Shown: in pieces, positions 1-64,000 of the stretch | Layout of the letters: every line of letters begins with the position of its first letter | How positions within the stretch are numbered: position 1 is the stretch's first letter | Assembly (NCBI GenBank): GCA_001871905.1 | Contig: MNUG01000029.1 | Location: forward strand, 32,218-96,217 | Length of the DNA: 64,000 bases | DNA from: Alphaproteobacteria bacterium CG1_02_46_17 | GTDB taxonomy: Bacteria > Pseudomonadota > Alphaproteobacteria > Micavibrionales > Micavibrionaceae | Direction: 5' to 3' | Position numbers and translations under genes: made by a program | Notes under the pieces: model-generated | Told to the model about the DNA's origin: nothing | The model's database searches: none | Seen by the model: the letters and a program-made list of their open reading frames with translations, nothing else

Positions 1-1
1 C

Positions 2-1570
2 ATCGGCTGGTTTGAACGCCACACCCCCTTAACCGGACGCGGCATGATCCTGCTGCTCAATGCCGCACAGCAAACCAACCAGATTGACCACGCCATAAAA
101 ATCATCACCTCTGGCTGGGTCGATGCCGATATCAGCAATAATGATTTCCAAACACTTTATAACGCAATCGGGAATCGCCTTCCGGCTGATATTATGGTGC
201 GACGTCTGGACAACCTGCTCTTTGCCAAAAAATATACTGCCGCCCGCCAACTGGCCACCCTGATGGGAAAAGGATATCCCCAACTGAGCGAGGCGCGTAT
301 TGCCCTGGCTGAAGACAAACCCAATATCTCGGGTTTGATTGCCAACATCCCCGCCGCCCTGAAGAACGATACCGGACTTTTGTTTGAACGCCTGCGCTGG
401 CGTCGTCGCCACGATGAAGATAAAGGCGCCATTGAAATTTTGAATATGGCCCCCAAGCTCGATGACGTATGCAATCAACCGGACTGGTGGAAAGAACGCC
501 ACATCATGATCCGTCGCTCAATCGAAAACCACGATTTCAAAACGGCCTATCTGCTGGCTGCCCATTACGGACCTCTGGACACTGGCGACCGCGCTGAATC
601 CGAGTGGATCGCCGGTTGGCTAGCCTTACGGTTTTTGAACCAGCCACAAGTAGCAAAAAGCCATTTCAACACCATGATCTCTATCGTCGGGACAGCCATC
701 AGCAAATCCCGTGGCAATTATTGGATGGGCCGCGCCGAAGAACAATCCGGCAATAAGGAAAAAGCGCAATCATGGTATGTCGCCGCATCCATTTATTCCA
801 GAACCTATTACGGTCAGTTGGCTTTGAAAAAACTGGGCTATACCAAACCAGGAACAGAGGTCATCACCCCGACCCCGCAGGATATTTCCAAAATCGAGAA
901 TTCCAACCTGTTGACAACTGCCCTGATCGCGCATGTCGCAGATTTGAAAACAATACATAGCCAGTTGATAACGGCCTTGATCGCCACACTCTCGACGCCG
1001 GGAGAATATATGTTCGCAGCTCGCAAGTTAAAACAACACGGAGATGAAACAGGATCATTCCGTGTGGCAAAAGCGGCCTCGTGGAAGAATTATGATCTGG
1101 GCCCGTACGCCTATCCCAAACATGAAAACTATATGTCCGGATTGACTGGAGATCACGCGCTGTATCACGCCATCATCCGTCAGGAAAGCCAGTTCGATAC
1201 GCAAGCCCGCAGCCCTGCCGGCGCATTGGGTTTAATGCAATTGATGCCTGCAACCGCGAAAGAAACAGCCCAAAAGGTCGGTGTTGCACACCAAACCGGT
1301 TGGCTAACATCTAAGCCTGATCACAACATTCTTCTGGGATCAAATTATATCAATAGATTATTGACCCGTTTTGATAATGCCATTCCATTAGCAATAGCAG
1401 GGTACAATGCCGGCCCATCCCGCGTTAATCAATGGGTCGAAAAATTCGGCGACCCCAGAACAGAAAAAATTGACTGGATCGATTGGGTAGAGTTGATTCC
1501 GGTGGGAGAAACACGCAATTATGTGCAGCGCGTCATGGAAAATTATTTTATCTATACGAATTCACATTAA
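2..1570 (+). CDS. slt: Soluble lytic murein transglycosylase, 5'-truncated by window edge
   Basis: This enzyme family cleaves the MurNAc-GlcNAc bond of peptidoglycan in the periplasm to give 1,6-anhydro ends. The reading frame is open upstream of the first ATG to the window edge, so the start and any signal peptide are missing. The first ~350 residues are helical and TPR/superhelix-like, as in Slt70. The C-terminal SLT domain has the expected motifs: 'IIRQESQFD' with catalytic Glu at about residue 381 of the ORF, 'GLMQLMP' and 'AGYNAG'. It ends about 108 bases before the response regulator gene on the same strand. The family call is firm; the cellular role (turnover or machine assembly) is not visible. 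Confidence 0.93.
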   Translation: MGWFERHTPLTGRGMILLLNAAQQTNQIDHAIKIITSGWVDADISNNDFQTLYNAIGNRLPADIMVRRLDNLLFAKKYTAARQLATLMGKGYPQLSEARIALAEDKPNISGLIANIPAALKNDTGLLFERLRWRRRHDEDKGAIEILNMAPKLDDVCNQPDWWKERHIMIRRSIENHDFKTAYLLAAHYGPLDTGDRAESEWIAGWLALRFLNQPQVAKSHFNTMISIVGTAISKSRGNYWMGRAEEQSGNKEKAQSWYVAASIYSRTYYGQLALKKLGYTKPGTEVITPTPQDISKIENSNLLTTALIAHVADLKTIHSQLITALIATLSTPGEYMFAARKLKQHGDETGSFRVAKAASWKNYDLGPYAYPKHENYMSGLTGDHALYHAIIRQESQFDTQARSPAGALGLMQLMPATAKETAQKVGVAHQTGWLTSKPDHNILLGSNYINRLLTRFDNAIPLAIAGYNAGPSRVNQWVEKFGDPRTEKIDWIDWVELIPVGETRNYVQRVMENYFIYTNSH

Positions 1571-1589
1571 AGTGAACACGCAGACATGA

Positions 1590-1634
1590 AATAGTGTTAT
1601 AATTTTTCCGGGTTAATGTTCGGTTCACACTATT
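1590..1634 (+). promoter_or_regulatory. Inverted repeat around a TATAAT box upstream of the response regulator
   Basis: AATAGTGT (1590-1597) and ACACTATT (1627-1634) form a perfect 8-bp inverted repeat flanking TATAAT at 1598-1603. A second short dyad, GTGAAC (1572-1577) and GTTCAC (1623-1628), overlaps it. No good -35 hexamer is seen. It could be an operator for autoregulation of the LuxR-type gene that follows; this is inference from position only. Confidence 0.3.
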
Positions 1635-1678
1635 CGCAATATGATATTCACGAGCCATATTAGGCAAAGGAGCCACGT

Positions 1679-2377
1679 ATGCATTTACTAATAGCCGACG
1701 ACCACACCATGTTCCGTGATGCGATGTCTCAATATTTGATACGTTCCAATCCGGATGCTCAGATTGCCACCGCAAAAAATCTGGACGATGCTTTTTCTTA
1801 TATGAAAGAGTCTCAAACCAAGCCTGATCTGGTTCTGCTTGACCTGAATATGCCCGGTATGAGTGGACTAAAAGGGTTTCAAACCTTCCGGAAAAATTAT
1901 CCTGACACCCCTGTTGCTCTCATTTCAGGTATTGCAGAAATTGAAGATGTCCAGCACGCCATGGATTTAGGTGCCGTGGGATACTTCCCCAAAACACTTT
2001 CTGGGCGCGCGATGCTCAAAGCCATTGAGCTGGTTCTTTCAGGCGAAAAATTTATCCCCGTCGATCACGCCACCAACGGATTGATGCCCTCCTATTTCAG
2101 CGATCACAATAAAAATGCGCGCACCGCTCCGCTTCCCATGCACACCAAAGCTCCACACTCTACCGCTAAAACAGGTATTAACCTGACACCGCGTGAAGAA
2201 GATGTTCTAGAGCGTCTGGGCCGTGGTTTAAGCAACAAGGACATTGCCCGCGAACTTGACTTGCAGGAAGTAACCATCAAACTGCATATTCGTGGAATCT
2301 GTCGGAAACTCGAAGCTACCAACAGAACACAAGCCGCACTTAAAGCTTACGAACTTGGTCTCATAAAGAAAATCTAG
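1679..2377 (+). CDS. LuxR/NarL-family two-component response regulator
   Basis: A 232-residue DNA-binding response regulator. The N-terminal receiver (about 1-120) has the acidic pair in 'IADDH', the phospho-acceptor Asp55 in 'LLDLNMPG' and Lys105 in 'FPKT'. A linker of about 45 residues follows, then a C-terminal LuxR-type helix-turn-helix (about 165-230) beginning 'LTPREEDVLERL'. The start is supported by AAAGGAG about 6 bases upstream. It lies 16 bases ahead of a histidine kinase gene that is very likely its partner. Targets are unknown; the dyad upstream suggests possible autoregulation. Confidence 0.93.
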   Translation: MHLLIADDHTMFRDAMSQYLIRSNPDAQIATAKNLDDAFSYMKESQTKPDLVLLDLNMPGMSGLKGFQTFRKNYPDTPVALISGIAEIEDVQHAMDLGAVGYFPKTLSGRAMLKAIELVLSGEKFIPVDHATNGLMPSYFSDHNKNARTAPLPMHTKAPHSTAKTGINLTPREEDVLERLGRGLSNKDIARELDLQEVTIKLHIRGICRKLEATNRTQAALKAYELGLIKKI

Positions 2378-2393
2378 CAGGACAGGGCAAAAT

Positions 2394-3152
2394 ATGGCAC
2401 AAGCAAAAAAACGAACCCCCGAGCAACTTCAGGAATTGGGAAATATGACCCAAGGCCTTCTCCATAATATCAATAATTCTCTGGCCACGATTGCAGGCTA
2501 TTCGGAATTCTTGTGTGAAGACTTGCCCCGAAACTCCCAAACGCATGGTTTTGCCGAAAAAATCCAGCACTCGGCAGAGCACATAAAAACCATGGTCCAC
2601 CAACTCTGGATGATCAATGGCATATCCGATATCCCTCCATCAGGAATGTCGGAGACAACAGATCTCGCCGAGATCATAGAGACCATCCTTCTGGATATCG
2701 CAGAAACGGTTTCCAAAAATCTCGGGATCATATTGGATTTTGAAGTACAAGAAGACCTGCACAACACAAAAATCACAGGTCATCAGGGTTATCTGACTCT
2801 GGCTATTCTGGGATTGATCAACAATGCCATAGAATCTTTTCTCGACCAGCAAAAAGGTGAGTATGCTTTACAGAAAATATAAATCTATCTCGGGAAAAAT
2901 CCAGAAAATAAGGAACAACTCATTCTTGAAATCAAGGATAACGGCACAGGAATGCCCGAAGATGTCTTGGAACACTGTCAAAAACCGTTTTTCTCGACCA
3001 AAGACCCCTCTCTCCACCACGGGTTGGGTCTGACCACCACAAAAACCATTCTCAAAACAGTGCAAGCCAAGCTGGACATCACGTCCAAACGTGGTCACGG
3101 AACAAACATCAAAGTCTATTTCCCCCACTTAACGGCGAAATCTTCAGCATAG
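2394..3152 (+). pseudogene. Sensor-less histidine kinase interrupted by an in-frame TAA
   Basis: The first ORF (162 codons) carries an H-box 'GLLHNINNSL' (His24) and an N-box 'LINNAIES' (Asn144). It stops at TAA 2880-2882. The same frame stays open immediately afterwards and encodes the rest of the ATP-binding domain: 'DNGTGM' (G1 box), 'FFSTKD' (F box) and 'HHGLGL' (G2 box), ending at 3152. The full frame would give a compact 252-codon kinase with no sensor domain, paired with the upstream regulator. One substitution (for example CAA to TAA) would explain the break. Without the G1 and G2 boxes the first half should not bind ATP normally. A sequencing error, recent pseudogenisation or readthrough are all possible. 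Confidence 0.8.
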
Positions 3153-3394
3153 GGTCAGGCTGAGGCAAACTATACCATTGGCAGCAGCTCCCCCAGCGCA
3201 TATATTAAGAAGTATATTTCTCGTCTGAAAATGAAATTGGTAACGTCCTGTTAACCAGTTGTCAGGCATCTTATAGTCTAGGGGTTAATCTATGACAGGT
3301 ATGTCCAGATGCAGAACTCCTGTTTCTGAGTACCATTTACACATAACTGGCCTTTGACTGACACACCTAAAACCCATAACACAGGGACACTTCT

Positions 3395-6061
3395 ATGGAT
3401 GATCTCATTATCGAATTTTTGACCGAAACCAATGAAAGTCTGATGGAATTGGATACCGATCTCATCAAACTGGAACAAAATCCGAATGACAAGGATCTGA
3501 TTTCAAAGATTTTCCGCCTGATGCACACCATCAAGGGAACTTGTGGGTTCCTCGGTTTGCCTCGTCTTGAAACAGTGGCACACCGTGCAGAAAACGTGAT
3601 GGGTCGCTTCCGTGACGGCGATCTGGAAGTAACCGCTGAATATGTCTCCCTGATCCTCGAATCCCTTGACCGCGTGCGCTACCTGTTGGGTCATATTGAA
3701 GAACATGGAACAGAGCCGGAAGGCAATGACACCGACCTGACAACACGTCTGGATGCCGTATATGAAGGCCGTGACGCATTCCAAACTGGACAAACCACGC
3801 CTGGCCCGGTAGAACTTCCGGAAGAAGACCCTGTGGAAGTAGCCGCACACGACCCGCTCGCAGATATCTTCGACACAATCGAAATCCCTGTCGCTACTCC
3901 TGCCGCGATCGAACCGAGTCATCAACCCGTTGCTGCCGCCGCCCCGCCCCAAACAAAAGAGGCCACAGAAAGCGCCGTAGCCAACCAGTCCTTGCGCGTC
4001 AATATGGATGTACTGGAGAACCTGATGACCATGGTGTCCGAGCTGGTGCTCACCCGTAACCAGCTTCTACAGATTTCCAGAACCGAGAAGGAAAATAGCT
4101 TTATTACCCCCTTGCAACGTCTGAACCATGTCGTGTCTGACCTGCAAGAAGGTGTCATGAAAACCCGTATGCAGCCAATCGGCAACGCATGGGCAAAATT
4201 ACCACGCATTATCCGCGATCTGAGCATCGAGCTTGGCAAGAAAATCGACCTGATTATGATCGGTCAGGACACAGAGCTTGATCGTCAGGTTCTGGACATG
4301 ATCAAAGATCCTTTGACCCACATGGTTCGCAATTCCGGTGACCACGGCATCGAGGTTCCCACAGAACGGATCAAGGCCGGAAAACCAGAAACCGGAAAAA
4401 TCCATTTGCGCGCCTATCATGAAGGTGGACACATCATCATCGAAATTGCCGATGACGGAAAAGGCCTGCCGACAGAAAAAATTCGTCAAAAACTTATTTC
4501 CAATGGCTTGGTCAGCGAAGAAGAGTCCAAAAAACTCACCCCTCAACAAGTCCACCAGTATATTTTCCACGCCGGCCTATCCACCGCAGAAAAAGTCACC
4601 TCGGTTTCCGGACGCGGCGTTGGAATGGACGTGGTTCGTACCAATATCGAGAAAATCGGCGGATCGATCGAAATGAAATCGGTCGAAGGCAAAGGATCAA
4701 CTTTCTTTATCAAGATCCCTCTGACCCTTGCCATTGTCTCTTCGCTGATTGTTGAATCAGCCGGTGAGCGCTTTGCGATCCCGCAGCTCGCAGTACGCGA
4801 ACTGGTGCTGGTATCCCAGAAATCTGAAAACCGCATCGAAATGATTAAGAACACCCCCGTTTTCCGCCTTCGCGAAAAATTATTGCCTCTGGTTTCACTG
4901 GAAGATCTGTTGAAAATCGGACAACATAGCGGCGAAAATTTCGAGGATCGTTTCGAGCATAAATATATTATCGTGACACAGGTCGGAAATTATTCTTTTG
5001 GTCTGATTGTCGATCAGGTCTTTGACACGGAAGAAATCGTAGTGAAGCCCGTGGCGAAAATCCTTAAGAATATCGAGCTATTCTCAGGAAACACTATTCT
5101 GGGCGACGGTAGCGTCATCATGATTCTTGATCCGGGTGGAATTGCCAAAGTCACCGGAGAAAGTAACCTGTCCGATGCATCGCAAGATTCACAAGAAGCC
5201 GCCGAAAAACTGATCAGCGACAAGAAAACCTCACTTCTGGTCTTTACTGCAGGGCCAGGATCTCCGAAGGCTGTTCCGCTATCGCTGATTTCGCGTCTTG
5301 AGAATATCGACATGAACTCAGTTGAGGAAACAGATGGGCAGATGTTGGTTCAATATCGCGGAGCACTGATGCCAATCATTCCATTCTCGGATCAAATGGA
5401 TCTCTCCAAAGATAAAATGAAACCTTTGCTGGTCTTTGCCGACCGTGGCAAAAGTGTTGGTTTGATTGTCGATGAAATCGTGGATATCCGCGAAGAAATT
5501 ATCGATATTCAGCTGGAAGGAAAACGCAAAGGCGTCTTTGGTAGTGCGATTATCTCTGGAAAAGCATCGGAAATTGTTGATGTCATGCACTTTTTGAACT
5601 CTGTCCATGGTGACTGGTTCAAAGATCACGGCGACGATCCGTTTCTGGCCAGTGACAAAGCCAAAAAAGAAGGAAAGTCCGGAACCAAGCGTATTCTTTT
5701 GGTAGATGACAGCCCCTTCTTCCGCAATATGCTTTGCCCTCTGCTGACTGCCGCAGGATACGAAGTCATTGCAGTTGAGGGACCATCCAAAGCCCTGGAA
5801 CTGACCGAACGTGATGAAAATTTCGACCTCATTATTTCAGATATCGAAATGCCGGATATGAACGGTTATGACTTTGCCACACGCGTCAGAGCTTCCGAAA
5901 AATGGCAGAATACGCCGATGGTTGCTTTAACGTCCCACGCAACACCAGAGGATATCGATCACGGATATGAGTCAGGGTTTGACGAGTATATTGCCAAGTT
6001 TGATCGGGATACCCTGTTAAGCACCATATCAAAAACTCTCTCCAGAGGAGCTGACGCATGA
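3395..6061 (+). CDS. cheA: Chemotaxis histidine kinase CheA with C-terminal receiver
   Basis: CheA autophosphorylates in response to chemoreceptors and passes phosphate to CheY and CheB. The 888-residue protein has an HPt domain with His44 in 'MHTIKG' and a Pro/Ala/Glu-rich linker (about 125-200). A dimerisation segment and an HATPase domain follow ('MVRNSGDHGIE', 'DDGKGL', 'GRGVGMDVV'). A CheW-like domain (about 455-590), a second CheW-like stretch (about 610-745) and a receiver (about 765-885, 'LIISDIEMPDMNG') complete it. No distinct P2 domain is obvious. The receiver fusion is known in alphaproteobacterial CheA proteins and may act as an intramolecular phosphate sink. The 242-base region upstream shows no promoter I can support. 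cheA overlaps cheW by 4 bases (ATGA). Confidence 0.96.
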   Translation: MDDLIIEFLTETNESLMELDTDLIKLEQNPNDKDLISKIFRLMHTIKGTCGFLGLPRLETVAHRAENVMGRFRDGDLEVTAEYVSLILESLDRVRYLLGHIEEHGTEPEGNDTDLTTRLDAVYEGRDAFQTGQTTPGPVELPEEDPVEVAAHDPLADIFDTIEIPVATPAAIEPSHQPVAAAAPPQTKEATESAVANQSLRVNMDVLENLMTMVSELVLTRNQLLQISRTEKENSFITPLQRLNHVVSDLQEGVMKTRMQPIGNAWAKLPRIIRDLSIELGKKIDLIMIGQDTELDRQVLDMIKDPLTHMVRNSGDHGIEVPTERIKAGKPETGKIHLRAYHEGGHIIIEIADDGKGLPTEKIRQKLISNGLVSEEESKKLTPQQVHQYIFHAGLSTAEKVTSVSGRGVGMDVVRTNIEKIGGSIEMKSVEGKGSTFFIKIPLTLAIVSSLIVESAGERFAIPQLAVRELVLVSQKSENRIEMIKNTPVFRLREKLLPLVSLEDLLKIGQHSGENFEDRFEHKYIIVTQVGNYSFGLIVDQVFDTEEIVVKPVAKILKNIELFSGNTILGDGSVIMILDPGGIAKVTGESNLSDASQDSQEAAEKLISDKKTSLLVFTAGPGSPKAVPLSLISRLENIDMNSVEETDGQMLVQYRGALMPIIPFSDQMDLSKDKMKPLLVFADRGKSVGLIVDEIVDIREEIIDIQLEGKRKGVFGSAIISGKASEIVDVMHFLNSVHGDWFKDHGDDPFLASDKAKKEGKSGTKRILLVDDSPFFRNMLCPLLTAAGYEVIAVEGPSKALELTERDENFDLIISDIEMPDMNGYDFATRVRASEKWQNTPMVALTSHATPEDIDHGYESGFDEYIAKFDRDTLLSTISKTLSRGADA

Positions 6062-6561
6062 GCCAGAACGTTCAGGAACAACACCATATGTCCAAAAATC
6101 CACAGCACGTCGTCACTGGAAAAACCAAGGACTTTCTGACCATCGTCATTGAAGGCCAGTTGTTCGGCATTCCCATTCTTCAGGTTCAAGACGTTCTGGG
6201 AGAATTGAAAGTTACGAAGATCCCTCTGGCTCCGCCACAAGTATCAGGGTCGTTGAACCTTCGGGGACGTATTGTAACAGCCATTGACGTTAGAAAATGT
6301 CTTGGTCTGCCCCCCATGGAACGAGGAGAAGACGAGAAGCTCATGAGCGTTGTGGTCAACCATGACGACGAGCTCTATAGCCTCATTATTGACAATGTCG
6401 GCGATGTTTTGACCCTGCATGAAAAAGACTTCGAATCAAATCCTGCAACTCTTGATATTATTTGGAAATCAGTATCCCTTGGTGTCTATCGCCTGCAGGG
6501 GAAAATCCTTGTTGTTCTGGATGTCCCGAAACTACTTCTAGCATTACATCCCGCACACTAA
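6058..6561 (+). CDS. cheW: Chemotaxis coupling protein CheW
   Basis: A 167-residue CheW-like protein that bridges chemoreceptors and CheA in the signalling array. After about 25 extra residues it has the usual fold signatures: 'FLTIVIEGQLFGIPILQVQDVL', 'GSLNLRGRIVTAIDVRKCLGL', 'LIIDNVGDVL' and 'GKILVVLDVPKLL'. Its start overlaps the cheA stop by 4 bases, so translation is probably coupled. The ORF has a second ATG at codon 11 that could also serve as start, but the overlap favours the first. Confidence 0.95.
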   Translation: MSQNVQEQHHMSKNPQHVVTGKTKDFLTIVIEGQLFGIPILQVQDVLGELKVTKIPLAPPQVSGSLNLRGRIVTAIDVRKCLGLPPMERGEDEKLMSVVVNHDDELYSLIIDNVGDVLTLHEKDFESNPATLDIIWKSVSLGVYRLQGKILVVLDVPKLLLALHPAH

Positions 6562-6633
6562 AAACTAACAAAAAATTCAGTCTTTGAGCATAAGCTGCAA
6601 GGACATGATGTTATTTTTAACAGGAGATAATTA

Positions 6634-7011
6634 ATGAAAACCTGTCTGGTCGTAGATGACAGCCGCGTAGTTAGAAAAGTCGCAAGACGTATTCTTGAAG
6701 AGTTGCGTTTTAATTGCGAGGAAGCCGAGGATGGACAGCAGGCATATGAATATTGTGCGAAATCCATGCCGGAAGCCATCTTGCTGGACTGGAACATGCC
6801 GGTCATGAGTGGCATTGAATTTCTTGAAAAGCTTCGTCAGATGCCCACAGGAGGCGAGCCGAAAGTTGTATTTTGTACAACCGAAAACGATATGTCCCAT
6901 ATTCAGCGCGCCATAATGGCGGGTGCCAACGAATATATTATGAAGCCTTTTGATACGGACATCATCAGATCAAAATTTATCCAGATCGGATTGATTGAAG
7001 ACACGGAATAA
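6634..7011 (+). CDS. cheY: Chemotaxis response regulator CheY
   Basis: A single-domain receiver of 125 residues, the size expected for CheY, which carries the signal to the flagellar motor switch. It has the acidic pair in 'VVDDS', the phospho-acceptor Asp52 in 'LLDWNMPVMSG' and the conserved lysine in 'YIMKPFD'. CAGGAG lies about 8 bases before the ATG. It sits between cheW and cheB in the same operon. No CheZ- or CheD-like phosphatase gene is seen here, so dephosphorylation may rely on the CheA receiver or genes elsewhere. Confidence 0.94.
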   Translation: MKTCLVVDDSRVVRKVARRILEELRFNCEEAEDGQQAYEYCAKSMPEAILLDWNMPVMSGIEFLEKLRQMPTGGEPKVVFCTTENDMSHIQRAIMAGANEYIMKPFDTDIIRSKFIQIGLIEDTE

Positions 7012-7061
7012 AAGCAAATTGCCTTTGCAACTAAGACAATAAATAGAAAGCCTCCGTAGTA

Positions 7062-8237
7062 ATGCCCTCTCAACCTCCCTCATCCCCTGTCAAAATCATG
7101 ATTGTCGATGACTCGGCTGTCATTCGTGGCTTTTTAGGAAAGATGATTAGCAATGTTCCAGACTTCGAAGTTGTCAGCACCGCCGCCAATGGTCAAATTG
7201 CCGTCAACAATCTGAAAAAAGAACGGATCGACATTGTCTTGCTGGATGTTGAAATGCCGGTCATGGATGGACTGACAACCATTCCCCTTCTGCTCGAGGT
7301 TCAACCCGACATCAAAATTATCATGTGTTCAACTCTGACAACCCAGAATGCGGAAACCACTTTGAACGCTCTGGCCCTTGGCGCGGTCGATTGCATTGCA
7401 AAACCCAGTACCACTCAGGACATTTACGCAAAAGATACCTTCAGGGATATCCTGACCCACACAATCAAAGAAATCGCAGGCCCCAGAAGAGGGCTTAACC
7501 GCCCAACATCCCCTCCCCAAGCTGGAGGAGCTTCTCAAAGATTATCAGCCACACCCTCAAGTCCGTCGGATAAAGCCACCTCGACATCCCAAAGCTTCAC
7601 ATCCCTAAACAGGACGGGGAAAATTATAAAACTCCGTTCCCCTAACGAAGGATATAGCGGAAAACCTGACATTTTGGCGATCGGCAGCTCGACAGGCGGC
7701 CCCAACGCCCTGTTCCAATTATTGCCCAGCCTTAAAGGAATCCAGATTCCGGTGATTATCACCCAGCATATGCCCCCAACATTTACCAGAATCCTTGCGG
7801 AGCATATTCAACAGCAAACAGGTATCCCGTCTGTCGAAGGGGCAGAAGGAATGCCTTTGATGCCTGGACGTATCCATATCGCCCCCGGGGGCTATCATAT
7901 GCTATTCAAAAAGAACGGAACCGCCACGGTTATTAGCCTCGATGACGGGCCTATGGAAAATTTCTGTCGCCCCGCAGTCGATCCAATGCTGCGCTCTGCC
8001 ACGAAAATCTACGGTCAGAAAATCATGACTGTTATTTTAACAGGAATGGGGCAAGATGGCATGATGGGATCACGGGATGTTGTTGAAGCTGGAGGACGTG
8101 TCGTCGCTCAAGATGAAAGTACCAGCGTTGTTTGGGGAATGCCCGGGGCTGTCGCCATAGATGGAACATGCACGACTGTTCTGCCTCTTAAAGAAATAGG
8201 ACCTTGGCTTAAAAAATCGTCCTTGCGTATGGTATAG
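7062..8237 (+). CDS. cheB: Chemoreceptor glutamate methylesterase CheB
   Basis: CheB removes methyl groups from (and deamidates) chemoreceptors for adaptation. The 391-residue protein has a receiver (about 10-125, Asp62 in 'LLDVEMPVMDG'), a Ser/Pro/Thr-rich linker of about 65 residues, and the catalytic domain (about 203-390). The Ser-His-Asp triad is visible as Ser210 in 'GSSTGGP', His236 in 'TQHMP' and Asp332 in 'GMGQDGM'. The Shine-Dalgarno for the chosen ATG is weak. It is followed 20 bases later by cheR. Confidence 0.96.
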   Translation: MPSQPPSSPVKIMIVDDSAVIRGFLGKMISNVPDFEVVSTAANGQIAVNNLKKERIDIVLLDVEMPVMDGLTTIPLLLEVQPDIKIIMCSTLTTQNAETTLNALALGAVDCIAKPSTTQDIYAKDTFRDILTHTIKEIAGPRRGLNRPTSPPQAGGASQRLSATPSSPSDKATSTSQSFTSLNRTGKIIKLRSPNEGYSGKPDILAIGSSTGGPNALFQLLPSLKGIQIPVIITQHMPPTFTRILAEHIQQQTGIPSVEGAEGMPLMPGRIHIAPGGYHMLFKKNGTATVISLDDGPMENFCRPAVDPMLRSATKIYGQKIMTVILTGMGQDGMMGSRDVVEAGGRVVAQDESTSVVWGMPGAVAIDGTCTTVLPLKEIGPWLKKSSLRMV

Positions 8238-8257
8238 GGAAAAGGGTACAAAAATTC

Positions 8258-9172
8258 ATGAAAATTTCTGATTTCGAGCTATTCAAATCTCTTCTGTACG
8301 AACGCTCCGGCCTTGTCGTCACGCCGGACAAGTCTTACCTGTTGGACTCTCGCCTGACACCAATCGCAAAAAAGTGGGGCTATCCGACTTTGGAATCCAT
8401 GACTTTGCAATTGCGCGCCCTTCCTGATGAAAAGCTCATCAAGGATATTGTCGAGGCCATGACCACCAATGAGACATCATTTTTCCGCGACACAAAGCCT
8501 TTCCAGATTTTTCAGGATACTATTCTGCCCGTTATGCTGGAGAAAAGAAAAGCCCGCAAGACCATCCGCATCTGGTGCGCCGCCTGTTCCAGCGGACAAG
8601 AACCATACTCGTTGGCTATGATCCTCAAGGAAAAAGAGGCTCAGCTCAAAGGATGGAGATTTGAAATCGTCGCGACAGACATTTCCGATGACATTCTCGA
8701 TCAAGCCAAACGCGCCTCATACAGCCAGTTTGAAGTCCAAAGAGGGCTTCCCATCCAGTATCTGATGAAATATTTCATGCAACTGGGTGAAGCATGGCAG
8801 TTAAAAGATGAAATCCGCAATATGGTTCGTTTTTCGAACTTTAACCTTCTGGATGGTATGTCACGCCTTGGATCATTCGATATCGTCTTTTGCCGCAACG
8901 TTCTGATTTATTTCGACGAAAAAACCAAAGCCACAATTCTTGAAAAAATCGCGGGACAACTGGAAAATGACGGTTTCCTGCTGCTCGGCGGGGCCGAAAC
9001 TGTGTTGGGAATTACCAATAAATTTGTCCCCAATCCAGAAAAACGCGGTCTTTATATCAAAGCAGGAACACCAGCCGTAACAGGATCAACCACGACAGGG
9101 TTCTCACCTGCAGGAACAACCCCTGCAAAAACGACCTCAAGCTTTAGTTCTGGTCTTTTCAAACGCACATAA
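8258..9172 (+). CDS. cheR: Chemoreceptor methyltransferase CheR
   Basis: CheR uses S-adenosylmethionine to methylate glutamates in chemoreceptor signalling domains, opposing CheB. The N-terminal helical domain includes 'TNETSFFRD'. The methyltransferase domain follows with '[15 protein letters not shown]' (SAM-binding loop), '[10 protein letters not shown]' and '[14 protein letters not shown]'. About 35 Thr/Ser/Ala-rich residues trail the catalytic domain, an unusual low-complexity tail ending 'GLFKRT'. It is the last chemotaxis gene; purH follows closely on the same strand and may be co-transcribed. Confidence 0.96.
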
Positions 9173-9215
9173 TATGCTACAAACGGGCTTGTCCAAAAAC
9201 AAGGAGATGCCCGTT

Positions 9216-10802
9216 ATGTCAGTTGCCGCAAAGCCCCGCACCACACCACGTCCAGACCGCGTAAAAATCAAAACTGCTCTGCTGTCTGTATCTGACAAGA
9301 CCGGTTTGATGGAACTGGCTCAAAAACTGGGGCAAGCCGGCGTCAAACTTCTCTCGACCGGAGGAACCGCCAAAGCCCTGCGTGATGCAGGACTGGATGT
9401 CACAGACGTGTCAAGCCATACCGGATTTCCAGAAATTATGGATGGGCGGGTCAAAACCCTGCACCCCAAAGTCCACGGAGGCCTTCTCGCCCGTCGTGAC
9501 GATGCCGACCACGTCACAGCCATGACTGAACAAGATATCGAATCCATTGATTTGCTGGTTGTAAACCTGTACCCGTTCCGCGAAACAGTCGCCAAGGGTG
9601 CGGATTACGATAACTGCGTTGAAAATATCGATATTGGTGGCCCAGCCATGTTGCGTGCCGCCGCCAAAAACCACGATTTTGTAACCGTTGTCACCGACCC
9701 CGCCGATTACGCCGCCATCGCTGAAGAAATCGCCGCAGGCGGCACAACCTTTGCCACCCGCCAGCGCCTTGCTGCCAAAACCTATGCGACAACCGCCAGT
9801 TATGACGCCGCAATTTCGGCATGGTTTGCCAAAGAACTGGGGGAGACATTCCCTCAAACCCTGTCCGTTACCGCGACAAAACTTTCCACCCTGAGATACG
9901 GAGAAAATCCGCACCAGCAAGCCGCCGTCTATAGCGACGGGACAAATCGCGCCGGAGTCGTCACAGCCAGACAATTGCAAGGCAAGGAACTTTCCTACAA
10001 TAATCTCAACGACACAGATGCCGCGTTCGAGCTGGTCTCGGAATTCAAAGACCCGACCGTAGCCATTATCAAACACGCCAACCCATGTGGCGTCGCGTCG
10101 GGCAAAGATATGCTCTCGGCTTATCAATCCGCTCTTGTTTGTGATCCGACCAGTGCCTTTGGGGGAATTATCGCCCTCAACCGTCCTCTGGATGCCCCCA
10201 CCGCCCAGGAGATCATAAAAATTTTCTCGGAAGTCATTATTGCCCCTGAAATCACGATGGAAGCCCGCGAAGTTCTGGCTGCCAAAAAGAATATCCGCGT
10301 TCTTGAAACAGGTGCCATGACCGACCCGACACAAAACCGCATGACCTTGAGAACCATCTCGGGCGGCTGGTTGCTGCAAAATGCCGATTACGGACATATC
10401 ACCGAAGCAGACCTGAAAATCGTCACCAAGCGCCAACCCACCGAACAGGAACTCAAAGACTTGCTCTTTGCTTTCCGCGTTTGTAAACACGTCAAATCCA
10501 ACGCGATTATCTATGCCAAAGACGGAAAAACCGTCGGCATCGGCGCAGGCCAGATGTCCCGCGTCGATTCAAGCCGTATCGCCGCATGGAAGGCCAAGGA
10601 AGCAGGAACACAGATAGAAGGGTCTGTCGTGGCATCGGACGCATTCTTCCCCTTCCCTGACGGTTTATTGGCCGCAGCAGATGCAGGCGCCACCGCCGTG
10701 ATCCAACCCGGTGGATCAATCAAGGATGACGATGTTATCAAAGCAGCAGATGAACGGGGTCTGGCCATGGTTCTAACCGGAATGCGCCATTTCCGGCATT
10801 AA
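9216..10802 (+). CDS. purH: Bifunctional AICAR transformylase / IMP cyclohydrolase PurH
   Basis: PurH performs the last two steps of de novo IMP synthesis in the cytoplasm. An N-terminal MGS-like cyclohydrolase domain begins '[12 protein letters not shown]'. The C-terminal transformylase domain has 'RYGENPHQ', 'KHANPCGVA', '[10 protein letters not shown]' and 'KHVKSNAI'. The ORF track starts at 9174, but AAGGAG at 9201-9206 points to the ATG at 9216, giving 528 residues, close to the usual length. An in-frame ATG at 9207 directly abuts the ribosome site and is less likely. Its place after cheR looks incidental. Confidence 0.96.
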
Positions 10803-10943
10803 TTATGCTTCTTCGAGAATATCCTGCGGATATATGAAAAAACATGGGCAATCTGCTCTGGAAATCAAAGGAAAAATGGGTATTCTAGCGCTTCCTGACG
10901 GAGCGGGATCCCCCGCCCCCCCAATTTTGGAGACAGAATCAAA

Positions 10944-11864
10944 GTGAAGAAAATACTTGTCCTTGGCGCAAATGGTATGTTGGGCGCGATGCTCACCAGA
11001 TGGTTTTCATCAAACCCTAATTTTTCCGTGACGGCCACCACCAGAAACGGACAATCCAGTGAAGCTTTGCGTGCCTTTTTACCATCCGGACAAGATGTTG
11101 AGTTTATTCCCCTTAATGCCGACACCACCACAGCCAAAGAATTGGCCACCATTCTGGGCAATTATGATTTTGCGATCAATGCCATCGGAAGAATAAAACA
11201 AAAAATCCGTGATAAAAATCTGGAAGATTATGAAAGCACTTTGCGTGCCAATGCACTCTTTTCTATCATTCTGGGGCAAGCCACAGAACAATCGGGTACC
11301 AAAGTCATCCAGATTGCCACCGATTGCGTTTATACAGGTGTGGACGGCCAATATAACGAAGATCATTTGCACGATGCCAACGACATTTATGGCCGCAGCA
11401 AAAGTGCCGGAGAGGTTATTAGCAAAAACCAAATCAATCTGCGGTGTTCCGTCATCGGCCCTGAGCTAAACTCATCCTATTCTCTACTGAGCTGGTTTTT
11501 ATCAAACAAGCAAGGCTCCACTCTCAATGGATTTTCCAATCATATCTGGAATGGCGTGACGTCTTTGCATTTTGCCAAAATCTGCCAAGGGGTCATTGAA
11601 AACCCGATGTCCTTGGACTTCGTTCCTCATATTGTTCCATCCAACACCATATCGAAACTCGACCTGCTGCGGGCTTTCCAGAAAAATTTTAATCGGCAAG
11701 ATATATCCATTACCGAAAAACAAGCCACAGAGGCCATTGACCGGACATTAACCACTAATCACCCTGACTTAAATATTGAGTTATGGCGCAACGCAGGGCA
11801 TGATGCCCCACCAACCATCGAAAGCATGGTCGAAGAACTCGCAACCTATATCGGACAAAAATAA
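10944..11864 (+). CDS. RmlD-like sugar-nucleotide reductase (SDR family)
   Basis: A 306-residue extended SDR protein. It has the Rossmann motif 'VLGANGMLGAML', a catalytic 'YGRSK' (YxxxK) preceded by 'IATDCVYTG', and overall resembles dTDP-4-dehydrorhamnose reductase. Its likely role is reduction or epimerisation of a nucleotide sugar for surface polysaccharide. The start is GTG at 10944 with GGAGA about 10 bases upstream. It ends one base before the methyltransferase ATG, so the pair and the following gene form an operon. The exact substrate cannot be read from sequence. Confidence 0.8.
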   Translation: MKKILVLGANGMLGAMLTRWFSSNPNFSVTATTRNGQSSEALRAFLPSGQDVEFIPLNADTTTAKELATILGNYDFAINAIGRIKQKIRDKNLEDYESTLRANALFSIILGQATEQSGTKVIQIATDCVYTGVDGQYNEDHLHDANDIYGRSKSAGEVISKNQINLRCSVIGPELNSSYSLLSWFLSNKQGSTLNGFSNHIWNGVTSLHFAKICQGVIENPMSLDFVPHIVPSNTISKLDLLRAFQKNFNRQDISITEKQATEAIDRTLTTNHPDLNIELWRNAGHDAPPTIESMVEELATYIGQK

Positions 11865-11865
11865 A

Positions 11866-12498
11866 ATGAGTGATTTTTTATACAAAGGCAAACGCCGGAT
11901 CATTACAACTCTGGAATCCCTATTGGGACTAAAGTCCATTCCTTTACGGGCCGATGGTAAAGTTGACCACAAATGGCACCAGAATTTTATTCTGAATCTG
12001 GCCAGCACCCTGCGCCCCGAAAACTATCTGGAGCTTGGCATTTATCATTGTGGTCTGTTTAACCAGATGATCCCATTTGCAAAAAACCTGACCGGCGTCG
12101 ATATTGCCCCGCAGGCCGGTGATTTTATGAACAAATCATCCAAGACGCGTTTTGTATGTTCCAGTACCGATGCTTACGCCGAGGAACTTCGCAAAACCGG
12201 CGAGACATTCGATTTCATCTTTATTGATGCCGACCATTCGAAAGAGGCCGTTCATTCCGACTTTACCAATTATTTCGAGCGGTTGCGTCCGCATGGGCTT
12301 TTGTTGTTGCATGACACACATCCGATTGATGATGCTGCCACCGATCAGGCAAGATGCGGGGACGGTCATATTGCGATCAATGATTTTTCACACAAGAACC
12401 AAAACTGGGAGATGATGACCATCCCGCTTCACCCCGGCCTGACCATCTGCCGCAAAAGAACAACCCAGTTGAGCTGGCAAGAACCCCAAAAGGTATAA
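11866..12498 (+). CDS. Class I SAM-dependent methyltransferase
   Basis: A 210-residue protein with a Rossmann methyltransferase core: 'YLELGIYHCGLF' (motif I-like), 'LTGVDIAP' (motif II) and 'FIFIDADHSKEA'. The ORF track begins at 11776, but that would overlap the upstream gene by 89 bases. The ATG at 11866, one base after its stop, is the natural start. Similar proteins occur in glycan clusters and often methylate sugars, but the acceptor here is unknown. Confidence 0.82.
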   Translation: MSDFLYKGKRRIITTLESLLGLKSIPLRADGKVDHKWHQNFILNLASTLRPENYLELGIYHCGLFNQMIPFAKNLTGVDIAPQAGDFMNKSSKTRFVCSSTDAYAEELRKTGETFDFIFIDADHSKEAVHSDFTNYFERLRPHGLLLLHDTHPIDDAATDQARCGDGHIAINDFSHKNQNWEMMTIPLHPGLTICRKRTTQLSWQEPQKV

Positions 12499-12503
12499 TC
12501 ACC

Positions 12504-13433
12504 ATGGAAATTCACATTCATACAACTGTTTCAAGCAATTCCCTGCGTTACTTTGATTATGTTTGTGAAAACTATATCGGATTGAGCAGTGGCAAACTTC
12601 CGGTTATATTCTACGCATATTGCCTTGATAAAGAATCCTATAACGAATTGTCAAAAGACAAGCGCATCCATCAGGCTGTCGGTCTGGAATTCGGGCGTGG
12701 ATCAATAGGACACGCCAGATCAATCGACACCGCCATTTCCAACTTCGCGGCAGGCCAGATCAACATCATTTCAGATACCGACATTGCCATTCTTGCTCAG
12801 GATTGGGATCTGGATTTACAGCAAGCCCTGTGCGGGCCTAATGCGGTCGGTGTTGTTGCAACTAAAATGGAAGGGTTCGGCGGATTTAATTGTGGCACTC
12901 TTGAAATCCAGCATTACAAGGAAAAACCAACCACCACATGGATGGCTATCTCTCCGCAATTCGACTTCTCGAAACTCACCGTCATGCCGGACAAGAAAAA
13001 TTATATCGACGTGACCAATGAAGAACTGGCCGATCTTTATCAAATTCCAGTCGGTCACAAAGTTTTGAAAGACACAGGCTGGCAAGTGCCCTCCTATCTG
13101 AAAGACAACAACATTCCTTACATCGCAATGGATATTGTCAAACCGACCAGCCCCGAATCCATCGCCCTCAAAGGATGCAACCCATACCATGATGAGTTTC
13201 ATTGGAATGGAAAGCCTTTTCTGGCGCATCAGCGCGGTTCTATGAAACACCGTTTCCGTATTGATCCTTTATCTCAGGATTTTTACAACGCTTGCGACAA
13301 GTTTTTGGATAACCCGTCATGGGCTGTTTTCCCAACCAAAAAAGATAAACAAAAAGCGTTGGTGCAAGACCTAATCAGTCTAGCCAAGACTCCAGTCCGC
13401 ATAGCTCGCCGCCTCGTCGCAGGACAAAAGTAA
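12504..13433 (+). CDS. Probable GT-A-type glycosyltransferase
   Basis: A 309-residue soluble protein that I cannot assign to a named family. An N-terminal strand-like segment is followed by 'NIISDTDIAIL', which resembles the DxD nucleotide-sugar/metal site of GT-A glycosyltransferases. A distal 'HEFHW'-like region and 'GSMKHRF' motif lie near the C-terminus. It follows the methyltransferase by 5 bases and converges with galE, so it belongs to the glycan locus. A transferase role is inference from the DxD-like motif and context. Confidence 0.55.
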   Translation: MEIHIHTTVSSNSLRYFDYVCENYIGLSSGKLPVIFYAYCLDKESYNELSKDKRIHQAVGLEFGRGSIGHARSIDTAISNFAAGQINIISDTDIAILAQDWDLDLQQALCGPNAVGVVATKMEGFGGFNCGTLEIQHYKEKPTTTWMAISPQFDFSKLTVMPDKKNYIDVTNEELADLYQIPVGHKVLKDTGWQVPSYLKDNNIPYIAMDIVKPTSPESIALKGCNPYHDEFHWNGKPFLAHQRGSMKHRFRIDPLSQDFYNACDKFLDNPSWAVFPTKKDKQKALVQDLISLAKTPVRIARRLVAGQK

Positions 13434-13435
13434 AA

Positions 13436-14443
13436 TTAACTTTTGCGACTGGAAATCCAGCGATGATGGTCACGGCACATCTGTGATACATCGCGTTTGG
13501 CACTCCATCCAAGGAACTGTTCAGCCAATTCGACATTGGCGCACACATGTGCGGCATCCCCGGCGCGGCGCGGCCCGTATTCAAAGGAGATCTGAACACT
13601 GTTGGCTGTTTCATAGGACTTGATCAACGCAACAACGCTCAAGCCCTTCCCCGTTCCGATATTGAGTAAAAACCCGTGATCGAGAGACAAAAGCCTTTCC
13701 AATGCCACGACATGGGCTTCCGCCACATCCATCACATGAATAAAGTCCCGAACGGCTGTGCCGTCTGGTGTGTCGTAATCCTGACCATAGACAACCAGCT
13801 TTTCAAGCTTGCCAGCAACAACTTGACCCAAGATTGGCATCAGATTATTGGGGCGACCTTTCGGGTTTTCACCAATCAGGCCACTTTCATGTGCCCCCAC
13901 CGGATTGAAATATCGCAAGATAGCGGCATTCAAATCACCGGAAAATTCGACATCACGCAAAATCTGTTCACTGAATAATTTTCCATGCCCATATGGATTA
14001 ATCGGCGCCAAGGGTGCATCTTCCTTGTAATATCCGTGGGCATCAGGCGCATAGACTGTGGCGCTGCTGCTAAAAACAAACTTTGTAACACTCTTATCCT
14101 TCATCACATTCAGGATAGAAAATAACCCGTCGAGATTTTCCTCGTAATAAGACAGCGGGTTCTTAACCGAGTCTTCGACAGCCTTTTTGGCAGCCAGATG
14201 AATCACGGCGACAGGTTGATACGCATCAAAAATTTTTGCAACCTCATCCCGGTTGCAAACATCAATCTGGTAGAAAGGCAGGGGTTTCGAAGACGTAATC
14301 TGTTCGATCATTCCGATGGTTTCAGGAAACGCATTCGACAGATCATCAATAATGACAGGTGTATATCCGGATTGAATCAACGCCACACAAATATGACTGC
14401 CGATATATCCCGCCCCACCTGTTACAATTACATTCCTGTTCAT
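13436..14443 (-). CDS. galE: UDP-glucose 4-epimerase
   Basis: GalE interconverts UDP-glucose and UDP-galactose (or the GlcNAc/GalNAc pair) using bound NAD. The 335-residue protein has 'VTGGAGYIGSHIC' for NAD binding, 'FSSSATVYA' with the catalytic Ser/Thr region and 'NPYGHGK' (YxxxK). The length is normal for the family. It is the last gene of the long minus-strand operon, 10 bases after the GT2-GT4 fusion, and converges tail to tail with the plus-strand gene. It probably supplies a galactose-type donor for the glycosyltransferases upstream. Confidence 0.93.
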   Translation of the reverse strand: MNRNVIVTGGAGYIGSHICVALIQSGYTPVIIDDLSNAFPETIGMIEQITSSKPLPFYQIDVCNRDEVAKIFDAYQPVAVIHLAAKKAVEDSVKNPLSYYEENLDGLFSILNVMKDKSVTKFVFSSSATVYAPDAHGYYKEDAPLAPINPYGHGKLFSEQILRDVEFSGDLNAAILRYFNPVGAHESGLIGENPKGRPNNLMPILGQVVAGKLEKLVVYGQDYDTPDGTAVRDFIHVMDVAEAHVVALERLLSLDHGFLLNIGTGKGLSVVALIKSYETANSVQISFEYGPRRAGDAAHVCANVELAEQFLGWSAKRDVSQMCRDHHRWISSRKS

Positions 14444-14453
14444 CCCCTACCCC

Positions 14454-16445
14454 TTACTTCAACATGTCACTGATTGTCTGGCGATACACATCCAGAATAA
14501 TCGGTGCTGAAAATTTTTTGCAAACGATACGCCGCGCTTCTTCCTTCATAGCATAGAACCGGTCTTCCGACAAAGACAGGGCTTTGCCCATTGCTTGCGC
14601 TAGAGACTCCGCAGACCTGAGCTCTACCAGAAACCCGTTTACTCCGTCTTCGACCACATCTTTACATCCCGCAACATCTGTCGCAATCATCGGTCGGCGC
14701 AATGCCGCCGATTCAAGCAAGGCCAAGGGGACACCTTCGCGGTAAGACGGCAGAACCGAAAACGCTGCATTAACAATAGAAGGCCGGACATCCGTTGCAA
14801 CGCCAAGATAAGTTATCGGGAAATCCCGACAGAGCGTGTCAAATTCATCCCGCGACAGTGCGGCAGGATTATCCATATCCAAATCCCCCAACAGATAAAA
14901 AATTGCGTCAGGAAAGTTTTGGCGAACAAGTTTGGCTGCTGCAGCATATTCAACAATCCCCTTATCCCGCAAAATACGCGAGATCATCAAAAAAGATTGA
15001 GGATGGTATGAGGACGCCTGAATTTTTCTATCATCAAAATAATCCGTATCAATCCCCTCGCCTGCCACCATATGAAGTTTTGATTTCAAAAACGGGTAGT
15101 ACCCGCCCAGAACATCGGCATCATCCTGATTGAGCGTCCAGACACGTTTGGCAAATGACAGTCCCGTACTTAAAATCGTCCGCGCCACTTTTGCTTTCAA
15201 ACTTTTCTGGATAAAGGCATAACCCAATCCGGTCACCACAGCCAAAGAAGGAATTGCCAGAAATTTAGCCAGAAACGGAACATAGGCATTTGGTTTAATG
15301 GTATAAGACACCACCAGATCAGGAGAAATCCGTTTCAAAATCCTGTAAAGCTGGAAGACAGATTTTATTTCCTGAAACGGCGCAACCCCCGCGCGACTTA
15401 AAGAAACCGGATAAAACTCGACACCCAGATCCCGCAATGTTTTTTCGGTCTCGACATCAGGCGCCGCCAAACACGATACGCGAACCCCATCCTGCATTAA
15501 TCCGCTGATAATATGTCCCCTGAACCTGACCAGAGATGCAGCGGTGTTGGAGACAAAAACAATATGCGGTGGAAGTTTTTCTTCCATCTGATCGAGAAAC
15601 TGCTGCGCCTTATGCCTATCATCATCTATCTTTGACGCAGAAAGTTTTTTATTCCGGTAATAACCCGAGATAAAAGGAAATAACTGCGCAACATCAAACA
15701 GGGATTTTGCAATAAAAACGCCAACCGATAGAGCCGCATTTTTATAGTTTTTGTGCTGCGTAAAAAAACCGAGCTGGGATTTCAATGTATGCCGTCGTGC
15801 AATTGACGTTTTCTGGTACTGAAATTTTCCTTGTCGATAACACAACACGACATCAGGCAGACAGGCAAATCTGCTTGATTGATAGGATCTCAATAACAAA
15901 TCCTGATCTTCGGCACGCCAGATCTCCGGTAACGCATAACCATATTTCAAAAACCAGTCCCGTTTTCCCATCCATGTTGGATGCGGCATTGGAAAGTTAT
16001 TCCATGGCCGACGGGTTATCGTCGCATGATCCGGCGCAAAGGGCAGTAATCCGAAAATTCTGTGCTGGTCATCAAACACCACGGCACGACCCGCCACAAC
16101 ATCAATATCCAAATGGCGTTCGAGATACGTAACCTGTTTTTGAAAACGATCTGGAAAGGCCAGATCGTCGGCATCCATCCGCGCAACATATTTCCCACGA
16201 CACTGCGTCAAAGCTTCATTCAACCGCCGTGGCAAGCCTTGGTTGGTGTGATCTCCCATCACCTTCAAACGTGGGTCGGCAATGCCGTCCAGAACGCCCA
16301 AAGTTCCGTCGGTTGATCCGTCATTCATGACAATTAATTCAAAATCAGTAAAGCTTTGCTGTAGAATGCTCTGCACTGCCGCCAGAATAGTGCGTTCATT
16401 ATTAAAGACTGGCAAAATTACACTGAGCATCAGAGCCATATCCAT
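14454..16445 (-). CDS. Two-domain glycosyltransferase (GT2 fused to GT4)
   Basis: About 663 residues. The N-terminal half is a GT2 transferase: 'SVILPVFNNERTIL', 'MNDGSTDGT' and 'ARMDADDLAFP' with the DxD. The C-terminal half (from about residue 295) is a GT-B/GT4 transferase beginning 'PPHIVFVSNTAASL', with 'VLPSYREGVPLALLESAALRRP' as the donor-site Ex7E region. The best start is ATG at 16445, sharing one base with the stop of the upstream gene (TGATG), not 16463 as in the ORF track. The fusion may add two consecutive sugars of the same repeat unit. No membrane segment is obvious. Confidence 0.88.
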   Translation of the reverse strand: MDMALMLSVILPVFNNERTILAAVQSILQQSFTDFELIVMNDGSTDGTLGVLDGIADPRLKVMGDHTNQGLPRRLNEALTQCRGKYVARMDADDLAFPDRFQKQVTYLERHLDIDVVAGRAVVFDDQHRIFGLLPFAPDHATITRRPWNNFPMPHPTWMGKRDWFLKYGYALPEIWRAEDQDLLLRSYQSSRFACLPDVVLCYRQGKFQYQKTSIARRHTLKSQLGFFTQHKNYKNAALSVGVFIAKSLFDVAQLFPFISGYYRNKKLSASKIDDDRHKAQQFLDQMEEKLPPHIVFVSNTAASLVRFRGHIISGLMQDGVRVSCLAAPDVETEKTLRDLGVEFYPVSLSRAGVAPFQEIKSVFQLYRILKRISPDLVVSYTIKPNAYVPFLAKFLAIPSLAVVTGLGYAFIQKSLKAKVARTILSTGLSFAKRVWTLNQDDADVLGGYYPFLKSKLHMVAGEGIDTDYFDDRKIQASSYHPQSFLMISRILRDKGIVEYAAAAKLVRQNFPDAIFYLLGDLDMDNPAALSRDEFDTLCRDFPITYLGVATDVRPSIVNAAFSVLPSYREGVPLALLESAALRRPMIATDVAGCKDVVEDGVNGFLVELRSAESLAQAMGKALSLSEDRFYAMKEEARRIVCKKFSAPIILDVYRQTISDMLK

Positions 16446-17545
16446 CACCCCGCACCGGAACATAATTTCGAGAAGATCTCCCTGTGACGTTGCCCCCAGA
16501 AAGATAAATCGAATTTTTCAACGGCACGAGCGCGCGCCGCCAGAGCATATACGTCCCTGTTTGCAATAATAGCTTCCATCCCGCGAGCGAGATCTTCGGC
16601 AGAGGGCACAGGTTGGTCTTCATAGGTTTCAGGAACATTGATCCCGATACCGGCATCCGTCCCGACCAGTTCAGGAACTCCTCCCGATGCCGAATAAAGA
16701 ATAGGCAGCCCACAAGACATAGCTTCCAATACCACATTGGGACATGGGTCATTATGTTTGGTCATCAGATAGGCATCAGCCGATGCAAAAACATGCGGTG
16801 CGGACATCCGGTCATAAGCGCCGGAGAGAATAAAATATTGATCCAGTGCGCGGTCACTGATTTTCCGACGGAAATCCTGTTCCAGATCAGCGGGCAGAAT
16901 ACCGGAGAAAGACAGTTCAACTTTTAGGCCTTTTTGCCGTGCAATGACCAGAGCATCGAGCGCATTGGTCAAGCGGTAATAGGTCGAAAGCCCAATATGT
17001 CCAGTCACCAAAAAACGAAAGTTTTCGCGTGCAGGATGATTCAAGGGTGGTACAAAATTCTTAGTATCAACCGCGTTATACAGAATTTCAAAAGATTTTG
17101 CGGTCGTCCCCAAAAATTTATCGGCCGATTTTTTACAGAATTCAGACTGGTAAAACACATGGTCGGCCAAATCCAGTGCGCGCGCCATCCGCGCATTTTC
17201 TTCCTGCCAATCCTTTGGATACCATGCCGGATAAAAAACGCCATTTTGATTAATAACAAGTTTAACGCCTTTTGCCTTTATTTTTTTGATTATCTCTGTT
17301 GGCAGATACAAGGCACCAGATGACAAATAAAGAACATTAAAATCAAAACGGTTTTCGGGAAAAATATCCTGCAACAACTTGACCTTGACCTGTGGCCCGC
17401 CACGATATCCTGCCCGCGCACCACCATAAAAAACCCGCAAGTCATGTTGAGAAGCAGTCAAGGAAGACAGACATATCCCCGCATAGGCCGCATAGCCCAC
17501 GGCCCGCCCATAAAGTTCACGTTTTATCTTTCCCAGCAGGTTCAT
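16445..17545 (-). CDS. GT4-family glycosyltransferase
   Basis: A 366-residue GT-B transferase. The N-terminal half contains a glycine-rich loop 'YGGARAGYRGGP'. The C-terminal half contains 'RFLVTGHIGLSTYYR' and the nucleotide-sugar site 'PNVVLEAMSCGLPILYSASGG'. Its start overlaps the upstream glycosyltransferase stop by 4 bases and its own stop overlaps the next gene by 1, showing tight translational coupling. It probably transfers one sugar of the surface glycan; donor and acceptor are unknown. Confidence 0.87.
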   Translation of the reverse strand: MNLLGKIKRELYGRAVGYAAYAGICLSSLTASQHDLRVFYGGARAGYRGGPQVKVKLLQDIFPENRFDFNVLYLSSGALYLPTEIIKKIKAKGVKLVINQNGVFYPAWYPKDWQEENARMARALDLADHVFYQSEFCKKSADKFLGTTAKSFEILYNAVDTKNFVPPLNHPARENFRFLVTGHIGLSTYYRLTNALDALVIARQKGLKVELSFSGILPADLEQDFRRKISDRALDQYFILSGAYDRMSAPHVFASADAYLMTKHNDPCPNVVLEAMSCGLPILYSASGGVPELVGTDAGIGINVPETYEDQPVPSAEDLARGMEAIIANRDVYALAARARAVEKFDLSFWGQRHREIFSKLCSGAG

Positions 17546-18639
17546 ACCATATCCTTATAAACCAGATCATAATGCGCCCGACCGATCTTTGACCAGTCAT
17601 AGTTAAGAATATCTTCCCGCGCCTGATCTGTCACCATACGCATCCTGTCGCGATTGGAACACGCATCAAGAATTTTAAGTGCCAGTGCCTCGACATCACC
17701 AACATCAACCAGAACGCCGTTACGACCGGAAACAATCACATCTTCGGCCATTCCAACTTTAGTGCTTGCCACAAAGACGCCAGACGCCATCGCCTCCAAT
17801 ATTCCTTTGGGGCCACCTTCTTCCCGCGACGGATTGATATAGACATCCAGCGGCGCAAAACGCGACGGCAAATCCAGATAGTCTTCCAGAAATTCATGGG
17901 CATAAGGAATACCCTCATCATCAAGATGTTTTTTAACAAACCCGCGCGCAGGCCCCGTAAGCAACACAAAAACCGGAACATCTTTTGCCAGTCGTTTGGC
18001 AACATCAACAAGAACATCCGGCCCCTTAATCAGCTTTGGTTCCATCCCGTCACCCCAGCCAACACCATCCTTTTGGAATGACCCGATCACTAACTGGTGA
18101 TCTTTGATACCGTATTTTTCTCGCGCGGCACGACGTTGGGATTCGGAAAAAGGTTTGAACAAATTGCAATCAACACCGATCGGTATGCGTACCAGTTTCT
18201 CGCGTGGCACGCCCCATTCCAGAAGACGGCGTTCAATCAGGCTCGCCGCCGTAATCACTTTGTCCAGATAGGGAAGCCCTTCGAGAAATTCATCGACATG
18301 ACGCGCCATTCCAGCATCATCGGATTTTTTCCCGTGAAAAAACGTGCAAACCATCCTGTTCGAGCGCGCCATATGTTTATACCAGGACACAAATTGAAAC
18401 TGTGACCCGAAATGCGCGATTTTGTGAGACAGTAAAAATGGATTTTCTTCAACCACGATCAAACTAGGGCTGATCTTATCAACCTCCCTAGCCACATAAT
18501 GACCATCCCATTTGATCGACCAATTTCCCTTTTCAATGATAAAGCGCACCGGATGTTTTGAACTATGCGGCAAATGCATCGCATCAGCCATCCGGACAGG
18601 CAACGTAGAAAGCGGATATTTGTAACGTGCCAGCCCCAT
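17542..18639 (-). CDS. GT4-family glycosyltransferase
   Basis: A retaining GT4 transferase of about 365 residues. Typical features are 'RIPIGVDCNLFKP', 'GVGWGDG' and the C-terminal donor site 'SREEGGPKGILEAMASGVFVA'. The ORF track starts at 18690, inside the preceding gene. The internal ATG at 18639, 5 bases after the upstream stop, fits the close spacing of the operon better, although no clear Shine-Dalgarno precedes it. It overlaps the next gene by 4 bases. Specificity is unknown. Confidence 0.85.
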   Translation of the reverse strand: MGLARYKYPLSTLPVRMADAMHLPHSSKHPVRFIIEKGNWSIKWDGHYVAREVDKISPSLIVVEENPFLLSHKIAHFGSQFQFVSWYKHMARSNRMVCTFFHGKKSDDAGMARHVDEFLEGLPYLDKVITAASLIERRLLEWGVPREKLVRIPIGVDCNLFKPFSESQRRAAREKYGIKDHQLVIGSFQKDGVGWGDGMEPKLIKGPDVLVDVAKRLAKDVPVFVLLTGPARGFVKKHLDDEGIPYAHEFLEDYLDLPSRFAPLDVYINPSREEGGPKGILEAMASGVFVASTKVGMAEDVIVSGRNGVLVDVGDVEALALKILDACSNRDRMRMVTDQAREDILNYDWSKIGRAHYDLVYKDMV

Positions 18640-18644
18640 ATCAT

Positions 18645-19667
18645 CTATACCGGAATTTGATTGATTAGAAACAAAGGAATATTGCGCCATAATTTGCGTT
18701 GTGCCGCGATGTCAGATTTTTGCACAAATATCCTGTCAAGAAAAGTAATCCAGTCGGCGACCATACGTTCTGCCGTATGCGGATAACCGGAAATTTTCAG
18801 ACAATAATCCTGATAGTGATCGCGTAGCGCATAAAGCGCAGCCTCGACATCATCGACACCGTTATACCCGACCCCGAATCCGTCACAATATTCAGGCATA
18901 CATCCGGAAAGGCGATACACAATCGGCAACCCGCAGCAGGCACCTTCGTTCTGGTGATTGCCCCCCGGTTCGTTAATTGAGCCAGTCAAATAGGCGTGAA
19001 AACCCCGCAAACGGTCGGCCAGAGCTTCCCCATCCAAGGGTGCAATATGATCGATAGCATTGAACCGATACCCATCCGGCAACCTGCCGATATAGCTCAT
19101 CGAAAAATGCGTGGGAAAATCGGCTTGGCCCAGTAACTGGTCAACCCGTTCATACACATCAAATCCCTTGAATCGGTGATATCCCCAGTGATGAGTGACA
19201 AATTTAAGCGGCCCCGTTCCATCCCAAGGCACGAACCCATTGGCGTGAAATATTTTTTGATCGGCCCCGTTCAAAATGACATCACATCTGGAATGGTCTT
19301 TATTTTTCCAAGCTGGTAAATCCATCAACCAACTACCAACAAAGACTGTGAAATCCGCCGCATAATTGGCACGCAACAGGCGATCAGTAATAAATTTTTC
19401 GCCTTTGCGTTCATCACATTCGTTGATCCTGTGTACCACAAGTGTTTGGGGATACTTCACCAAATGGCGCAGAATTGCTCCCGCCCCGAATGTCACATTA
19501 GGCGAACGCACTCGCGTTTCCACCATCAAAATCACATCAACGTCAGACGATAGATGATGAACCACAGAGTGTCCGCGAGCCGTCATCCCTTCGACCAAGG
19601 CCTGCACAAAGCGGTTTCCACCACCCCATGGCCCGTCATAAGGTTGTTGGTTAATGGCAATAATCAT
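18645..19667 (-). CDS. GT-B-type glycosyltransferase-like protein
   Basis: A 340-residue protein with GT4-like layout. It opens with 'IAINQQPYDGPWGGGNRFV', has 'DVILNGADQKIFH' before the second domain, and 'SINEPGGNHQNEGACCGLPIVY', an Ex7E-like donor site. The family match is weaker than for its neighbours. It starts inside the 3' end of the ABC transporter gene (4-base overlap) and lies 5 bases before the next glycosyltransferase. A role in assembling the same glycan is inferred from the operon. Confidence 0.72.
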   Translation of the reverse strand: MIIAINQQPYDGPWGGGNRFVQALVEGMTARGHSVVHHLSSDVDVILMVETRVRSPNVTFGAGAILRHLVKYPQTLVVHRINECDERKGEKFITDRLLRANYAADFTVFVGSWLMDLPAWKNKDHSRCDVILNGADQKIFHANGFVPWDGTGPLKFVTHHWGYHRFKGFDVYERVDQLLGQADFPTHFSMSYIGRLPDGYRFNAIDHIAPLDGEALADRLRGFHAYLTGSINEPGGNHQNEGACCGLPIVYRLSGCMPEYCDGFGVGYNGVDDVEAALYALRDHYQDYCLKISGYPHTAERMVADWITFLDRIFVQKSDIAAQRKLWRNIPLFLINQIPV

Positions 19668-21325
19668 GGCACAACATCCAACTTGATATTCACATCAACC
19701 TGCAAATCCGGATGTGGACGGTGAGACACAACGACAATGGTCATCTGCCCTTTTAAGGAATTTATGACCCCGACAATACCGGACTCGGTGTGTTGATCCA
19801 GATTGGCTGTAGCTTCATCCAACAGCAACACAGAGGGCTTTCTCAATAAAGCCCGCGCCAACGCCAAACGTTGTTTTTGCCCCGCAGATAAACCCTGCCC
19901 CTGTTCAGTCAAAATATGATTCAAACCATCTTTGAATTCGAACACAAAATCCGCATGAACCCGCCGCAAGACCTCTTCCAATTCGGCATCTGTTGAGTGA
20001 ACGTGACCGGATAATAATTGATCTCGAACGGTTCCGGCAATCAAGAAAGGGTCAGACCCGACATAGGAAATCACCTGATTAATCCGCCCATGAATATCCT
20101 GCGCCCCACCATCCTGATGCAACAGCGTCAAATGACCTTGCGTAGGAGAAAGCAACCCCAACAACAAATGGAACAGGGTTGTCTTCCCCGCACCAGACGG
20201 CCCGATAATCATGGCAATGGTTCCGGGTTTAATTTCGAAATTCAAATTATGAATGGCGGTTTCCTTGCCATTTGGCCAGACAAAAGAAAGACCCTCTGCG
20301 CGCCACCCCACCAGATGATGATCTTGCCCATCATTTATCAATGCCGTTTTTCCCAGATCGGAACCCGAAATATTCTCGGCCCACCATTTATACAGCAAGG
20401 AAATGCGAGGGTAATTCAGGCGGAGATTACCGCTTACCCGTGCGAGGTCTGCCAAAACTTGAAACAGCCGCAACACCATATAAAGATAGGCAATCATGGA
20501 CGCCGGATTATCAGGAAAATAAATCGACCCTTGAATGGCAATGATGACGACGACCGCCAACCCCAGAACCTGCGGAATGGACGCCCTCAAATAGGACAAG
20601 GCATAGTAACGGATACTGGCTTGCCCATATTGATCGACCTCCCGATTCACATGGGATATTTCCTGATCCATCAGATTATGCAGCGAAATATAGAGATTGT
20701 TCTTAACAGCTCGCGACAGCAGAGAAACCCCATTGGCCAAAGAACCTTGAATTTGTTTTGAATTGCGACTGACAATCCGGTCAATGATCATTTGAAGCGG
20801 CGCAAACAAAATAATCACCCCGACCACCAGCAAAGTCATCTGAATAGACGACAGCACCAGAACAAGAAATATCCCTCCCATCAAGATCAGACGAGAAAAC
20901 ACATAAAAAATATTACCAATCGAAACAGCCGCACCAATCACAATATCATTGAAATAGGACATCACCTGACCAATTTCCTGACCACCATGCATGATCGCCC
21001 ATCGCGAGAGCATATGACGTTTTTCTGTTTCAACCTGAATCTGGCATTTTCCGGCATAATAGCCATTTGCCCAGATCGTCAATGCCCGCAACAGTCCGGC
21101 CAGAACCAGCAATACGCCTTCTATATAGGGTGAATGCAAATCAATCCCCAAAGGCATTGTGCCACCTGTCTTCACCAATCCGGTCGCCATAAAAAACCGT
21201 TGGGTTAACATCGCAATCGCCAGATCAAAAAAGAACGAGACAAACCCGAGCACAACAACGATCAAACCGTACGCAACAGTATGACTTCCGATAAAGTCGA
21301 ACATTTTAGATAGTTGCGTTTTCAC
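19664..21325 (-). CDS. ABC exporter half-transporter (fused membrane and ATPase domains)
   Basis: A 553-residue ABC exporter subunit. Residues about 15-300 hold about five or six membrane segments. The ATPase domain (about 340-550) has Walker A 'GPSGAGKTT' (375-382), signature 'LSAGQKQRLALARAL', Walker B 'PSVLLLDEATANLD' and H-loop 'VVVSHRPH'. It probably works as a homodimer in the inner membrane. Within a glycosyltransferase operon the likely cargo is a lipid-linked glycan or another glycoconjugate, like MsbA or PglK. It shares one base with the upstream gene stop. Confidence 0.88.
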   Translation of the reverse strand: MKTQLSKMFDFIGSHTVAYGLIVVVLGFVSFFFDLAIAMLTQRFFMATGLVKTGGTMPLGIDLHSPYIEGVLLVLAGLLRALTIWANGYYAGKCQIQVETEKRHMLSRWAIMHGGQEIGQVMSYFNDIVIGAAVSIGNIFYVFSRLILMGGIFLVLVLSSIQMTLLVVGVIILFAPLQMIIDRIVSRNSKQIQGSLANGVSLLSRAVKNNLYISLHNLMDQEISHVNREVDQYGQASIRYYALSYLRASIPQVLGLAVVVIIAIQGSIYFPDNPASMIAYLYMVLRLFQVLADLARVSGNLRLNYPRISLLYKWWAENISGSDLGKTALINDGQDHHLVGWRAEGLSFVWPNGKETAIHNLNFEIKPGTIAMIIGPSGAGKTTLFHLLLGLLSPTQGHLTLLHQDGGAQDIHGRINQVISYVGSDPFLIAGTVRDQLLSGHVHSTDAELEEVLRRVHADFVFEFKDGLNHILTEQGQGLSAGQKQRLALARALLRKPSVLLLDEATANLDQHTESGIVGVINSLKGQMTIVVVSHRPHPDLQVDVNIKLDVVP

Positions 21326-22248
21326 TAATTCGACTCCATAGCACGAACAATTGTCATCCAGTCATTCCGTTCAAACATTTTCTTGGCAGATGTCCGCATC
21401 CGCTCATTCCGTTCATCCGGATTCATATTCTGGATTTGTGCGATAATATCAGGAACATCGGAAACCTTGCGATAGGTGAAAATAGTCGGCAATTCATCAA
21501 TCCCGTAGGCATATGCTTCATCTTCATGATCGCGGATAGCAAAGGAACCGCGCGCAGCAGCCTCCGTATCCTTGATCCATAAGGCATTGCGCGGAATAAC
21601 CTGCCCCTCGACCGTCCACGGCGCATCTTCGGTATGGATATAAATCTGCATATCATGAAGGGCTTCGAGAAACTGGTGATAGGGGCGCGATTTGATAAAT
21701 TCGACATTCAACCCGTAACCTGCCAGCTCATCATAAAATTTCTTACGGTGCGGATGAAGCGTCCCCTGAAACGCCAGATGGTGATGGCGGTTTTCCCATG
21801 TCGGGCCAGCATCACAATAACGTTGCAACATCCCCATCCGGACAAAAGTTGCAGGAACACCGCGCGCCTTACAAAAATCCGTCCACCATCTTGTGGTGAG
21901 AAAAAAAGATACAACATTTAATTTTTCAAGGATGCGCGCATAAGCACCTTTCCACGGCGAATCATCCATGTAAGCCTGCCAGACATCTTGTTCGTAGATA
22001 TAAAGTTGCCCCCCCCCCATAAAACGGGAAATAATATTCAAATTATCGTCAAGGGTTCGCAACTTCAAAACACTTAAAACCTTGTCATACGATTTGGGAT
22101 TGGCCCATGGCAGATATTTTATTTCCTTGAGGGTAATCATCCGCACATCATATTCTTGCTCTAACACCTCGGCCAACTGGCTTTGGTAACAATTTTCGCG
22201 GATATAGCTGCGCGCATCGACCAACAGGAGTAAACTTTTCTTTTTCAT
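21325..22248 (-). CDS. Unknown protein of the glycan operon, possibly GT-B-like
   Basis: A 307-residue soluble protein. The N-terminus 'KKKSLLLLVDARSYIREN' looks like a strand-loop-helix of a GT-B fold. A later segment ('HLAFQGTLHPHRKKFYDEL', then 'GQVIPRNALWIKDTEAAARG') could form the donor half. I do not see a clean Ex7E motif. It overlaps its upstream neighbour by 4 bases and the ABC transporter by 1, so it is firmly part of the operon. A glycosyltransferase role is inferred from layout and context only. Confidence 0.6.
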   Translation of the reverse strand: MKKKSLLLLVDARSYIRENCYQSQLAEVLEQEYDVRMITLKEIKYLPWANPKSYDKVLSVLKLRTLDDNLNIISRFMGGGQLYIYEQDVWQAYMDDSPWKGAYARILEKLNVVSFFLTTRWWTDFCKARGVPATFVRMGMLQRYCDAGPTWENRHHHLAFQGTLHPHRKKFYDELAGYGLNVEFIKSRPYHQFLEALHDMQIYIHTEDAPWTVEGQVIPRNALWIKDTEAAARGSFAIRDHEDEAYAYGIDELPTIFTYRKVSDVPDIIAQIQNMNPDERNERMRTSAKKMFERNDWMTIVRAMESN

Positions 22249-23096
22249 GATGCAACTTTAACCTCTGGATCTTGTGTAATGGGCACAATGCAGGAATAAC
22301 GGGTAGTCTGATACCCGATTTTCTTCAACTGGTCGTCACCGGAATAGCTACCACTGACTACGGTCTTCATATTTTCTCTGGAATAGATCGAATAGAATAA
22401 TCCGCCATCATACACACCGATATGCGGATATATTTTAACCATTTCAGCAAAGAAATCTCCTTCGGAAAAATCACCCTGCTGTTCCAGTTTTGTAAAAACA
22501 GCCTTCAATGCCTCCACTCTGTTAAGAGCTGGTAATTTGGCATGTAAATTTGATTTATAAATATGGGGCAATGATGTTTTTTTGAACCACGCCTTTTCGT
22601 TGGTTACCAGATTAAGCAATCTGATCTCCGACCGCGTGACGTGGAAAGGCAAAAATTGTAACCCCTTATCAAACCGCCAGCGCCACCGCACTGAAAATTC
22701 CTGTGTCCGCACGCAAGATGCATCAGGACAGGCATCCAGAAATTTTTCACATTCGGCCAAGGCTTTCAAATCCGTATGATAAAGATCAGATTCAACCATA
22801 TAAATATATTTGTATGATCGACCCATCACCTGTGGCGCATTCTCCAGCACCCATTTGATTGCAGTCCAGTATCCAATATTCTCTGCCGATTGAATGATCT
22901 TGGTTCCCTGCGGCACATATTGGATATGATCTTTGAACGCAGACGCATTATCAAACAAGATAAAATCATTCGACAATCCGGCATCGGGAATTTTATCTGC
23001 CAGATTCTGCACCACCCGCACCGCCAGATCACGCCGCGATTCATCCATCGAACAGGTCACAAGGCACACAAGTGTTTGTTGTGGCAAATCAGTCAT
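22245..23096 (-). CDS. Unknown protein, possible GT-A-type glycosyltransferase
   Basis: A protein of about 283 residues beginning 'QTLVCLVTCSMDESRRDL', with 'FILFDNAS' and 'SAENIGYWTAIKWVL'. The latter recalls the 'N-x-G' segment of GT2 enzymes. 'YIYMVESDLYH' could stand in for the usual DxD. The ORF track start (23111) lies within the upstream acetyltransferase gene. ATG 23096, just after that stop, is preferred. It overlaps the next gene by 4 bases. Confidence 0.6.
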   Translation of the reverse strand: MTDLPQQTLVCLVTCSMDESRRDLAVRVVQNLADKIPDAGLSNDFILFDNASAFKDHIQYVPQGTKIIQSAENIGYWTAIKWVLENAPQVMGRSYKYIYMVESDLYHTDLKALAECEKFLDACPDASCVRTQEFSVRWRWRFDKGLQFLPFHVTRSEIRLLNLVTNEKAWFKKTSLPHIYKSNLHAKLPALNRVEALKAVFTKLEQQGDFSEGDFFAEMVKIYPHIGVYDGGLFYSIYSRENMKTVVSGSYSGDDQLKKIGYQTTRYSCIVPITQDPEVKVAS

Positions 23097-23098
23097 CT

Positions 23099-23644
23099 TT
23101 ATTTCTTCCACTCGGACGCCAACAGCCCCATGGCCACCAGATTTTTATATACGCCGTCACGGAAAATGGCTTCGCGCCGCACGCCTTCTTTTACAAACCC
23201 CAGACTGGTATAAAGATTAAGCGCCCGATCATTATCTTCGAGTGTTACCAATTCCACACGGTGCAATCGGCAAGCCCCGAACAGATACGACAAAATATAA
23301 TTATAAAATTCACGGGCATAGCCCTGACGCTGATAATCTGGCGCAATATCGCACCCGACAAACGCATTGCCATTGATATAGTCAATCGAGTCCACACGGA
23401 ACATGCCGATAAATTCATCCGTACCGCGCAACCGCGCCACATAGCGACGCGATGACCGTGAGGTCGAAGCCGATTTGAACCATGCCTCTTGCTGTTCTTC
23501 GGACACATGGGTCGGATCGGTCAACCGCATCAACACATCATCTGCGTTATGCATGACCCGCAAGTCTTCCAGATCACGCTGTTCCATCAAGCGGATCACC
23601 AGACGAGACGATCCATCATTTTCCAAAGGTTTCAAGTCGTTCAT
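23099..23644 (-). CDS. GNAT-family N-acetyltransferase (RimJ/RimL-like)
   Basis: A 181-residue acetyl-CoA-dependent transferase. The GNAT core shows 'YVARLRGTDEFIGMFRV', 'CDIAPDYQRQGYAREFYNYIL' (acetyl-CoA pyrophosphate loop region) and 'DNDRALNLYTSLGFVKEGVRRE'. Enzymes of this type acetylate amino-sugar nucleotides (as PseH does) as well as ribosomal proteins. Its place downstream of a dehydratase and a PLP aminotransferase favours the sugar substrate, which is an inference. It overlaps the upstream gene by 4 bases. Confidence 0.82.
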   Translation of the reverse strand: MNDLKPLENDGSSRLVIRLMEQRDLEDLRVMHNADDVLMRLTDPTHVSEEQQEAWFKSASTSRSSRRYVARLRGTDEFIGMFRVDSIDYINGNAFVGCDIAPDYQRQGYAREFYNYILSYLFGACRLHRVELVTLEDNDRALNLYTSLGFVKEGVRREAIFRDGVYKNLVAMGLLASEWKK

Positions 23645-24387
23645 ACCAAATCCCCATACTGACCATGAATAAATTTCAAAACAGCGCCTTCGCGCAACCG
23701 AGTGTCTTCAAGAGACAAAAAAGATTTGGCAAAATTTTTTGCCGCATAACCACGACCACCAAAATTCCACCACTTAACAGACGCCGCCCCAGCCAACGCC
23801 CAGCCACGCGCAGCATCCCGATGTTTGAGCCACGCAATCGCCACACGTCGCAAAACTTGTTTTTGACGTTTCATCTGACGATGAAAGCCAAAATGAAAGG
23901 CCTGACGCGCTGTCGGATTTTTGCCATGCCACGCAATCGGCGCCAGATGACGGACAACATCACCTTTCAAGACCATTTTATGGCCCGTATCAGCATGATC
24001 AGCAAACAGCTTTCTTTTAGACTTCCTGAAAACAACCGCCGTAGAAAACGCATTTAACCCCGCAATCAGATCATCCGTAAAATAATCCTGCATGAGAATC
24101 TGCGCGCCCGTCACATCCGGATTTTGAAAGAGCGCCACAATATCAGCCAATGCCGTATCCCGCATCAAAACAGTATCGGCATCAATTTTAACGAACAGAT
24201 CATGGCTTCCCTTTTGGTCATTCCATGCTTGCCACAACATATTATGGGCTTCATATTCAGGCTGATCCCGAATAACATGATGCGTCACAAGGACATTTTT
24301 TTGATTTTGAATCGCCTGACAACATTCATCGAATTCAGCCTCGCCGCAGGCAAGAGTCCCAACAAATATGCGCGGCAGATCCTGCAT
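23641..24387 (-). CDS. Probable GT-A-type glycosyltransferase
   Basis: A 248-residue protein opening 'RIFVGTLACGEAEFDECC'. It has 'FVKIDADTVLM', a DxD-like motif typical of metal-dependent GT-A transferases, followed by 'DYFTDDL'. The C-terminal third is rich in basic and aromatic residues. AAAGGTG precedes the ATG. It sits between the aminotransferase and the acetyltransferase in the operon. The exact family is not recognised. Confidence 0.62.
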   Translation of the reverse strand: MQDLPRIFVGTLACGEAEFDECCQAIQNQKNVLVTHHVIRDQPEYEAHNMLWQAWNDQKGSHDLFVKIDADTVLMRDTALADIVALFQNPDVTGAQILMQDYFTDDLIAGLNAFSTAVVFRKSKRKLFADHADTGHKMVLKGDVVRHLAPIAWHGKNPTARQAFHFGFHRQMKRQKQVLRRVAIAWLKHRDAARGWALAGAASVKWWNFGGRGYAAKNFAKSFLSLEDTRLREGAVLKFIHGQYGDLV

Positions 24388-24413
24388 GAAGACACCTTTG
24401 ATCTTGTTTGAAG

Positions 24414-25577
24414 CTAAGCGGCGTTCCGCAAAGCTTTCTCACACAATTCCAGAACACGGGTGGCGATATGCTCGCAATCCTCAGCGCCCAACCACCAGCC
24501 ACAAGGCAAAGAAATCTGGGTGCTGGCAAATTTATGTGTTTCCGGCAAATCGGTCAGCGACTCTTTGAAAGCACTGTAGGAATCATTGGGCATATGCACC
24601 AGACCTGCCGCAATTCCTTCTTGATTCAAAGCTTCCAGTAACAAATCCCGATCAATCTGGGGGTCATTGACCAAAGCGGTAAACACCCAGAAGCTCGATG
24701 TCGCTTGCGAAGGAACATCCAGAGAGTGGATCACGTTGCTATTAGCAAAACATTTCTGATAGACAGCCGCATTGGCGCGGTGTGCATCAATCAATTTGCC
24801 GATATAAGGCATTTGCGCCAAACCGATCGCCGCCGCAACATTGTTCATATTGAATTTATATCCGACTTCACCGGGGAAAATATCGGCGCTCCAACGCTGT
24901 CCCTTCCACTCGCCCTTTTCGTCCTTATGAGCATCGCGGTCATAACCGAACCATTTCAGTTTACGCGCCAACTCGAAATCTTTCTCGTCTCGGCAGATCA
25001 AGGCTCCGCCATCTCCAGATGACAGATGTTTAATCGCTTGAAAAGAATAACAGGTAAAATCCGAAAATTCGGAAACAGGGCGACCATTCCATCTGGAATC
25101 AAACGCATGCGCCGCGTCTTGCACCACCGGAATATTGTGCCGTTTGGCAACATCAGCAACAGCTTCCAGATCACAGGGCGTTCCTGCCCAACTGACAATC
25201 ACAATCGCTTTTGTTTTCGGTGTAATTTTGCGTTCGATATCTTTCGGGTCAATTGATCCGGTATTGGCATCAATATCCGCCCAGACAATTTTTGCGCCCA
25301 GATTGTCAATCGGCGTATTGGTTGCAATGCACGTCATTGCAGTGGTAATGACTTCTGTATCCGGCCCGACACCACAGATCTTATAAGCCATGGTCAACGC
25401 ACTGGTACAAGAATTCACCACAACCAGATTGGTAACCCCCAGATGTTCTTTCAACGCATTCTGGAATTGGGTAACCTGAAGGCCTTCATTGATAAATCCG
25501 GATTCCAGCACTTCACGAATACCCACCAGAGCATCCTCGACAGGAACATGAACTTTGAACAGGGGGTATGATTTCAT
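24414..25577 (-). CDS. DegT/DnrJ/EryC1/StrS-family PLP aminotransferase
   Basis: A 387-residue sugar aminotransferase that converts a 4-keto (or 3-keto) nucleotide sugar to the amino sugar using glutamate and PLP. Seen in sequence: 'VVVNSCTSALTMAY' for cofactor phosphate binding, 'VVQDAAHAFDS' (Asp contacting the pyridine nitrogen), and Lys183 in 'SFQAIKHLSSGDGG', the Schiff-base lysine. AAGGTGG precedes the ATG. It lies directly after a UDP-GlcNAc 4,6-dehydratase-like gene, matching the PseB-PseC or PglF-PglE order for amino-sugar synthesis. Confidence 0.9.
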   Translation of the reverse strand: MKSYPLFKVHVPVEDALVGIREVLESGFINEGLQVTQFQNALKEHLGVTNLVVVNSCTSALTMAYKICGVGPDTEVITTAMTCIATNTPIDNLGAKIVWADIDANTGSIDPKDIERKITPKTKAIVIVSWAGTPCDLEAVADVAKRHNIPVVQDAAHAFDSRWNGRPVSEFSDFTCYSFQAIKHLSSGDGGALICRDEKDFELARKLKWFGYDRDAHKDEKGEWKGQRWSADIFPGEVGYKFNMNNVAAAIGLAQMPYIGKLIDAHRANAAVYQKCFANSNVIHSLDVPSQATSSFWVFTALVNDPQIDRDLLLEALNQEGIAAGLVHMPNDSYSAFKESLTDLPETHKFASTQISLPCGWWLGAEDCEHIATRVLELCEKALRNAA

Positions 25578-25586
25578 TTTTCCACC

Positions 25587-26621
25587 TTACGCTTGTTTGC
25601 GGGTTTTAACGATCTCGTCAATTTCCAGACCAATAAATTTATTCATATCTGTTTCAAAAATATTGATCGAATTCAAGTAAGCCTCAAGCCCTGCCTGATC
25701 CAGAACATCATCATTCGATCCATAACTGAATATTTTTGCATCCAGGGCTGGCATCACATGGGACGGCGCCATATGATAATAATCACCACTATCTGTGACA
25801 CGCACAGATTCAGGTGAGCTAATCAGCTCCTCGAACAATTTCTCGCCCGGGCGCATCCCGATCACATCGACAGGCTTATCGAATTTGGACGAGAAGATTT
25901 GTGCCAGATCCATAATGTTCATGGCACGCAATTTCGGCAGCCAGATCTCACCGGATTTGGCCCCTTTGGCAGTCGCCACGATCAAATCAATACTTTCATC
26001 CAAGGTCATAATGAAACGGGTCATTTCAGGATGGGTAACGGTAAACCGTTCTGCATTCTCAGCTTGCCACCGAAACAATGGAATAATCGATCCACGCGAT
26101 TCCAGAACGTTCCCGTAACGCACGCCAACGAATTTAATCGGCGAACCGGAAATGCTCTGGCTGGTCACAACCCGTTCAGAGATAGCCTTACACATTCCAT
26201 AGACATTGGTTGGAGCGCAGGCCTTATCGGTCGAGACCATCAGAACTGTTTCCAGATTAGGCAGGCGGTCTTCCTGACGCACAACGGCATTCACCACATT
26301 GTGAATTCCCAGAGTGTTGGTCTGAATACTTTCAAATGGAGAGCGTTCACAGGTATCAACTTGCTTCAACGCCGCCGCAATCAGAATGATATTCGGCTTC
26401 CATTTCAAGACAATTTCTTCAACCCGCGCACCATCGCGAATATCACCGACCTCGAACACCACATTTTGTTGGGGGGTCAATTGGTTGCGGATCGTCCAGT
26501 GTTTTGCTTCATCACGGGAATATACAATCAGTTGGTTGTCCTCGGACAAACGACGGATCAATGCCCGTCCCAAGGAACCTGTTCCACCGATAATCAGAAT
26601 CTTTTTATTCTGGAAATTCAT
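25587..26621 (-). CDS. Nucleotide-sugar 4,6-dehydratase (PseB/CapD-like SDR)
   Basis: A protein of about 344 residues in the polysaccharide-biosynthesis SDR family. It has 'LIIGGTGSLGRALIRRL' for NAD(P), 'AAALKQVDTCERSPFESI' (typical of PseB-like enzymes), 'VSTDKACAPTNVYGMCKA' with the catalytic region, and 'GMRPGEKLFEELI'. The likely reaction is dehydration of UDP-GlcNAc to a 4-keto-6-deoxy sugar. The ORF track starts at a TTG (26633); the ATG at 26621 with GAGG upstream is preferred. It is the first gene of the twelve-gene minus-strand operon. Confidence 0.86.
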   Translation of the reverse strand: MNFQNKKILIIGGTGSLGRALIRRLSEDNQLIVYSRDEAKHWTIRNQLTPQQNVVFEVGDIRDGARVEEIVLKWKPNIILIAAALKQVDTCERSPFESIQTNTLGIHNVVNAVVRQEDRLPNLETVLMVSTDKACAPTNVYGMCKAISERVVTSQSISGSPIKFVGVRYGNVLESRGSIIPLFRWQAENAERFTVTHPEMTRFIMTLDESIDLIVATAKGAKSGEIWLPKLRAMNIMDLAQIFSSKFDKPVDVIGMRPGEKLFEELISSPESVRVTDSGDYYHMAPSHVMPALDAKIFSYGSNDDVLDQAGLEAYLNSINIFETDMNKFIGLEIDEIVKTRKQA

Positions 26622-26735
26622 TAACTGCCTCAAATAATTTATAAATACCGTCCAAATGTCCGGTCATGATTGCATTAAGATATACAGGCTCTTGTTTAGT
26701 AAAGATTAAGGGCTTTGACCAGTTAAAAATAGAGA

Positions 26736-26758
26736 AAGCCCCCAATTTCTGGGGGCTT
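26736..26758 (-). terminator. Intrinsic terminator after the methyltransferase and small ORF
   Basis: A perfect 9-bp stem (AAGCCCCCA / TGGGGGCTT) with a 5-base loop. On the minus strand it is followed by TCTCTATTTTT. It separates the unit at 26.8-27.8 kb from the long glycan operon that begins at 26621, so that operon needs its own promoter within 26622-26735. Confidence 0.8.
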
Positions 26759-26786
26759 GTCTATAAAGCTCGAAAACTCGCTAAAC

Positions 26787-27017
26787 TTATTGCGGCGCAC
26801 GATCCTGAGATGGGCTGGCCTGTTGAAGTGGGGCAGGCATCATCGCAGCTACACGTTTTTCGTAATATTCAGCCAATGCCGCAGAAATATCTAAAGCAGA
26901 CCATGGAGCCTCAGTGGCAATAGCCTGAAGAACAGGTAATTCCACTAATTTTTCGTCATATATTTTTTGCGAGAGGGAACAATATGTCAACTTGCATTTT
27001 CGGTCAAGAAATACCAT
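26787..27017 (-). CDS. Small hypothetical protein
   Basis: A 76-codon ORF whose start overlaps the end of the methyltransferase gene by 31 bases; a shorter start is possible. The C-terminal part reads like a real helical protein ('ATEAPWSALDISAALAEYYEKRV') with a Pro/Gln-rich tail. It ends about 30 bases before a strong terminator on the same strand, which supports it as the last gene of that unit. No family is recognised. Confidence 0.5.
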   Translation of the reverse strand: MVFLDRKCKLTYCSLSQKIYDEKLVELPVLQAIATEAPWSALDISAALAEYYEKRVAAMMPAPLQQASPSQDRAPQ

Positions 27018-27805
27018 CCGACACTATGCTCTGGGCGTTTTTCAACAAATCTATGCTTCCAGCGTTGAAAATAACGGTAAAGGCGCGGGGAAATGACCGC
27101 ACTGAGCGCAATCAGGCCATTAACCGGCAAAGATGGCACAATCGGATACAATTCCCCCGTCACCTTTAAGCCGGCACTGGCCAATTCCTCATTCAAGGTC
27201 TCTACCGAATATTCGATTTTGTGATCGTCATCATCGCGGCTATCAACCCCGAACTTGCGTTGGAACATCTTCCACGGCGTATTGGTATTGGGGATTGAAA
27301 TATACATTTGCCCGTCGGCTTTCAATATCCGGCGCAGCTCGGTCAAAATCGTCTGACGATTGTTCAAATGCTCCAACACATTTGAAAAACTAATCAAATC
27401 GACCGAATGGTCAGGCAACGGAATAGATGCCAATTCCAAATTCAAATCAAAAATATCATACTGGCCTTTATAGTCGGCCAGCCGTTCATGGGACAAAATG
27501 ATCGAGGATTTATTATATTCAACCCCGTAAACCTGTGACGCCCCGCTTTTCAAGGCATTGAGGCATTCCGAACCGCTCCCAGAACCAATATCCAGAAAAA
27601 CCATGCCGGGACGCACCAAAGACGCCAGAAACTGATTGCGCTGATCATCAAACAAGTGTTTGGGGTGAATGGGATGTTTGGAGTGCCCCAGCCATTTCAT
27701 GGCGCGCATTGATAAGCCTGTCAGGCGTTTATCCTGATATTTAAGCAACTTGATAAGGGGACGCATAAAATAAGTCGTTACAGAGTTACGAGGCATCTCA
27801 CCCAT
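26987..27805 (-). CDS. Class I SAM-dependent methyltransferase
   Basis: A 272-residue methyltransferase with motif I 'VFLDIGSGSGSECLN', an acidic residue after the second strand ('YGVEYNKSS'), and 'FSNVLEHLNNRQTILTELRRIL'. This layout is that of Methyltransf_11/25-type enzymes. The first ~50 residues are basic. It is divergent from the O-antigen-ligase-like gene and sits beside the glycan operon, so a sugar or lipid substrate is plausible but not shown. Confidence 0.82.
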   Translation of the reverse strand: MGEMPRNSVTTYFMRPLIKLLKYQDKRLTGLSMRAMKWLGHSKHPIHPKHLFDDQRNQFLASLVRPGMVFLDIGSGSGSECLNALKSGASQVYGVEYNKSSIILSHERLADYKGQYDIFDLNLELASIPLPDHSVDLISFSNVLEHLNNRQTILTELRRILKADGQMYISIPNTNTPWKMFQRKFGVDSRDDDDHKIEYSVETLNEELASAGLKVTGELYPIVPSLPVNGLIALSAVISPRLYRYFQRWKHRFVEKRPEHSVGWYFLTENAS

Positions 27806-27892
27806 TCCCTTTCATAAAACAGAGCCAAAAAGCAGCGCAGACATTATCACCACATAAAAATTCAGGCTACCAATTTTCTATCGCCAAACAAC

Positions 27893-29176
27893 ATGCCAGC
27901 GTTTATAGTCACCCCACAAAATTTTAAGATAGAACACACCAACCCGATAAACATGACTGAACATTGGCTAGCCCTCTCTTTGAAATCCAACCTCACAGGA
28001 ATTCTGATCCTGAGTGTCATATTTATATCCTGCATCTTGCCCCTGACCTTATCCTTTCTGCCGCAGACAATGGGATTGATCGGTGCAGCAGTCCTCTATA
28101 AAAGAATGGGTAGAAAAATCTTCGCCCCCCTCTCAAAAGCCCATCTTGTTCTATTATTGATCCCGATTCTGACCATGGCCAGTTCCATCTGGTCGATCAC
28201 GCCGGAATCGAGCCTGATCCGATCCCTTAAAATCAGCGGCGAAATCCTGTCCTTTTTCCCACTCTATATCTTCTTATACGCGTTGCCTGATGACACCACA
28301 TCTTTCATCAAGAAATATCTTCCGGTTCCGTTAATTCTGGGCGGAACTTTTCTTGCCATTGAACTGGTTCTCGATTTTCCGATCTCCCGTATTTTGCGCC
28401 CGTCCCATACCGAATTCAGTACTTGGGAGCTGAACAAAAGCGTTGCTGTTTTTATCCTGATGACTCCTCTCGCCTTGATCACGACCCTGATCCCGTTCAA
28501 AAAAGCAAACTGGAAGCACTATAGGCTACCTCTGCTGCTGCTTATCCCTGCGGCTTTTATATTAAGCGCAACAGCCAGCCAGTCTGCCCAGCTCTCTGTC
28601 ATCGCCATGATTGTGGCCCTGATCGGCATGATCAAGTTGCCCCGTCTGGCTTTGCCCCTATGTTTTGGTACAGTTATTCTGCTTTTTTCAATTTTTCCAT
28701 GGGTCACCACACCTCTTTATAAGAGCTTTGCCAAAGAGAGCGATCAGGTTCAGATTCTAAAAGACGCCAGCACCAGCACACGGCTTGAGGTCTGGGACTT
28801 TGTCGCCGACAAGATCCATGAAAACCCGTGGACAGGATTCGGAATTGATACCACCCGCATCATCCAATTCGATTATCCGATGGTCTATTACTGGGACACC
28901 AGTATCATGCACCCGCATAATGCCCCTCTTCAGCTCTGGATCGAGTTTGGCGCCTTAGGCGCCCTGCTCGCAGATACTTTGTTGCTCACCTTGTTTCTTT
29001 CCATCAGACGCCGCCCTCTCGCCGCGCAGATTCTCCCGACCGTTGTTTTCTCGGGAATCCTGATTTTCCTGATTTTATCATGGTCTTTGTGGTCAAGCTG
29101 GCTGATCGGATTGATGATCTTTCTGACCTGCATTATGAGCTCTTTGAACAAGCCCCCTGAACCTTCCGCCCATTAA
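27893..29176 (+). CDS. O-antigen ligase / Wzy-type polymerase-like membrane protein
   Basis: A 427-residue inner-membrane protein with about ten hydrophobic segments. The Wzy_C-type signature lies in the periplasmic loop: 'STSTRLEVWDFVADKI', 'WTGFGIDTT' and 'MHPHNAPLQLWIEFGALGAL', with the key His/Asn pattern. 'WSITPESSLIRSLK' is also typical. Family members join lipid-linked glycan to lipid A core, or polymerise repeats or glycosylate pilin. An internal ATG at 27953 would remove 20 non-hydrophobic residues and may be the true start. It is likely to use the product of the neighbouring glycan operon. Confidence 0.82.
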   Translation: MPAFIVTPQNFKIEHTNPINMTEHWLALSLKSNLTGILILSVIFISCILPLTLSFLPQTMGLIGAAVLYKRMGRKIFAPLSKAHLVLLLIPILTMASSIWSITPESSLIRSLKISGEILSFFPLYIFLYALPDDTTSFIKKYLPVPLILGGTFLAIELVLDFPISRILRPSHTEFSTWELNKSVAVFILMTPLALITTLIPFKKANWKHYRLPLLLLIPAAFILSATASQSAQLSVIAMIVALIGMIKLPRLALPLCFGTVILLFSIFPWVTTPLYKSFAKESDQVQILKDASTSTRLEVWDFVADKIHENPWTGFGIDTTRIIQFDYPMVYYWDTSIMHPHNAPLQLWIEFGALGALLADTLLLTLFLSIRRRPLAAQILPTVVFSGILIFLILSWSLWSSWLIGLMIFLTCIMSSLNKPPEPSAH

Positions 29177-29231
29177 CACATTGTTTACCCTTTTTTTATG
29201 GTATTGATCTTCACTTTCCTATAAAATCAGC

Positions 29232-29246
29232 CATAGTTATATAAAA
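29232..29246 (+). promoter_or_regulatory. Repeated CATAGTTNTATAAAA motif, copy 1
   Basis: CATAGTTATATAAAA lies 22 bases before the ATG of the first gene of the unknown cluster. A near-identical copy (14 of 15 bases) lies upstream of the second gene at 30502-30516. The TATAAA core could be a -10 element, or the whole 15-mer a regulator site. No matching -35 is clear. Confidence 0.4.
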
Positions 29247-29268
29247 TAAAATAAAAAAGGGTGTAAAA

Positions 29269-30486
29269 ATGGCAAGCTTTTGGGAAGACCTGAAATCATC
29301 TTCATCCTATCGAGCTCTGGTTCGCGCTGCGGATGCTGCCCCTACCCCTGTAAATACAATCAGCCACATGATGGATCAAACCCACGAGACCAAAGTCCTG
29401 AAAGATGGCATAGCCGAAGGAACTGCCGCTACCATCGGATATGCTCTCGGCCTTCCCCAGATGATTCATAGGTTTTATAAAGAACATACCGACGGTAAAA
29501 AATTCGAACAGGCTCCGGAAGATCAAAAATATTCTTCGGAATGGTTCAAAAGACAAATGATGGGCGAGTACGAGGATAATCTCGAAATCCTTGGCAAAAA
29601 GCGTCCCGAATTAAGAGCAGGTACGAATGACGGATATATCCACTTTGGAGGACAGATGGTTCCTCTGGTCGGGTCATTCTTTATCCCCGGGGGTCAGGCT
29701 TTGGGAGCCTCCAAAGTGGCGCAGGTCATAGGTACTGTCGCCCCTAAAGCTGGAGTCATAGGTTTTGCGACAGAGACAGCCATTGAAGGGTACGAAATAA
29801 CAGAAGATTATTTGGGCTTCGGGCAAACAATGCACAACAAAGTTGGTTTTGGTATCACGACAGACGCAGCCACTCAGACCATTGCCGCAACAACTGAAGG
29901 GGCTGAAGCGAAGGCAAAGAAACCCAATGAAGACCGAGGACAGATCAAACTTGCGTCTCACGAGATTTCAGCACCAAAACAATCCACATCAACTGTGCCA
30001 CAAACAGCAAAAATTCTGGGATTGGCTCTCGGGAATGACCTTATCGATTCGGAAAACCCCACCCAGTTCAACAAAGACGGTGTTCACGCACTTCAGGAGC
30101 TTTTGACAGATAAAAAACTATACACGCATACAATTGATGACATCGCAGGCAAATACACCATGCAGGCCGCCGATAAAGCTATCAAGGACGCGATCAAGCC
30201 ATCGAGTCTGACTGAGGATTTGCGGGCCCAATATGAAACCCGCATGAAAGATCTGGCGAAAGACCTGCGGGAACAACCCGCCAACCCATACGGATATGAC
30301 CCCCGGGTCATGGCCTTGCAGACCTGTGGCTACGCCCTAGGCCTATATAATAAGAGCATTGATGGTCTGGTAGGAGATTCAACCACAAAGGCGATCCATC
30401 TCATTGAAAACAAAGAGTTAAGTGAAACAAAACCGATTATGACGACCCGGCAGAACGCGCCTGCCGCGCCTGCACCAGTCGTATAG
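29269..30486 (+). CDS. Unknown protein with two C-terminal peptidoglycan-binding-like repeats
   Basis: A 405-residue protein with no recognised full-length family. The middle (about 126-172) is glycine-rich and hydrophobic ('PLVGSFFIPGGQALGASKV'). The C-terminal third has two stretches resembling PG_binding_1 repeats. One is at about 266-308 ('GVHALQELLTD', 'IDDIAGKYTMQAADKAI'); the other is at about 346-377 ('VMALQTCGYALGLY', 'IDGLVGDSTTKAI'). No signal peptide is visible, so export would need a dedicated route. It heads a five-gene co-directional cluster that also encodes an NlpC/P60-like protein, pointing to the cell wall. Confidence 0.75.
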   Translation: MASFWEDLKSSSSYRALVRAADAAPTPVNTISHMMDQTHETKVLKDGIAEGTAATIGYALGLPQMIHRFYKEHTDGKKFEQAPEDQKYSSEWFKRQMMGEYEDNLEILGKKRPELRAGTNDGYIHFGGQMVPLVGSFFIPGGQALGASKVAQVIGTVAPKAGVIGFATETAIEGYEITEDYLGFGQTMHNKVGFGITTDAATQTIAATTEGAEAKAKKPNEDRGQIKLASHEISAPKQSTSTVPQTAKILGLALGNDLIDSENPTQFNKDGVHALQELLTDKKLYTHTIDDIAGKYTMQAADKAIKDAIKPSSLTEDLRAQYETRMKDLAKDLREQPANPYGYDPRVMALQTCGYALGLYNKSIDGLVGDSTTKAIHLIENKELSETKPIMTTRQNAPAAPAPVV

Positions 30487-30501
30487 GGAATAAAAAGCGG
30501 T

Positions 30502-30516
30502 CATAGTTCTATAAAA
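30502..30516 (+). promoter_or_regulatory. Repeated CATAGTTNTATAAAA motif, copy 2
   Basis: CATAGTTCTATAAAA lies in the gap between the first and second genes of the unknown cluster, 62 bases before the preferred ATG of the second. It matches copy 1 at 29232 in 14 of 15 positions, suggesting shared control of the two genes. Confidence 0.38.
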
Positions 30517-30578
30517 GTTTGCAATATTCAATAGAGCTATGATAAAATGCAATTAACATATTAAAAATGGAGTGTGTG

Positions 30579-31418
30579 ATGGGGTTATTCAAAAGAGTTA
30601 AAGCAGGTTATGAAGCCTTCAAAGACGCCGAGCGTATAGCGCACCAGCCAGCCGTTGATGCTGCTGTTGAGGCCGCAAAGAAAAAGCCCATTACAGACGC
30701 AAATGCAGTTGCAGATTATCTGGAAAGCGTAAAAAAAGGTGAGCGCGGAGCAGAAACTACTGCAGGAGCTGCTGGCCACGGAGCCGGTAAGCCACCAACC
30801 TCGGCTCCTCCTGTCACCGCACCAATGACCCCCGGATTTGGTGGTGCTGTGGGTGGAATAATGGGGTTCGCAAATCACCTGCCCAGCTGGATCAAGAAGC
30901 CCCTTGTAGCCACAGCTTTAGGGTATGGTCTTCTTGTTGACAATCCATTCACTCCGGGAACGGAAGGGATGGCCGTTCAGGCAGGTAAGCAATTGTACGG
31001 GGTCGTGGAAGGCAAGCCACAGGCTGAGATTAAACAACAAATCAGTCAGGCCAAGCAAAGTGAGCAATTGGTTAGTGCCCAACAAGGTTCGGTTGCCGTT
31101 GCACAAAAAGCAGGACGTGCATTTCTGACTGGAGAAACACCAGAAGTCAGCATAGATCAAGCAGCAACGAAATTTGGCTCATTGATTAAGTCCCAAATTT
31201 CTACCACAACGGACAGCATCACAACCTACGAGAGCAGATTCAAAAGTATTCTGCAGGAACAAATTGACCAGAATAAAGACTCTATGCTACAGCCAGCTGA
31301 AGGAAAAGGCTTGGCATCATCCCAGAGCTTTATTGGTCTGATTAACGACCTACCAATGGATGATAAGCAAAAAGCGTACGTGGCAAGCCAAACTCTTGCT
31401 ATGAGCGGGTACAAATAA
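30579..31418 (+). CDS. Unknown protein of the 29-35 kb cluster
   Basis: About 279 residues, family not recognised. A basic amphipathic N-terminus ('GLFKRVKAGYEAFKDAERI') is followed by a Gly/Ala/Pro-rich linker. A hydrophobic Gly-rich stretch comes next ('GFGGAVGGIMGFANHL', 'KPLVATALGYGLLV'), then a Gln/Ser-rich helical C-terminal half. The ORF track starts at 30567, but GGAG directly before the ATG at 30579 makes that codon the better start. The hydrophobic middle could insert in a membrane. The same GGAGTGTGTG sequence precedes the ATG of the fourth gene of the cluster. Confidence 0.7.
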   Translation: MGLFKRVKAGYEAFKDAERIAHQPAVDAAVEAAKKKPITDANAVADYLESVKKGERGAETTAGAAGHGAGKPPTSAPPVTAPMTPGFGGAVGGIMGFANHLPSWIKKPLVATALGYGLLVDNPFTPGTEGMAVQAGKQLYGVVEGKPQAEIKQQISQAKQSEQLVSAQQGSVAVAQKAGRAFLTGETPEVSIDQAATKFGSLIKSQISTTTDSITTYESRFKSILQEQIDQNKDSMLQPAEGKGLASSQSFIGLINDLPMDDKQKAYVASQTLAMSGYK

Positions 31419-31467
31419 GATATTTAGAAATCAAGTGTTAAGACATAAGAATTAAGAGAGGGCAAAA

Positions 31468-32310
31468 ATGGCTAACGATCAAACAACACCGGCAGGTTCC
31501 GCAGCAGTTCAGGATCCAAACGGAATCGCCTTACAAGGTCTAATCCGCGGAATAAGTGAGCTCGACCCGAACTCACGGGATATTTCCGTCGAGATGATGC
31601 GTCTGTTTGAAGGATATTACAAACAGACTGGTAATATGCAACTTGCAGATAACGTGAACAAAGTTCTCAAGCTCGCGCAAGAAGGGAAATATGACCTTCG
31701 CAAAACTTTTGGTCAATCCGCTCAGGAGATCTGGAAGCTTGCAAGAACAACCGAGCAAGACCTTCAGAAAAAAGATCACAGTCAATACCAAGATCTCTAC
31801 TACAGCACTCAACAACAAAGAATATCCGCAGAACTTGATGTTCAAACAATGATTATCAAAGGGGCAGCTAGCGGATACAAACTACTCGCTATGATAGGCT
31901 CAATTGTGTCCGCGATCCCTGGGTTGGAAGAGATTGGCAAGAATTTGGTCGATACCTCCATTCAAGCTTCCAAGGATCTGAAAGTGGATAAAATTGAAGA
32001 AGACGCCGTTCGTCAATCAGATCGTAACAATGCCAGAACACCAAAAATTGGTGAAGTCTCTGGTGCAGATGCTGCCAAGAAAGCAGAGGATCTGATCAGG
32101 AAAGTCATGGATGATGCAAAGATCGTCGGCGAATCGAGAACCTCACAGCGCGCAAGCGGAGGAACAAACCCAGATAAGGCAAGCACATTCAGTGCAAACG
32201 GCGCAGCCGCAACAGCCCCATCTGAAACAACACCTTCGGCTGCCACAGAAAAACCTGCAATATGCAACACGACCTTTGGTAGTAAAATGCCAGAATGTCA
32301 GCCAAGTTAA
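31468..32310 (+). CDS. Unknown protein of the 29-35 kb cluster
   Basis: A 280-residue protein of unknown family. It is mostly helical, with charged N-terminal two-thirds, a short hydrophobic segment around 130-155 ('YKLLAMIGSIVSAIPGL'), and a low-complexity Ala/Ser/Thr tail. The C-terminus holds two cysteines ('AICNTTFGSKMPECQPS') that could pair or bind metal. GAGAGGG precedes the ATG. It ends 18 bases before a strong terminator, so it is the last gene of the first half of the cluster. Confidence 0.7.
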   Translation: MANDQTTPAGSAAVQDPNGIALQGLIRGISELDPNSRDISVEMMRLFEGYYKQTGNMQLADNVNKVLKLAQEGKYDLRKTFGQSAQEIWKLARTTEQDLQKKDHSQYQDLYYSTQQQRISAELDVQTMIIKGAASGYKLLAMIGSIVSAIPGLEEIGKNLVDTSIQASKDLKVDKIEEDAVRQSDRNNARTPKIGEVSGADAAKKAEDLIRKVMDDAKIVGESRTSQRASGGTNPDKASTFSANGAAATAPSETTPSAATEKPAICNTTFGSKMPECQPS

Positions 32311-32327
32311 GCGACTAATAACAATCC

Positions 32328-32358
32328 AACCCCCGCTTTGGCGGGGGTTTTTCTTTTG
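32328..32358 (+). terminator. Intrinsic terminator inside the unknown cluster
   Basis: A perfect 9-bp GC-rich stem (AACCCCCGC / GCGGGGGTT) with loop TTTG, followed by TTTTCTTTT. It splits the five-gene cluster into a first unit of three genes and a second unit of two genes, so a promoter should lie within 32359-32517. Confidence 0.88.
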
Positions 32359-32517
32359 CCGCATCATTCCTGAAAAGTTTGCAAATTATGTCACGAATGT
32401 GGCATACTCTTTTCACGCGATGACATACGAAAAATTAACCGGCAATAAAAACAAACAGACCGGAATAGATGTTATCCAAACGGCAAGTGTGAAATAGAGA
32501 ATAAAGGAGTGTGTGCG

Positions 32518-34272
32518 ATGTCTCATCCCACAAAAAGTGTATACAACTCATTGCGAGATGAGGATGAGAAGTCTTTGGTGCCTGCGCCATTGGACGAAAA
32601 AGCAGAAATTGAAAATCTGCAAAAACGGCGCGTATTGTTTCTGAATGAACTCAGAGATATGCAGCAGCCAACACAAGAGCAGATCGACTTTTCTCTGTCG
32701 ATGTATAGGAATATCCTTAATCTCGAAGCATCTCGTCTGGCCGAGCTTCGCGAGCAAATCACGAAAAAGGTGATAGATATCGAGAAAAACCAGACCGCCA
32801 TAGAAGATCTATTGCAAAATCTGGATAACGAGCAGGATCGCCAGATCATGCAAGACGCCCTTGCCCACAATCAGGCCTTGATCGAAGATGAAAATAAAAA
32901 GATCAAAACCACATCTCGCTTGAACCGCCTGATCGACCAGCAGATTTCCCGCGCCACCACAGAGGCCACCAAAAAAATTGAAGCGGCAGCATCGGCTCCC
33001 CCAACAGCTGCTCTCTCAGAACAACAGGAAAAAGCTCCTGAAAATCACGAATTGAAACAGTTGCAAGACAAGCTGTTAAAAGAAGCTTTGCAAGCGCAAA
33101 AACTTACCTCGGCTACGGTACAACAAATCTGGCAGAACAGCGATCCGCACCTTCTGGATAACCGCCTGTCTGTTCCGATCTCAAACGCAGCAAGAGAAAT
33201 TAACGCACGTCTGGCCCAAGGGTTAAAGGATGAGACAACTTTACTGTTGATCGACCATCGCCGTTTGTTGATGAAATTTCAAAGTGAAGTCATGGCGAAG
33301 TTCGATTGCTCCATCGAAGACCATGCCGATGCGGAAGAAGAACCCGACGATCTCGCCGCCATAGTGAATTACAACCCGTTTAACTCGCAAGAACTGGAAC
33401 AACGTGCGTTATATGCATGGGAAACTGCGCGCAAGTCAGAACCTGAATTTTTGAATAACTTCCTGATCCATTCCATCCTTGATGATCGGGACGAAGCCCT
33501 TGCATACCGCAGGCAAGCACAAAGAACAGGAGCCGACACAAGGCCCGTTGATGCCTTCCTTAAGAAAACCGGACAAGCCACGCAACTTGCCCACCAGCGA
33601 ATCGTTGACGCAGGCCTAACCCCCAGAAGCAGATCCGTGATTGACGACATGTTTGAGGAGAAAACACTAGATGATTCTTCAGAAGAAATTTCGATGCCCC
33701 AGAAAACCATCGTTGAAAAAGTTGGGATTTTCTTTTCCGGACTGAAAAAGCAATTCAGTGAAGCCGCAAAAAATACTATGGCCGCCCTGACACCGAGAGT
33801 TCCATCAGGATTCGCCACCGGCGCTGTCGCAAGCATGGCCAGCGTAGCCGCAATCAGTTTGTCGATGATGTTCAATACCGGAGCCAGCCAGACAGAATCT
33901 CCTGTTCAAAAAATCGATGCCCCGACGACAACCTCTTCAATCGCAAAAAACGCCGCAGCACCCAAAATGCACGGGGACTATACGCTTGAAGAAGCACAAA
34001 ATATTCTGAAAGCATCAGTCGTACAACCGGAGAGCAAAGCATCCCGCCAGATTGCACCCAAACAGCAAGCTGACACGTCCCAACCAGTCAGTGTGAGCTT
34101 TAAGGCCAAAACCAATCCGGAACAAAAACCCATAGTTTCTGTCTCTACAGAGCAAACAAGGTTCAGTTCCCAGACATACGAAGCGGCATGCAATGAAGTT
34201 CACGCCAACAATTCGGCTGCGGCAAAAACCTGTTATAAAATCGCGATGGATACACCAAGGGAATTTCTGTAG
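32518..34272 (+). CDS. Unknown coiled-coil protein with one central membrane segment
   Basis: A 584-residue protein with no recognised family. The first ~160 residues are strongly charged and coiled-coil-like. A helical region follows to about 400, then one hydrophobic segment at about 430-453 ('GFATGAVASMASVAAISLSMM'). A Ser/Thr/Ala/Gln-rich tail ends with two cysteines ('YEAACNEVHA', 'AAKTCYKIAM'). This layout suggests a large cytoplasmic part and a periplasmic tail whose cysteines may form a disulfide. The ORF track uses a GTG at 32509; AAAGGAG and the ATG at 32518 are better. It is followed 45 bases later by the NlpC/P60-like gene. Confidence 0.75.
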   Translation: MSHPTKSVYNSLRDEDEKSLVPAPLDEKAEIENLQKRRVLFLNELRDMQQPTQEQIDFSLSMYRNILNLEASRLAELREQITKKVIDIEKNQTAIEDLLQNLDNEQDRQIMQDALAHNQALIEDENKKIKTTSRLNRLIDQQISRATTEATKKIEAAASAPPTAALSEQQEKAPENHELKQLQDKLLKEALQAQKLTSATVQQIWQNSDPHLLDNRLSVPISNAAREINARLAQGLKDETTLLLIDHRRLLMKFQSEVMAKFDCSIEDHADAEEEPDDLAAIVNYNPFNSQELEQRALYAWETARKSEPEFLNNFLIHSILDDRDEALAYRRQAQRTGADTRPVDAFLKKTGQATQLAHQRIVDAGLTPRSRSVIDDMFEEKTLDDSSEEISMPQKTIVEKVGIFFSGLKKQFSEAAKNTMAALTPRVPSGFATGAVASMASVAAISLSMMFNTGASQTESPVQKIDAPTTTSSIAKNAAAPKMHGDYTLEEAQNILKASVVQPESKASRQIAPKQQADTSQPVSVSFKAKTNPEQKPIVSVSTEQTRFSSQTYEAACNEVHANNSAAAKTCYKIAMDTPREFL

Positions 34273-34317
34273 ATAAAAATACAGACAAGAACAATCCGGC
34301 ATTTTCAAAGGTGAGTC

Positions 34318-35388
34318 ATGAGTGAAAATGACAAAAGAACAGCAGAAACACACCTCTCTGCTAAGGCTGCAAGATTAGGATCATACAAAAATCTGTCAGA
34401 GAGAATTCTCCTGCTGGACGACCGTCAGCTTATGCTGAAACGTCTTCTGGCCATGAATAATCTCTTGAAAAAGGACGGCGGGAAATCTCGGGACTTTCTG
34501 GAATTCAGACTCGAGATTGCAAGGAAATATCTCGATGTAAAGAAGAGTCTCCAACACTCCCCCTCTGTCACCCCAACACCTCAAAGAAATTTTTTTAGCC
34601 CAAAGAAACTGGCTCTTGCAAGTGCGATATTGACCTCAAGCTTTATCATGGCAACACTGGCCCCTACTTTATTGCCGGAAAAAACCTCCCCCTCCTCTAC
34701 AAACCAGAATGTCATTCCACTAACAAAACTCACAAGAGTTATTCTGCCAGACCAAAGTGTCAAAACAGTTGATCTGACCAAAGATCAAAAAATGCCGGAT
34801 GAAAAAACAATCAGAGAAACATTCAATAGATCCATTCACCGTCTGCTGACGAAGACCGATGGCATGGGATATGGATTAAAAGCAGATGGCCGGAACGGTA
34901 GAATTAATTGCAGCCATTTTGTTGCCAAAGGGTTGCAATACGCAAAAAAAGATTTAGACCACCATCTTGAAGTCAATCTGGATTTGGGAGGAATGTCCAC
35001 AACATCGTCGGGCATTTTCTGGACTTTTGCAAAATCCGGAAAATATCTGAAAGGTCAGGAGATCAACCCCAACACCATCAAGTCCGGAATGGTTCTGACC
35101 GTTGATTCCGGCCCAAAATGGTATGATAAAGGCCGCCCCTTGGGTATTGACCATATTCTGATTACCTACCGCGATCAAAAAACCAATATTCTGATGGTTG
35201 CCCAAAGCGAAACCGGTCGCGGCCCACACGCCACACCTTTGGATGACTGGCTGAAAATCGCCCGAAAACGTAACTACAAATTATTTGCGACGGATCCCTT
35301 GGCCAAAATCGCAGAAATCCAGCCCGTTCCAGACCATGTTGTCGAGAGCTATCGCTTCCCGTTCCTACATAAATCCCCAAACCGGTAG
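34318..35388 (+). CDS. Membrane-anchored NlpC/P60-like (papain-fold) protein
   Basis: A 356-residue protein. A charged helical N-terminus (1-90) precedes one membrane segment (about 98-119). The C-terminal domain has features of an NlpC/P60 cysteine peptidase: 'INCSHFVAKGLQYA' with Cys198 as nucleophile candidate, 'SGMVLTVDSG', 'GIDHILITY' with His279, and 'MVAQSETGRG'. Such domains usually cut peptide bonds in peptidoglycan or act as amidases. Topology would place it in the periplasm. The motif is 'CSH' rather than the common 'CSG', so the match is to the fold, not to a named subfamily. It shares its cytoplasm-membrane-periplasm plan with the preceding gene. Confidence 0.7.
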   Translation: MSENDKRTAETHLSAKAARLGSYKNLSERILLLDDRQLMLKRLLAMNNLLKKDGGKSRDFLEFRLEIARKYLDVKKSLQHSPSVTPTPQRNFFSPKKLALASAILTSSFIMATLAPTLLPEKTSPSSTNQNVIPLTKLTRVILPDQSVKTVDLTKDQKMPDEKTIRETFNRSIHRLLTKTDGMGYGLKADGRNGRINCSHFVAKGLQYAKKDLDHHLEVNLDLGGMSTTSSGIFWTFAKSGKYLKGQEINPNTIKSGMVLTVDSGPKWYDKGRPLGIDHILITYRDQKTNILMVAQSETGRGPHATPLDDWLKIARKRNYKLFATDPLAKIAEIQPVPDHVVESYRFPFLHKSPNR

Positions 35389-35417
35389 GCCAAAAATCCT
35401 ATTGAAAAATAGCCCAA

Positions 35418-35438
35418 AACCCCCTATTGAAGGGGGTT
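35418..35438 (+). promoter_or_regulatory. Hairpin overlapping the lepA ribosome-binding site
   Basis: AACCCCCT and AGGGGGTT form a perfect 8-bp stem with loop ATTGA, ending directly before the ATG at 35439. The only purine-rich Shine-Dalgarno-like sequence (AGGGGG) is inside the stem. It could limit lepA translation, or serve as a weak terminator of the preceding gene; on the plus strand no T-run follows. Confidence 0.45.
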
Positions 35439-37262
35439 ATGAGCTCAGACCCGAAAAAACCATTAGAAAAAATCCGTAACTTTGCGATCATCGCCCATAT
35501 TGACCATGGAAAATCAACCTTGGCAGATCGGCTGATCCAGTCCTGTGGTGGGTTGACCCTACGCGAGATGAAAGAACAAGTGCTCGATAATATGGAGATC
35601 GAGCGCGAACGCGGCATCACCATCAAAGCCCAGACCGTTCGCCTGATGTACACCGCCAATGACGGTGAAACCTATCAATATAATCTGATGGATACGCCCG
35701 GCCATGTGGACTTTACTTATGAAGTGTCACGGTCTTTGGCTTCTTGTGAAGGATCGTTGCTGGTCGTTGACGCCACGCAAGGGGTCGAAGCCCAAACACT
35801 GGCCAATGTCTATCAGGCCATTGAAAACAATCACGAGATCATTCCGGTCATCAACAAGATTGATTTGCCAGCCGCCGATGTTGAGCGCGTGCGCGAACAA
35901 ATCGAAGACGTCATCGGCATTGATGCATCAGACGCCATATGCGTTTCAGGAAAATCCGGCATCAATATTGACCTGCTTCTGGAAGCCATTCACCAGCGCT
36001 TGCCAGCCCCGAAAGGCAATCCAGACACCCCAACCAAGGCTTTATTGGTGGATTCATGGTATGACTCCTATCTGGGCGTGGTCATTCTGGTGCGGGTCAT
36101 TGACGGATACCTGAGAAAAGGCATGAAAGTCCGCTTTATGGGGACTGGCGCCACCCGCGAGATTGAGCGCGTGGGCATTTTTACCCCCAAACATATTGTG
36201 ATCGATGAGCTCGGCCCGGGCGAGATGGGATTTATTACCGCCGCCATCAAGGAAATTTCGGAAACAAAAGTCGGCGATACCATCACCGAAGAACGGCACG
36301 CCGATAAAGTTAAGCCCCTCGCAGGTTTTAAACCATCTATCCCGATGGTATTTTGTTCGTTGTTCCCGATTGACAGTTCCGAATTTGAAAAACTGCGCGA
36401 CTGTCTGGGCAAACTTGCACTCAATGACGCATCGCTCCATTACGAACAGGAAAGTTCCCAAGCCCTCGGAATGGGGTTCCGCTGTGGCTTTCTAGGCCTT
36501 CTTCATATGGAGATTATTCAAGAACGCCTTGACCGCGAATTTGATCTCGACCTGATCCCCACCGCGCCAAGCGTGGTCTATAAGCTTGATCTCACCGACG
36601 GCTCCAAAATGGAGATCTATAACCCTGTTGATATGCCGGAAGTCCAACGGATCAAAGAAATATATGAGCCATGGATCAAAGCCACCATTCTGACCCCTGA
36701 TGAATATCTGGGCGGGCTTTTGAAACTATGCGAAGAACGTCGAGGCAAGCAGGTCAATCTGTCCTATGTTGGCTCGCGCGCGATGCTCGAATATCACCTG
36801 CCACTCAACGAAATTGTTTTCGACTTTTATGACCGCCTGAAATCCATCTCGCGCGGCTATGCCAGCTTTGATTACCATCTGGAAGATTTCCGGGAAGGTG
36901 ATCTGGTCAAAATGGAAGTCATGGTAAATCAGGAACCCGTTGACGCCCTGTCGATGATTGTCCACCGGTCCCAAGCCGAACGGCGTGGTCGTCAAATTTG
37001 CGAACGCTTAAAAGAACTGATCCCGCGCCAGCTCTTCAAAATTGCCATTCAGGCCACCATTGGAGCGAAAATTATCGCCCGCGAAGATGTTTCGGCCATG
37101 CGCAAGGACGTCACCGCAAAATGTTATGGCGGCGACATCTCCCGTAAACGCAAACTCCTCGACAAACAAAAAGAGGGCAAAAAGAAAATGCGCCAGTTCG
37201 GGAACGTCGAAATTCCTCAATCTGCCTTTATCTCCGCCCTCAAAATGGGTGACGAGAAATAG
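35439..37262 (+). CDS. lepA: Elongation factor 4 (LepA), ribosome-associated GTPase
   Basis: LepA/EF4 binds ribosomes and affects initiation or back-translocation. The protein of about 607 residues has all G motifs: '[10 protein letters not shown]' (G1), '[10 protein letters not shown]' (G2), 'DTPGHVDF' (G3) and 'INKIDLP' (G4). The LepA-specific C-terminal domain ends '[14 protein letters not shown]'. The ORF track starts at a TTG (35427) lying in the loop of a hairpin; ATG 35439 gives a normal length. In many bacteria lepA is followed by lepB, but here two small membrane-protein genes follow instead. Confidence 0.95.
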
Positions 37263-37297
37263 CTGGATTTATCGACCAAAGGAACTAATCTATCAAC

Positions 37298-37681
37298 ATG
37301 CTTATTTTCTTCGGACGCTGGCTCAAAGGCCTGATAGTAGGCTGGTTGATGGCCTTGATTTTCTTTCTGATTAAGCGCGCAATGAAACGTGCCTTCGGGA
37401 ATGTTGCCGACTTCGACCAACAGGCCCAACAAGCGCGGCAGGCGCATCGTCCTCCACATTCCGCAGACATCATCGAAACACTTTGGGACGGCATGACCAC
37501 ATCCCAATTGATTGCCAGCTATGGCCAGCCGGATCAAAAATACCGTGATGGACAAGCCAGAGAAATCTGGACCTACATGCGCATGACAGGCCGAACAGAC
37601 CCCACCGAAATCACCATAGAAAACGGCAGCGTTACCAAATGGCAAGCTGCCGCCTTCAAAGAAATTACGAATAAGAACTAA
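37298..37681 (+). CDS. Small membrane-anchored protein with BamE/SmpA-like segment
   Basis: A 127-residue protein with one N-terminal membrane segment ('LIVGWLMALIFFLI'), a Gln/Ala-rich linker and a C-terminal domain. That domain contains 'LWDGMTTSQLIASYGQPDQK' and 'EIWTYMR', resembling the SmpA/OmlA (BamE) repeat pattern of a 'G-M-t-...-G-x-P' turn. There is no lipobox, so it is not a BamE lipoprotein as such. It lies 35 bases after lepA and converges with the DUF2892 gene. The function is unknown. Confidence 0.65.
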   Translation: MLIFFGRWLKGLIVGWLMALIFFLIKRAMKRAFGNVADFDQQAQQARQAHRPPHSADIIETLWDGMTTSQLIASYGQPDQKYRDGQAREIWTYMRMTGRTDPTEITIENGSVTKWQAAAFKEITNKN

Positions 37682-37684
37682 AGC

Positions 37685-37939
37685 CTATTCCTTGGTGTCT
37701 TCTTTCGAGGAACATGACCCACCACCGCAGCAAACTTTGCCTTCTTCACCTGCGCACACAGTTGAAATATTCAACGGGCAATAAAGTGGACACCACCCCA
37801 AAGAAGCCGTTGCCAAAGGCACAAGACCAATCAGCCCAAGCCAACGCATGTCGCCTTCCAGAACAAACAACAGCGACAACAGTGCCAATCCCGCAATCAC
37901 ACGGACAATACGGTCGATTTTTCCAATATTCTGTTTCAT
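37685..37939 (-). CDS. DUF2892 (YgaP-type) membrane protein with Cys-rich tail
   Basis: An 84-residue protein matching the DUF2892 pattern: 'IGKIDRIVRVIAGLALL', a second hydrophobic segment and 'LGWCPLYCPLNIST'. In some proteins this two-helix module is fused to a rhodanese domain; here it stands alone. The tail 'CAGEEGKVCCGGGSCSS' adds four cysteines, together with three earlier ones, which may bind metal or sulfur. It ends 3 bases from the stop of the convergent gene. Confidence 0.8.
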   Translation of the reverse strand: MKQNIGKIDRIVRVIAGLALLSLLFVLEGDMRWLGLIGLVPLATASLGWCPLYCPLNISTVCAGEEGKVCCGGGSCSSKEDTKE

Positions 37940-38009
37940 TTAATAAAGCTCCCAAATAAAAAAACGTAAAAAACGGATAACATTCCTATACCCATCAATA
38001 TGGCACAAA

Positions 38010-38043
38010 ACAAAACTTTATCCAGAGCAAGATTGATCTGGAT
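38010..38043 (-). terminator. Possible terminator downstream of the flp gene
   Basis: ATCCAGA and TCTGGAT form a 7-bp stem with a 10-base loop. On the minus strand it is followed by AAAGTTTTGTTTTG. The T-run is interrupted, so this is a weak candidate for the end of the flp transcript. Confidence 0.35.
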
Positions 38044-38086
38044 AGCCATAAATAAAATAAAGTTGTTCAGGTTCTGCTAATATACC

Positions 38087-38269
38087 CTAGGAGGAAGACC
38101 CAAGGATATTCGTCAAGGAATCAAACATCCCGACAATATTGCCTCCGACTGAGTAAACGGCAGCAGAAATTGCCAACGCAATTCCTGCCGCGATCAACCC
38201 GTATTCGACAGCCGTGGCTCCATCGTCCCTGGAGAACCACGAGCGCATAAAATCAAACATTCCGGACAT
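38087..38269 (-). CDS. Flp/Fap-type pilin subunit
   Basis: A protein of about 60 residues with the Flp pilin signature 'DDGATAVEYGLIAAGIALAIS': a basic leader, the prepilin cleavage region (before 'ATAVEYG'), the conserved Glu at +5 and a hydrophobic helix. Flp pilins form Tad pili after processing by a TadV-type peptidase. AGGTG upstream favours the ATG at 38269 over the track start at 38287. No tad assembly gene is nearby, so this is an orphan subunit or part of a scattered system. It follows the PAS-chemoreceptor gene by 80 bases. Confidence 0.88.
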   Translation of the reverse strand: MSGMFDFMRSWFSRDDGATAVEYGLIAAGIALAISAAVYSVGGNIVGMFDSLTNILGSSS

Positions 38270-38349
38270 TTTGACGCACCTATCCATTACAGATCAGTGT
38301 ATCAAACCCATCTTTCTCCATTGTTAAAATTAGATAAAAAGCAAAGAAT

Positions 38350-39831
38350 CTAATCCACAATCTTATTGGAGGCATCCTTGGTTTGCTCGACCGCAGAGAC
38401 CACATCATGAATGGCATCAATAATGCTGCTTAGGTTCGAACTCACATCATTCACCGCCTGAGAAGCACTCTGCATATTCGAGGACATGTCCTGCGCCACC
38501 GCACTTTGCTCTTCAACAGCTCCAGCCACGACGGACACATAGCCGCGTGCCGAATCAATCGAATGGTTAATTGCTTGCAACCCGTTAGCCACAACAGACA
38601 CAACTTTTTGAACATTGTTGATCTCGTCACCAATTCTCTTGGTTGCGTCACCCACTTGTGAAGCCAGATTTTTAACCTCGCTCGCAACAACCGCAAAGCC
38701 TTTACCTGCTTCACCGGCACGCGCCGCCTCGATCGTCGCATTCAAGGACAAAAGATTAACCTGCTCGGCAATCTTTTGAATCAATCCGACAATCCCGTTC
38801 ATCGCCTGAGCCGCATCAAGAAGTTTGACCGTCTCTTCTCCGGTTGTCACAACTTGTGCGTAAGCTTCATCCGTCGCCGCAGAAGATCTCGTCATATTTT
38901 GAGAAATTTCAACAACTGACGCACGAAGCTCTTCTGCGCCAGCCGCAACAGTCTGGACATTGGTCGCCGTCTGTGTTGCCCCACTGGACGCCGAAGACGA
39001 TTGCATACTCACAGTATTGACAGCCCCTTCGATCTGGGACAGGTACTGGTTCATATTTGCCTTGATCGAACGAAGCTGGTCGATATTCTTGGTAATATCC
39101 GTTGCAAATTTGACAACCTTATAAACCTTGCCATCCGCATTCCTGATCGGGTTATAAGATGCCTCGATCCAGACTTCCCGTCCACCTTTCCCCAGACGCA
39201 TATACTGGGCAGCTTGGAACTGACCCGCACGCAAATCATCCCAGAATTTCTTGTATTCAGAGCTATTCCGGTAATTCGCTTCGACAAACATACTGTGATG
39301 TTTACCTTTAATCTCTGGCAGACTATACCCCAGCGCATTCAGGAAGTTCGCATTCGCCGTAATGATGGTGCCATCTATCTCGAACTCGATGACGGCTTGG
39401 GATTTGTCAACCGCCGCCAATTTTCCTGCCATTTCGTAATATTCACTGGTGCGATCTGTCACATCGGTTGCAAATTTGACAACTTTATAAACGCGCCCTT
39501 TATCATCAAGGGCAGGGTTATAAGATGCCTCGATCCAGACTTCTTTGCCGCCCTTGCCAATGCGTTTGAACTGGGCTGCTTGAAATTTCCCCGCACGTAA
39601 ATCCTCCCATAATTTCTTATACTCCGGACTATCGCGAAAGGAAGCTTCAACAAACATACTATGATGTTTGCCCTGAACCTCAGAGAGGTCATACCCCATC
39701 GCTTTCAGAAAATTTTCATTCGCAGTAATAATAGTTCCGTCTGGTTCGAACTCGATCACGGCCTGTGACTTATCAAGAGACTTGTATTTCGCAGCAATAT
39801 CGGAAAGCGCTGAGGATGACTTAAAAAACAT
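38350..39831 (-). CDS. Soluble chemoreceptor with tandem PAS domains
   Basis: A protein of about 493 residues with no membrane segment. Two PAS domains (about 15-125 and 135-250) are close duplicates; both contain '[10 protein letters not shown]', 'DGTIITAN', '[10 protein letters not shown]' and '[10 protein letters not shown]'. The C-terminal methyl-accepting signalling domain has the hairpin tip '[25 protein letters not shown]'. PAS domains of this kind often bind heme or FAD, but no ligand can be assigned. GGGAG six bases before the ATG at 39831 favours it over the track start at 39849. It is 38 bases downstream of another receptor gene. Confidence 0.92.
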
Positions 39832-39869
39832 GAACAACTCCCTTTTCATGGTTTAAGAAAATAAAAAAA

Positions 39870-41192
39870 TCAGGCTACTTTACGCAACGCTACCATAAAG
39901 TTTTCCATCTTGTTCAGTAACGCCTGAACATCGGCCACAGTCCTAGTAGAAAGAACATCAGTAAGACCCGACACTTGACCGGCGGCCTCATTAACAGATC
40001 CAATTTCATGAGCCAAATCTGTCATACTCTCAGAAACAGACGTTGTTCCGTGAGACGCACGTTGTGCACTCACCGCAATTTCACGAGAAGCCGCACTTTG
40101 TTCTTCGACTGCGGCAGAAATATTTGCCGTGTACTGATTTATCTCCTCAATCACATGAATAATTGCTTCAAATGTTTTTGCAGAGACCACTGTTGATTCT
40201 TGTATCGCTGAAATTTGCATGCGGATTTCGTTCGTTGACTGCGTAGTTTGCTCAGCCAACGTCTTAACTTCATTGGCCACAACCGCAAACCCCTTACCTG
40301 CTTCACCGGCGCGAGCGGCCTCGATGGTTGCATTCAACGCTAATAAATTGGTTTGTTTGGCAATATCATCAATCAACAAAACAACCTGTCCGATCTTTTG
40401 CGCCGTTTCCACCATCTCAACAACTGTTCCACGAGCAGCCTGCGCGTCAGAAGATGCCTGCATTGCAATCTGGGAAGCCTTATTCACCTGTTGGCTGATT
40501 TCCGTGATTGAAGCCGACATTTCTTCAGACGCCGAAGAGATTGTATCAACCGACATAGCCATCTCAACCGCTCCGCTTGTTGCAAGCGACGTTTTCTGGT
40601 GAGCCTGACGAACGGTTCCATCCATGCTGTTGGCTGTCATTTTCAATGCCTCAACAGAATCTGTTACATCTTTTACAACCTGAGTTAACGACCGATCTAC
40701 ATCATTGGCAACCATGTTAAAATTATTCATTTTATCACCAACACTTGTCAAAGCCTTATTGATAATTAGACTGCCATGCGCCAGCGCGCCCCGCATTCCA
40801 TCTGGCAATATCCTACGATAATATTTATTCTCGCTGACCGCTTTCATACAAGCCGTCGATTCACGAATAAACGAATCCACACAATCAACCATGTCATTGA
40901 GAGAATAGAGAAAAGTACCAACTTCTCCTTTTTCACGAATATTCATGATCCGGACAGAAAAATCGCCTTCTGCAAGTTGAGAACACACAATATTGGCATC
41001 TTTAATCGCACGCTGCGTCTTATTCACAAGTGCGGTTATCACAATACAAGCGACGATACCCACAGCCAACAAAGCAGCATCAAAGGTTACAATCCCTTCA
41101 TTCTTTGAAACAAAGAAAAAACCGACAACTAGAAGTGCCGCCAAAGATCCCGACAAGAACTTAGCTTTGGAGAGCGAAGACAAATTCATCAT
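39870..41192 (-). CDS. Membrane chemoreceptor without periplasmic domain
   Basis: A 440-residue methyl-accepting protein. Two membrane segments (about 12-29 and 37-56) are separated by only a few residues, so there is essentially no periplasmic sensor. A HAMP-like region follows, then the signalling domain with tip '[28 protein letters not shown]'. This is the architecture of Aer lacking its PAS domain. The gene immediately upstream, overlapping by 32 bases, encodes exactly such a PAS domain, so the two proteins probably act together. AAAGG precedes the ATG. Confidence 0.92.
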
Positions 41193-41688
41193 AAGTCGAG
41201 CCTTTCTGTTTTAACAATGCATTCAAATGATCGTAAGCCGCGTTCATTCCAGTTTTATGGTTTGAACAACTATCCTCAATTCTCAATAGCTCTTTATAAA
41301 TAGGAGATATAACTTCATTCAGAACCCGACGATCAGGGACGCGGCGATTGGAATGATATCCATTGACATTTCCAGATAGATCAAAGCTAGGGGTCACATG
41401 CGCCAGAACCCAATAGTGATCTCCATTGGTTGCGCGGTTGACAACATAAGCAAAAATCTCATGCTCTGCCTCTATTTTCTCCCAAAGAAGTTTGAAAATG
41501 CTCCGCGGCATAGCGGGATGGCGTAAAATACTGTGAGGGGAGCCAATTAATTCCTTTTCTTCAAAAATCCCGACACGCATAAAAGTACGGTTCGCATAGA
41601 GGATGTTCCCTTTCATGTCCGTCTTGCTGACAATGATTTCATCCTTATCAAAAAATCTTTCATTTCCAGTCAAAAAGAGCTTTGGCAT
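41161..41688 (-). CDS. Aer-type PAS-domain protein
   Basis: A 175-residue single PAS protein close in pattern to the FAD-binding PAS of the Aer redox receptor: '[17 protein letters not shown]', '[22 protein letters not shown]', '[17 protein letters not shown]' and '[12 protein letters not shown]'. About 40 helical residues follow. It has no membrane or signalling domain. The gene overlaps the start of the membrane chemoreceptor gene by 32 bases. Together they look like an Aer receptor split into two chains that may sense redox or energy state. Confidence 0.88.
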
Positions 41689-41906
41689 TGTTTTACCTCA
41701 AAAAAATTTTACAACAGGAATAAACACAGAAAAACATCAACCCGGAAAGAGTTAACCCAGAAGTAAGACTAAGACTGGCCTGGCACCGAAAATCCGGTAT
41801 TATTATATTTATGCTTCAGGCCCCTTTGAGGAACATAAACGACACGTATATAATAACAGGACGACTTTAACAGACTTTTAAGATGCTAACAAGGACACCA
41901 AGACCT

Positions 41907-42791
41907 ATGCCTTTGTATTCAAAACATTTTTTCTGGACTTTGCCTTTGTGCATTGCGGCATCTATTATATTAGCACCTGCTGTAAATGCTCAAGCTTTGC
42001 CAGAATTAAACAAAAATGTTGCCGGCATGAAAAAAATGGTTATCACACCAGCCGACAACGCAACAAAAAACCAAATCACCGAAACCACCCTTTCCATAGA
42101 GGTCGAAAAGGATACAACCGAAAAGCTGGAGCAACCCGATCCATACCCCCCTTTAGATGCAAAAGTGGCTCTCATCAAGATCGAAGAATTGAAGACATGG
42201 GGTAGCTTGTCACTGGCCGCCACAACACAAAATAAAGAAGATGCCGACAAGCTGGTTTCAGAAATAGAATCACACCGCGATGTCATCGCGCCACAAGGAT
42301 TGTTTCTTGCGGCAAAAGCTTTGTCCGATGTAGGGGAGATGGAACAAGCCTCCATCTATCTGTTTGTGGCACAGCTTCGTTTGGACTTCGACAAGGCAAG
42401 ATGGCCAGAATCTGTCCCCACGCATATAAAAAATATGGCTGATATCAATGCAAAAAAATCGGCGGATCAAGCTCTACCAACCGCGACAACGAGTCAAACA
42501 ATCAACCCGCATTCCTATACAGAGACTCTTTCCTCAAGCATAAGCCCCCCGATTTTCCAATGGGTCATCAAAGATCCAACACGGTTTCGAACCTTGCTGG
42601 ATCAGGCCAGAAAGTGGGATATGGCCACCGCCTATCGATACAAACCAGGATATGAAACAAAAGATATGGTGCCATTCGAACAATGGGAAGACGTGCTGAA
42701 CAAGACCAGAGAAAATTATTTCAACCGCATGGGTGGCTTACAAGAAGCCTTGGCAAAATACGCAACGCCTAAATATGTCACGACGAAATAG
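41907..42791 (+). CDS. Exported hypothetical protein
   Basis: A protein of about 294 residues with a clear signal peptide: basic 'YSKHF', a hydrophobic core 'WTLPLCIAASIILAP' and a probable cleavage after 'AVNA'. The mature part is helical with many Lys/Glu/Thr, and shows 'LFLAAKALSDVGEMEQASIYLFVAQ', which recalls a TPR/Sel1-like helical pair. The ORF track start (41883) adds eight residues; the ATG at 41907 gives a more typical signal peptide, with AAGGA 11 bases before it. It converges with the hybrid kinase. The function is unknown. Confidence 0.7.
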   Translation: MPLYSKHFFWTLPLCIAASIILAPAVNAQALPELNKNVAGMKKMVITPADNATKNQITETTLSIEVEKDTTEKLEQPDPYPPLDAKVALIKIEELKTWGSLSLAATTQNKEDADKLVSEIESHRDVIAPQGLFLAAKALSDVGEMEQASIYLFVAQLRLDFDKARWPESVPTHIKNMADINAKKSADQALPTATTSQTINPHSYTETLSSSISPPIFQWVIKDPTRFRTLLDQARKWDMATAYRYKPGYETKDMVPFEQWEDVLNKTRENYFNRMGGLQEALAKYATPKYVTTK

Positions 42792-42803
42792 ACGAAATAA
42801 ATG

Positions 42804-44762
42804 TCAGGAAGATTGCGCGAGGGTTTTGATGTCACGTTCAACATGGTGAAATTCCCTGTTAAGACGCATGCATAAGGACACGTCACACATCCCGTCTTCA
42901 GATTTTTTCTGAAGCTCGGCGGCAAGTTCACCCAAAGCCATCGCACCGGCAGAGCGCGCCGCCCCTTTCAACGAATGGGCATGATCGCGCAGCTCGGCGG
43001 CTTGTCCAGCACGACAAGTGGTCTCGATCTTCTCGACCAATGGACGCATCATGTCCGGAAAGCGCGCCAGCATATCTATTGCACTGGCATCGAGTTCCCC
43101 CATCTGTTCGCTCAGAACGCCCATATCCAGAGAAAAATAGTCCAGATCAGCATCATCCTGACCTTCCTTCAAAACGCGGTCATATAATTGTTTGCGCTCG
43201 AAAGACTGAAAATTTTCCGGAAGCTTGTTCTGAGAGTCTTTGTTAATCGTAACCCCCCAGCGGATAAATAATTGACGAAGTGCCCCCAGAGAAATGGGTT
43301 TTAGCAAACATTCATCAAAGCCAAGCGGCATATATGTTTGATAACCGGACATCTGGATATCGGCAGTCAATAAAATGACCGGCAGATGAGAAAGGTCGCT
43401 TTCCTGCTTTCTGATTTCACGGATCAATCCATAGCCATCCATACGCGGCATATGCAGATCACTCAACACCAGATGGTAGGTCTGATTTTTCATTTTCTCC
43501 AACGCCTCAATGCCATTCTCGGCAAAATCGGCATCCACTCCGAGTAATTCAAATTGACGACGAAACATCTCGAGAACCGATTCTGTATCCTCGACCACCA
43601 GAACTTTTCCACTACTGTCCTTACGCTCCGGAAATTGCCGCGCTGCCACTTGTGCAATGGCATTGCCCAACCCGTGCCGACTGGCAGGTTTTTCCAGATA
43701 AATCGCGCCCAAGGATTGCAAAGATTGCCGCATCCCTGCATCATCGCGTGCGGTGTACATGACCAATCCCGTCCTCGGCCAACGCTCGGAGACATAGCGG
43801 ATCACATCGAGTCCGGTCAGGCCATCGGTTAAACTCTGGTCACTCATCACCACATCAAATGGACGGAACGCCAGAATGGCTTTAGCGTCACCAGAAGATT
43901 TACAACTCTCGACTTTTGCTCCCATGGACGAGAGTGTCGATACAATTTCGCGTGCCGCCTGCGGATGATCCTCGACAGAAAGAATTGTTAGGCCCACCAG
44001 ATCAGGCAAAGGCTCTCCCAATAAATCCTCTTCCGCTTCACTCACCGGAATTTCAAACCAGAACACAGTTCCTTGCCCCGGTTGACTGGAGACGCCTATT
44101 TTACCCCCCATCAATTCAACCAGTTTTCGCGAAATGGACAACCCCAACCCCGTCCCTCCATATTCGCGCGATGTGGAATTATCCGCTTGTGAAAAGGGGC
44201 GGAATAATTTTTTAATTGCACTCTCATTCATCCCAATGCCGGTATCAATCACCTCAAAACGTAATTGCAGGGGCATTTTGGAACAAACAGAAACCTTAAT
44301 CGTTACACTTCCCTGAGCCGTAAATTTGACAGCATTCCCCACCAGATTAATCAGAATTTGACGCAACCTCTTGGGGTCGCCTATGACAACGCGCGGCACA
44401 TCTGACAAAACATCATCAAGCAACACAACATCTTTTTGAGAAACTTTAGGCTCCAAAGCCTCGAGTACCCCGCGCACCAAAGTCCGCACAGGAACCTCGA
44501 ACCGGTCAAGAACCATTTTATCGGCGTCAATCTTTGCCACGTCCAGAATATCATCAAGTATTTCCAATACACCAGAAGCCGACATCATTGCCTGATCAAT
44601 CATGTCTTTCATACGGTCAGTCGGCTGTTCCAACAACATCAGTTCCAGAAAGCCAAATACAGATTGCATTGGCGTTCTGAGCTCATGACTCATCGTCGCC
44701 AATAAATTGGATTTCATTTCGACGATATCGTCTGCTTTTTCTTCTTTTTTAGTATCAACCAT
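42804..44762 (-). CDS. Hybrid sensor kinase (HisKA-HATPase-REC-REC-HPt), no sensor domain
   Basis: A 652-residue phosphorelay kinase. It begins almost directly with the dimerisation domain, His26 in 'ATMSHELRTPMQ'. An ATPase domain follows ('LVGNAVKF', 'DTGIGM', 'GGTGLGLSI'). Two receivers come next (about 270-385, with an atypical 'VVMSDQSLTDG'; and about 395-510, 'LVLSDLHMPRMDG'). A C-terminal HPt domain carries 'HAHSLKGAARSAG'. With no membrane segment or PAS domain, input must come from a partner protein. It is divergent from asd and convergent with the exported protein. Its output regulator is not encoded beside it. Confidence 0.93.
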   Translation of the reverse strand: MVDTKKEEKADDIVEMKSNLLATMSHELRTPMQSVFGFLELMLLEQPTDRMKDMIDQAMMSASGVLEILDDILDVAKIDADKMVLDRFEVPVRTLVRGVLEALEPKVSQKDVVLLDDVLSDVPRVVIGDPKRLRQILINLVGNAVKFTAQGSVTIKVSVCSKMPLQLRFEVIDTGIGMNESAIKKLFRPFSQADNSTSREYGGTGLGLSISRKLVELMGGKIGVSSQPGQGTVFWFEIPVSEAEEDLLGEPLPDLVGLTILSVEDHPQAAREIVSTLSSMGAKVESCKSSGDAKAILAFRPFDVVMSDQSLTDGLTGLDVIRYVSERWPRTGLVMYTARDDAGMRQSLQSLGAIYLEKPASRHGLGNAIAQVAARQFPERKDSSGKVLVVEDTESVLEMFRRQFELLGVDADFAENGIEALEKMKNQTYHLVLSDLHMPRMDGYGLIREIRKQESDLSHLPVILLTADIQMSGYQTYMPLGFDECLLKPISLGALRQLFIRWGVTINKDSQNKLPENFQSFERKQLYDRVLKEGQDDADLDYFSLDMGVLSEQMGELDASAIDMLARFPDMMRPLVEKIETTCRAGQAAELRDHAHSLKGAARSAGAMALGELAAELQKKSEDGMCDVSLCMRLNREFHHVERDIKTLAQSS

Positions 44763-44861
44763 GATGTAAACTTGTTCCGGATCTTGAAAAAAAACTCAAG
44801 GCACTCTATCACAAAAGGGTTAATGGATTTTTCCTGAATCAAAAGCTAATAGAGAGTTATT

Positions 44862-45878
44862 ATGTCATATAAAGTTGCCGTCGTCGGTGCCAGTGGAAAT
44901 GTTGGTCGTGAAATGTTGCAAATCCTGAAGGAGCGCGACTTTCCAATATCCACGATCCATGCTCTGGCCTCCAGCCGCTCGGCTGGTCAGGGAGTCTCCT
45001 TTGGCGACAAAGATCTCATAATCGAAGACCTTGCCAAGTTCGATTTTGCCGGAACTGATATTGTTCTTTCTTCAGCCGGAGCAAAAATTTCCGCAGAGTT
45101 TGCGCCACGCGCGACGGCGGCAGGCGCGGTGGTCATTGACAACACCTCCCATTTCCGCACCGACCCCGATGTGCCTTTGGTGGTACCAGAAGTAAACCCG
45201 CACGCCATTGCAGATTATAAAAAGAAAGGGATCATTGCCAACCCGAACTGTTCTACCATTCAAATGGTTGTGGCTCTCAAACCACTGCATGACGCCGCAA
45301 AAATAAAACGGGTAGTCGTATCAACCTACCAATCCGTTTCAGGTGCAGGAAAAGAGGCGATGGACGAACTGTTCAACCAGACCCGCGCCATCTTTATGAA
45401 CGGCTCACTAACTCCTGTACAATTCAAAAAGCAGATTGCCTTCAACGCCATTCCACAAATTGATGTTTTTATGGACGACCGTCGTACCAAAGAAGAATGG
45501 AAGATGGATGTTGAAACAAAGAAAATCCTCGACCCCAAAATCAAGGTTTGCGCCAACTGCGTCCGCATCCCTGCCTTTATCGGTCACGCCGAAATGATCA
45601 ACGTTGAATTTGAACGCGAACTTTCAGCCCTCCAAGCCCTGTCAATTTTACAAAAAGCCAAAGGCATTACAGTCATCGACCTTGAAGCAGAAATGGAATT
45701 TGTAACACCCGTTGAAATTCAAGGCGAGGACAATGTCTTTATTTCCCGCATGCGGGATGACCCCACCGTCGATTACGGTATCAATTTCTGGTGCGTAGCA
45801 GACAACCTCCGCAAGGGGGCGGCGCTCAACGCTGTTCAGATCGCCGAGCTCCTGATTCGCGATTATTTGAAGAAATAG
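44862..45878 (+). CDS. asd: Aspartate-semialdehyde dehydrogenase
   Basis: Asd reduces aspartyl phosphate to aspartate semialdehyde with NADPH, leading to lysine/diaminopimelate, threonine and methionine. The 338-residue protein has 'VAVVGASGNVGREML' for NADP, catalytic Cys130 in 'IANPNCSTIQM', and 'RIPAFIGHAEMINVEF' with the conserved Arg/His. The length is normal. It is followed 7 bases later by the DUF808 gene, suggesting co-transcription. Confidence 0.96.
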   Translation: MSYKVAVVGASGNVGREMLQILKERDFPISTIHALASSRSAGQGVSFGDKDLIIEDLAKFDFAGTDIVLSSAGAKISAEFAPRATAAGAVVIDNTSHFRTDPDVPLVVPEVNPHAIADYKKKGIIANPNCSTIQMVVALKPLHDAAKIKRVVVSTYQSVSGAGKEAMDELFNQTRAIFMNGSLTPVQFKKQIAFNAIPQIDVFMDDRRTKEEWKMDVETKKILDPKIKVCANCVRIPAFIGHAEMINVEFERELSALQALSILQKAKGITVIDLEAEMEFVTPVEIQGEDNVFISRMRDDPTVDYGINFWCVADNLRKGAALNAVQIAELLIRDYLKK

Positions 45879-45885
45879 GTCAACC

Positions 45886-46845
45886 ATGTCTGCAGGATTT
45901 CTAGCCCTACTCGATGACGTTGCCACCATCATGTCAAAGGCCGCGGCCGGTCTGGATGACGTCGCCACCATGGCAGGGGTCGGCGCCAGAGGAGCCAGCG
46001 CCGTGGTCATTGATGACATTCCGGTCAACGCCCAAGCCGTCACCGAATTTGAAATCGATGCCAAACGCGAAGTACCGATTGTCAGGGCGATTGAAAGAGG
46101 CTCACTCATTAACAAATCAATTGCCATCCCCCTTGCGATGGTTGTTAACAGCTTTGCGCCTTTCCTTCTCACACCGATTCTGGCTTTGGGTGGTGCATAT
46201 CTCGGATTCGAAGGCGCAGAAAAAGTAATTCACGCTGTGCGCGCCAAGCTGGGCAAACATCATGAAGACAAAGAAAATGGCGACACTACTGTGGCCAAAA
46301 CTCAGGAAGAATTTGAAACCCAACTGGTCAAAGGGGCCATCCGTACCGATCTGGTGATGTCGATTGAAATTGTTTTCATTGCACTGGCCAGTATCAACGA
46401 CCTGATGCCTGATGCCCATTGGGGTATGATGCTGATTACCCTGATCATCATCGGATATCTGATTACCAAGATTATATACGGATTGGTTTTGGGGTTATTA
46501 CGGCTCGATGATCTGGCGCTCCACCTGACAGTGACCGCCAAAGAAAATAGAGCCGGAGCGTATAAAAAACGTCTGGCGGTATGGATTATCCGTTTATCAC
46601 CCCCATTGATGAAAACCATGTCGGTCGTCGGGGCCGCTGCGATGTTGTTTATCAGTGGTGAATTGCTGAGCAAACAATTCACCTTCATTTCCGATGCAGT
46701 CCACCACATCACCCCCGAGTTTATCAGTGGGCCATTTCATTTTCTGGCTTACTCGGTTGTGGGGCTGACAGTTGGAGCGGTTCTGATTGGCACGATGAAA
46801 CTGGCACAACGGGCAATGAAAGACCCGATGCCAGGAGGAGGCTGA
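45886..46845 (+). CDS. DUF808/YedI-family membrane protein
   Basis: A 319-residue inner-membrane protein that starts with the family signature 'AGFLALLDDVATIMSKAAAGLDDVATMAG' and contains 'GARGASAVVIDDIPVN'. About six hydrophobic segments follow. The family is widespread but has no established function. The 3' end overlaps the antisense terminator of the first copy of the duplicated intergenic RNA element. Confidence 0.88.
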   Translation: MSAGFLALLDDVATIMSKAAAGLDDVATMAGVGARGASAVVIDDIPVNAQAVTEFEIDAKREVPIVRAIERGSLINKSIAIPLAMVVNSFAPFLLTPILALGGAYLGFEGAEKVIHAVRAKLGKHHEDKENGDTTVAKTQEEFETQLVKGAIRTDLVMSIEIVFIALASINDLMPDAHWGMMLITLIIIGYLITKIIYGLVLGLLRLDDLALHLTVTAKENRAGAYKKRLAVWIIRLSPPLMKTMSVVGAAAMLFISGELLSKQFTFISDAVHHITPEFISGPFHFLAYSVVGLTVGAVLIGTMKLAQRAMKDPMPGGG

Positions 46846-46921
46846 CATCGGGCTTCAATATGGTCGGTCTATGGTGTCTTGGTATAAGGTGTTGAACCAC
46901 CCTATATTTTCATAATCTCAT
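46815..46921 (-). ncRNA. Candidate small RNA, tandem copy 1
   Basis: This region shares with 46998-47119 a conserved core (minus strand CCAAGACACCATAGACCGAC) and a terminator-like hairpin. On the minus strand the hairpin is an 11-bp stem (CCCGATGTCAG / CTGGCATCGGG, one G-T pair) with loop CCTCCTC, followed by a weak TCTTTC tract. The loop is pyrimidine-rich and complementary in part to a Shine-Dalgarno. The 5' boundary is set by the end of similarity (GATTAT followed by an AAATATA-like tract), not by a proven promoter. The 3' end lies antisense to the last codons of the DUF808 gene. Confidence 0.5.
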
Positions 46922-46997
46922 ATGATTGTGGCAAAATTTTGGTCGATGATTGCCTTAATTAAGATTTTTCTGCCTTTTTTATCAGAAAATACCTATA

Positions 46998-47119
46998 TAA
47001 AAAAATGCCCGATGTCAGGGGGGCTAACATCGGGCTTCAGTGATGGTCGGTCTATGGTGTCTTGGGTTAAGGTCTTTCTAGCTGAAACTATTCGGTCCTT
47101 ATATTTCTATAATCCCATG
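46998..47119 (-). ncRNA. Candidate small RNA, tandem copy 2
   Basis: The second copy of the duplicated element. On the minus strand it contains the conserved core, then a 12-bp hairpin (GCCCGATGTTAG / CTGACATCGGGC, one T-G pair) with loop CCCCC, followed by A and seven T: a strong intrinsic terminator. A weak TTGATC...ATTATA pair 18 bases apart lies upstream at 47137-47108. No protein gene upstream on the minus strand needs this terminator, as acnA and the DUF808 gene are both on the plus strand, which argues for an independent RNA. The rest of the gap to acnA (47120-47369) shows nothing I can support. Confidence 0.58.
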
Positions 47120-47369
47120 TTTTGACCTCTCGATCAAGCGCTGAATTCAAAATTATGCTTATGCGTCAATGACTTATACAAATGGCTATACCACAATTTA
47201 CACCCTATACTTTTGGCACAAATCCCCTATCCTTCTTGCTCGAAATCCACTCATAATCTTTACGCTTTTTTATTAAATTAGGAAGAAGATGGGGAACCCT
47301 GACCATGTCGGGCACTTTGTTTATTTTCAACGCACTACAAACAACATTCATGTCTTTTGAGGTTCCACT

Positions 47370-50042
47370 ATGACACGCGCTGGCCACGATACGCTTCAAA
47401 CCCGTAAAACACTGACAATCGACGGGAAATCCTACGATTACTTCTCTTTGAAAGACGCACAGGCCAAAATCGGTGATCTCTCGACCCTGCCTTTCTCTCT
47501 TAAGGTTTTGTTTGAAAATCTCTTGCGCTTTGAAGATGGCCGCTCGGTTCATGTTGAACATATCGAATCCCTGAAAGAATGGCTGCAAAAACGCACCTCA
47601 TCTCAGGAAATCGCTTACCGCCCTGCGCGCGTTCTGATGCAGGATTTCACAGGCGTTCCCGCTGTGGTGGATTTGGCCGCCATGCGTGAAGCCATGGGTG
47701 ATCTGGGTGGAAACCGTCAAAAAATTAACCCGCTGACCGCTGTTGATCTGGTCATTGACCACTCGGTGATGGTGGATGCTTTCGGTGGCGCAGACTCGTT
47801 CAAGAAGAACGTCGATATCGAGTTTGAGCGCAACGGAGAACGTTATGCCTTCTTGCGTTGGGGACAAACAGCCTTCAAAAATTTCCGTGTCGTACCACCC
47901 GGAACCGGTATCTGCCATCAGGTCAATCTGGAATATCTGGCACAAACTATCTGGGTTGAAGAAGATGAAGATAAAGCAGGTACGATGCTTGCCTATCCGG
48001 ATACATTGGTTGGAACCGACTCTCACACCACCATGGTCAATGGTCTGGGTGTCCTCGGATGGGGGGTCGGCGGGATTGAAGCCGAAGCCGCCATGCTCGG
48101 ACAACCTGTTTCTATGCTGATCCCTGAAGTCATCGGATTCAAACTCACCGGACAAATGAAAGAAGGCAACACGGCAACCGATCTGGTTCTCACCGTAACG
48201 CAGATGCTGCGTGCCAAAGGCGTGGTAAATAAATTCGTTGAATTCTATGGCCCCGGCCTTGATAACCTTTCTCTCGCTGACCGTGCCACCATTGCCAACA
48301 TGGCTCCTGAATATGGCGCAACATGCGGATTTTTCCCGATTGATGCTGAAACCATCCGCTACATGAATTTTACAGGTCGTGACTCTCACCGCGTGAAACT
48401 GGTCGAGGCTTACGCCAAGGAACAAGGCATGTGGCGCGATTCTGGCACGCCTGATCCGGTCTTCACCGATACATTAGAACTTAACCTGAATGATGTGGAA
48501 CCGTCTCTGGCGGGCCCTAAACGTCCACAAGACCGCGTGCCATTGTCAAAAATGCCTGAATCAATAAAATCAATCGTGCCTGAACGTCGATCAATTCCGG
48601 TTGATGGCGCAGATTATACTCTGGATGATGGCGCAGTCGTTATTGCAGCAATCACGTCTTGCACCAATACCTCGAACCCGTCTGTACTGGTCGCGGCAGG
48701 CCTTGTGGCCCGCAAAGCACTGGCCAAAGGACTAACCGTCAAGCCATGGGTCAAAACATCTCTGGCTCCCGGCTCGCAAGTTGTCACTGACTATCTGAAC
48801 AAGGCCGGTTTGCAAGCCGACCTCGACAAGCTCGGATTTAATCTGGTCGGATATGGATGCACCACCTGTATCGGAAACTCTGGCCCTCTGCCAGCACCGA
48901 TCGCCAAGGCTGTCGAAACCGGTGATTTAACCGTATCGGCCGTTCTCTCTGGCAACAGGAACTTCGAAGGTCGTGTCTCGCCACATGTCAAAGCCAACTA
49001 TCTGGCATCACCTCCTTTGGTTGTCGCATACGCTTTGGCTGGAAATACCCATCTTGATCTGCTGAACGAACCTTTGGGAACCGGCAGTGATGGACAACCT
49101 GTCTATCTGAAAGACATCTGGCCAACCAATAAGGAAATCCGTGAGATGGTTGAAAGCTGCCTGACATCGGACATGTTCAAATCACGGTACGCCGATGTGT
49201 TCAAAGGCCCCGAACAATGGCAAGCCATTAGTGCAGATACTGCAGGTGAAGTTTACGACTGGGATGCCAAATCAACCTATGTCGCTAACCCGCCATATTT
49301 CCATGGCATGTCGAAAACATCCGGAATCATCTCGGATATTAAAAACGCAAATATCCTCGCCCTGTTTGGCGACTCCATCACCACAGACCATATTTCCCCT
49401 GCCGGAAACATCAAAAAAGATTCTCCGGCTGGAAAATATTTGATGGAACACGGTGTCGAAGTCGCTGACTTCAACTCCTACGGCGCACGTCGTGGAAACC
49501 ATGAAGTCATGATGCGCGGAACCTTTGCCAATATCCGCATTAAAAACGAGATGCTCGATGGCGTCGAAGGCGGCCTGACCAAATATGTTCCAACCGGCGA
49601 ACAAATGCCAATCTATGACGCCGCGATGAAATATAAAGAAACCGACACGCCGCTTGTGGTCTTTGCCGGTAAAGAATATGGCACCGGATCATCCCGTGAC
49701 TGGGCAGCAAAAGGAACTATTCTTTTAGGTGTAAAGGCCGTCATTGCCGAAAGTTTCGAACGCATCCACCGATCTAATCTCGTCGGGATGGGTGTTCTGC
49801 CTCTGGTCTTCAAAGATGGCATGACTCGTCAGGATCTCAAACTCACAGGAAATGAAACCATCAGCATCACCGGAATCGAAAACGGTATCATTCCACATAT
49901 GGATGTTAATCTGACATTGACCCGTAGAAACGGATCAACCGAAACTGTCAAATTAATGTGCCGCATTGATACCCTTGATGAAGTCGAATATTATAAAAAC
50001 GGTGGCGTTCTGAATTACGTTTTAAGAGGTCTCGCCTCATAG
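47370..50042 (+). CDS. acnA: Aconitate hydratase AcnA
   Basis: Aconitase A isomerises citrate and isocitrate in the TCA cycle using a 4Fe-4S cluster. The 890-residue protein has cluster ligands in '[12 protein letters not shown]' and '[12 protein letters not shown]', the 'DSHTTM' active-site motif, and the C-terminal swivel domain with '[18 protein letters not shown]' and '[13 protein letters not shown]'. The length is typical of the AcnA/IRP group. It stands alone, with its own terminator. The long upstream gap contains the duplicated small-RNA element on the other strand. Confidence 0.97.
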
Positions 50043-50064
50043 AATTTTTACTTCCGAAAGATAC

Positions 50065-50095
50065 AAAAAAAGCCTTCTTATGAAGGCTTTTTTAT
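50065..50095. terminator. Bidirectional intrinsic terminator after acnA
   Basis: AAGCCTTC / GAAGGCTT with loop TTAT, flanked by A-run and T-run on the two sides, extends to a nearly palindromic structure. It serves acnA on the plus strand. On the minus strand it lies at the 3' end of the convergent 311-residue gene, whose stop is within the flank. Confidence 0.9.
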
Positions 50096-51027
50096 TTTAT
50101 GCCGAATTGCGAAGATTCAATCAGATGATGCTGAAACTCTGCGGATTCCTTTGCAATCGCAGCGAAATCAGGGCGTTCGGGGCGAAAGCGCACATCCAGC
50201 ATATTCTCAAAACCATTAATTTCGGTGGAAATTTCTTCCAGTCGTTTCCGCGCAGAAATATTCTCGAACGCTTCTGGCGAATTATTGCTGTTGGCTTTCC
50301 CCATTGCGATCAATTCATTATTCATCCCCAAACGCACCGAGATCTGGATCCCTTCCAGAAAGGCGGCGCTGACATTTAGGCATTGTACGGGAGACACTCC
50401 GAAATCCGAAGATTTTCGTTCGGCGACAAAATTGAATGTTGTGTTTTTATAAGGATTGCGGAGGATCAGACCACACCGTCCAATCTCGTCATTCACATGC
50501 GCGACCATACCGATATTCGAGTTGTGAGAGATTGAAACAGACCGTCCCATTTTTTTGAACGTGTCTTCGGCGATTAAAACCGCACCATCATAATTCCCCG
50601 GATTTTTGGAATCACATTTTTCAATGACATCGAGAAACGGGTGATAGCTTCCTTCCGAAAACACCACCTTTGAATTATTATACAAGCAGATCCACGGCTT
50701 ATCAGAATATTTTTCATCATGTGATGTCCGAGTCATATCCCAGCCATCCTTGAAATTAAAAGGAACCTGCCGCGCCATGATCGGCCCCGATCTTTGGTAG
50801 GTCTGGATAATCTGGGCCGCCATCCGTATGGCAGAGTGCATAACTCTCGCCCGTACGATAAACGTTTCGACCACATCCCCGTTGGAATGCCGCAACGGAA
50901 CAACTAGCCTGTTGCTCATCGCAATCAGAGTTTCGGCAGAGGTCGCATCATGGGGATCAAGATCCCTGATTACAAAGCGCTCCCGCAACAAAGTTGTGTT
51001 TAATTCCACGCCGAATTTCTCGTACAA
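50092..51027 (-). CDS. Hypothetical protein, 311 residues
   Basis: No family recognised. It is a soluble protein with a mixed strand/helix pattern: 'NRLVVPLRHSNGDVVETFIVRARVM', 'KPWICLYNNSKVVFSEGSYHPFLDVIEKC' and 'ISHNSNIGMVAHVNDEIGRCGLILRN'. No signal peptide or membrane segment is seen. It converges with acnA across a shared terminator. About 65 bases upstream lies the terminator of a structured RNA-like region, so it may have its own promoter or be expressed by readthrough. Confidence 0.65.
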   Translation of the reverse strand: MYEKFGVELNTTLLRERFVIRDLDPHDATSAETLIAMSNRLVVPLRHSNGDVVETFIVRARVMHSAIRMAAQIIQTYQRSGPIMARQVPFNFKDGWDMTRTSHDEKYSDKPWICLYNNSKVVFSEGSYHPFLDVIEKCDSKNPGNYDGAVLIAEDTFKKMGRSVSISHNSNIGMVAHVNDEIGRCGLILRNPYKNTTFNFVAERKSSDFGVSPVQCLNVSAAFLEGIQISVRLGMNNELIAMGKANSNNSPEAFENISARKRLEEISTEINGFENMLDVRFRPERPDFAAIAKESAEFQHHLIESSQFGIK

Positions 51028-51091
51028 GCTGTTTTCCGGATTTGATTATACCCCAGAGAACAAAAAGTGAGAAACCAAAAGATGAGATGAT

Positions 51092-51330
51092 AAAAAAACA
51101 AGAACGGGATCGCCAATAGCGAACCCGTCCTGTTTACTTGAACTTTCACACATCCCCCCTGAAAAACTCCGCTGCCCCCTATGGAAATCATTTCCCTGAT
51201 ATCCCGTGGGACAAACCCGTTTGTCCAGAACGTAAGAGACTAGGGAAGAAAAACCTTTTAATGCCTTGTTTGTGTCTGCTTGGCTACGGCCTTCAATCGC
51301 GTCTCTCAACGTCCTTTGATCCTAGCAAGC
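51092..51330 (-). ncRNA. Candidate structured non-coding RNA with strong terminator
   Basis: The gap between two minus-strand genes (51028-51395) is rich in stems on the minus strand. One is a 7-bp hairpin GGACAAA / TTTGTCC with loop CGGG (51209-51226). Another is GGAAA / TTTCC (51183-51195). A possible long-range stem pairs TGAGAGAC with GTCTCTTA. A terminator stem at 51104-51128 (ACGGGTTCGC / GCGATCCCGT, one mismatch) is followed by seven T. I recognise no signal recognition particle, tmRNA or RNase P signature; a 6S-like RNA or leader attenuator is possible. The 5' end is not defined. Confidence 0.48.
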
Positions 51331-51395
51331 CAACCTCAATACAGATTTAACATTCCCTAAAATTTGAGATAAATCCGGACTATATATACCAGGCA

Positions 51396-52130
51396 CTATG
51401 GGCAGTCGGGCGTGTCCACGTGGACAGCAGTTGATTTCAGAACAATCCAATAGCGGAAACAGATGTTACCGCTCGCACAGCTTCGCTCCGACGATGATCC
51501 GGGCGTCACATCACTGGTAATGTTCAAGCTGCCAGCTGAACGCTGGTCAATCACTTCGGCCTCACATTGAGAGTATTTGTCATTCAAACGGGCAAAGGCC
51601 GTCTCGATATAAGAGTCGGTTTTATCGGTTGCAATCGTAATCGCAACCCCGTCAGCCCCATTATAATATTCCCAGTCATTAAACATCTGCGGTGCAGGAG
51701 GAAGAAATTTCCCTGAAGTTCCTGCGAACATACGGGCATGATCCTGATTATTACTGCCCGTCCCTCCCGGATTGCCCGGACAACGTATATATTTGGCACT
51801 ATCATCCGGATCAGTGAGCGGATCAGCCGACTGGGAATCAAAATATGGATCACTCGGGTTAATTGGATAAGGCGCATTTTTCTGCTCAGCAGACGTCAAT
51901 TCGGAATCCTGATCGGGGTGAGTGAGAACACATTCTGAAATCGCCGAGGTAATAAACCCGATCTGCCCATCCAGTTCCGTATAGATATTGGTTGCATTCT
52001 GGCTTTGGGATTGTTGACCTGCAGGCTCCATCAAACTGACGGTCAAAGCAGCAAGCAACGCCACCGCCACCAGAATATAAATCAAGGCACTGCCTCGCTC
52101 GCAAGCTCTACATCTTACTGGAGTTCTCAT
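51396..52130 (-). CDS. Pseudopilin-like protein
   Basis: A protein of about 244 residues with a type IV pilin-like N-terminus: a basic leader ending 'CRACERG', then 'SALIYILVAVALLAALTVSLM'. The mature domain is acidic, rich in Asp/Asn/Ser/Pro, with several cysteines ('CVLTH', 'IRCPG', 'CEAEV', 'CASGN'), suggesting disulfides and a surface or periplasmic location. The conserved Glu5 of type IV pilins is not evident. The ORF track start at 52199 would run through a terminator; the ATG at 52130 with AAGGACAAGGG upstream is preferred. It is related in plan to the next gene upstream. Confidence 0.7.
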   Translation of the reverse strand: MRTPVRCRACERGSALIYILVAVALLAALTVSLMEPAGQQSQSQNATNIYTELDGQIGFITSAISECVLTHPDQDSELTSAEQKNAPYPINPSDPYFDSQSADPLTDPDDSAKYIRCPGNPGGTGSNNQDHARMFAGTSGKFLPPAPQMFNDWEYYNGADGVAITIATDKTDSYIETAFARLNDKYSQCEAEVIDQRSAGSLNITSDVTPGSSSERSCASGNICFRYWIVLKSTAVHVDTPDCP

Positions 52131-52165
52131 TTGCCCTTGTCCTTTTCTATCCCTTTTATTAGGTG

Positions 52166-52191
52166 AAAAAAGCCCGGACTCACTCCGGGCT
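52166..52191 (-). terminator. Intrinsic terminator between the two pseudopilin-like genes
   Basis: AGCCCGGA / TCCGGGCT with a 5-base loop, followed by TTTTT on the minus strand. It lies after the stop at 52233 and before the preferred start at 52130. The downstream gene is thus partly or fully uncoupled from its neighbour. Confidence 0.85.
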
Positions 52192-52232
52192 CTCCTCAAA
52201 ATTCTCTTTAGCCATTTAAGGAACGGCCCTGA

Positions 52233-52985
52233 TTACCGCTCAACCAGAACAGCGTAATAGATGTATGCAGTACCAACTCTGAAACAACCTTGTGGCTGTC
52301 CTACCAATTCTGTGGCTGTTGCACCGATAGTTCCACCCACAGCGATCAAGATACGGTCATCCGCAGCACCATATGTGGACTCCTGATTATTTGTATAATC
52401 TATACTAACCTCGGCATTGGTAAAGGTTGTCGCCAAACCAAGCTGAGAATGGATTTTTTCACAAATAGCCTTTTTGACATTCGGCAAGAACGCAATGGTG
52501 TCTGCCGTTACATCCGTTGGGGCCGAGCCATCTGTTTGTCCGATATCTTGAATCTGGTTGTTAGTATTAAAAACCCAAGCCTGAGGAGAGGCTGTTACGA
52601 CGCTGTCAGGCGCCAAGGCATACACCGCACCGCCACCGGTCGGATAAAACACGTTGGCAGACTGAAGAGCCGTTGTGGTCAAATTGGTAGAAAACAACGA
52701 AGGATCATCAAACGAGAGTTCGTAAGGTGTAATAGAGTTACTGATAATCATTCGGGTAATTGAAGTTTTAAGCGAGGCAGGATACTGGGTGATCTGCGAA
52801 GAGTTCACAAGGTTGGTTTCGCTACTGGCGTCCCCCCCACCGGAACGGGTGGATTGAGTGACCGCATAAGAGAGCGCAGCAAAAAGAGCCACGGCAATCA
52901 GGATCAGGAACAACACGTTCCCCGAATCACTCCGCGCCTTCGGCTTGCGGGACTCAGTCGCAGTTTCCAAGGAAGTTGTTATCAT
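52233..52985 (-). CDS. Pseudopilin-like protein
   Basis: A 250-residue protein with a 24-residue hydrophilic leader, then 'NVLFLILIAVALFAALSYAVTQS', a hydrophobic helix like that of type IV pseudopilins. The mature part is rich in Thr/Ser/Asn/Ala with two cysteines ('AICEKI', 'QGCFRV'). Similar leader-helix-soluble proteins appear in predatory and environmental alphaproteobacteria near pilus genes, but the assembly genes are absent here. A minor pilin or secreted subunit role is inferred. Confidence 0.68.
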   Translation of the reverse strand: MITTSLETATESRKPKARSDSGNVLFLILIAVALFAALSYAVTQSTRSGGGDASSETNLVNSSQITQYPASLKTSITRMIISNSITPYELSFDDPSLFSTNLTTTALQSANVFYPTGGGAVYALAPDSVVTASPQAWVFNTNNQIQDIGQTDGSAPTDVTADTIAFLPNVKKAICEKIHSQLGLATTFTNAEVSIDYTNNQESTYGAADDRILIAVGGTIGATATELVGQPQGCFRVGTAYIYYAVLVER

Positions 52986-53015
52986 ATCTCTACTCCAACT
53001 CTGGCTTTTACTAGG

Positions 53016-53630
53016 TTACATGGTACTCGAGCTTGACGGTTTGTCAATCTCAAGCTTCTGGATTTTTACAGTCGCGCTCAAAGCATTCTGCTTGCACTCA
53101 CGACCGATACAAAGATCTTCTATACTGGTTTGCCAACCTGACCCACCATTTACGACATGTCCCATGGCCTCACGAAACTGGCCATAAGAGCCCGTCGTTT
53201 TGGATTGGATCATAATCGAGCTGCCCTTGGCCGTAAAGGTCAGACCTGGATACAACGTCTTGAAATTGTTAAGAATGTCTTTGAGCTCACCCGCCGCAAC
53301 CGGGGTTTTTGATATCACAGGAACCATCGGCACCAAGGCTTCACTTTGTAACAATTCCGCGCGAAGTTCTGTCAAATTTTGCATCTGCATGACGGTAAAC
53401 AGACCCAGAGCCGCCACCATCAACCAAGCGATTCCAGCCGCGATCAAAGCGCTCTGACCCGCATTTTGTGGCAGTTTTTCAAGGAATACGTTCAGGTCCC
53501 CGCTTGCTTGGGGATTAAAATATTTCTGAAATGATCTAAAGTCAAAAGACTTAACTGCCAAAACGCTTTTCCTGTCAAAAATATAGTCACTGAAATTTTC
53601 TAGTGCACATAGAACTATGATAGCCGACAT
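53016..53630 (-). CDS. Single-pass membrane protein, PilO/GspM-like layout
   Basis: A 204-residue protein with about 60 residues before one membrane segment ('SALIAAGIAWLMVAALGLFTVM'), a short coiled coil ('NLTELRAELLQSEALV') and a small C-terminal domain ending 'SATVKIQKLEIDKPSSSS'. This plan matches assembly-platform proteins such as PilO, PilN or GspM, but there is no firm motif. The true start may be downstream of the track ATG. It lies 30 bases before the pseudopilin-like gene on the same strand, consistent with one transcript. Confidence 0.6.
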   Translation of the reverse strand: MSAIIVLCALENFSDYIFDRKSVLAVKSFDFRSFQKYFNPQASGDLNVFLEKLPQNAGQSALIAAGIAWLMVAALGLFTVMQMQNLTELRAELLQSEALVPMVPVISKTPVAAGELKDILNNFKTLYPGLTFTAKGSSIMIQSKTTGSYGQFREAMGHVVNGGSGWQTSIEDLCIGRECKQNALSATVKIQKLEIDKPSSSSTM

Positions 53631-53742
53631 GGCTTAAAATCATTTTAAGTTTAATTACAATTTTATACAATCCCTTTTTCCAGAGATTTTGCACCTTTGG
53701 AAATGGTTTATTTTGCATATTAAACTTTTCTAAAACAAGGGG

Positions 53743-54021
53743 TTATCCGACTTGCGGTTGATACCTGTTCGTAAGGTCAGGGGAAGACGGAGAAACCCTT
53801 GCCATGCCCTCAATTCGTGCAGTTGCGGCCGCAAAAGCGGAAGGAAGGCCAGGTTTGAAATTCTCGATCTCAAGGTTCGCACCCCATTGGGCCGCCGCAG
53901 CTTGGCAGGCATGGGCCACCGGATTTCCGGAATTATCCGATTTTGGGTCGGAAGATACAAATTTACCCTCTAGCCCGACCTGATCGAAAACAGCACCGCC
54001 AACCTGTACATCCAAAGACAT
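53743..54021 (-). CDS. Small hypothetical protein
   Basis: A 92-residue soluble protein with a strong Shine-Dalgarno (AAGGGGAG) before its ATG. It contains 'GGAVFDQVGLEGKF' and an Ala-rich helix 'VAHACQAAAAQWGANLEI'. No family is recognised. It lies 34 bases after another small unknown gene and upstream of the pseudopilin-like group; the operon context suggests a linked role. Confidence 0.6.
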   Translation of the reverse strand: MSLDVQVGGAVFDQVGLEGKFVSSDPKSDNSGNPVAHACQAAAAQWGANLEIENFKPGLPSAFAAATARIEGMARVSPSSPDLTNRYQPQVG

Positions 54022-54055
54022 GATATTCTCCCCTTACTTCATAACTACGCTATAA

Positions 54056-54346
54056 CTACGCGGCTTCGACCATCACTTCGATATTGGCCACGGCAGAGAT
54101 ATAGGCCGGAAATCTCGGTACGCCGTTCAAAAATTCAACCAGTCCGACCTTGGCCTTACTGACCAGCCGCTGCAAAACATCAAGGCGGGAGCATGGAACA
54201 TCAGCAAATTTGTCGTCTCCTGACCTGAAAATGATCCCGCCACTATGAACCTCGATACTCAAAGGCTGATCCTTGGGTAAGGTTTCGGGCACAATCACGA
54301 TAATCGAATCATTTTCGCCCAGAATAAAATCGCATTCTGTGAACAT
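54056..54346 (-). CDS. Small hypothetical protein
   Basis: A 96-residue protein, strand-rich in its first half ('CDFILGENDSIIVIVPETL', 'IEVHSGGIIFRSG') and helical in its second. AAGGAAGG precedes the ATG. No family is recognised. It is the first gene of the minus-strand group at 51.4-54.3 kb and is divergent from the epimerase gene. The 192-base divergent gap shows no clear promoter. Confidence 0.6.
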   Translation of the reverse strand: MFTECDFILGENDSIIVIVPETLPKDQPLSIEVHSGGIIFRSGDDKFADVPCSRLDVLQRLVSKAKVGLVEFLNGVPRFPAYISAVANIEVMVEAA

Positions 54347-54538
54347 TACACACCTTCCTTATCAAGGTCTAAAAACATATCACCTGCACAGCAGCTGACT
54401 CTTTGACCCAACCCGTATTTCTTTGTGTTTTTTACAAACACTTGGGCTTTTCGCCTCTTTATCACCCCCACTCTGCCACGATCCGGTTAAAATCGAATTA
54501 ACATTGATTTTTGCGGCTAAATCATTAGGTTACAAGGC

Positions 54539-55537
54539 ATGACCCTATTGATTAAAGACAAAACCATTCTGGTTACAGGTGCTGCCGGCTTCATTGGCTT
54601 TCATGTTGTCGAGCAACTGCACCAAGCCTATCCGGATGCAAAACTGGTCGGGATAGATAATATCAATGATTATTATGACCCTGCCTTAAAGCAAGCCCGA
54701 CTAAAACAGTTGGAAAAGATCACTGATTTCACTTTCCTGAAACTCGATCTCGCTGATCGCACTGGCATGGAAAACCTGTTTTCAACATACCGCCCCGATC
54801 TGGTGGTGCATCTCGCCGCTCAAGCTGGTGTCCGCTATTCGATCGACAACCCGCACGCCTATATCAACAGTAATATTGTTGGCTTCCTGAATATCCTCGA
54901 AGGATGCCGCCATAACAAAGTCGAACACCTGCTCTATGCGTCATCCAGTTCAGTCTATGGCGCAAACACCAAAGTTCCATTTTCAACCGATGCCCCTGTT
55001 GACCACCCTGTCTCACTGTATGCGGCAACAAAAAAATCGAATGAATTAATGGCGCACACATACGCCCATCTTTACGGCATTCCCGCGACTGGTCTGCGGT
55101 TCTTTACCGTCTATGGCCCATGGGGACGCCCCGACATGGCTTATTTCAAATTTACCCAAGCCATCTTGTCCGGCAAAGCGATCGACATTTATAATTTCGG
55201 AGATATGAAACGCGACTTCACCTATATAGATGATATTGTCGAGGGCATTATTCGCCTCATGACAAATCCTCCACAACCGGAAACAGGTGCACCATACGCC
55301 GTTTATAATATCGGCAACAACAATCCCGAAGATTTGATGGAAATGATCTCTATTCTGGAAGAAGAACTCGGTGTAAAGGCTGAACGCAATCTGCTCCCCA
55401 TGCAACCGGGTGATGTTTACGCAACCTATGCCGATGTTGACCCGTTGAGTAAGCTGACAGGATTCAAACCCTCCACGTCACTCAAAGATGGCCTGCATAA
55501 ATTTGTGAAATGGTATAAAGACTATTACAAGCCGTAA
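54539..55537 (+). CDS. UDP-glucuronate 4-epimerase-like SDR
   Basis: A 332-residue extended SDR. It has 'ILVTGAAGFIGFHVVEQL' (NAD binding), 'DNINDYYDPALKQARLKQL' (typical of UDP-glucuronate epimerases such as LspL/CapI), 'YASSSSVYGANTKVPF', and 'SLYAATKKSNELMAH' with YxxxK. It should convert UDP-glucuronate to UDP-galacturonate for surface polysaccharide. It overlaps the convergent SDR gene by 13 bases. It is separate from the main glycan operon. Confidence 0.88.
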   Translation: MTLLIKDKTILVTGAAGFIGFHVVEQLHQAYPDAKLVGIDNINDYYDPALKQARLKQLEKITDFTFLKLDLADRTGMENLFSTYRPDLVVHLAAQAGVRYSIDNPHAYINSNIVGFLNILEGCRHNKVEHLLYASSSSVYGANTKVPFSTDAPVDHPVSLYAATKKSNELMAHTYAHLYGIPATGLRFFTVYGPWGRPDMAYFKFTQAILSGKAIDIYNFGDMKRDFTYIDDIVEGIIRLMTNPPQPETGAPYAVYNIGNNNPEDLMEMISILEEELGVKAERNLLPMQPGDVYATYADVDPLSKLTGFKPSTSLKDGLHKFVKWYKDYYKP

Positions 55538-56256
55538 TCTTCGGGACGAACGATCTCTCCATGACGAGTACAATCCGATGACGCCAGCGCAACAAATAAA
55601 GGCGCAACCTGTTCTGCCGTCCGCAAATCATCCCCTTGATACCCGCCGGGAAAAACCTGTCTGAGCATATCAGTATCAACCGCACCGGGACGCACGATAT
55701 TGATCCGCAAATTGCCCGTCCGGTTTTCTTCCGCCCATGTCCGGAATAAAAACATGACAGCAGCCTTGCTCACACCGTACTCACCGCCAAAAGCCTTGGC
55801 ATCAATTCCCATACCAGACCCCACCAGAATAGCCCGTCCTGTATCCGCGGCTTTCAGCAACGGCTCCAACGTCCGGATCATCTGCACATTGGCCAGCACA
55901 TTGGTTGTCCATGTGTCTTTCCAGTCTTTCATTTTGGAATGGGACACCAAGGTCATCTCGCCGAGAATTCCGGCATTGGCCACAAAAATATCCAACTTGC
56001 CAAAACGATCATAAATTGTCGGCCCCAGCGCCTCCAGATCGTCAATCTTGGTCAAGTCAAAAGGCATCAAGGTCACATGACCCTCTCCGCATTCGGCACA
56101 GATTGAATCATCGACCTCTTCCAGACCGGATTTCGAGCGCGCCAACAAAATAACATGAGCCCCTTCGCGAGCGTAAAGTTTGGCGATTTCAGCACCAATA
56201 CCGCGAGACGCACCTGTAATCAGAGCCACCTTGTTTTCAAGTCTTTTGGACGTCAT
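55525..56256 (-). CDS. Short-chain dehydrogenase/reductase
   Basis: A 243-residue classical SDR. Cofactor motif 'ALITGASRGIGAEIA', structural 'VANAGILGE' (NNAG-like), catalytic Ser in 'ILVGSGMG' and 'YGVSKAAVMFLF' (YxxxK), then 'IVRPGAVDTDML'. This resembles the YciK-type group, whose substrate is not well defined. It lies 4 bases after purF on the same strand and may be translated from the same transcript. Confidence 0.88.
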   Translation of the reverse strand: MTSKRLENKVALITGASRGIGAEIAKLYAREGAHVILLARSKSGLEEVDDSICAECGEGHVTLMPFDLTKIDDLEALGPTIYDRFGKLDIFVANAGILGEMTLVSHSKMKDWKDTWTTNVLANVQMIRTLEPLLKAADTGRAILVGSGMGIDAKAFGGEYGVSKAAVMFLFRTWAEENRTGNLRINIVRPGAVDTDMLRQVFPGGYQGDDLRTAEQVAPLFVALASSDCTRHGEIVRPEDYGL

Positions 56257-56260
56257 GATT

Positions 56261-57691
56261 TCAGCAAGCTTTCTTCAGCATGATTTGATCCACCAGTTCG
56301 ACCGGATAATCGCCGGTAAAGCACGCATCACAATATTGGGGAAGTTCGGCATTCCGCCCATCCTCGCCCATAGCCCGATACAGCCCGTCATTCGAGATAA
56401 AGGCTAGTGAATCTACCTGAATAAAATCGGCGATCTCTTGAATTGAGTTTTTAGACGCCAGCAAGTCTTCGCGTGACGGTGTATCAATCCCATAAAAACA
56501 TCCATGGGTAATCGGTGGCGACGAAATGCGCATATGCACTTCACTGGCGCCAGCTTGGCGCATCATCTCGACAATTTTGCGGGATGTTGTTCCCCGCACA
56601 ATCGAGTCATCGACCAAGACAATACGCTTGCCTTCGACCACGCCCCGATTGCCGTTATGCTTGCGCTTGACACCCAGATGGCGGATTTTCTGGGTTGGTT
56701 CGATAAAAGTCCGTCCGACATAATGGTTGCGGATAATCCCCAGTTCAAATGGCAATCCTGCCTCTTGTGAAAAACCGATCGCAGCAGGCACACCACTGTC
56801 AGGAACCGGCACAACCAGATCAACATCACAAGGGGATTCTTGAGCCAATACCGCCCCGATTTTTTTACGCATATCGTAAACGGATTTTCCCGCGATCAGT
56901 GAATCAGGACGGGCAAAATAAATATATTCAAAAATACAGAACCGTGAGGGAGCCATTTCAAACGGATGGTGACTTTGAATTCCTTCTTTGGAAATCACCA
57001 CCATTTCGCCCGGTTCGACATCGCGCACAAAGTCAGCCCCGATAATATCAAGCGCACAAGTTTCAGACGCCAGAATATGAGCATCACCCAGACGCCCCAG
57101 AACCAATGGACGGAACCCGTACGGATCACGAACCCCGATCATGCGGCCTTCGGCAAAGCAAATCAGGGAATAGGCACCCTCAACCTGTTTCAAGGACTCC
57201 ACCAGACGATCCAGAACCGTTTTCTTTTGTGAAAGAGCAACCAGATGGATAATCACTTCCGTATCCGAGGTGCACTGAAAAATCGCACCGCGTTGGGTCA
57301 GTTCATTGCGGATTTTTATCGCATTGGTCAGATTGCCATTATGCGCCACTGTCAGCCCGCCAAAAGCCAGTTCTGCATAAAGAGGTTGCACATTCCGCAG
57401 TAAAGTTTCACCGGTTGTGGCATAGCGGTTATGACCGATTGCGCTGCGTCCTGTTAAACGGGCCACCACATTCGCATCATTGAAAATATCATCCACCAGA
57501 CCCAAACCGCGATGAACAAAGAATTGTCCATCCCCTTTTGTATCATCGTAGGACACGATCCCCGAGGACTCCTGACCGCGGTGCTGTAAAGCATGAAGCC
57601 CCAACGCAGTCAACGTCGAGGCATCTTCATGGCCAAATATTCCGAATACGCCGCATTCTTCATGCATTTTGTCATCGAATGGACTACTCAT
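56261..57691 (-). CDS. purF: Amidophosphoribosyltransferase PurF
   Basis: PurF makes phosphoribosylamine from PRPP and glutamine, the first step of purine synthesis. The N-terminal glutaminase domain starts at 'HEECGVFGIFG', where Cys13 would become the catalytic N-terminal residue after propeptide removal. The C-terminal PRTase domain has 'RIVLVDDSIVRGTTS'. The ORF track extends to 58021, but those extra codons are the cvpA frame shadow. ATG 57691 with AGAGGA upstream gives about 476 residues. It overlaps the end of cvpA by 8 bases. Confidence 0.96.
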   Translation of the reverse strand: MSSPFDDKMHEECGVFGIFGHEDASTLTALGLHALQHRGQESSGIVSYDDTKGDGQFFVHRGLGLVDDIFNDANVVARLTGRSAIGHNRYATTGETLLRNVQPLYAELAFGGLTVAHNGNLTNAIKIRNELTQRGAIFQCTSDTEVIIHLVALSQKKTVLDRLVESLKQVEGAYSLICFAEGRMIGVRDPYGFRPLVLGRLGDAHILASETCALDIIGADFVRDVEPGEMVVISKEGIQSHHPFEMAPSRFCIFEYIYFARPDSLIAGKSVYDMRKKIGAVLAQESPCDVDLVVPVPDSGVPAAIGFSQEAGLPFELGIIRNHYVGRTFIEPTQKIRHLGVKRKHNGNRGVVEGKRIVLVDDSIVRGTTSRKIVEMMRQAGASEVHMRISSPPITHGCFYGIDTPSREDLLASKNSIQEIADFIQVDSLAFISNDGLYRAMGEDGRNAELPQYCDACFTGDYPVELVDQIMLKKAC

Positions 57692-58454
57692 TATATCCTC
57701 TTTTCTGTGCAGGATTTGTATCTTGATGTTCTTTTTGGGTGTCAGGAGGAGATTTAATCTGATCCAGCAAATTGTCCAGACCGTTGCGATCCTGCGTGTC
57801 GTACCCGTCTTGCGCATCTCCGTTTTGTGTATCATCGGCATTCTCAGGTGTGATCCGCTTATCGCCCAACACATCAATTTCACGCAGCCGCTCACGCGCA
57901 TCTTCTGCGATATCTCCAGCCCCTTGGCCATCTTGTGGCAGATAAGTCGCCATCCATTCCGCGACATTTTCAATATAAAAAATGGTCTTGGAACCGGACA
58001 ACCATTCTTTTTTATTTTCATCGGGCAAAATCAAATGAAACGGCAGATAAACCAGCCCCAACAGCAAAACACCACGCGCCACACCGAAGAAGACTCCCAG
58101 AGTCCGGTCAACAGGTCCCAGCCCAATCGCATGAGCAGAAGACGCCAGAAAGTAACTGGCCAATTGCAAAAGCAGAAATACCCCGATAAACACCAGCGCA
58201 TAAGCCGTAATATCTGCGGCCAGATTCATGGGGATCAGATCAAACAGCTTTCCGGCATCTTCGCCATCCTTGATGCCAAACCATCCATAAGCAAACGGTT
58301 TCAACGCACCCCCAAAAAGAAGGGCCGCCAGCGCCCCGCCCATGACTCCCACAATAGTGAGAACTTCGCGGATAACCCCACGGTAAAACGACACACCTGC
58401 CGAAATCAAAAGAACAAGAATAACGCCAATATCAACGAGCAAGGCGATAGTCAT
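57684..58454 (-). CDS. cvpA: CvpA family membrane protein
   Basis: A 256-residue protein with four hydrophobic segments in the first ~150 residues, including 'GVSFYRGVIREVLTIVGVMGG' and 'IGLGPVDRTLGVFFGVARGVLLLGLVY', both typical of the family. The C-terminal ~90 residues are hydrophilic and acidic, an extension often seen in alphaproteobacterial members. CvpA is linked to colicin V export and envelope homeostasis. The cvpA-purF order is common in proteobacteria. Confidence 0.92.
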   Translation of the reverse strand: MTIALLVDIGVILVLLISAGVSFYRGVIREVLTIVGVMGGALAALLFGGALKPFAYGWFGIKDGEDAGKLFDLIPMNLAADITAYALVFIGVFLLLQLASYFLASSAHAIGLGPVDRTLGVFFGVARGVLLLGLVYLPFHLILPDENKKEWLSGSKTIFYIENVAEWMATYLPQDGQGAGDIAEDARERLREIDVLGDKRITPENADDTQNGDAQDGYDTQDRNGLDNLLDQIKSPPDTQKEHQDTNPAQKRGYNE

Positions 58455-58547
58455 ATGAAAAACCCCAAAGGCTTGCCAAACGGCTTGATTGAATAAAAAA
58501 CCGTGATAGTCGAAAAGACCTTATTTTGCAAGTGAATATCAGGATTT

Positions 58548-59390
58548 TTAGAGCTTGACCCTCTTCAGTTTGGCATATTTATGAGCAGCACACGCCCCCG
58601 CAAAATGATCATATATCGCCTTGTTCAAAGAGTGGGTCTTGTGGCTCCATTCCGGATGCCATTGAACCCCCACACAAAAAGCAGGGGCTTCGGGAATGGA
58701 AATCGCCTCTATCACCCCGTCTTCGGCTCTCGCCTCAACAAAGACCCCCTGCCCTGGGCGAGCGATTCCTTGCTCGTGAAGTGAGTTCACAAAGAACCGG
58801 CCTTCTCCCTGACAGGATTCCTGACAGATTTTTTCAAACAATCCACCTTCTTGAATCGAGATATTATGAGCATCGACATATCGTTCTTCATACGTTGAGG
58901 ATTCCGGTTCACGATGATCGAAATGACCTTCCACCTCTTGAATGCGCGAATATAAGGAACCGCCCCGTGCCACATTCATTTCCTGCAACCCCCGACAAAT
59001 TCCAAGAAGTGGAATACCGCGCTGGATGGCTTTATCAATCAAGGGCAACGATGTTCCGTCCCTTTGCAAATCCAGCTTGTTAGGATCTTCCTGATAATCG
59101 GACTGGTAGAAATGCGGGGCAACATTGGCAACCGCCCCCGTCAACAAAATCCCGTCAACAATACCAAGCCACCCATCAATAATATCTTGAATACCGATTT
59201 GTCCCAACCCTGCCACAGCGGGCAGAAAGAAAGGAACACACGGAAAATGGTCAACGACGGACGCCACATATTTTTCCTGCACACTGTGACGGACAATCAC
59301 CCCGTGTTCTTTGAACGGATCACGAACCACAGTACATGGAATTCCGATCACGGGAAGATCGCAAACCTCTACATCCGAAAACCCTGTCAT
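58548..59390 (-). CDS. Gamma-glutamyl-gamma-aminobutyrate hydrolase-like class I amidotransferase
   Basis: A 280-residue class I glutamine amidotransferase in the peptidase C26/PuuD group. Catalytic Cys sits in 'LLGICRGLQEMNVARGG' and the His/Glu pair in 'VGVQWHPEW'. The N-terminal 'VIGIPCTVVRD' and 'PLIDKAIQRGIP' fit the family. It would hydrolyse gamma-glutamyl-GABA or a related amide in polyamine catabolism; no other put-type gene is nearby, so the substrate is uncertain. Confidence 0.85.
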   Translation of the reverse strand: MTGFSDVEVCDLPVIGIPCTVVRDPFKEHGVIVRHSVQEKYVASVVDHFPCVPFFLPAVAGLGQIGIQDIIDGWLGIVDGILLTGAVANVAPHFYQSDYQEDPNKLDLQRDGTSLPLIDKAIQRGIPLLGICRGLQEMNVARGGSLYSRIQEVEGHFDHREPESSTYEERYVDAHNISIQEGGLFEKICQESCQGEGRFFVNSLHEQGIARPGQGVFVEARAEDGVIEAISIPEAPAFCVGVQWHPEWSHKTHSLNKAIYDHFAGACAAHKYAKLKRVKL

Positions 59391-59432
59391 CGCCTTAAAA
59401 TGCCCCTGAAAAAAAGTTTTTCCTATAAAATT

Positions 59433-60851
59433 TTACTTCTGAACAACATATGGAGTAACGACGCCACCTTCACGCAGCAACGATGCCAGTTCATCAAGAT
59501 GGCGGATTTCATGAATTTTAAACCCGTCAATTGATCCTGTTTTGGCAGATGTTTTCTTCTGTGATGAAATACGTTCGGCAATACAACCACCTGTGAAACC
59601 AAGCTTGGCAGCCTCTTTCAATCGTTGATCCGGTTGCGAGACAGCACGAATTTCCCCCGACAATCCAACTTCACCAAAAAAGACATATTCAGACGGAACC
59701 GATCGCCCTTGCAACGCACTGATTAACGCTGCCGCCACGGCCAGATCGGCCGCCGGTTCGGTAATACGGATTCCGCCCGCCATATTGAGATAAACTTCAG
59801 AGCCCGAAAACATCAATCCGCAGCGTGCCTCGAGCACCGCTAGAATCATAGATAAGCGGTTTTGATCCCACCCGATCACCGAGCGGCGCGGCGCTCCATA
59901 AGGCGCAGGCGCGACCAAGGCCTGAACTTCAACCAACAAAGGCCGCGTTCCTTCCATACCGGCAAAGACCGCAGAACCCGTCACATCCGCCTGACGTTGC
60001 GACAAAAACAATGCCGAGGGGTTGGCAACTTCACTCAAACCCAACTCGCCCATTTCGAATACACCGATTTCGTCTGTCGGGCCAAAACGGTTTTTAACTG
60101 TCCGCAAAATACGGAACTGATGCCCGCGATCTCCTTCAAAATATAAAACCGTGTCAACCATATGTTCGAGCACGCGCGGCCCCGCGATTTGACCGTCTTT
60201 GGTCACATGCCCGACAAAAAATGTGGCAGTTCCGGTTTTCTTGGTGAGCCGGATCAATTCCTGTGCCGCCGTGCGGACTTGCGTGACCGTCCCGGGAGCA
60301 CTCTCGACCGTGTCAACATACATGGTCTGGATAGAGTCAATCACCAGAACGTCAATATCTTCATTTTCAATAGTTGCCGCGATCTCACGCACATTGGTGG
60401 CAGACGCCAAAGCAACGGGTGCATCTGCCATGCCCAGACGATCGGCACGCAACCGCACCTGATCGACCGCCTCTTCCCCTGAAATATAAACGCATCTCAA
60501 CCCTTGTCTGGCCAACATGCAAACTGCTTGTAACAATAAAGTCGATTTTCCGATCCCCGGATCACCACCCAATAAAATAGCGCATCCCGGAACAAGGCCA
60601 CCACCCGTCACGCGATCAAACTCACCCAAGCCCGTAACCAGTCTTTTAAGGGGTTTGTCTTCGGACATTTTCAGCCCGACCAGCTCCAGAGCCTTGCCTT
60701 TTTTGCCACTCCCCAGACCTTTAGGGGGACCACTCTCACTCACTTCCGCTTGCAGGCTGTTCCATGCACCGCACGCATCACATTTTCCCGCCCATAAACG
60801 ATGGACGGCTCCACAAGATTGACAAACATAAGAGGTTTTTGATTTGGCCAT
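59433..60851 (-). CDS. radA: DNA repair protein RadA
   Basis: RadA is a RecA-like helicase that helps process recombination intermediates. The 472-residue protein has the N-terminal zinc finger 'CQSCGAVHRLWAGKCDAC', Walker A 'GGDPGIGKSTLLL', the RadA-specific 'KNRFGPTDEIGVFEMGE', and a C-terminal Lon-like domain ('IRITEPAADLAVAAALISAL'). The length is as expected. It stands 42 bases from the start of the amidotransferase unit and follows the EAL gene on the same strand. Confidence 0.96.
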   Translation of the reverse strand: MAKSKTSYVCQSCGAVHRLWAGKCDACGAWNSLQAEVSESGPPKGLGSGKKGKALELVGLKMSEDKPLKRLVTGLGEFDRVTGGGLVPGCAILLGGDPGIGKSTLLLQAVCMLARQGLRCVYISGEEAVDQVRLRADRLGMADAPVALASATNVREIAATIENEDIDVLVIDSIQTMYVDTVESAPGTVTQVRTAAQELIRLTKKTGTATFFVGHVTKDGQIAGPRVLEHMVDTVLYFEGDRGHQFRILRTVKNRFGPTDEIGVFEMGELGLSEVANPSALFLSQRQADVTGSAVFAGMEGTRPLLVEVQALVAPAPYGAPRRSVIGWDQNRLSMILAVLEARCGLMFSGSEVYLNMAGGIRITEPAADLAVAAALISALQGRSVPSEYVFFGEVGLSGEIRAVSQPDQRLKEAAKLGFTGGCIAERISSQKKTSAKTGSIDGFKIHEIRHLDELASLLREGGVVTPYVVQK

Positions 60852-60875
60852 GACCAGACTTTACCAGAACGGCAC

Positions 60876-61709
60876 TTACACGCAAGCAAGCTCTCTGGTC
60901 ACCAGCATCAAATTCGAGTCACGGGACTCCTCGTGCTCACTGGCAGGCGCCCGACGTTCCTGTTGAGGAACGAAATGCTGGAACAGCTCAATTCCGGATT
61001 TTGCCATATCTTTAAGATAGGCAGGACGGAGATAAAGCATCTCACTGGTTAAACCTTCTTGGACGAACACTTGATCCGGATATAATTTTCTATACTGGGC
61101 AATCTGGCCATAAATATCTTCGGCATGACCCGCGACGCATTTCTCAATCATCGCATGATCAAATTTGATGATTTCCGCATAAGGCGCCAGTTTTTCCAAC
61201 CGCTCAACCTGTTCCGGAATATATGGATTGAAATCATCAATCGCCAGCCGGAAACCATGCGCTTTGAAATTCTGCAAAACCTCAACCCGAGCCCCTTCGG
61301 GAATCTCGGCATGTTCGGTAATCTCGAAGAAGATTTTGGCGCGGTCAAAGAACCCTTTTTCCGAGCAGATCAAAGATGCGCGGGCCGCAAAAGATGGCTC
61401 AAGAGCGCTGCTCAGATCAATGTTAAAACTGAAAGACCCGATCGACTTTTCTTGTGCCTTGGCATAATCCAGAGCCTTACCGAAAAGAAACAGATCCGTG
61501 TGCAGGCTTTCGCGACGGTGGCGAACCCCTTGAAAGAAATCTTCACAATCCGAACGGTTCAACAAAATCTCGCAAGACGGAACCAGATGATCCACCCCGT
61601 AGGAAGTATAAAATTTTTCAGAGCGAAACATGGGATCTTCCCCGCTTGACGGACGACCGACAGCACTAATTTGAAAATGATCAGATAAATCCCTGATACT
61701 TGCGTTCAC
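60876..61709 (-). CDS. EAL-domain protein with altered metal site
   Basis: A 277-residue protein, most of it one EAL-type domain. Expected residues are visible: Glu47 in 'CEILLNR' (the EAL position), Glu129 in 'FFEITE', Asp158-Asp159 in 'IDDFNPY', Lys182 in 'IIKFD', Glu218 in 'VQEGL' and Gln244 in 'FQHF'. The usual Asn metal ligand appears replaced ('FNIDLSS') and loop 6 is shortened. It may be a weak c-di-GMP phosphodiesterase or only a sensor. No GGDEF, PAS or membrane part is present. The short ~25-base gap to radA suggests possible co-transcription. Confidence 0.78.
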   Translation of the reverse strand: MNASIRDLSDHFQISAVGRPSSGEDPMFRSEKFYTSYGVDHLVPSCEILLNRSDCEDFFQGVRHRRESLHTDLFLFGKALDYAKAQEKSIGSFSFNIDLSSALEPSFAARASLICSEKGFFDRAKIFFEITEHAEIPEGARVEVLQNFKAHGFRLAIDDFNPYIPEQVERLEKLAPYAEIIKFDHAMIEKCVAGHAEDIYGQIAQYRKLYPDQVFVQEGLTSEMLYLRPAYLKDMAKSGIELFQHFVPQQERRAPASEHEESRDSNLMLVTRELACV

Positions 61710-61796
61710 GAAGAACCCCTGCGTATTTTGTTATTTATATATACAGAAGAACAGATTTAAAAATCTTTGTCAAAGAAAACTGGCAAATAAACAAAG

Positions 61797-63485
61797 CTAT
61801 TCACGTTGCAGTGCCCACTTAACCTGTAGTGCCTCTCCGTCCAGTGCAGTTTTCAAAACCAACTGGTGCGTTTTAACGGGTCTTATACCGTTTCCGAGAT
61901 ACACGCTTTCTTCAACCTCAAGTTTTGCTCCAACTCCGTAGAACCGCCAACTGCTGCCCGAAGGAACAGTCAAAACGACATCTTGATCCTGATGAACTTG
62001 CGACACCTGAACTTTTGGGTGCAAATGAAACCGCAGGGCGACCTCTTTTGACTTCATGTCGCCACCACTCGACATCAACGTATCTTCCCCGCGCAAATCA
62101 TGACCCGTATCAGTCAGGAACAACCGACGACGATGGGAAATCCCCATCGAGGACAAATACCCGTCATGGGTAGCTTCCAACAAACAGGCCTGACGGTTTT
62201 CGGTTCTGGAACATTTGATCGGGGCAAAGTCACGCGCCACAGAATAATCGGCACGAAGGTCATGAACAGGCCGACCATTGACCACCACCGCATTGTGAGC
62301 CGCCGTATGGCGCAAAATCTGTTGCCAATCCTGATGTGCTGGATGACCGCCACAATGGGTAAAAATCCGGTCGCGCCCATACATAAATTCAAAGGACAAG
62401 GGGGCAGAATGCCAGACCTGATCGAACGGTGAGTCCGGACAGGAACTATGATCCATCATCAGGAACGACCGTCCCACCATCACCCGTTCAAACCCGCCAA
62501 GACTTGAGCCCTTCATCGGACGTTTCGACCCACGGATTTGCGACAGAACAGAATCAATTTCGGCAATCTCGCCTTCCTGCCCACCGTGATATAAACCCAG
62601 CTTCCGGTCAGGATAGCAGAAGAACCGCAAAGCCGGCCCCATCTTTTCGATCGAAGTCGTCAGCATGGATGGAATCGGCAATCCCGCACGATTAAGAGCG
62701 TAGCGCAGATCGAGTAAAATTTTAGCGCATTCCAAAAGATTTTCAGGCGCACCAGACGCATGCAACCCGTCAGACGTAACCTGTTTAGGTATTTCCTTCA
62801 GAACCGATTGAAAGCCCTGCAAGATCCACGCATCCCGTCCAGGAAAGGACAACCCCGCATAGATCAGGCCACGCGCCGCCCGCAATAGAGGAAGTCCGGA
62901 AAGCCCAGCCGGAAAGACCCGCGACAAATGACGGGCCTGACGATTGAGAGAGGCAAAATATTTTTCCTGAAACGCTTCGTCAGCACTTCCACAAAAGAAA
63001 TCGAAAAAGGATAACCACATCGTGATCCGTTGGCCGACCAGATCGGCACGCCAGATCCCCGCATCCCAACGATCATAACGGGTGATCCAGTCATCAACGA
63101 AATTTCGCGCCATTCTCCGCGCGGCATCTCCTCCGGCAGCACGTAAATCTCTGAGCCAGCAAAACCCATGAATATGGTCGCGCCATAACGGAGCTTCTTC
63201 CGACACCCGCCAGAAATCATGGTTGATTGGTAAACTGGCACCATGGGCGCGCATCACTCCTTGAGTCATCAAGCGCCCCAGATCGGCCTGCCCGACCCAC
63301 GGATCGGACAGACGGACACTCAACTGATCGGGAGACTGACCAGAAGATAAGAGCCAATGATAAAAAGGGGTTTTACAAGCAACACGTCCGGCGCGATCTT
63401 TCATCTCGCCCAACATAGAAAGAGGTGCCACTAAAGAATGGGAAAATGTTTTTTGTATCTGGCCATGATGAATCTGGGCCGACAT
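61797..63485 (-). CDS. Heparinase II/III family protein
   Basis: A 562-residue protein. The N-terminal half is an alpha/alpha-type region with 'WVSFFDFFCGSADE'-like motifs. The C-terminal half has the heparinase II/III signature around 'HNAVVVNGRPVHDL' and 'THCGGHPAHQDW', then a beta-sandwich tail. Family members are polysaccharide lyases, but the bacterial homologues next to rpe have no proven substrate. It shares one base with the rpe stop (TAATG), so the two are translated together. The same pair is found near purH in many alphaproteobacteria; here purH is more than 50 kb away. Confidence 0.85.
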   Translation of the reverse strand: MSAQIHHGQIQKTFSHSLVAPLSMLGEMKDRAGRVACKTPFYHWLLSSGQSPDQLSVRLSDPWVGQADLGRLMTQGVMRAHGASLPINHDFWRVSEEAPLWRDHIHGFCWLRDLRAAGGDAARRMARNFVDDWITRYDRWDAGIWRADLVGQRITMWLSFFDFFCGSADEAFQEKYFASLNRQARHLSRVFPAGLSGLPLLRAARGLIYAGLSFPGRDAWILQGFQSVLKEIPKQVTSDGLHASGAPENLLECAKILLDLRYALNRAGLPIPSMLTTSIEKMGPALRFFCYPDRKLGLYHGGQEGEIAEIDSVLSQIRGSKRPMKGSSLGGFERVMVGRSFLMMDHSSCPDSPFDQVWHSAPLSFEFMYGRDRIFTHCGGHPAHQDWQQILRHTAAHNAVVVNGRPVHDLRADYSVARDFAPIKCSRTENRQACLLEATHDGYLSSMGISHRRRLFLTDTGHDLRGEDTLMSSGGDMKSKEVALRFHLHPKVQVSQVHQDQDVVLTVPSGSSWRFYGVGAKLEVEESVYLGNGIRPVKTHQLVLKTALDGEALQVKWALQRE

Positions 63486-64000
63486 TATTTCTCCCCGCGC
63501 AAGGACTGAATTGCAGAGGCATAAGAATCCGGCCCGTTTTTGAACACGTAACTTCCCGCCACCAAGACATTGGCCCCCGCCGCAATCACATCTTTGGCAG
63601 TCTTGTCATTTACACCGCCATCAATCTCGAGATCAATATCCCGACCAGTTGCCGCGATCATCGCGCGCGCTTCGCGCACCTTGTCTAAAAGTGGAATAAA
63701 AGACTGCCCGCCAAAACCGGGGTTAACCGTCATAATCAACACCAGATCAACCATATCCATCACATGGGCAATGTCCGACACAGACGTTGCCGGATTAAGG
63801 GACACACCGGCCTTTTTCCCTAAGCTTTTGATGGTTTGCAACGTTCGGTGCAAATGTGGCCCTGCTTCTGGATGCACGGTAATAATATCCGCCCCCGCAT
63901 CGGCAAAATCTTTCAAAAACAAATCCACCGGAGAAATCATCAGATGCACATCGAAAACTTTTTTCGAGTGGGGCCGCAAAGCTTTCACAACAGCCGGGCC
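63485..64000 (-). CDS. rpe: Ribulose-phosphate 3-epimerase, 5'-truncated by window edge
   Basis: Rpe interconverts ribulose 5-phosphate and xylulose 5-phosphate in the pentose phosphate pathway. The visible part has 'FDVHLMISPVD', 'ITVHPEA', 'TVNPGFGGQSF', 'EIDGGVND' and 'GANVLVAGSYVF', all characteristic. The ORF track begins at a GTG at 63988, but the frame continues to the window edge ('GPAVV' before it), so the true start lies outside. It overlaps the heparinase gene by one base. Confidence 0.93.
   Translation of the reverse strand, partial: GPAVVKALRPHSKKVFDVHLMISPVDLFLKDFADAGADIITVHPEAGPHLHRTLQTIKSLGKKAGVSLNPATSVSDIAHVMDMVDLVLIMTVNPGFGGQSFIPLLDKVREARAMIAATGRDIDLEIDGGVNDKTAKDVIAAGANVLVAGSYVFKNGPDSYASAIQSLRGEK

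Follow-up and report, generated by a model that had tools for sequence, protein, structure and literature searches.

Two copies of a short element lie in direct orientation between a DUF808 gene and acnA in the window (i.e., the whole 64,000-nucleotide stretch of DNA that was analysed), which raises the question of whether they are sibling small RNA (sRNA) genes on the minus strand, as a sequence-only reading had proposed, and of what such RNAs would regulate. No paper on sRNAs of Micavibrio relatives was found in the literature searched, and no known Rfam family reached its gathering score in the whole window. The two copies, c1 and c2, appear to be two of three paralogous trans-acting sRNA genes in a previously undescribed RNA family, which has no matching family in Rfam and usually lies beside aconitase across its own taxonomic family; an aconitase-tied sRNA found family-wide would offer an initial entry point to post-transcriptional control in this lineage.

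Structure and strand of the repeated element

Each copy would be transcribed on the minus strand from an extended -10 promoter of its own to an intrinsic terminator, with the following features (window coordinates).

45886..46845, plus strand: DUF808 gene (PF05661, 1.7e-74), convergent with c1
46819..46905, minus strand: putative c1 sRNA (copy 1), about 87 nt from the predicted +1 to the T-run, convergent with DUF808
46823..46853, minus strand: c1 terminator hairpin, 12 bp, anti-Shine-Dalgarno-like loop CCTCCTC, compensatory changes
46860..46878, minus strand: c1 conserved unpaired core GACACCATAGACCGACCAT
46884..46905, minus strand: c1 5' stem-loop AUAGGGUG/CACCUUAU, compensatory changes in relatives
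46912..46920, minus strand: c1 extended -10 element TGAGATTAT, conserved in 53 promoters
46927..46970, minus strand: c1 upstream operator region with AAGGC, CGACCAAAA and TTGCCACA elements
46999..47102, minus strand: putative c2 sRNA (copy 2), about 104 nt, divergent from acnA
47007..47035, minus strand: c2 terminator hairpin, 12 bp, all-C loop, followed by ATTTTTTT
47043..47061, minus strand: c2 conserved unpaired core GACACCATAGACCGACCAT
47109..47117, minus strand: c2 extended -10 element TGGGATTAT, with an upstream region unlike that of the other copies
47370..50042, plus strand: acnA (TIGR01341), divergent from c2

The direct repeats shared by c1 and c2 comprise 34 nt (91%) and 21 nt (90%) at a spacing of 182-183 bp, which agrees with the spacing of about 180 bases first noted; the repeat length of about 100 bases given at the same time shrinks to a strongly repeated part of approximately 70 bp (86% identity), with differing 5' ends. 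Both copies carry the C-rich minus-strand hairpins described earlier, albeit with 12-bp stems throughout rather than one of 11 bp, and the core indeed precedes each hairpin (46878-46860 and 47061-47043). Minus-strand folds of the two copies fall far below those of shuffled sequences (z -4.4 and -5.6). On the plus strand, by contrast, folding is no better than in shuffles (z -1.5 and -0.9) and the hairpins lack a T-run; a plus-strand structure or riboswitch was rejected on these grounds.

Since DUF808 and acnA are both encoded on the plus strand, no upstream minus-strand gene needs a terminator, as had been pointed out. The last 23 nt of the DUF808 coding sequence (end at 46845) fall within the c1 terminator, a detail absent from the sequence-only reading. 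In addition, c1 and many of its relatives are convergent with a gene end, which would fit elements without sRNA function, either conserved terminators (intrinsic or bidirectional) of adjacent genes or a REP-like repeat. We regard this explanation as very improbable, however, as c2 terminates nothing, the strand has no upstream gene, the plus strand has neither a T-run nor folding beyond shuffle level, and conservation extends beyond the terminator to the promoter, 5' stem, core and loop. A REP element, for which many copies on both strands would be expected and which the sequence-only reading had named as its own refutation, was rejected because the genome holds just three copies, each a unit of promoter, RNA and terminator.

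The predicted RNA starts with AUA(A/G)GG, whose pairing with CCUUAU gives the 5' stem, and continues with the unpaired core (ACACCAUAGACCGACCAU in both c1 and c2) and the terminator. The 5' stem of c1 orthologues shows compensatory changes, and 24 copies from the genus show double changes in 14 of 19 pairs with scores reached by no shuffle; the alignment behind these genus scores was fitted to the model and is hence biased to the structure, and slid controls attained at most one third of the score. For the terminator, compensatory changes were found across 58 loci in all nine pairs (95 cells; 0 of 500 shuffles), with 98.4% paired and a covariation score of 0.595 versus 0.204 when shuffled; near the 3' end, every one of the 58 loci has an 8-nt window that contains 5 T or more. 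Apart from c2, whose loop is a C run in every species (about 5-6 C, CCCCCC, in the window copy), the genus copies all share the loop CCTCC(T) without variation. Orthologues differ by indels of 1 and 4 nt, which are not multiples of three and argue against a coding role. The loci thus present the general features of trans-acting sRNAs (a predicted promoter of their own, a conserved fold, an intrinsic terminator and non-coding sequence), and comparison across genomes argues strongly for a transcribed, structured sRNA; the proposal of sibling sRNAs on the minus strand is backed by conservation, promoters and covariation alike.

Copies in the genus and synteny with acnA across the family

Searches used two covariance models, R1 and R2, and a third model, R3, that spans promoter, RNA and terminator. 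DNA search together with R1 and R2 identified three copies in the genome that contains the window (G000), including c1 (95.0 bits with R1, 83.2 bits with R2), c2 and a third copy, c3, at G000:C7:45107-45224. The latter is unlinked to c1 and c2 and is flanked by a divergent DDAH-like gene and by a convergent gene for a secreted HExxH-type protein, followed by folD. All 11 genomes of the genus carry one to three copies each; the copy in G009 scores only E 0.27 with R1, but 5e-6 with R2 and 4e-27 with R3. In six genus genomes each, c1 adjoins DUF808 and c2 adjoins acnA, with the two on different contigs in G003 and 0.5-2.2 kb apart in other genomes. The term tandem duplication is therefore apt only in part; c1 and c2 are separate orthologous groups, which one relative carries on different contigs, and c3 is unlinked. 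Further copies in other species adjoin phosphoribosyltransferase, glyS or alaS genes. G008 carries promoter plus sRNA in two near-identical versions at unlinked positions (L077:4115-4218, between glyS and DUF808, and L078:4045-4148, at alaS), and their outer flanks are unrelated, which suggests a moving unit of about 150 bp. A pattern scan of 85,462 species found the core together with GAAGCC confined to the genus, in records of Micavibrio sp. UBA5572 and UBA6212 and of Alphaproteobacteria MAGs; Micavibrio sp. UBA5572 is placed in Bdellovibrionota in the NCBI taxonomy, though related MAG records are titled Alphaproteobacteria.

Beyond the genus, R3 matched 65 of the 142 genomes of the order at E <= 0.05, although matches with E above 1e-3 are partly due to chance; 57 of these genomes fall within the family (of 104), and matches outside it are weak. 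In a class sample of 385 genomes, only noise-level R3 scores were obtained outside the family, such that the covariance search across alphaproteobacteria suggested earlier places the gene in 57 of 104 family genomes, with convincing scores nowhere else in that sample. Weak R2 matches in other family genomes are mostly unrelated terminators, except for those with confirming promoter and synteny. Among the 34 loci outside the genus, 27 are divergent from acnA within 1 kb (median distance of 137 bp from the model match) and 14 converge, at 700 bp or less, with the HExxH gene, next to which folD often lies. The synteny with acnA is not circular, because only two (G107 and G064) of the 17 sequences used to train R3 come from loci near acnA. 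Synteny with both acnA and the HExxH gene and folD across the family indicates that the ancestral order was probably folD, HExxH gene, sRNA, acnA; in the window's genus, c3 retains folD and the HExxH gene while c2 retains acnA. The HExxH gene next to folD encodes a secreted protein of about 240 aa across the family (L069:4233-4955 on G000:C7, L104:727-1476, L106:796-1494), for which no significant Pfam or NCBIfam family was found, with weak resemblance to DUF922.

The conserved neighbourhood could also mean that the RNAs act chiefly on adjacent genes, with c1 affecting DUF808 through cis-antisense or terminator overlap and the acnA-side copy affecting acnA through transcription interference or leader pairing. 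The overlap of the c1 terminator with the DUF808 stop, the acnA adjacency kept over the family and the frequent convergence with the HExxH gene are all consistent with this explanation, which we nevertheless consider unlikely. The neighbour is not constant, given that c1, c3 and the copies at phosphoribosyltransferase, glyS and alaS genes in other species adjoin different genes, and the energies of duplexes that each RNA (c1, c2 or c3) forms with the start region of acnA were inconsistent over five species (z -2.7 to +1.8), with values for c3 always about zero or positive. On this basis the acnA leader was rejected as a direct target; of the earlier suggestion that acnA might be a target, the linkage holds up over the family, while the pairing with its mRNA does not.

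Promoters and a putative operator

The promoter is conserved both within the genus and outside it. An upstream region common to c1, c3 and further genus copies reads CG(C/A)CCAAA, (T/C)GCCA(C/T)A and TGnGATnnT, followed by the start, for which we infer the A of AUA(A/G)GG, 7 nt after the extended -10 element TGnGATnnT. Two GGC half-sites 11 bp apart are found upstream in many genus copies, and the operator elements AAGGC, CGACCAAAA and TTGCCACA are common to c1, c3 and family members and absent in c2, which keeps the extended -10 element without the upstream region and aligns with R3 only from model position 50. The operator-like region at 46927-46970 combines direct GGC repeats, which many relatives have at a distance of 11 bp, with inverted GNCACA arms; in G111 and G112 these arms change jointly to TGTGAC and GTCACA, which suggests that one transcription factor binds at the operator. 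A sigma-54 reading of the GGC repeats (GG-N10-GC spacing) was rejected, as TTGC is not conserved and the start would lie far upstream of the RNA.

The ancestral gene, divergent from acnA across the family, may report central carbon or iron metabolism, and its multiplication in the window's genus would have left the old operator with c1 and c3 and the acnA position with c2. With neither the operator nor the common loop (CCCCCC instead), c2 is probably under other control and has other targets. A more far-reaching possibility, which we hold tentatively, is that the sRNA family accompanies acnA family-wide as its fixed neighbour and its partner in function, reporting TCA-cycle or iron status via the operator with its GGC and GNCACA arms, and that the genus siblings have acquired separate control and loops (CUCCUCCU versus CCCCCC). 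If this partnership with acnA and the diversification of the siblings are true, the family would represent a natural experiment in sRNA retargeting; the three siblings, one with a missing operator and one with a changed loop, offer a direct way to test how regulation and targets diverge among duplicated sRNAs.

Relation to known sRNA families and candidate mode of action

Several alphaproteobacterial sRNA families resemble the window RNAs. The best Rfam match is ar14 (RF02344; NfeR1 of Sinorhizobium) for c1 (19.8 bits), c3 (32.7 bits) and the relative in G086 (27.3 bits), in all cases below the gathering score of 58.8. Like the window RNAs, ar14 is alphaproteobacterial and about 100-125 nt long, and it shares with c1 and c3 an anti-Shine-Dalgarno CCUCCU in the terminator loop and a conserved operator upstream of the promoter; however, ar14 has three hairpins, each with CCUCCUCCC (PMC10746234), while the window RNAs have one CCUCCU loop, in the terminator, and c2 has none. 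The alphaR8 family (MmgR; SisA-D of Caulobacter) likewise has a weak 5' hairpin, an unpaired C-rich stretch and an intrinsic terminator, and forms several siblings with unrelated promoters per genome (PMC12559287), but its single-stranded 10-nt core UUUCCUCCCU is absent from c1, c2 and c3, although UUCCUCCCU in one distant relative (G071) matches 9 of its 10 nt. In addition, alphaR8 adjoins an FGase gene, unlike the window family with its acnA, DUF808, DDAH-like and HExxH neighbours; assignment to alphaR8 by synteny was rejected after the FGase loci of five genomes proved to carry no such motif and nothing like the sRNA. Membership among the CcsR or 'cuckoo' RNAs, to which the loop of c1 had been likened, does not stand. 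CU-rich motifs and several copies are common to both, but CcsR RNAs arise by RNase E processing of a ccaF1 (DUF1127) co-transcript under an RpoH promoter (PMC10253847), while each copy here has its own predicted promoter, and no DUF1127 gene was found among the neighbours scanned. Finally, AbcR1 and AbcR2 (ar15) also form a homologous sRNA pair with CU-rich pairing motifs (PMC8844928, PMC5461406), but have other neighbour genes, and ar15 gave no Rfam match in the window (up to E 10) or in relatives. From these comparisons, we rate the RNAs as a new family within a kind of regulator that is already known.

Paralogous trans-acting sRNAs, whose C-rich loop is directed against Shine-Dalgarno regions, probably with Hfq, are in our judgement the best and a reasonably probable explanation of these loci. 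The CUCCU-type terminator loop, invariant in c1 and c3, together probably with the exposed, unpaired core and Hfq, would pair with target mRNAs at their Shine-Dalgarno region, which would keep ribosomes from binding and reduce translation of the targets. Repression of target translation is the likely action by analogy with NfeR1, in which such anti-Shine-Dalgarno loops repress translation (PMC10746234), and with SisA, in which a C-rich stretch pairs with mRNAs (PMC12559287). Hfq is encoded (E 1.5e-30), though NfeR1 itself is Hfq-independent. Outside the genus, 32 of 34 RNAs contain CUCC, CCUC or UCCU (shuffle mean 21.4, maximum 28), and GGAG-type words are depleted (8 versus 15.4). Counting against this explanation, the CUCC-type motif occupies the terminator loop within the genus and often an upstream unpaired region outside it, so that the seed is not positionally fixed, and the all-C loop of c2 can pair only poorly with AGGAGG.

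Alternatively, the siblings could bind partners other than mRNAs; they might, for example, be sponges or clients of purine-rich sRNAs, or a decoy for a protein. Their sole conserved exposed features are C-rich and would fit purine-rich partners, and in Caulobacter sibling families are sponge clients, CrfA and SisA binding each other (PMC12559287); the depletion of GGA-type words in the RNAs themselves speaks against this explanation, which we deem improbable. Returning to pairing with mRNAs, target prediction with the core, put forward earlier as a check, yielded no target. Near-complements of the core were no commoner than those of the control (26+26 versus 26+22), those examined mostly lacked start-codon context, and a unique core target was rejected, the best-looking near-complement lying inside a PBP1-type coding sequence.

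Two further observations concern the surroundings of acnA. A 311-aa protein, for which no Pfam family was found, is encoded at 50092-51027 on the minus strand, convergent with acnA, at a position conserved in the genus. The acnA leader contains a short hairpin, CCTGACCATGTCGGG, at 47298-47312, with related sequences in the leaders of G006 and G010, which makes it a possible leader element.
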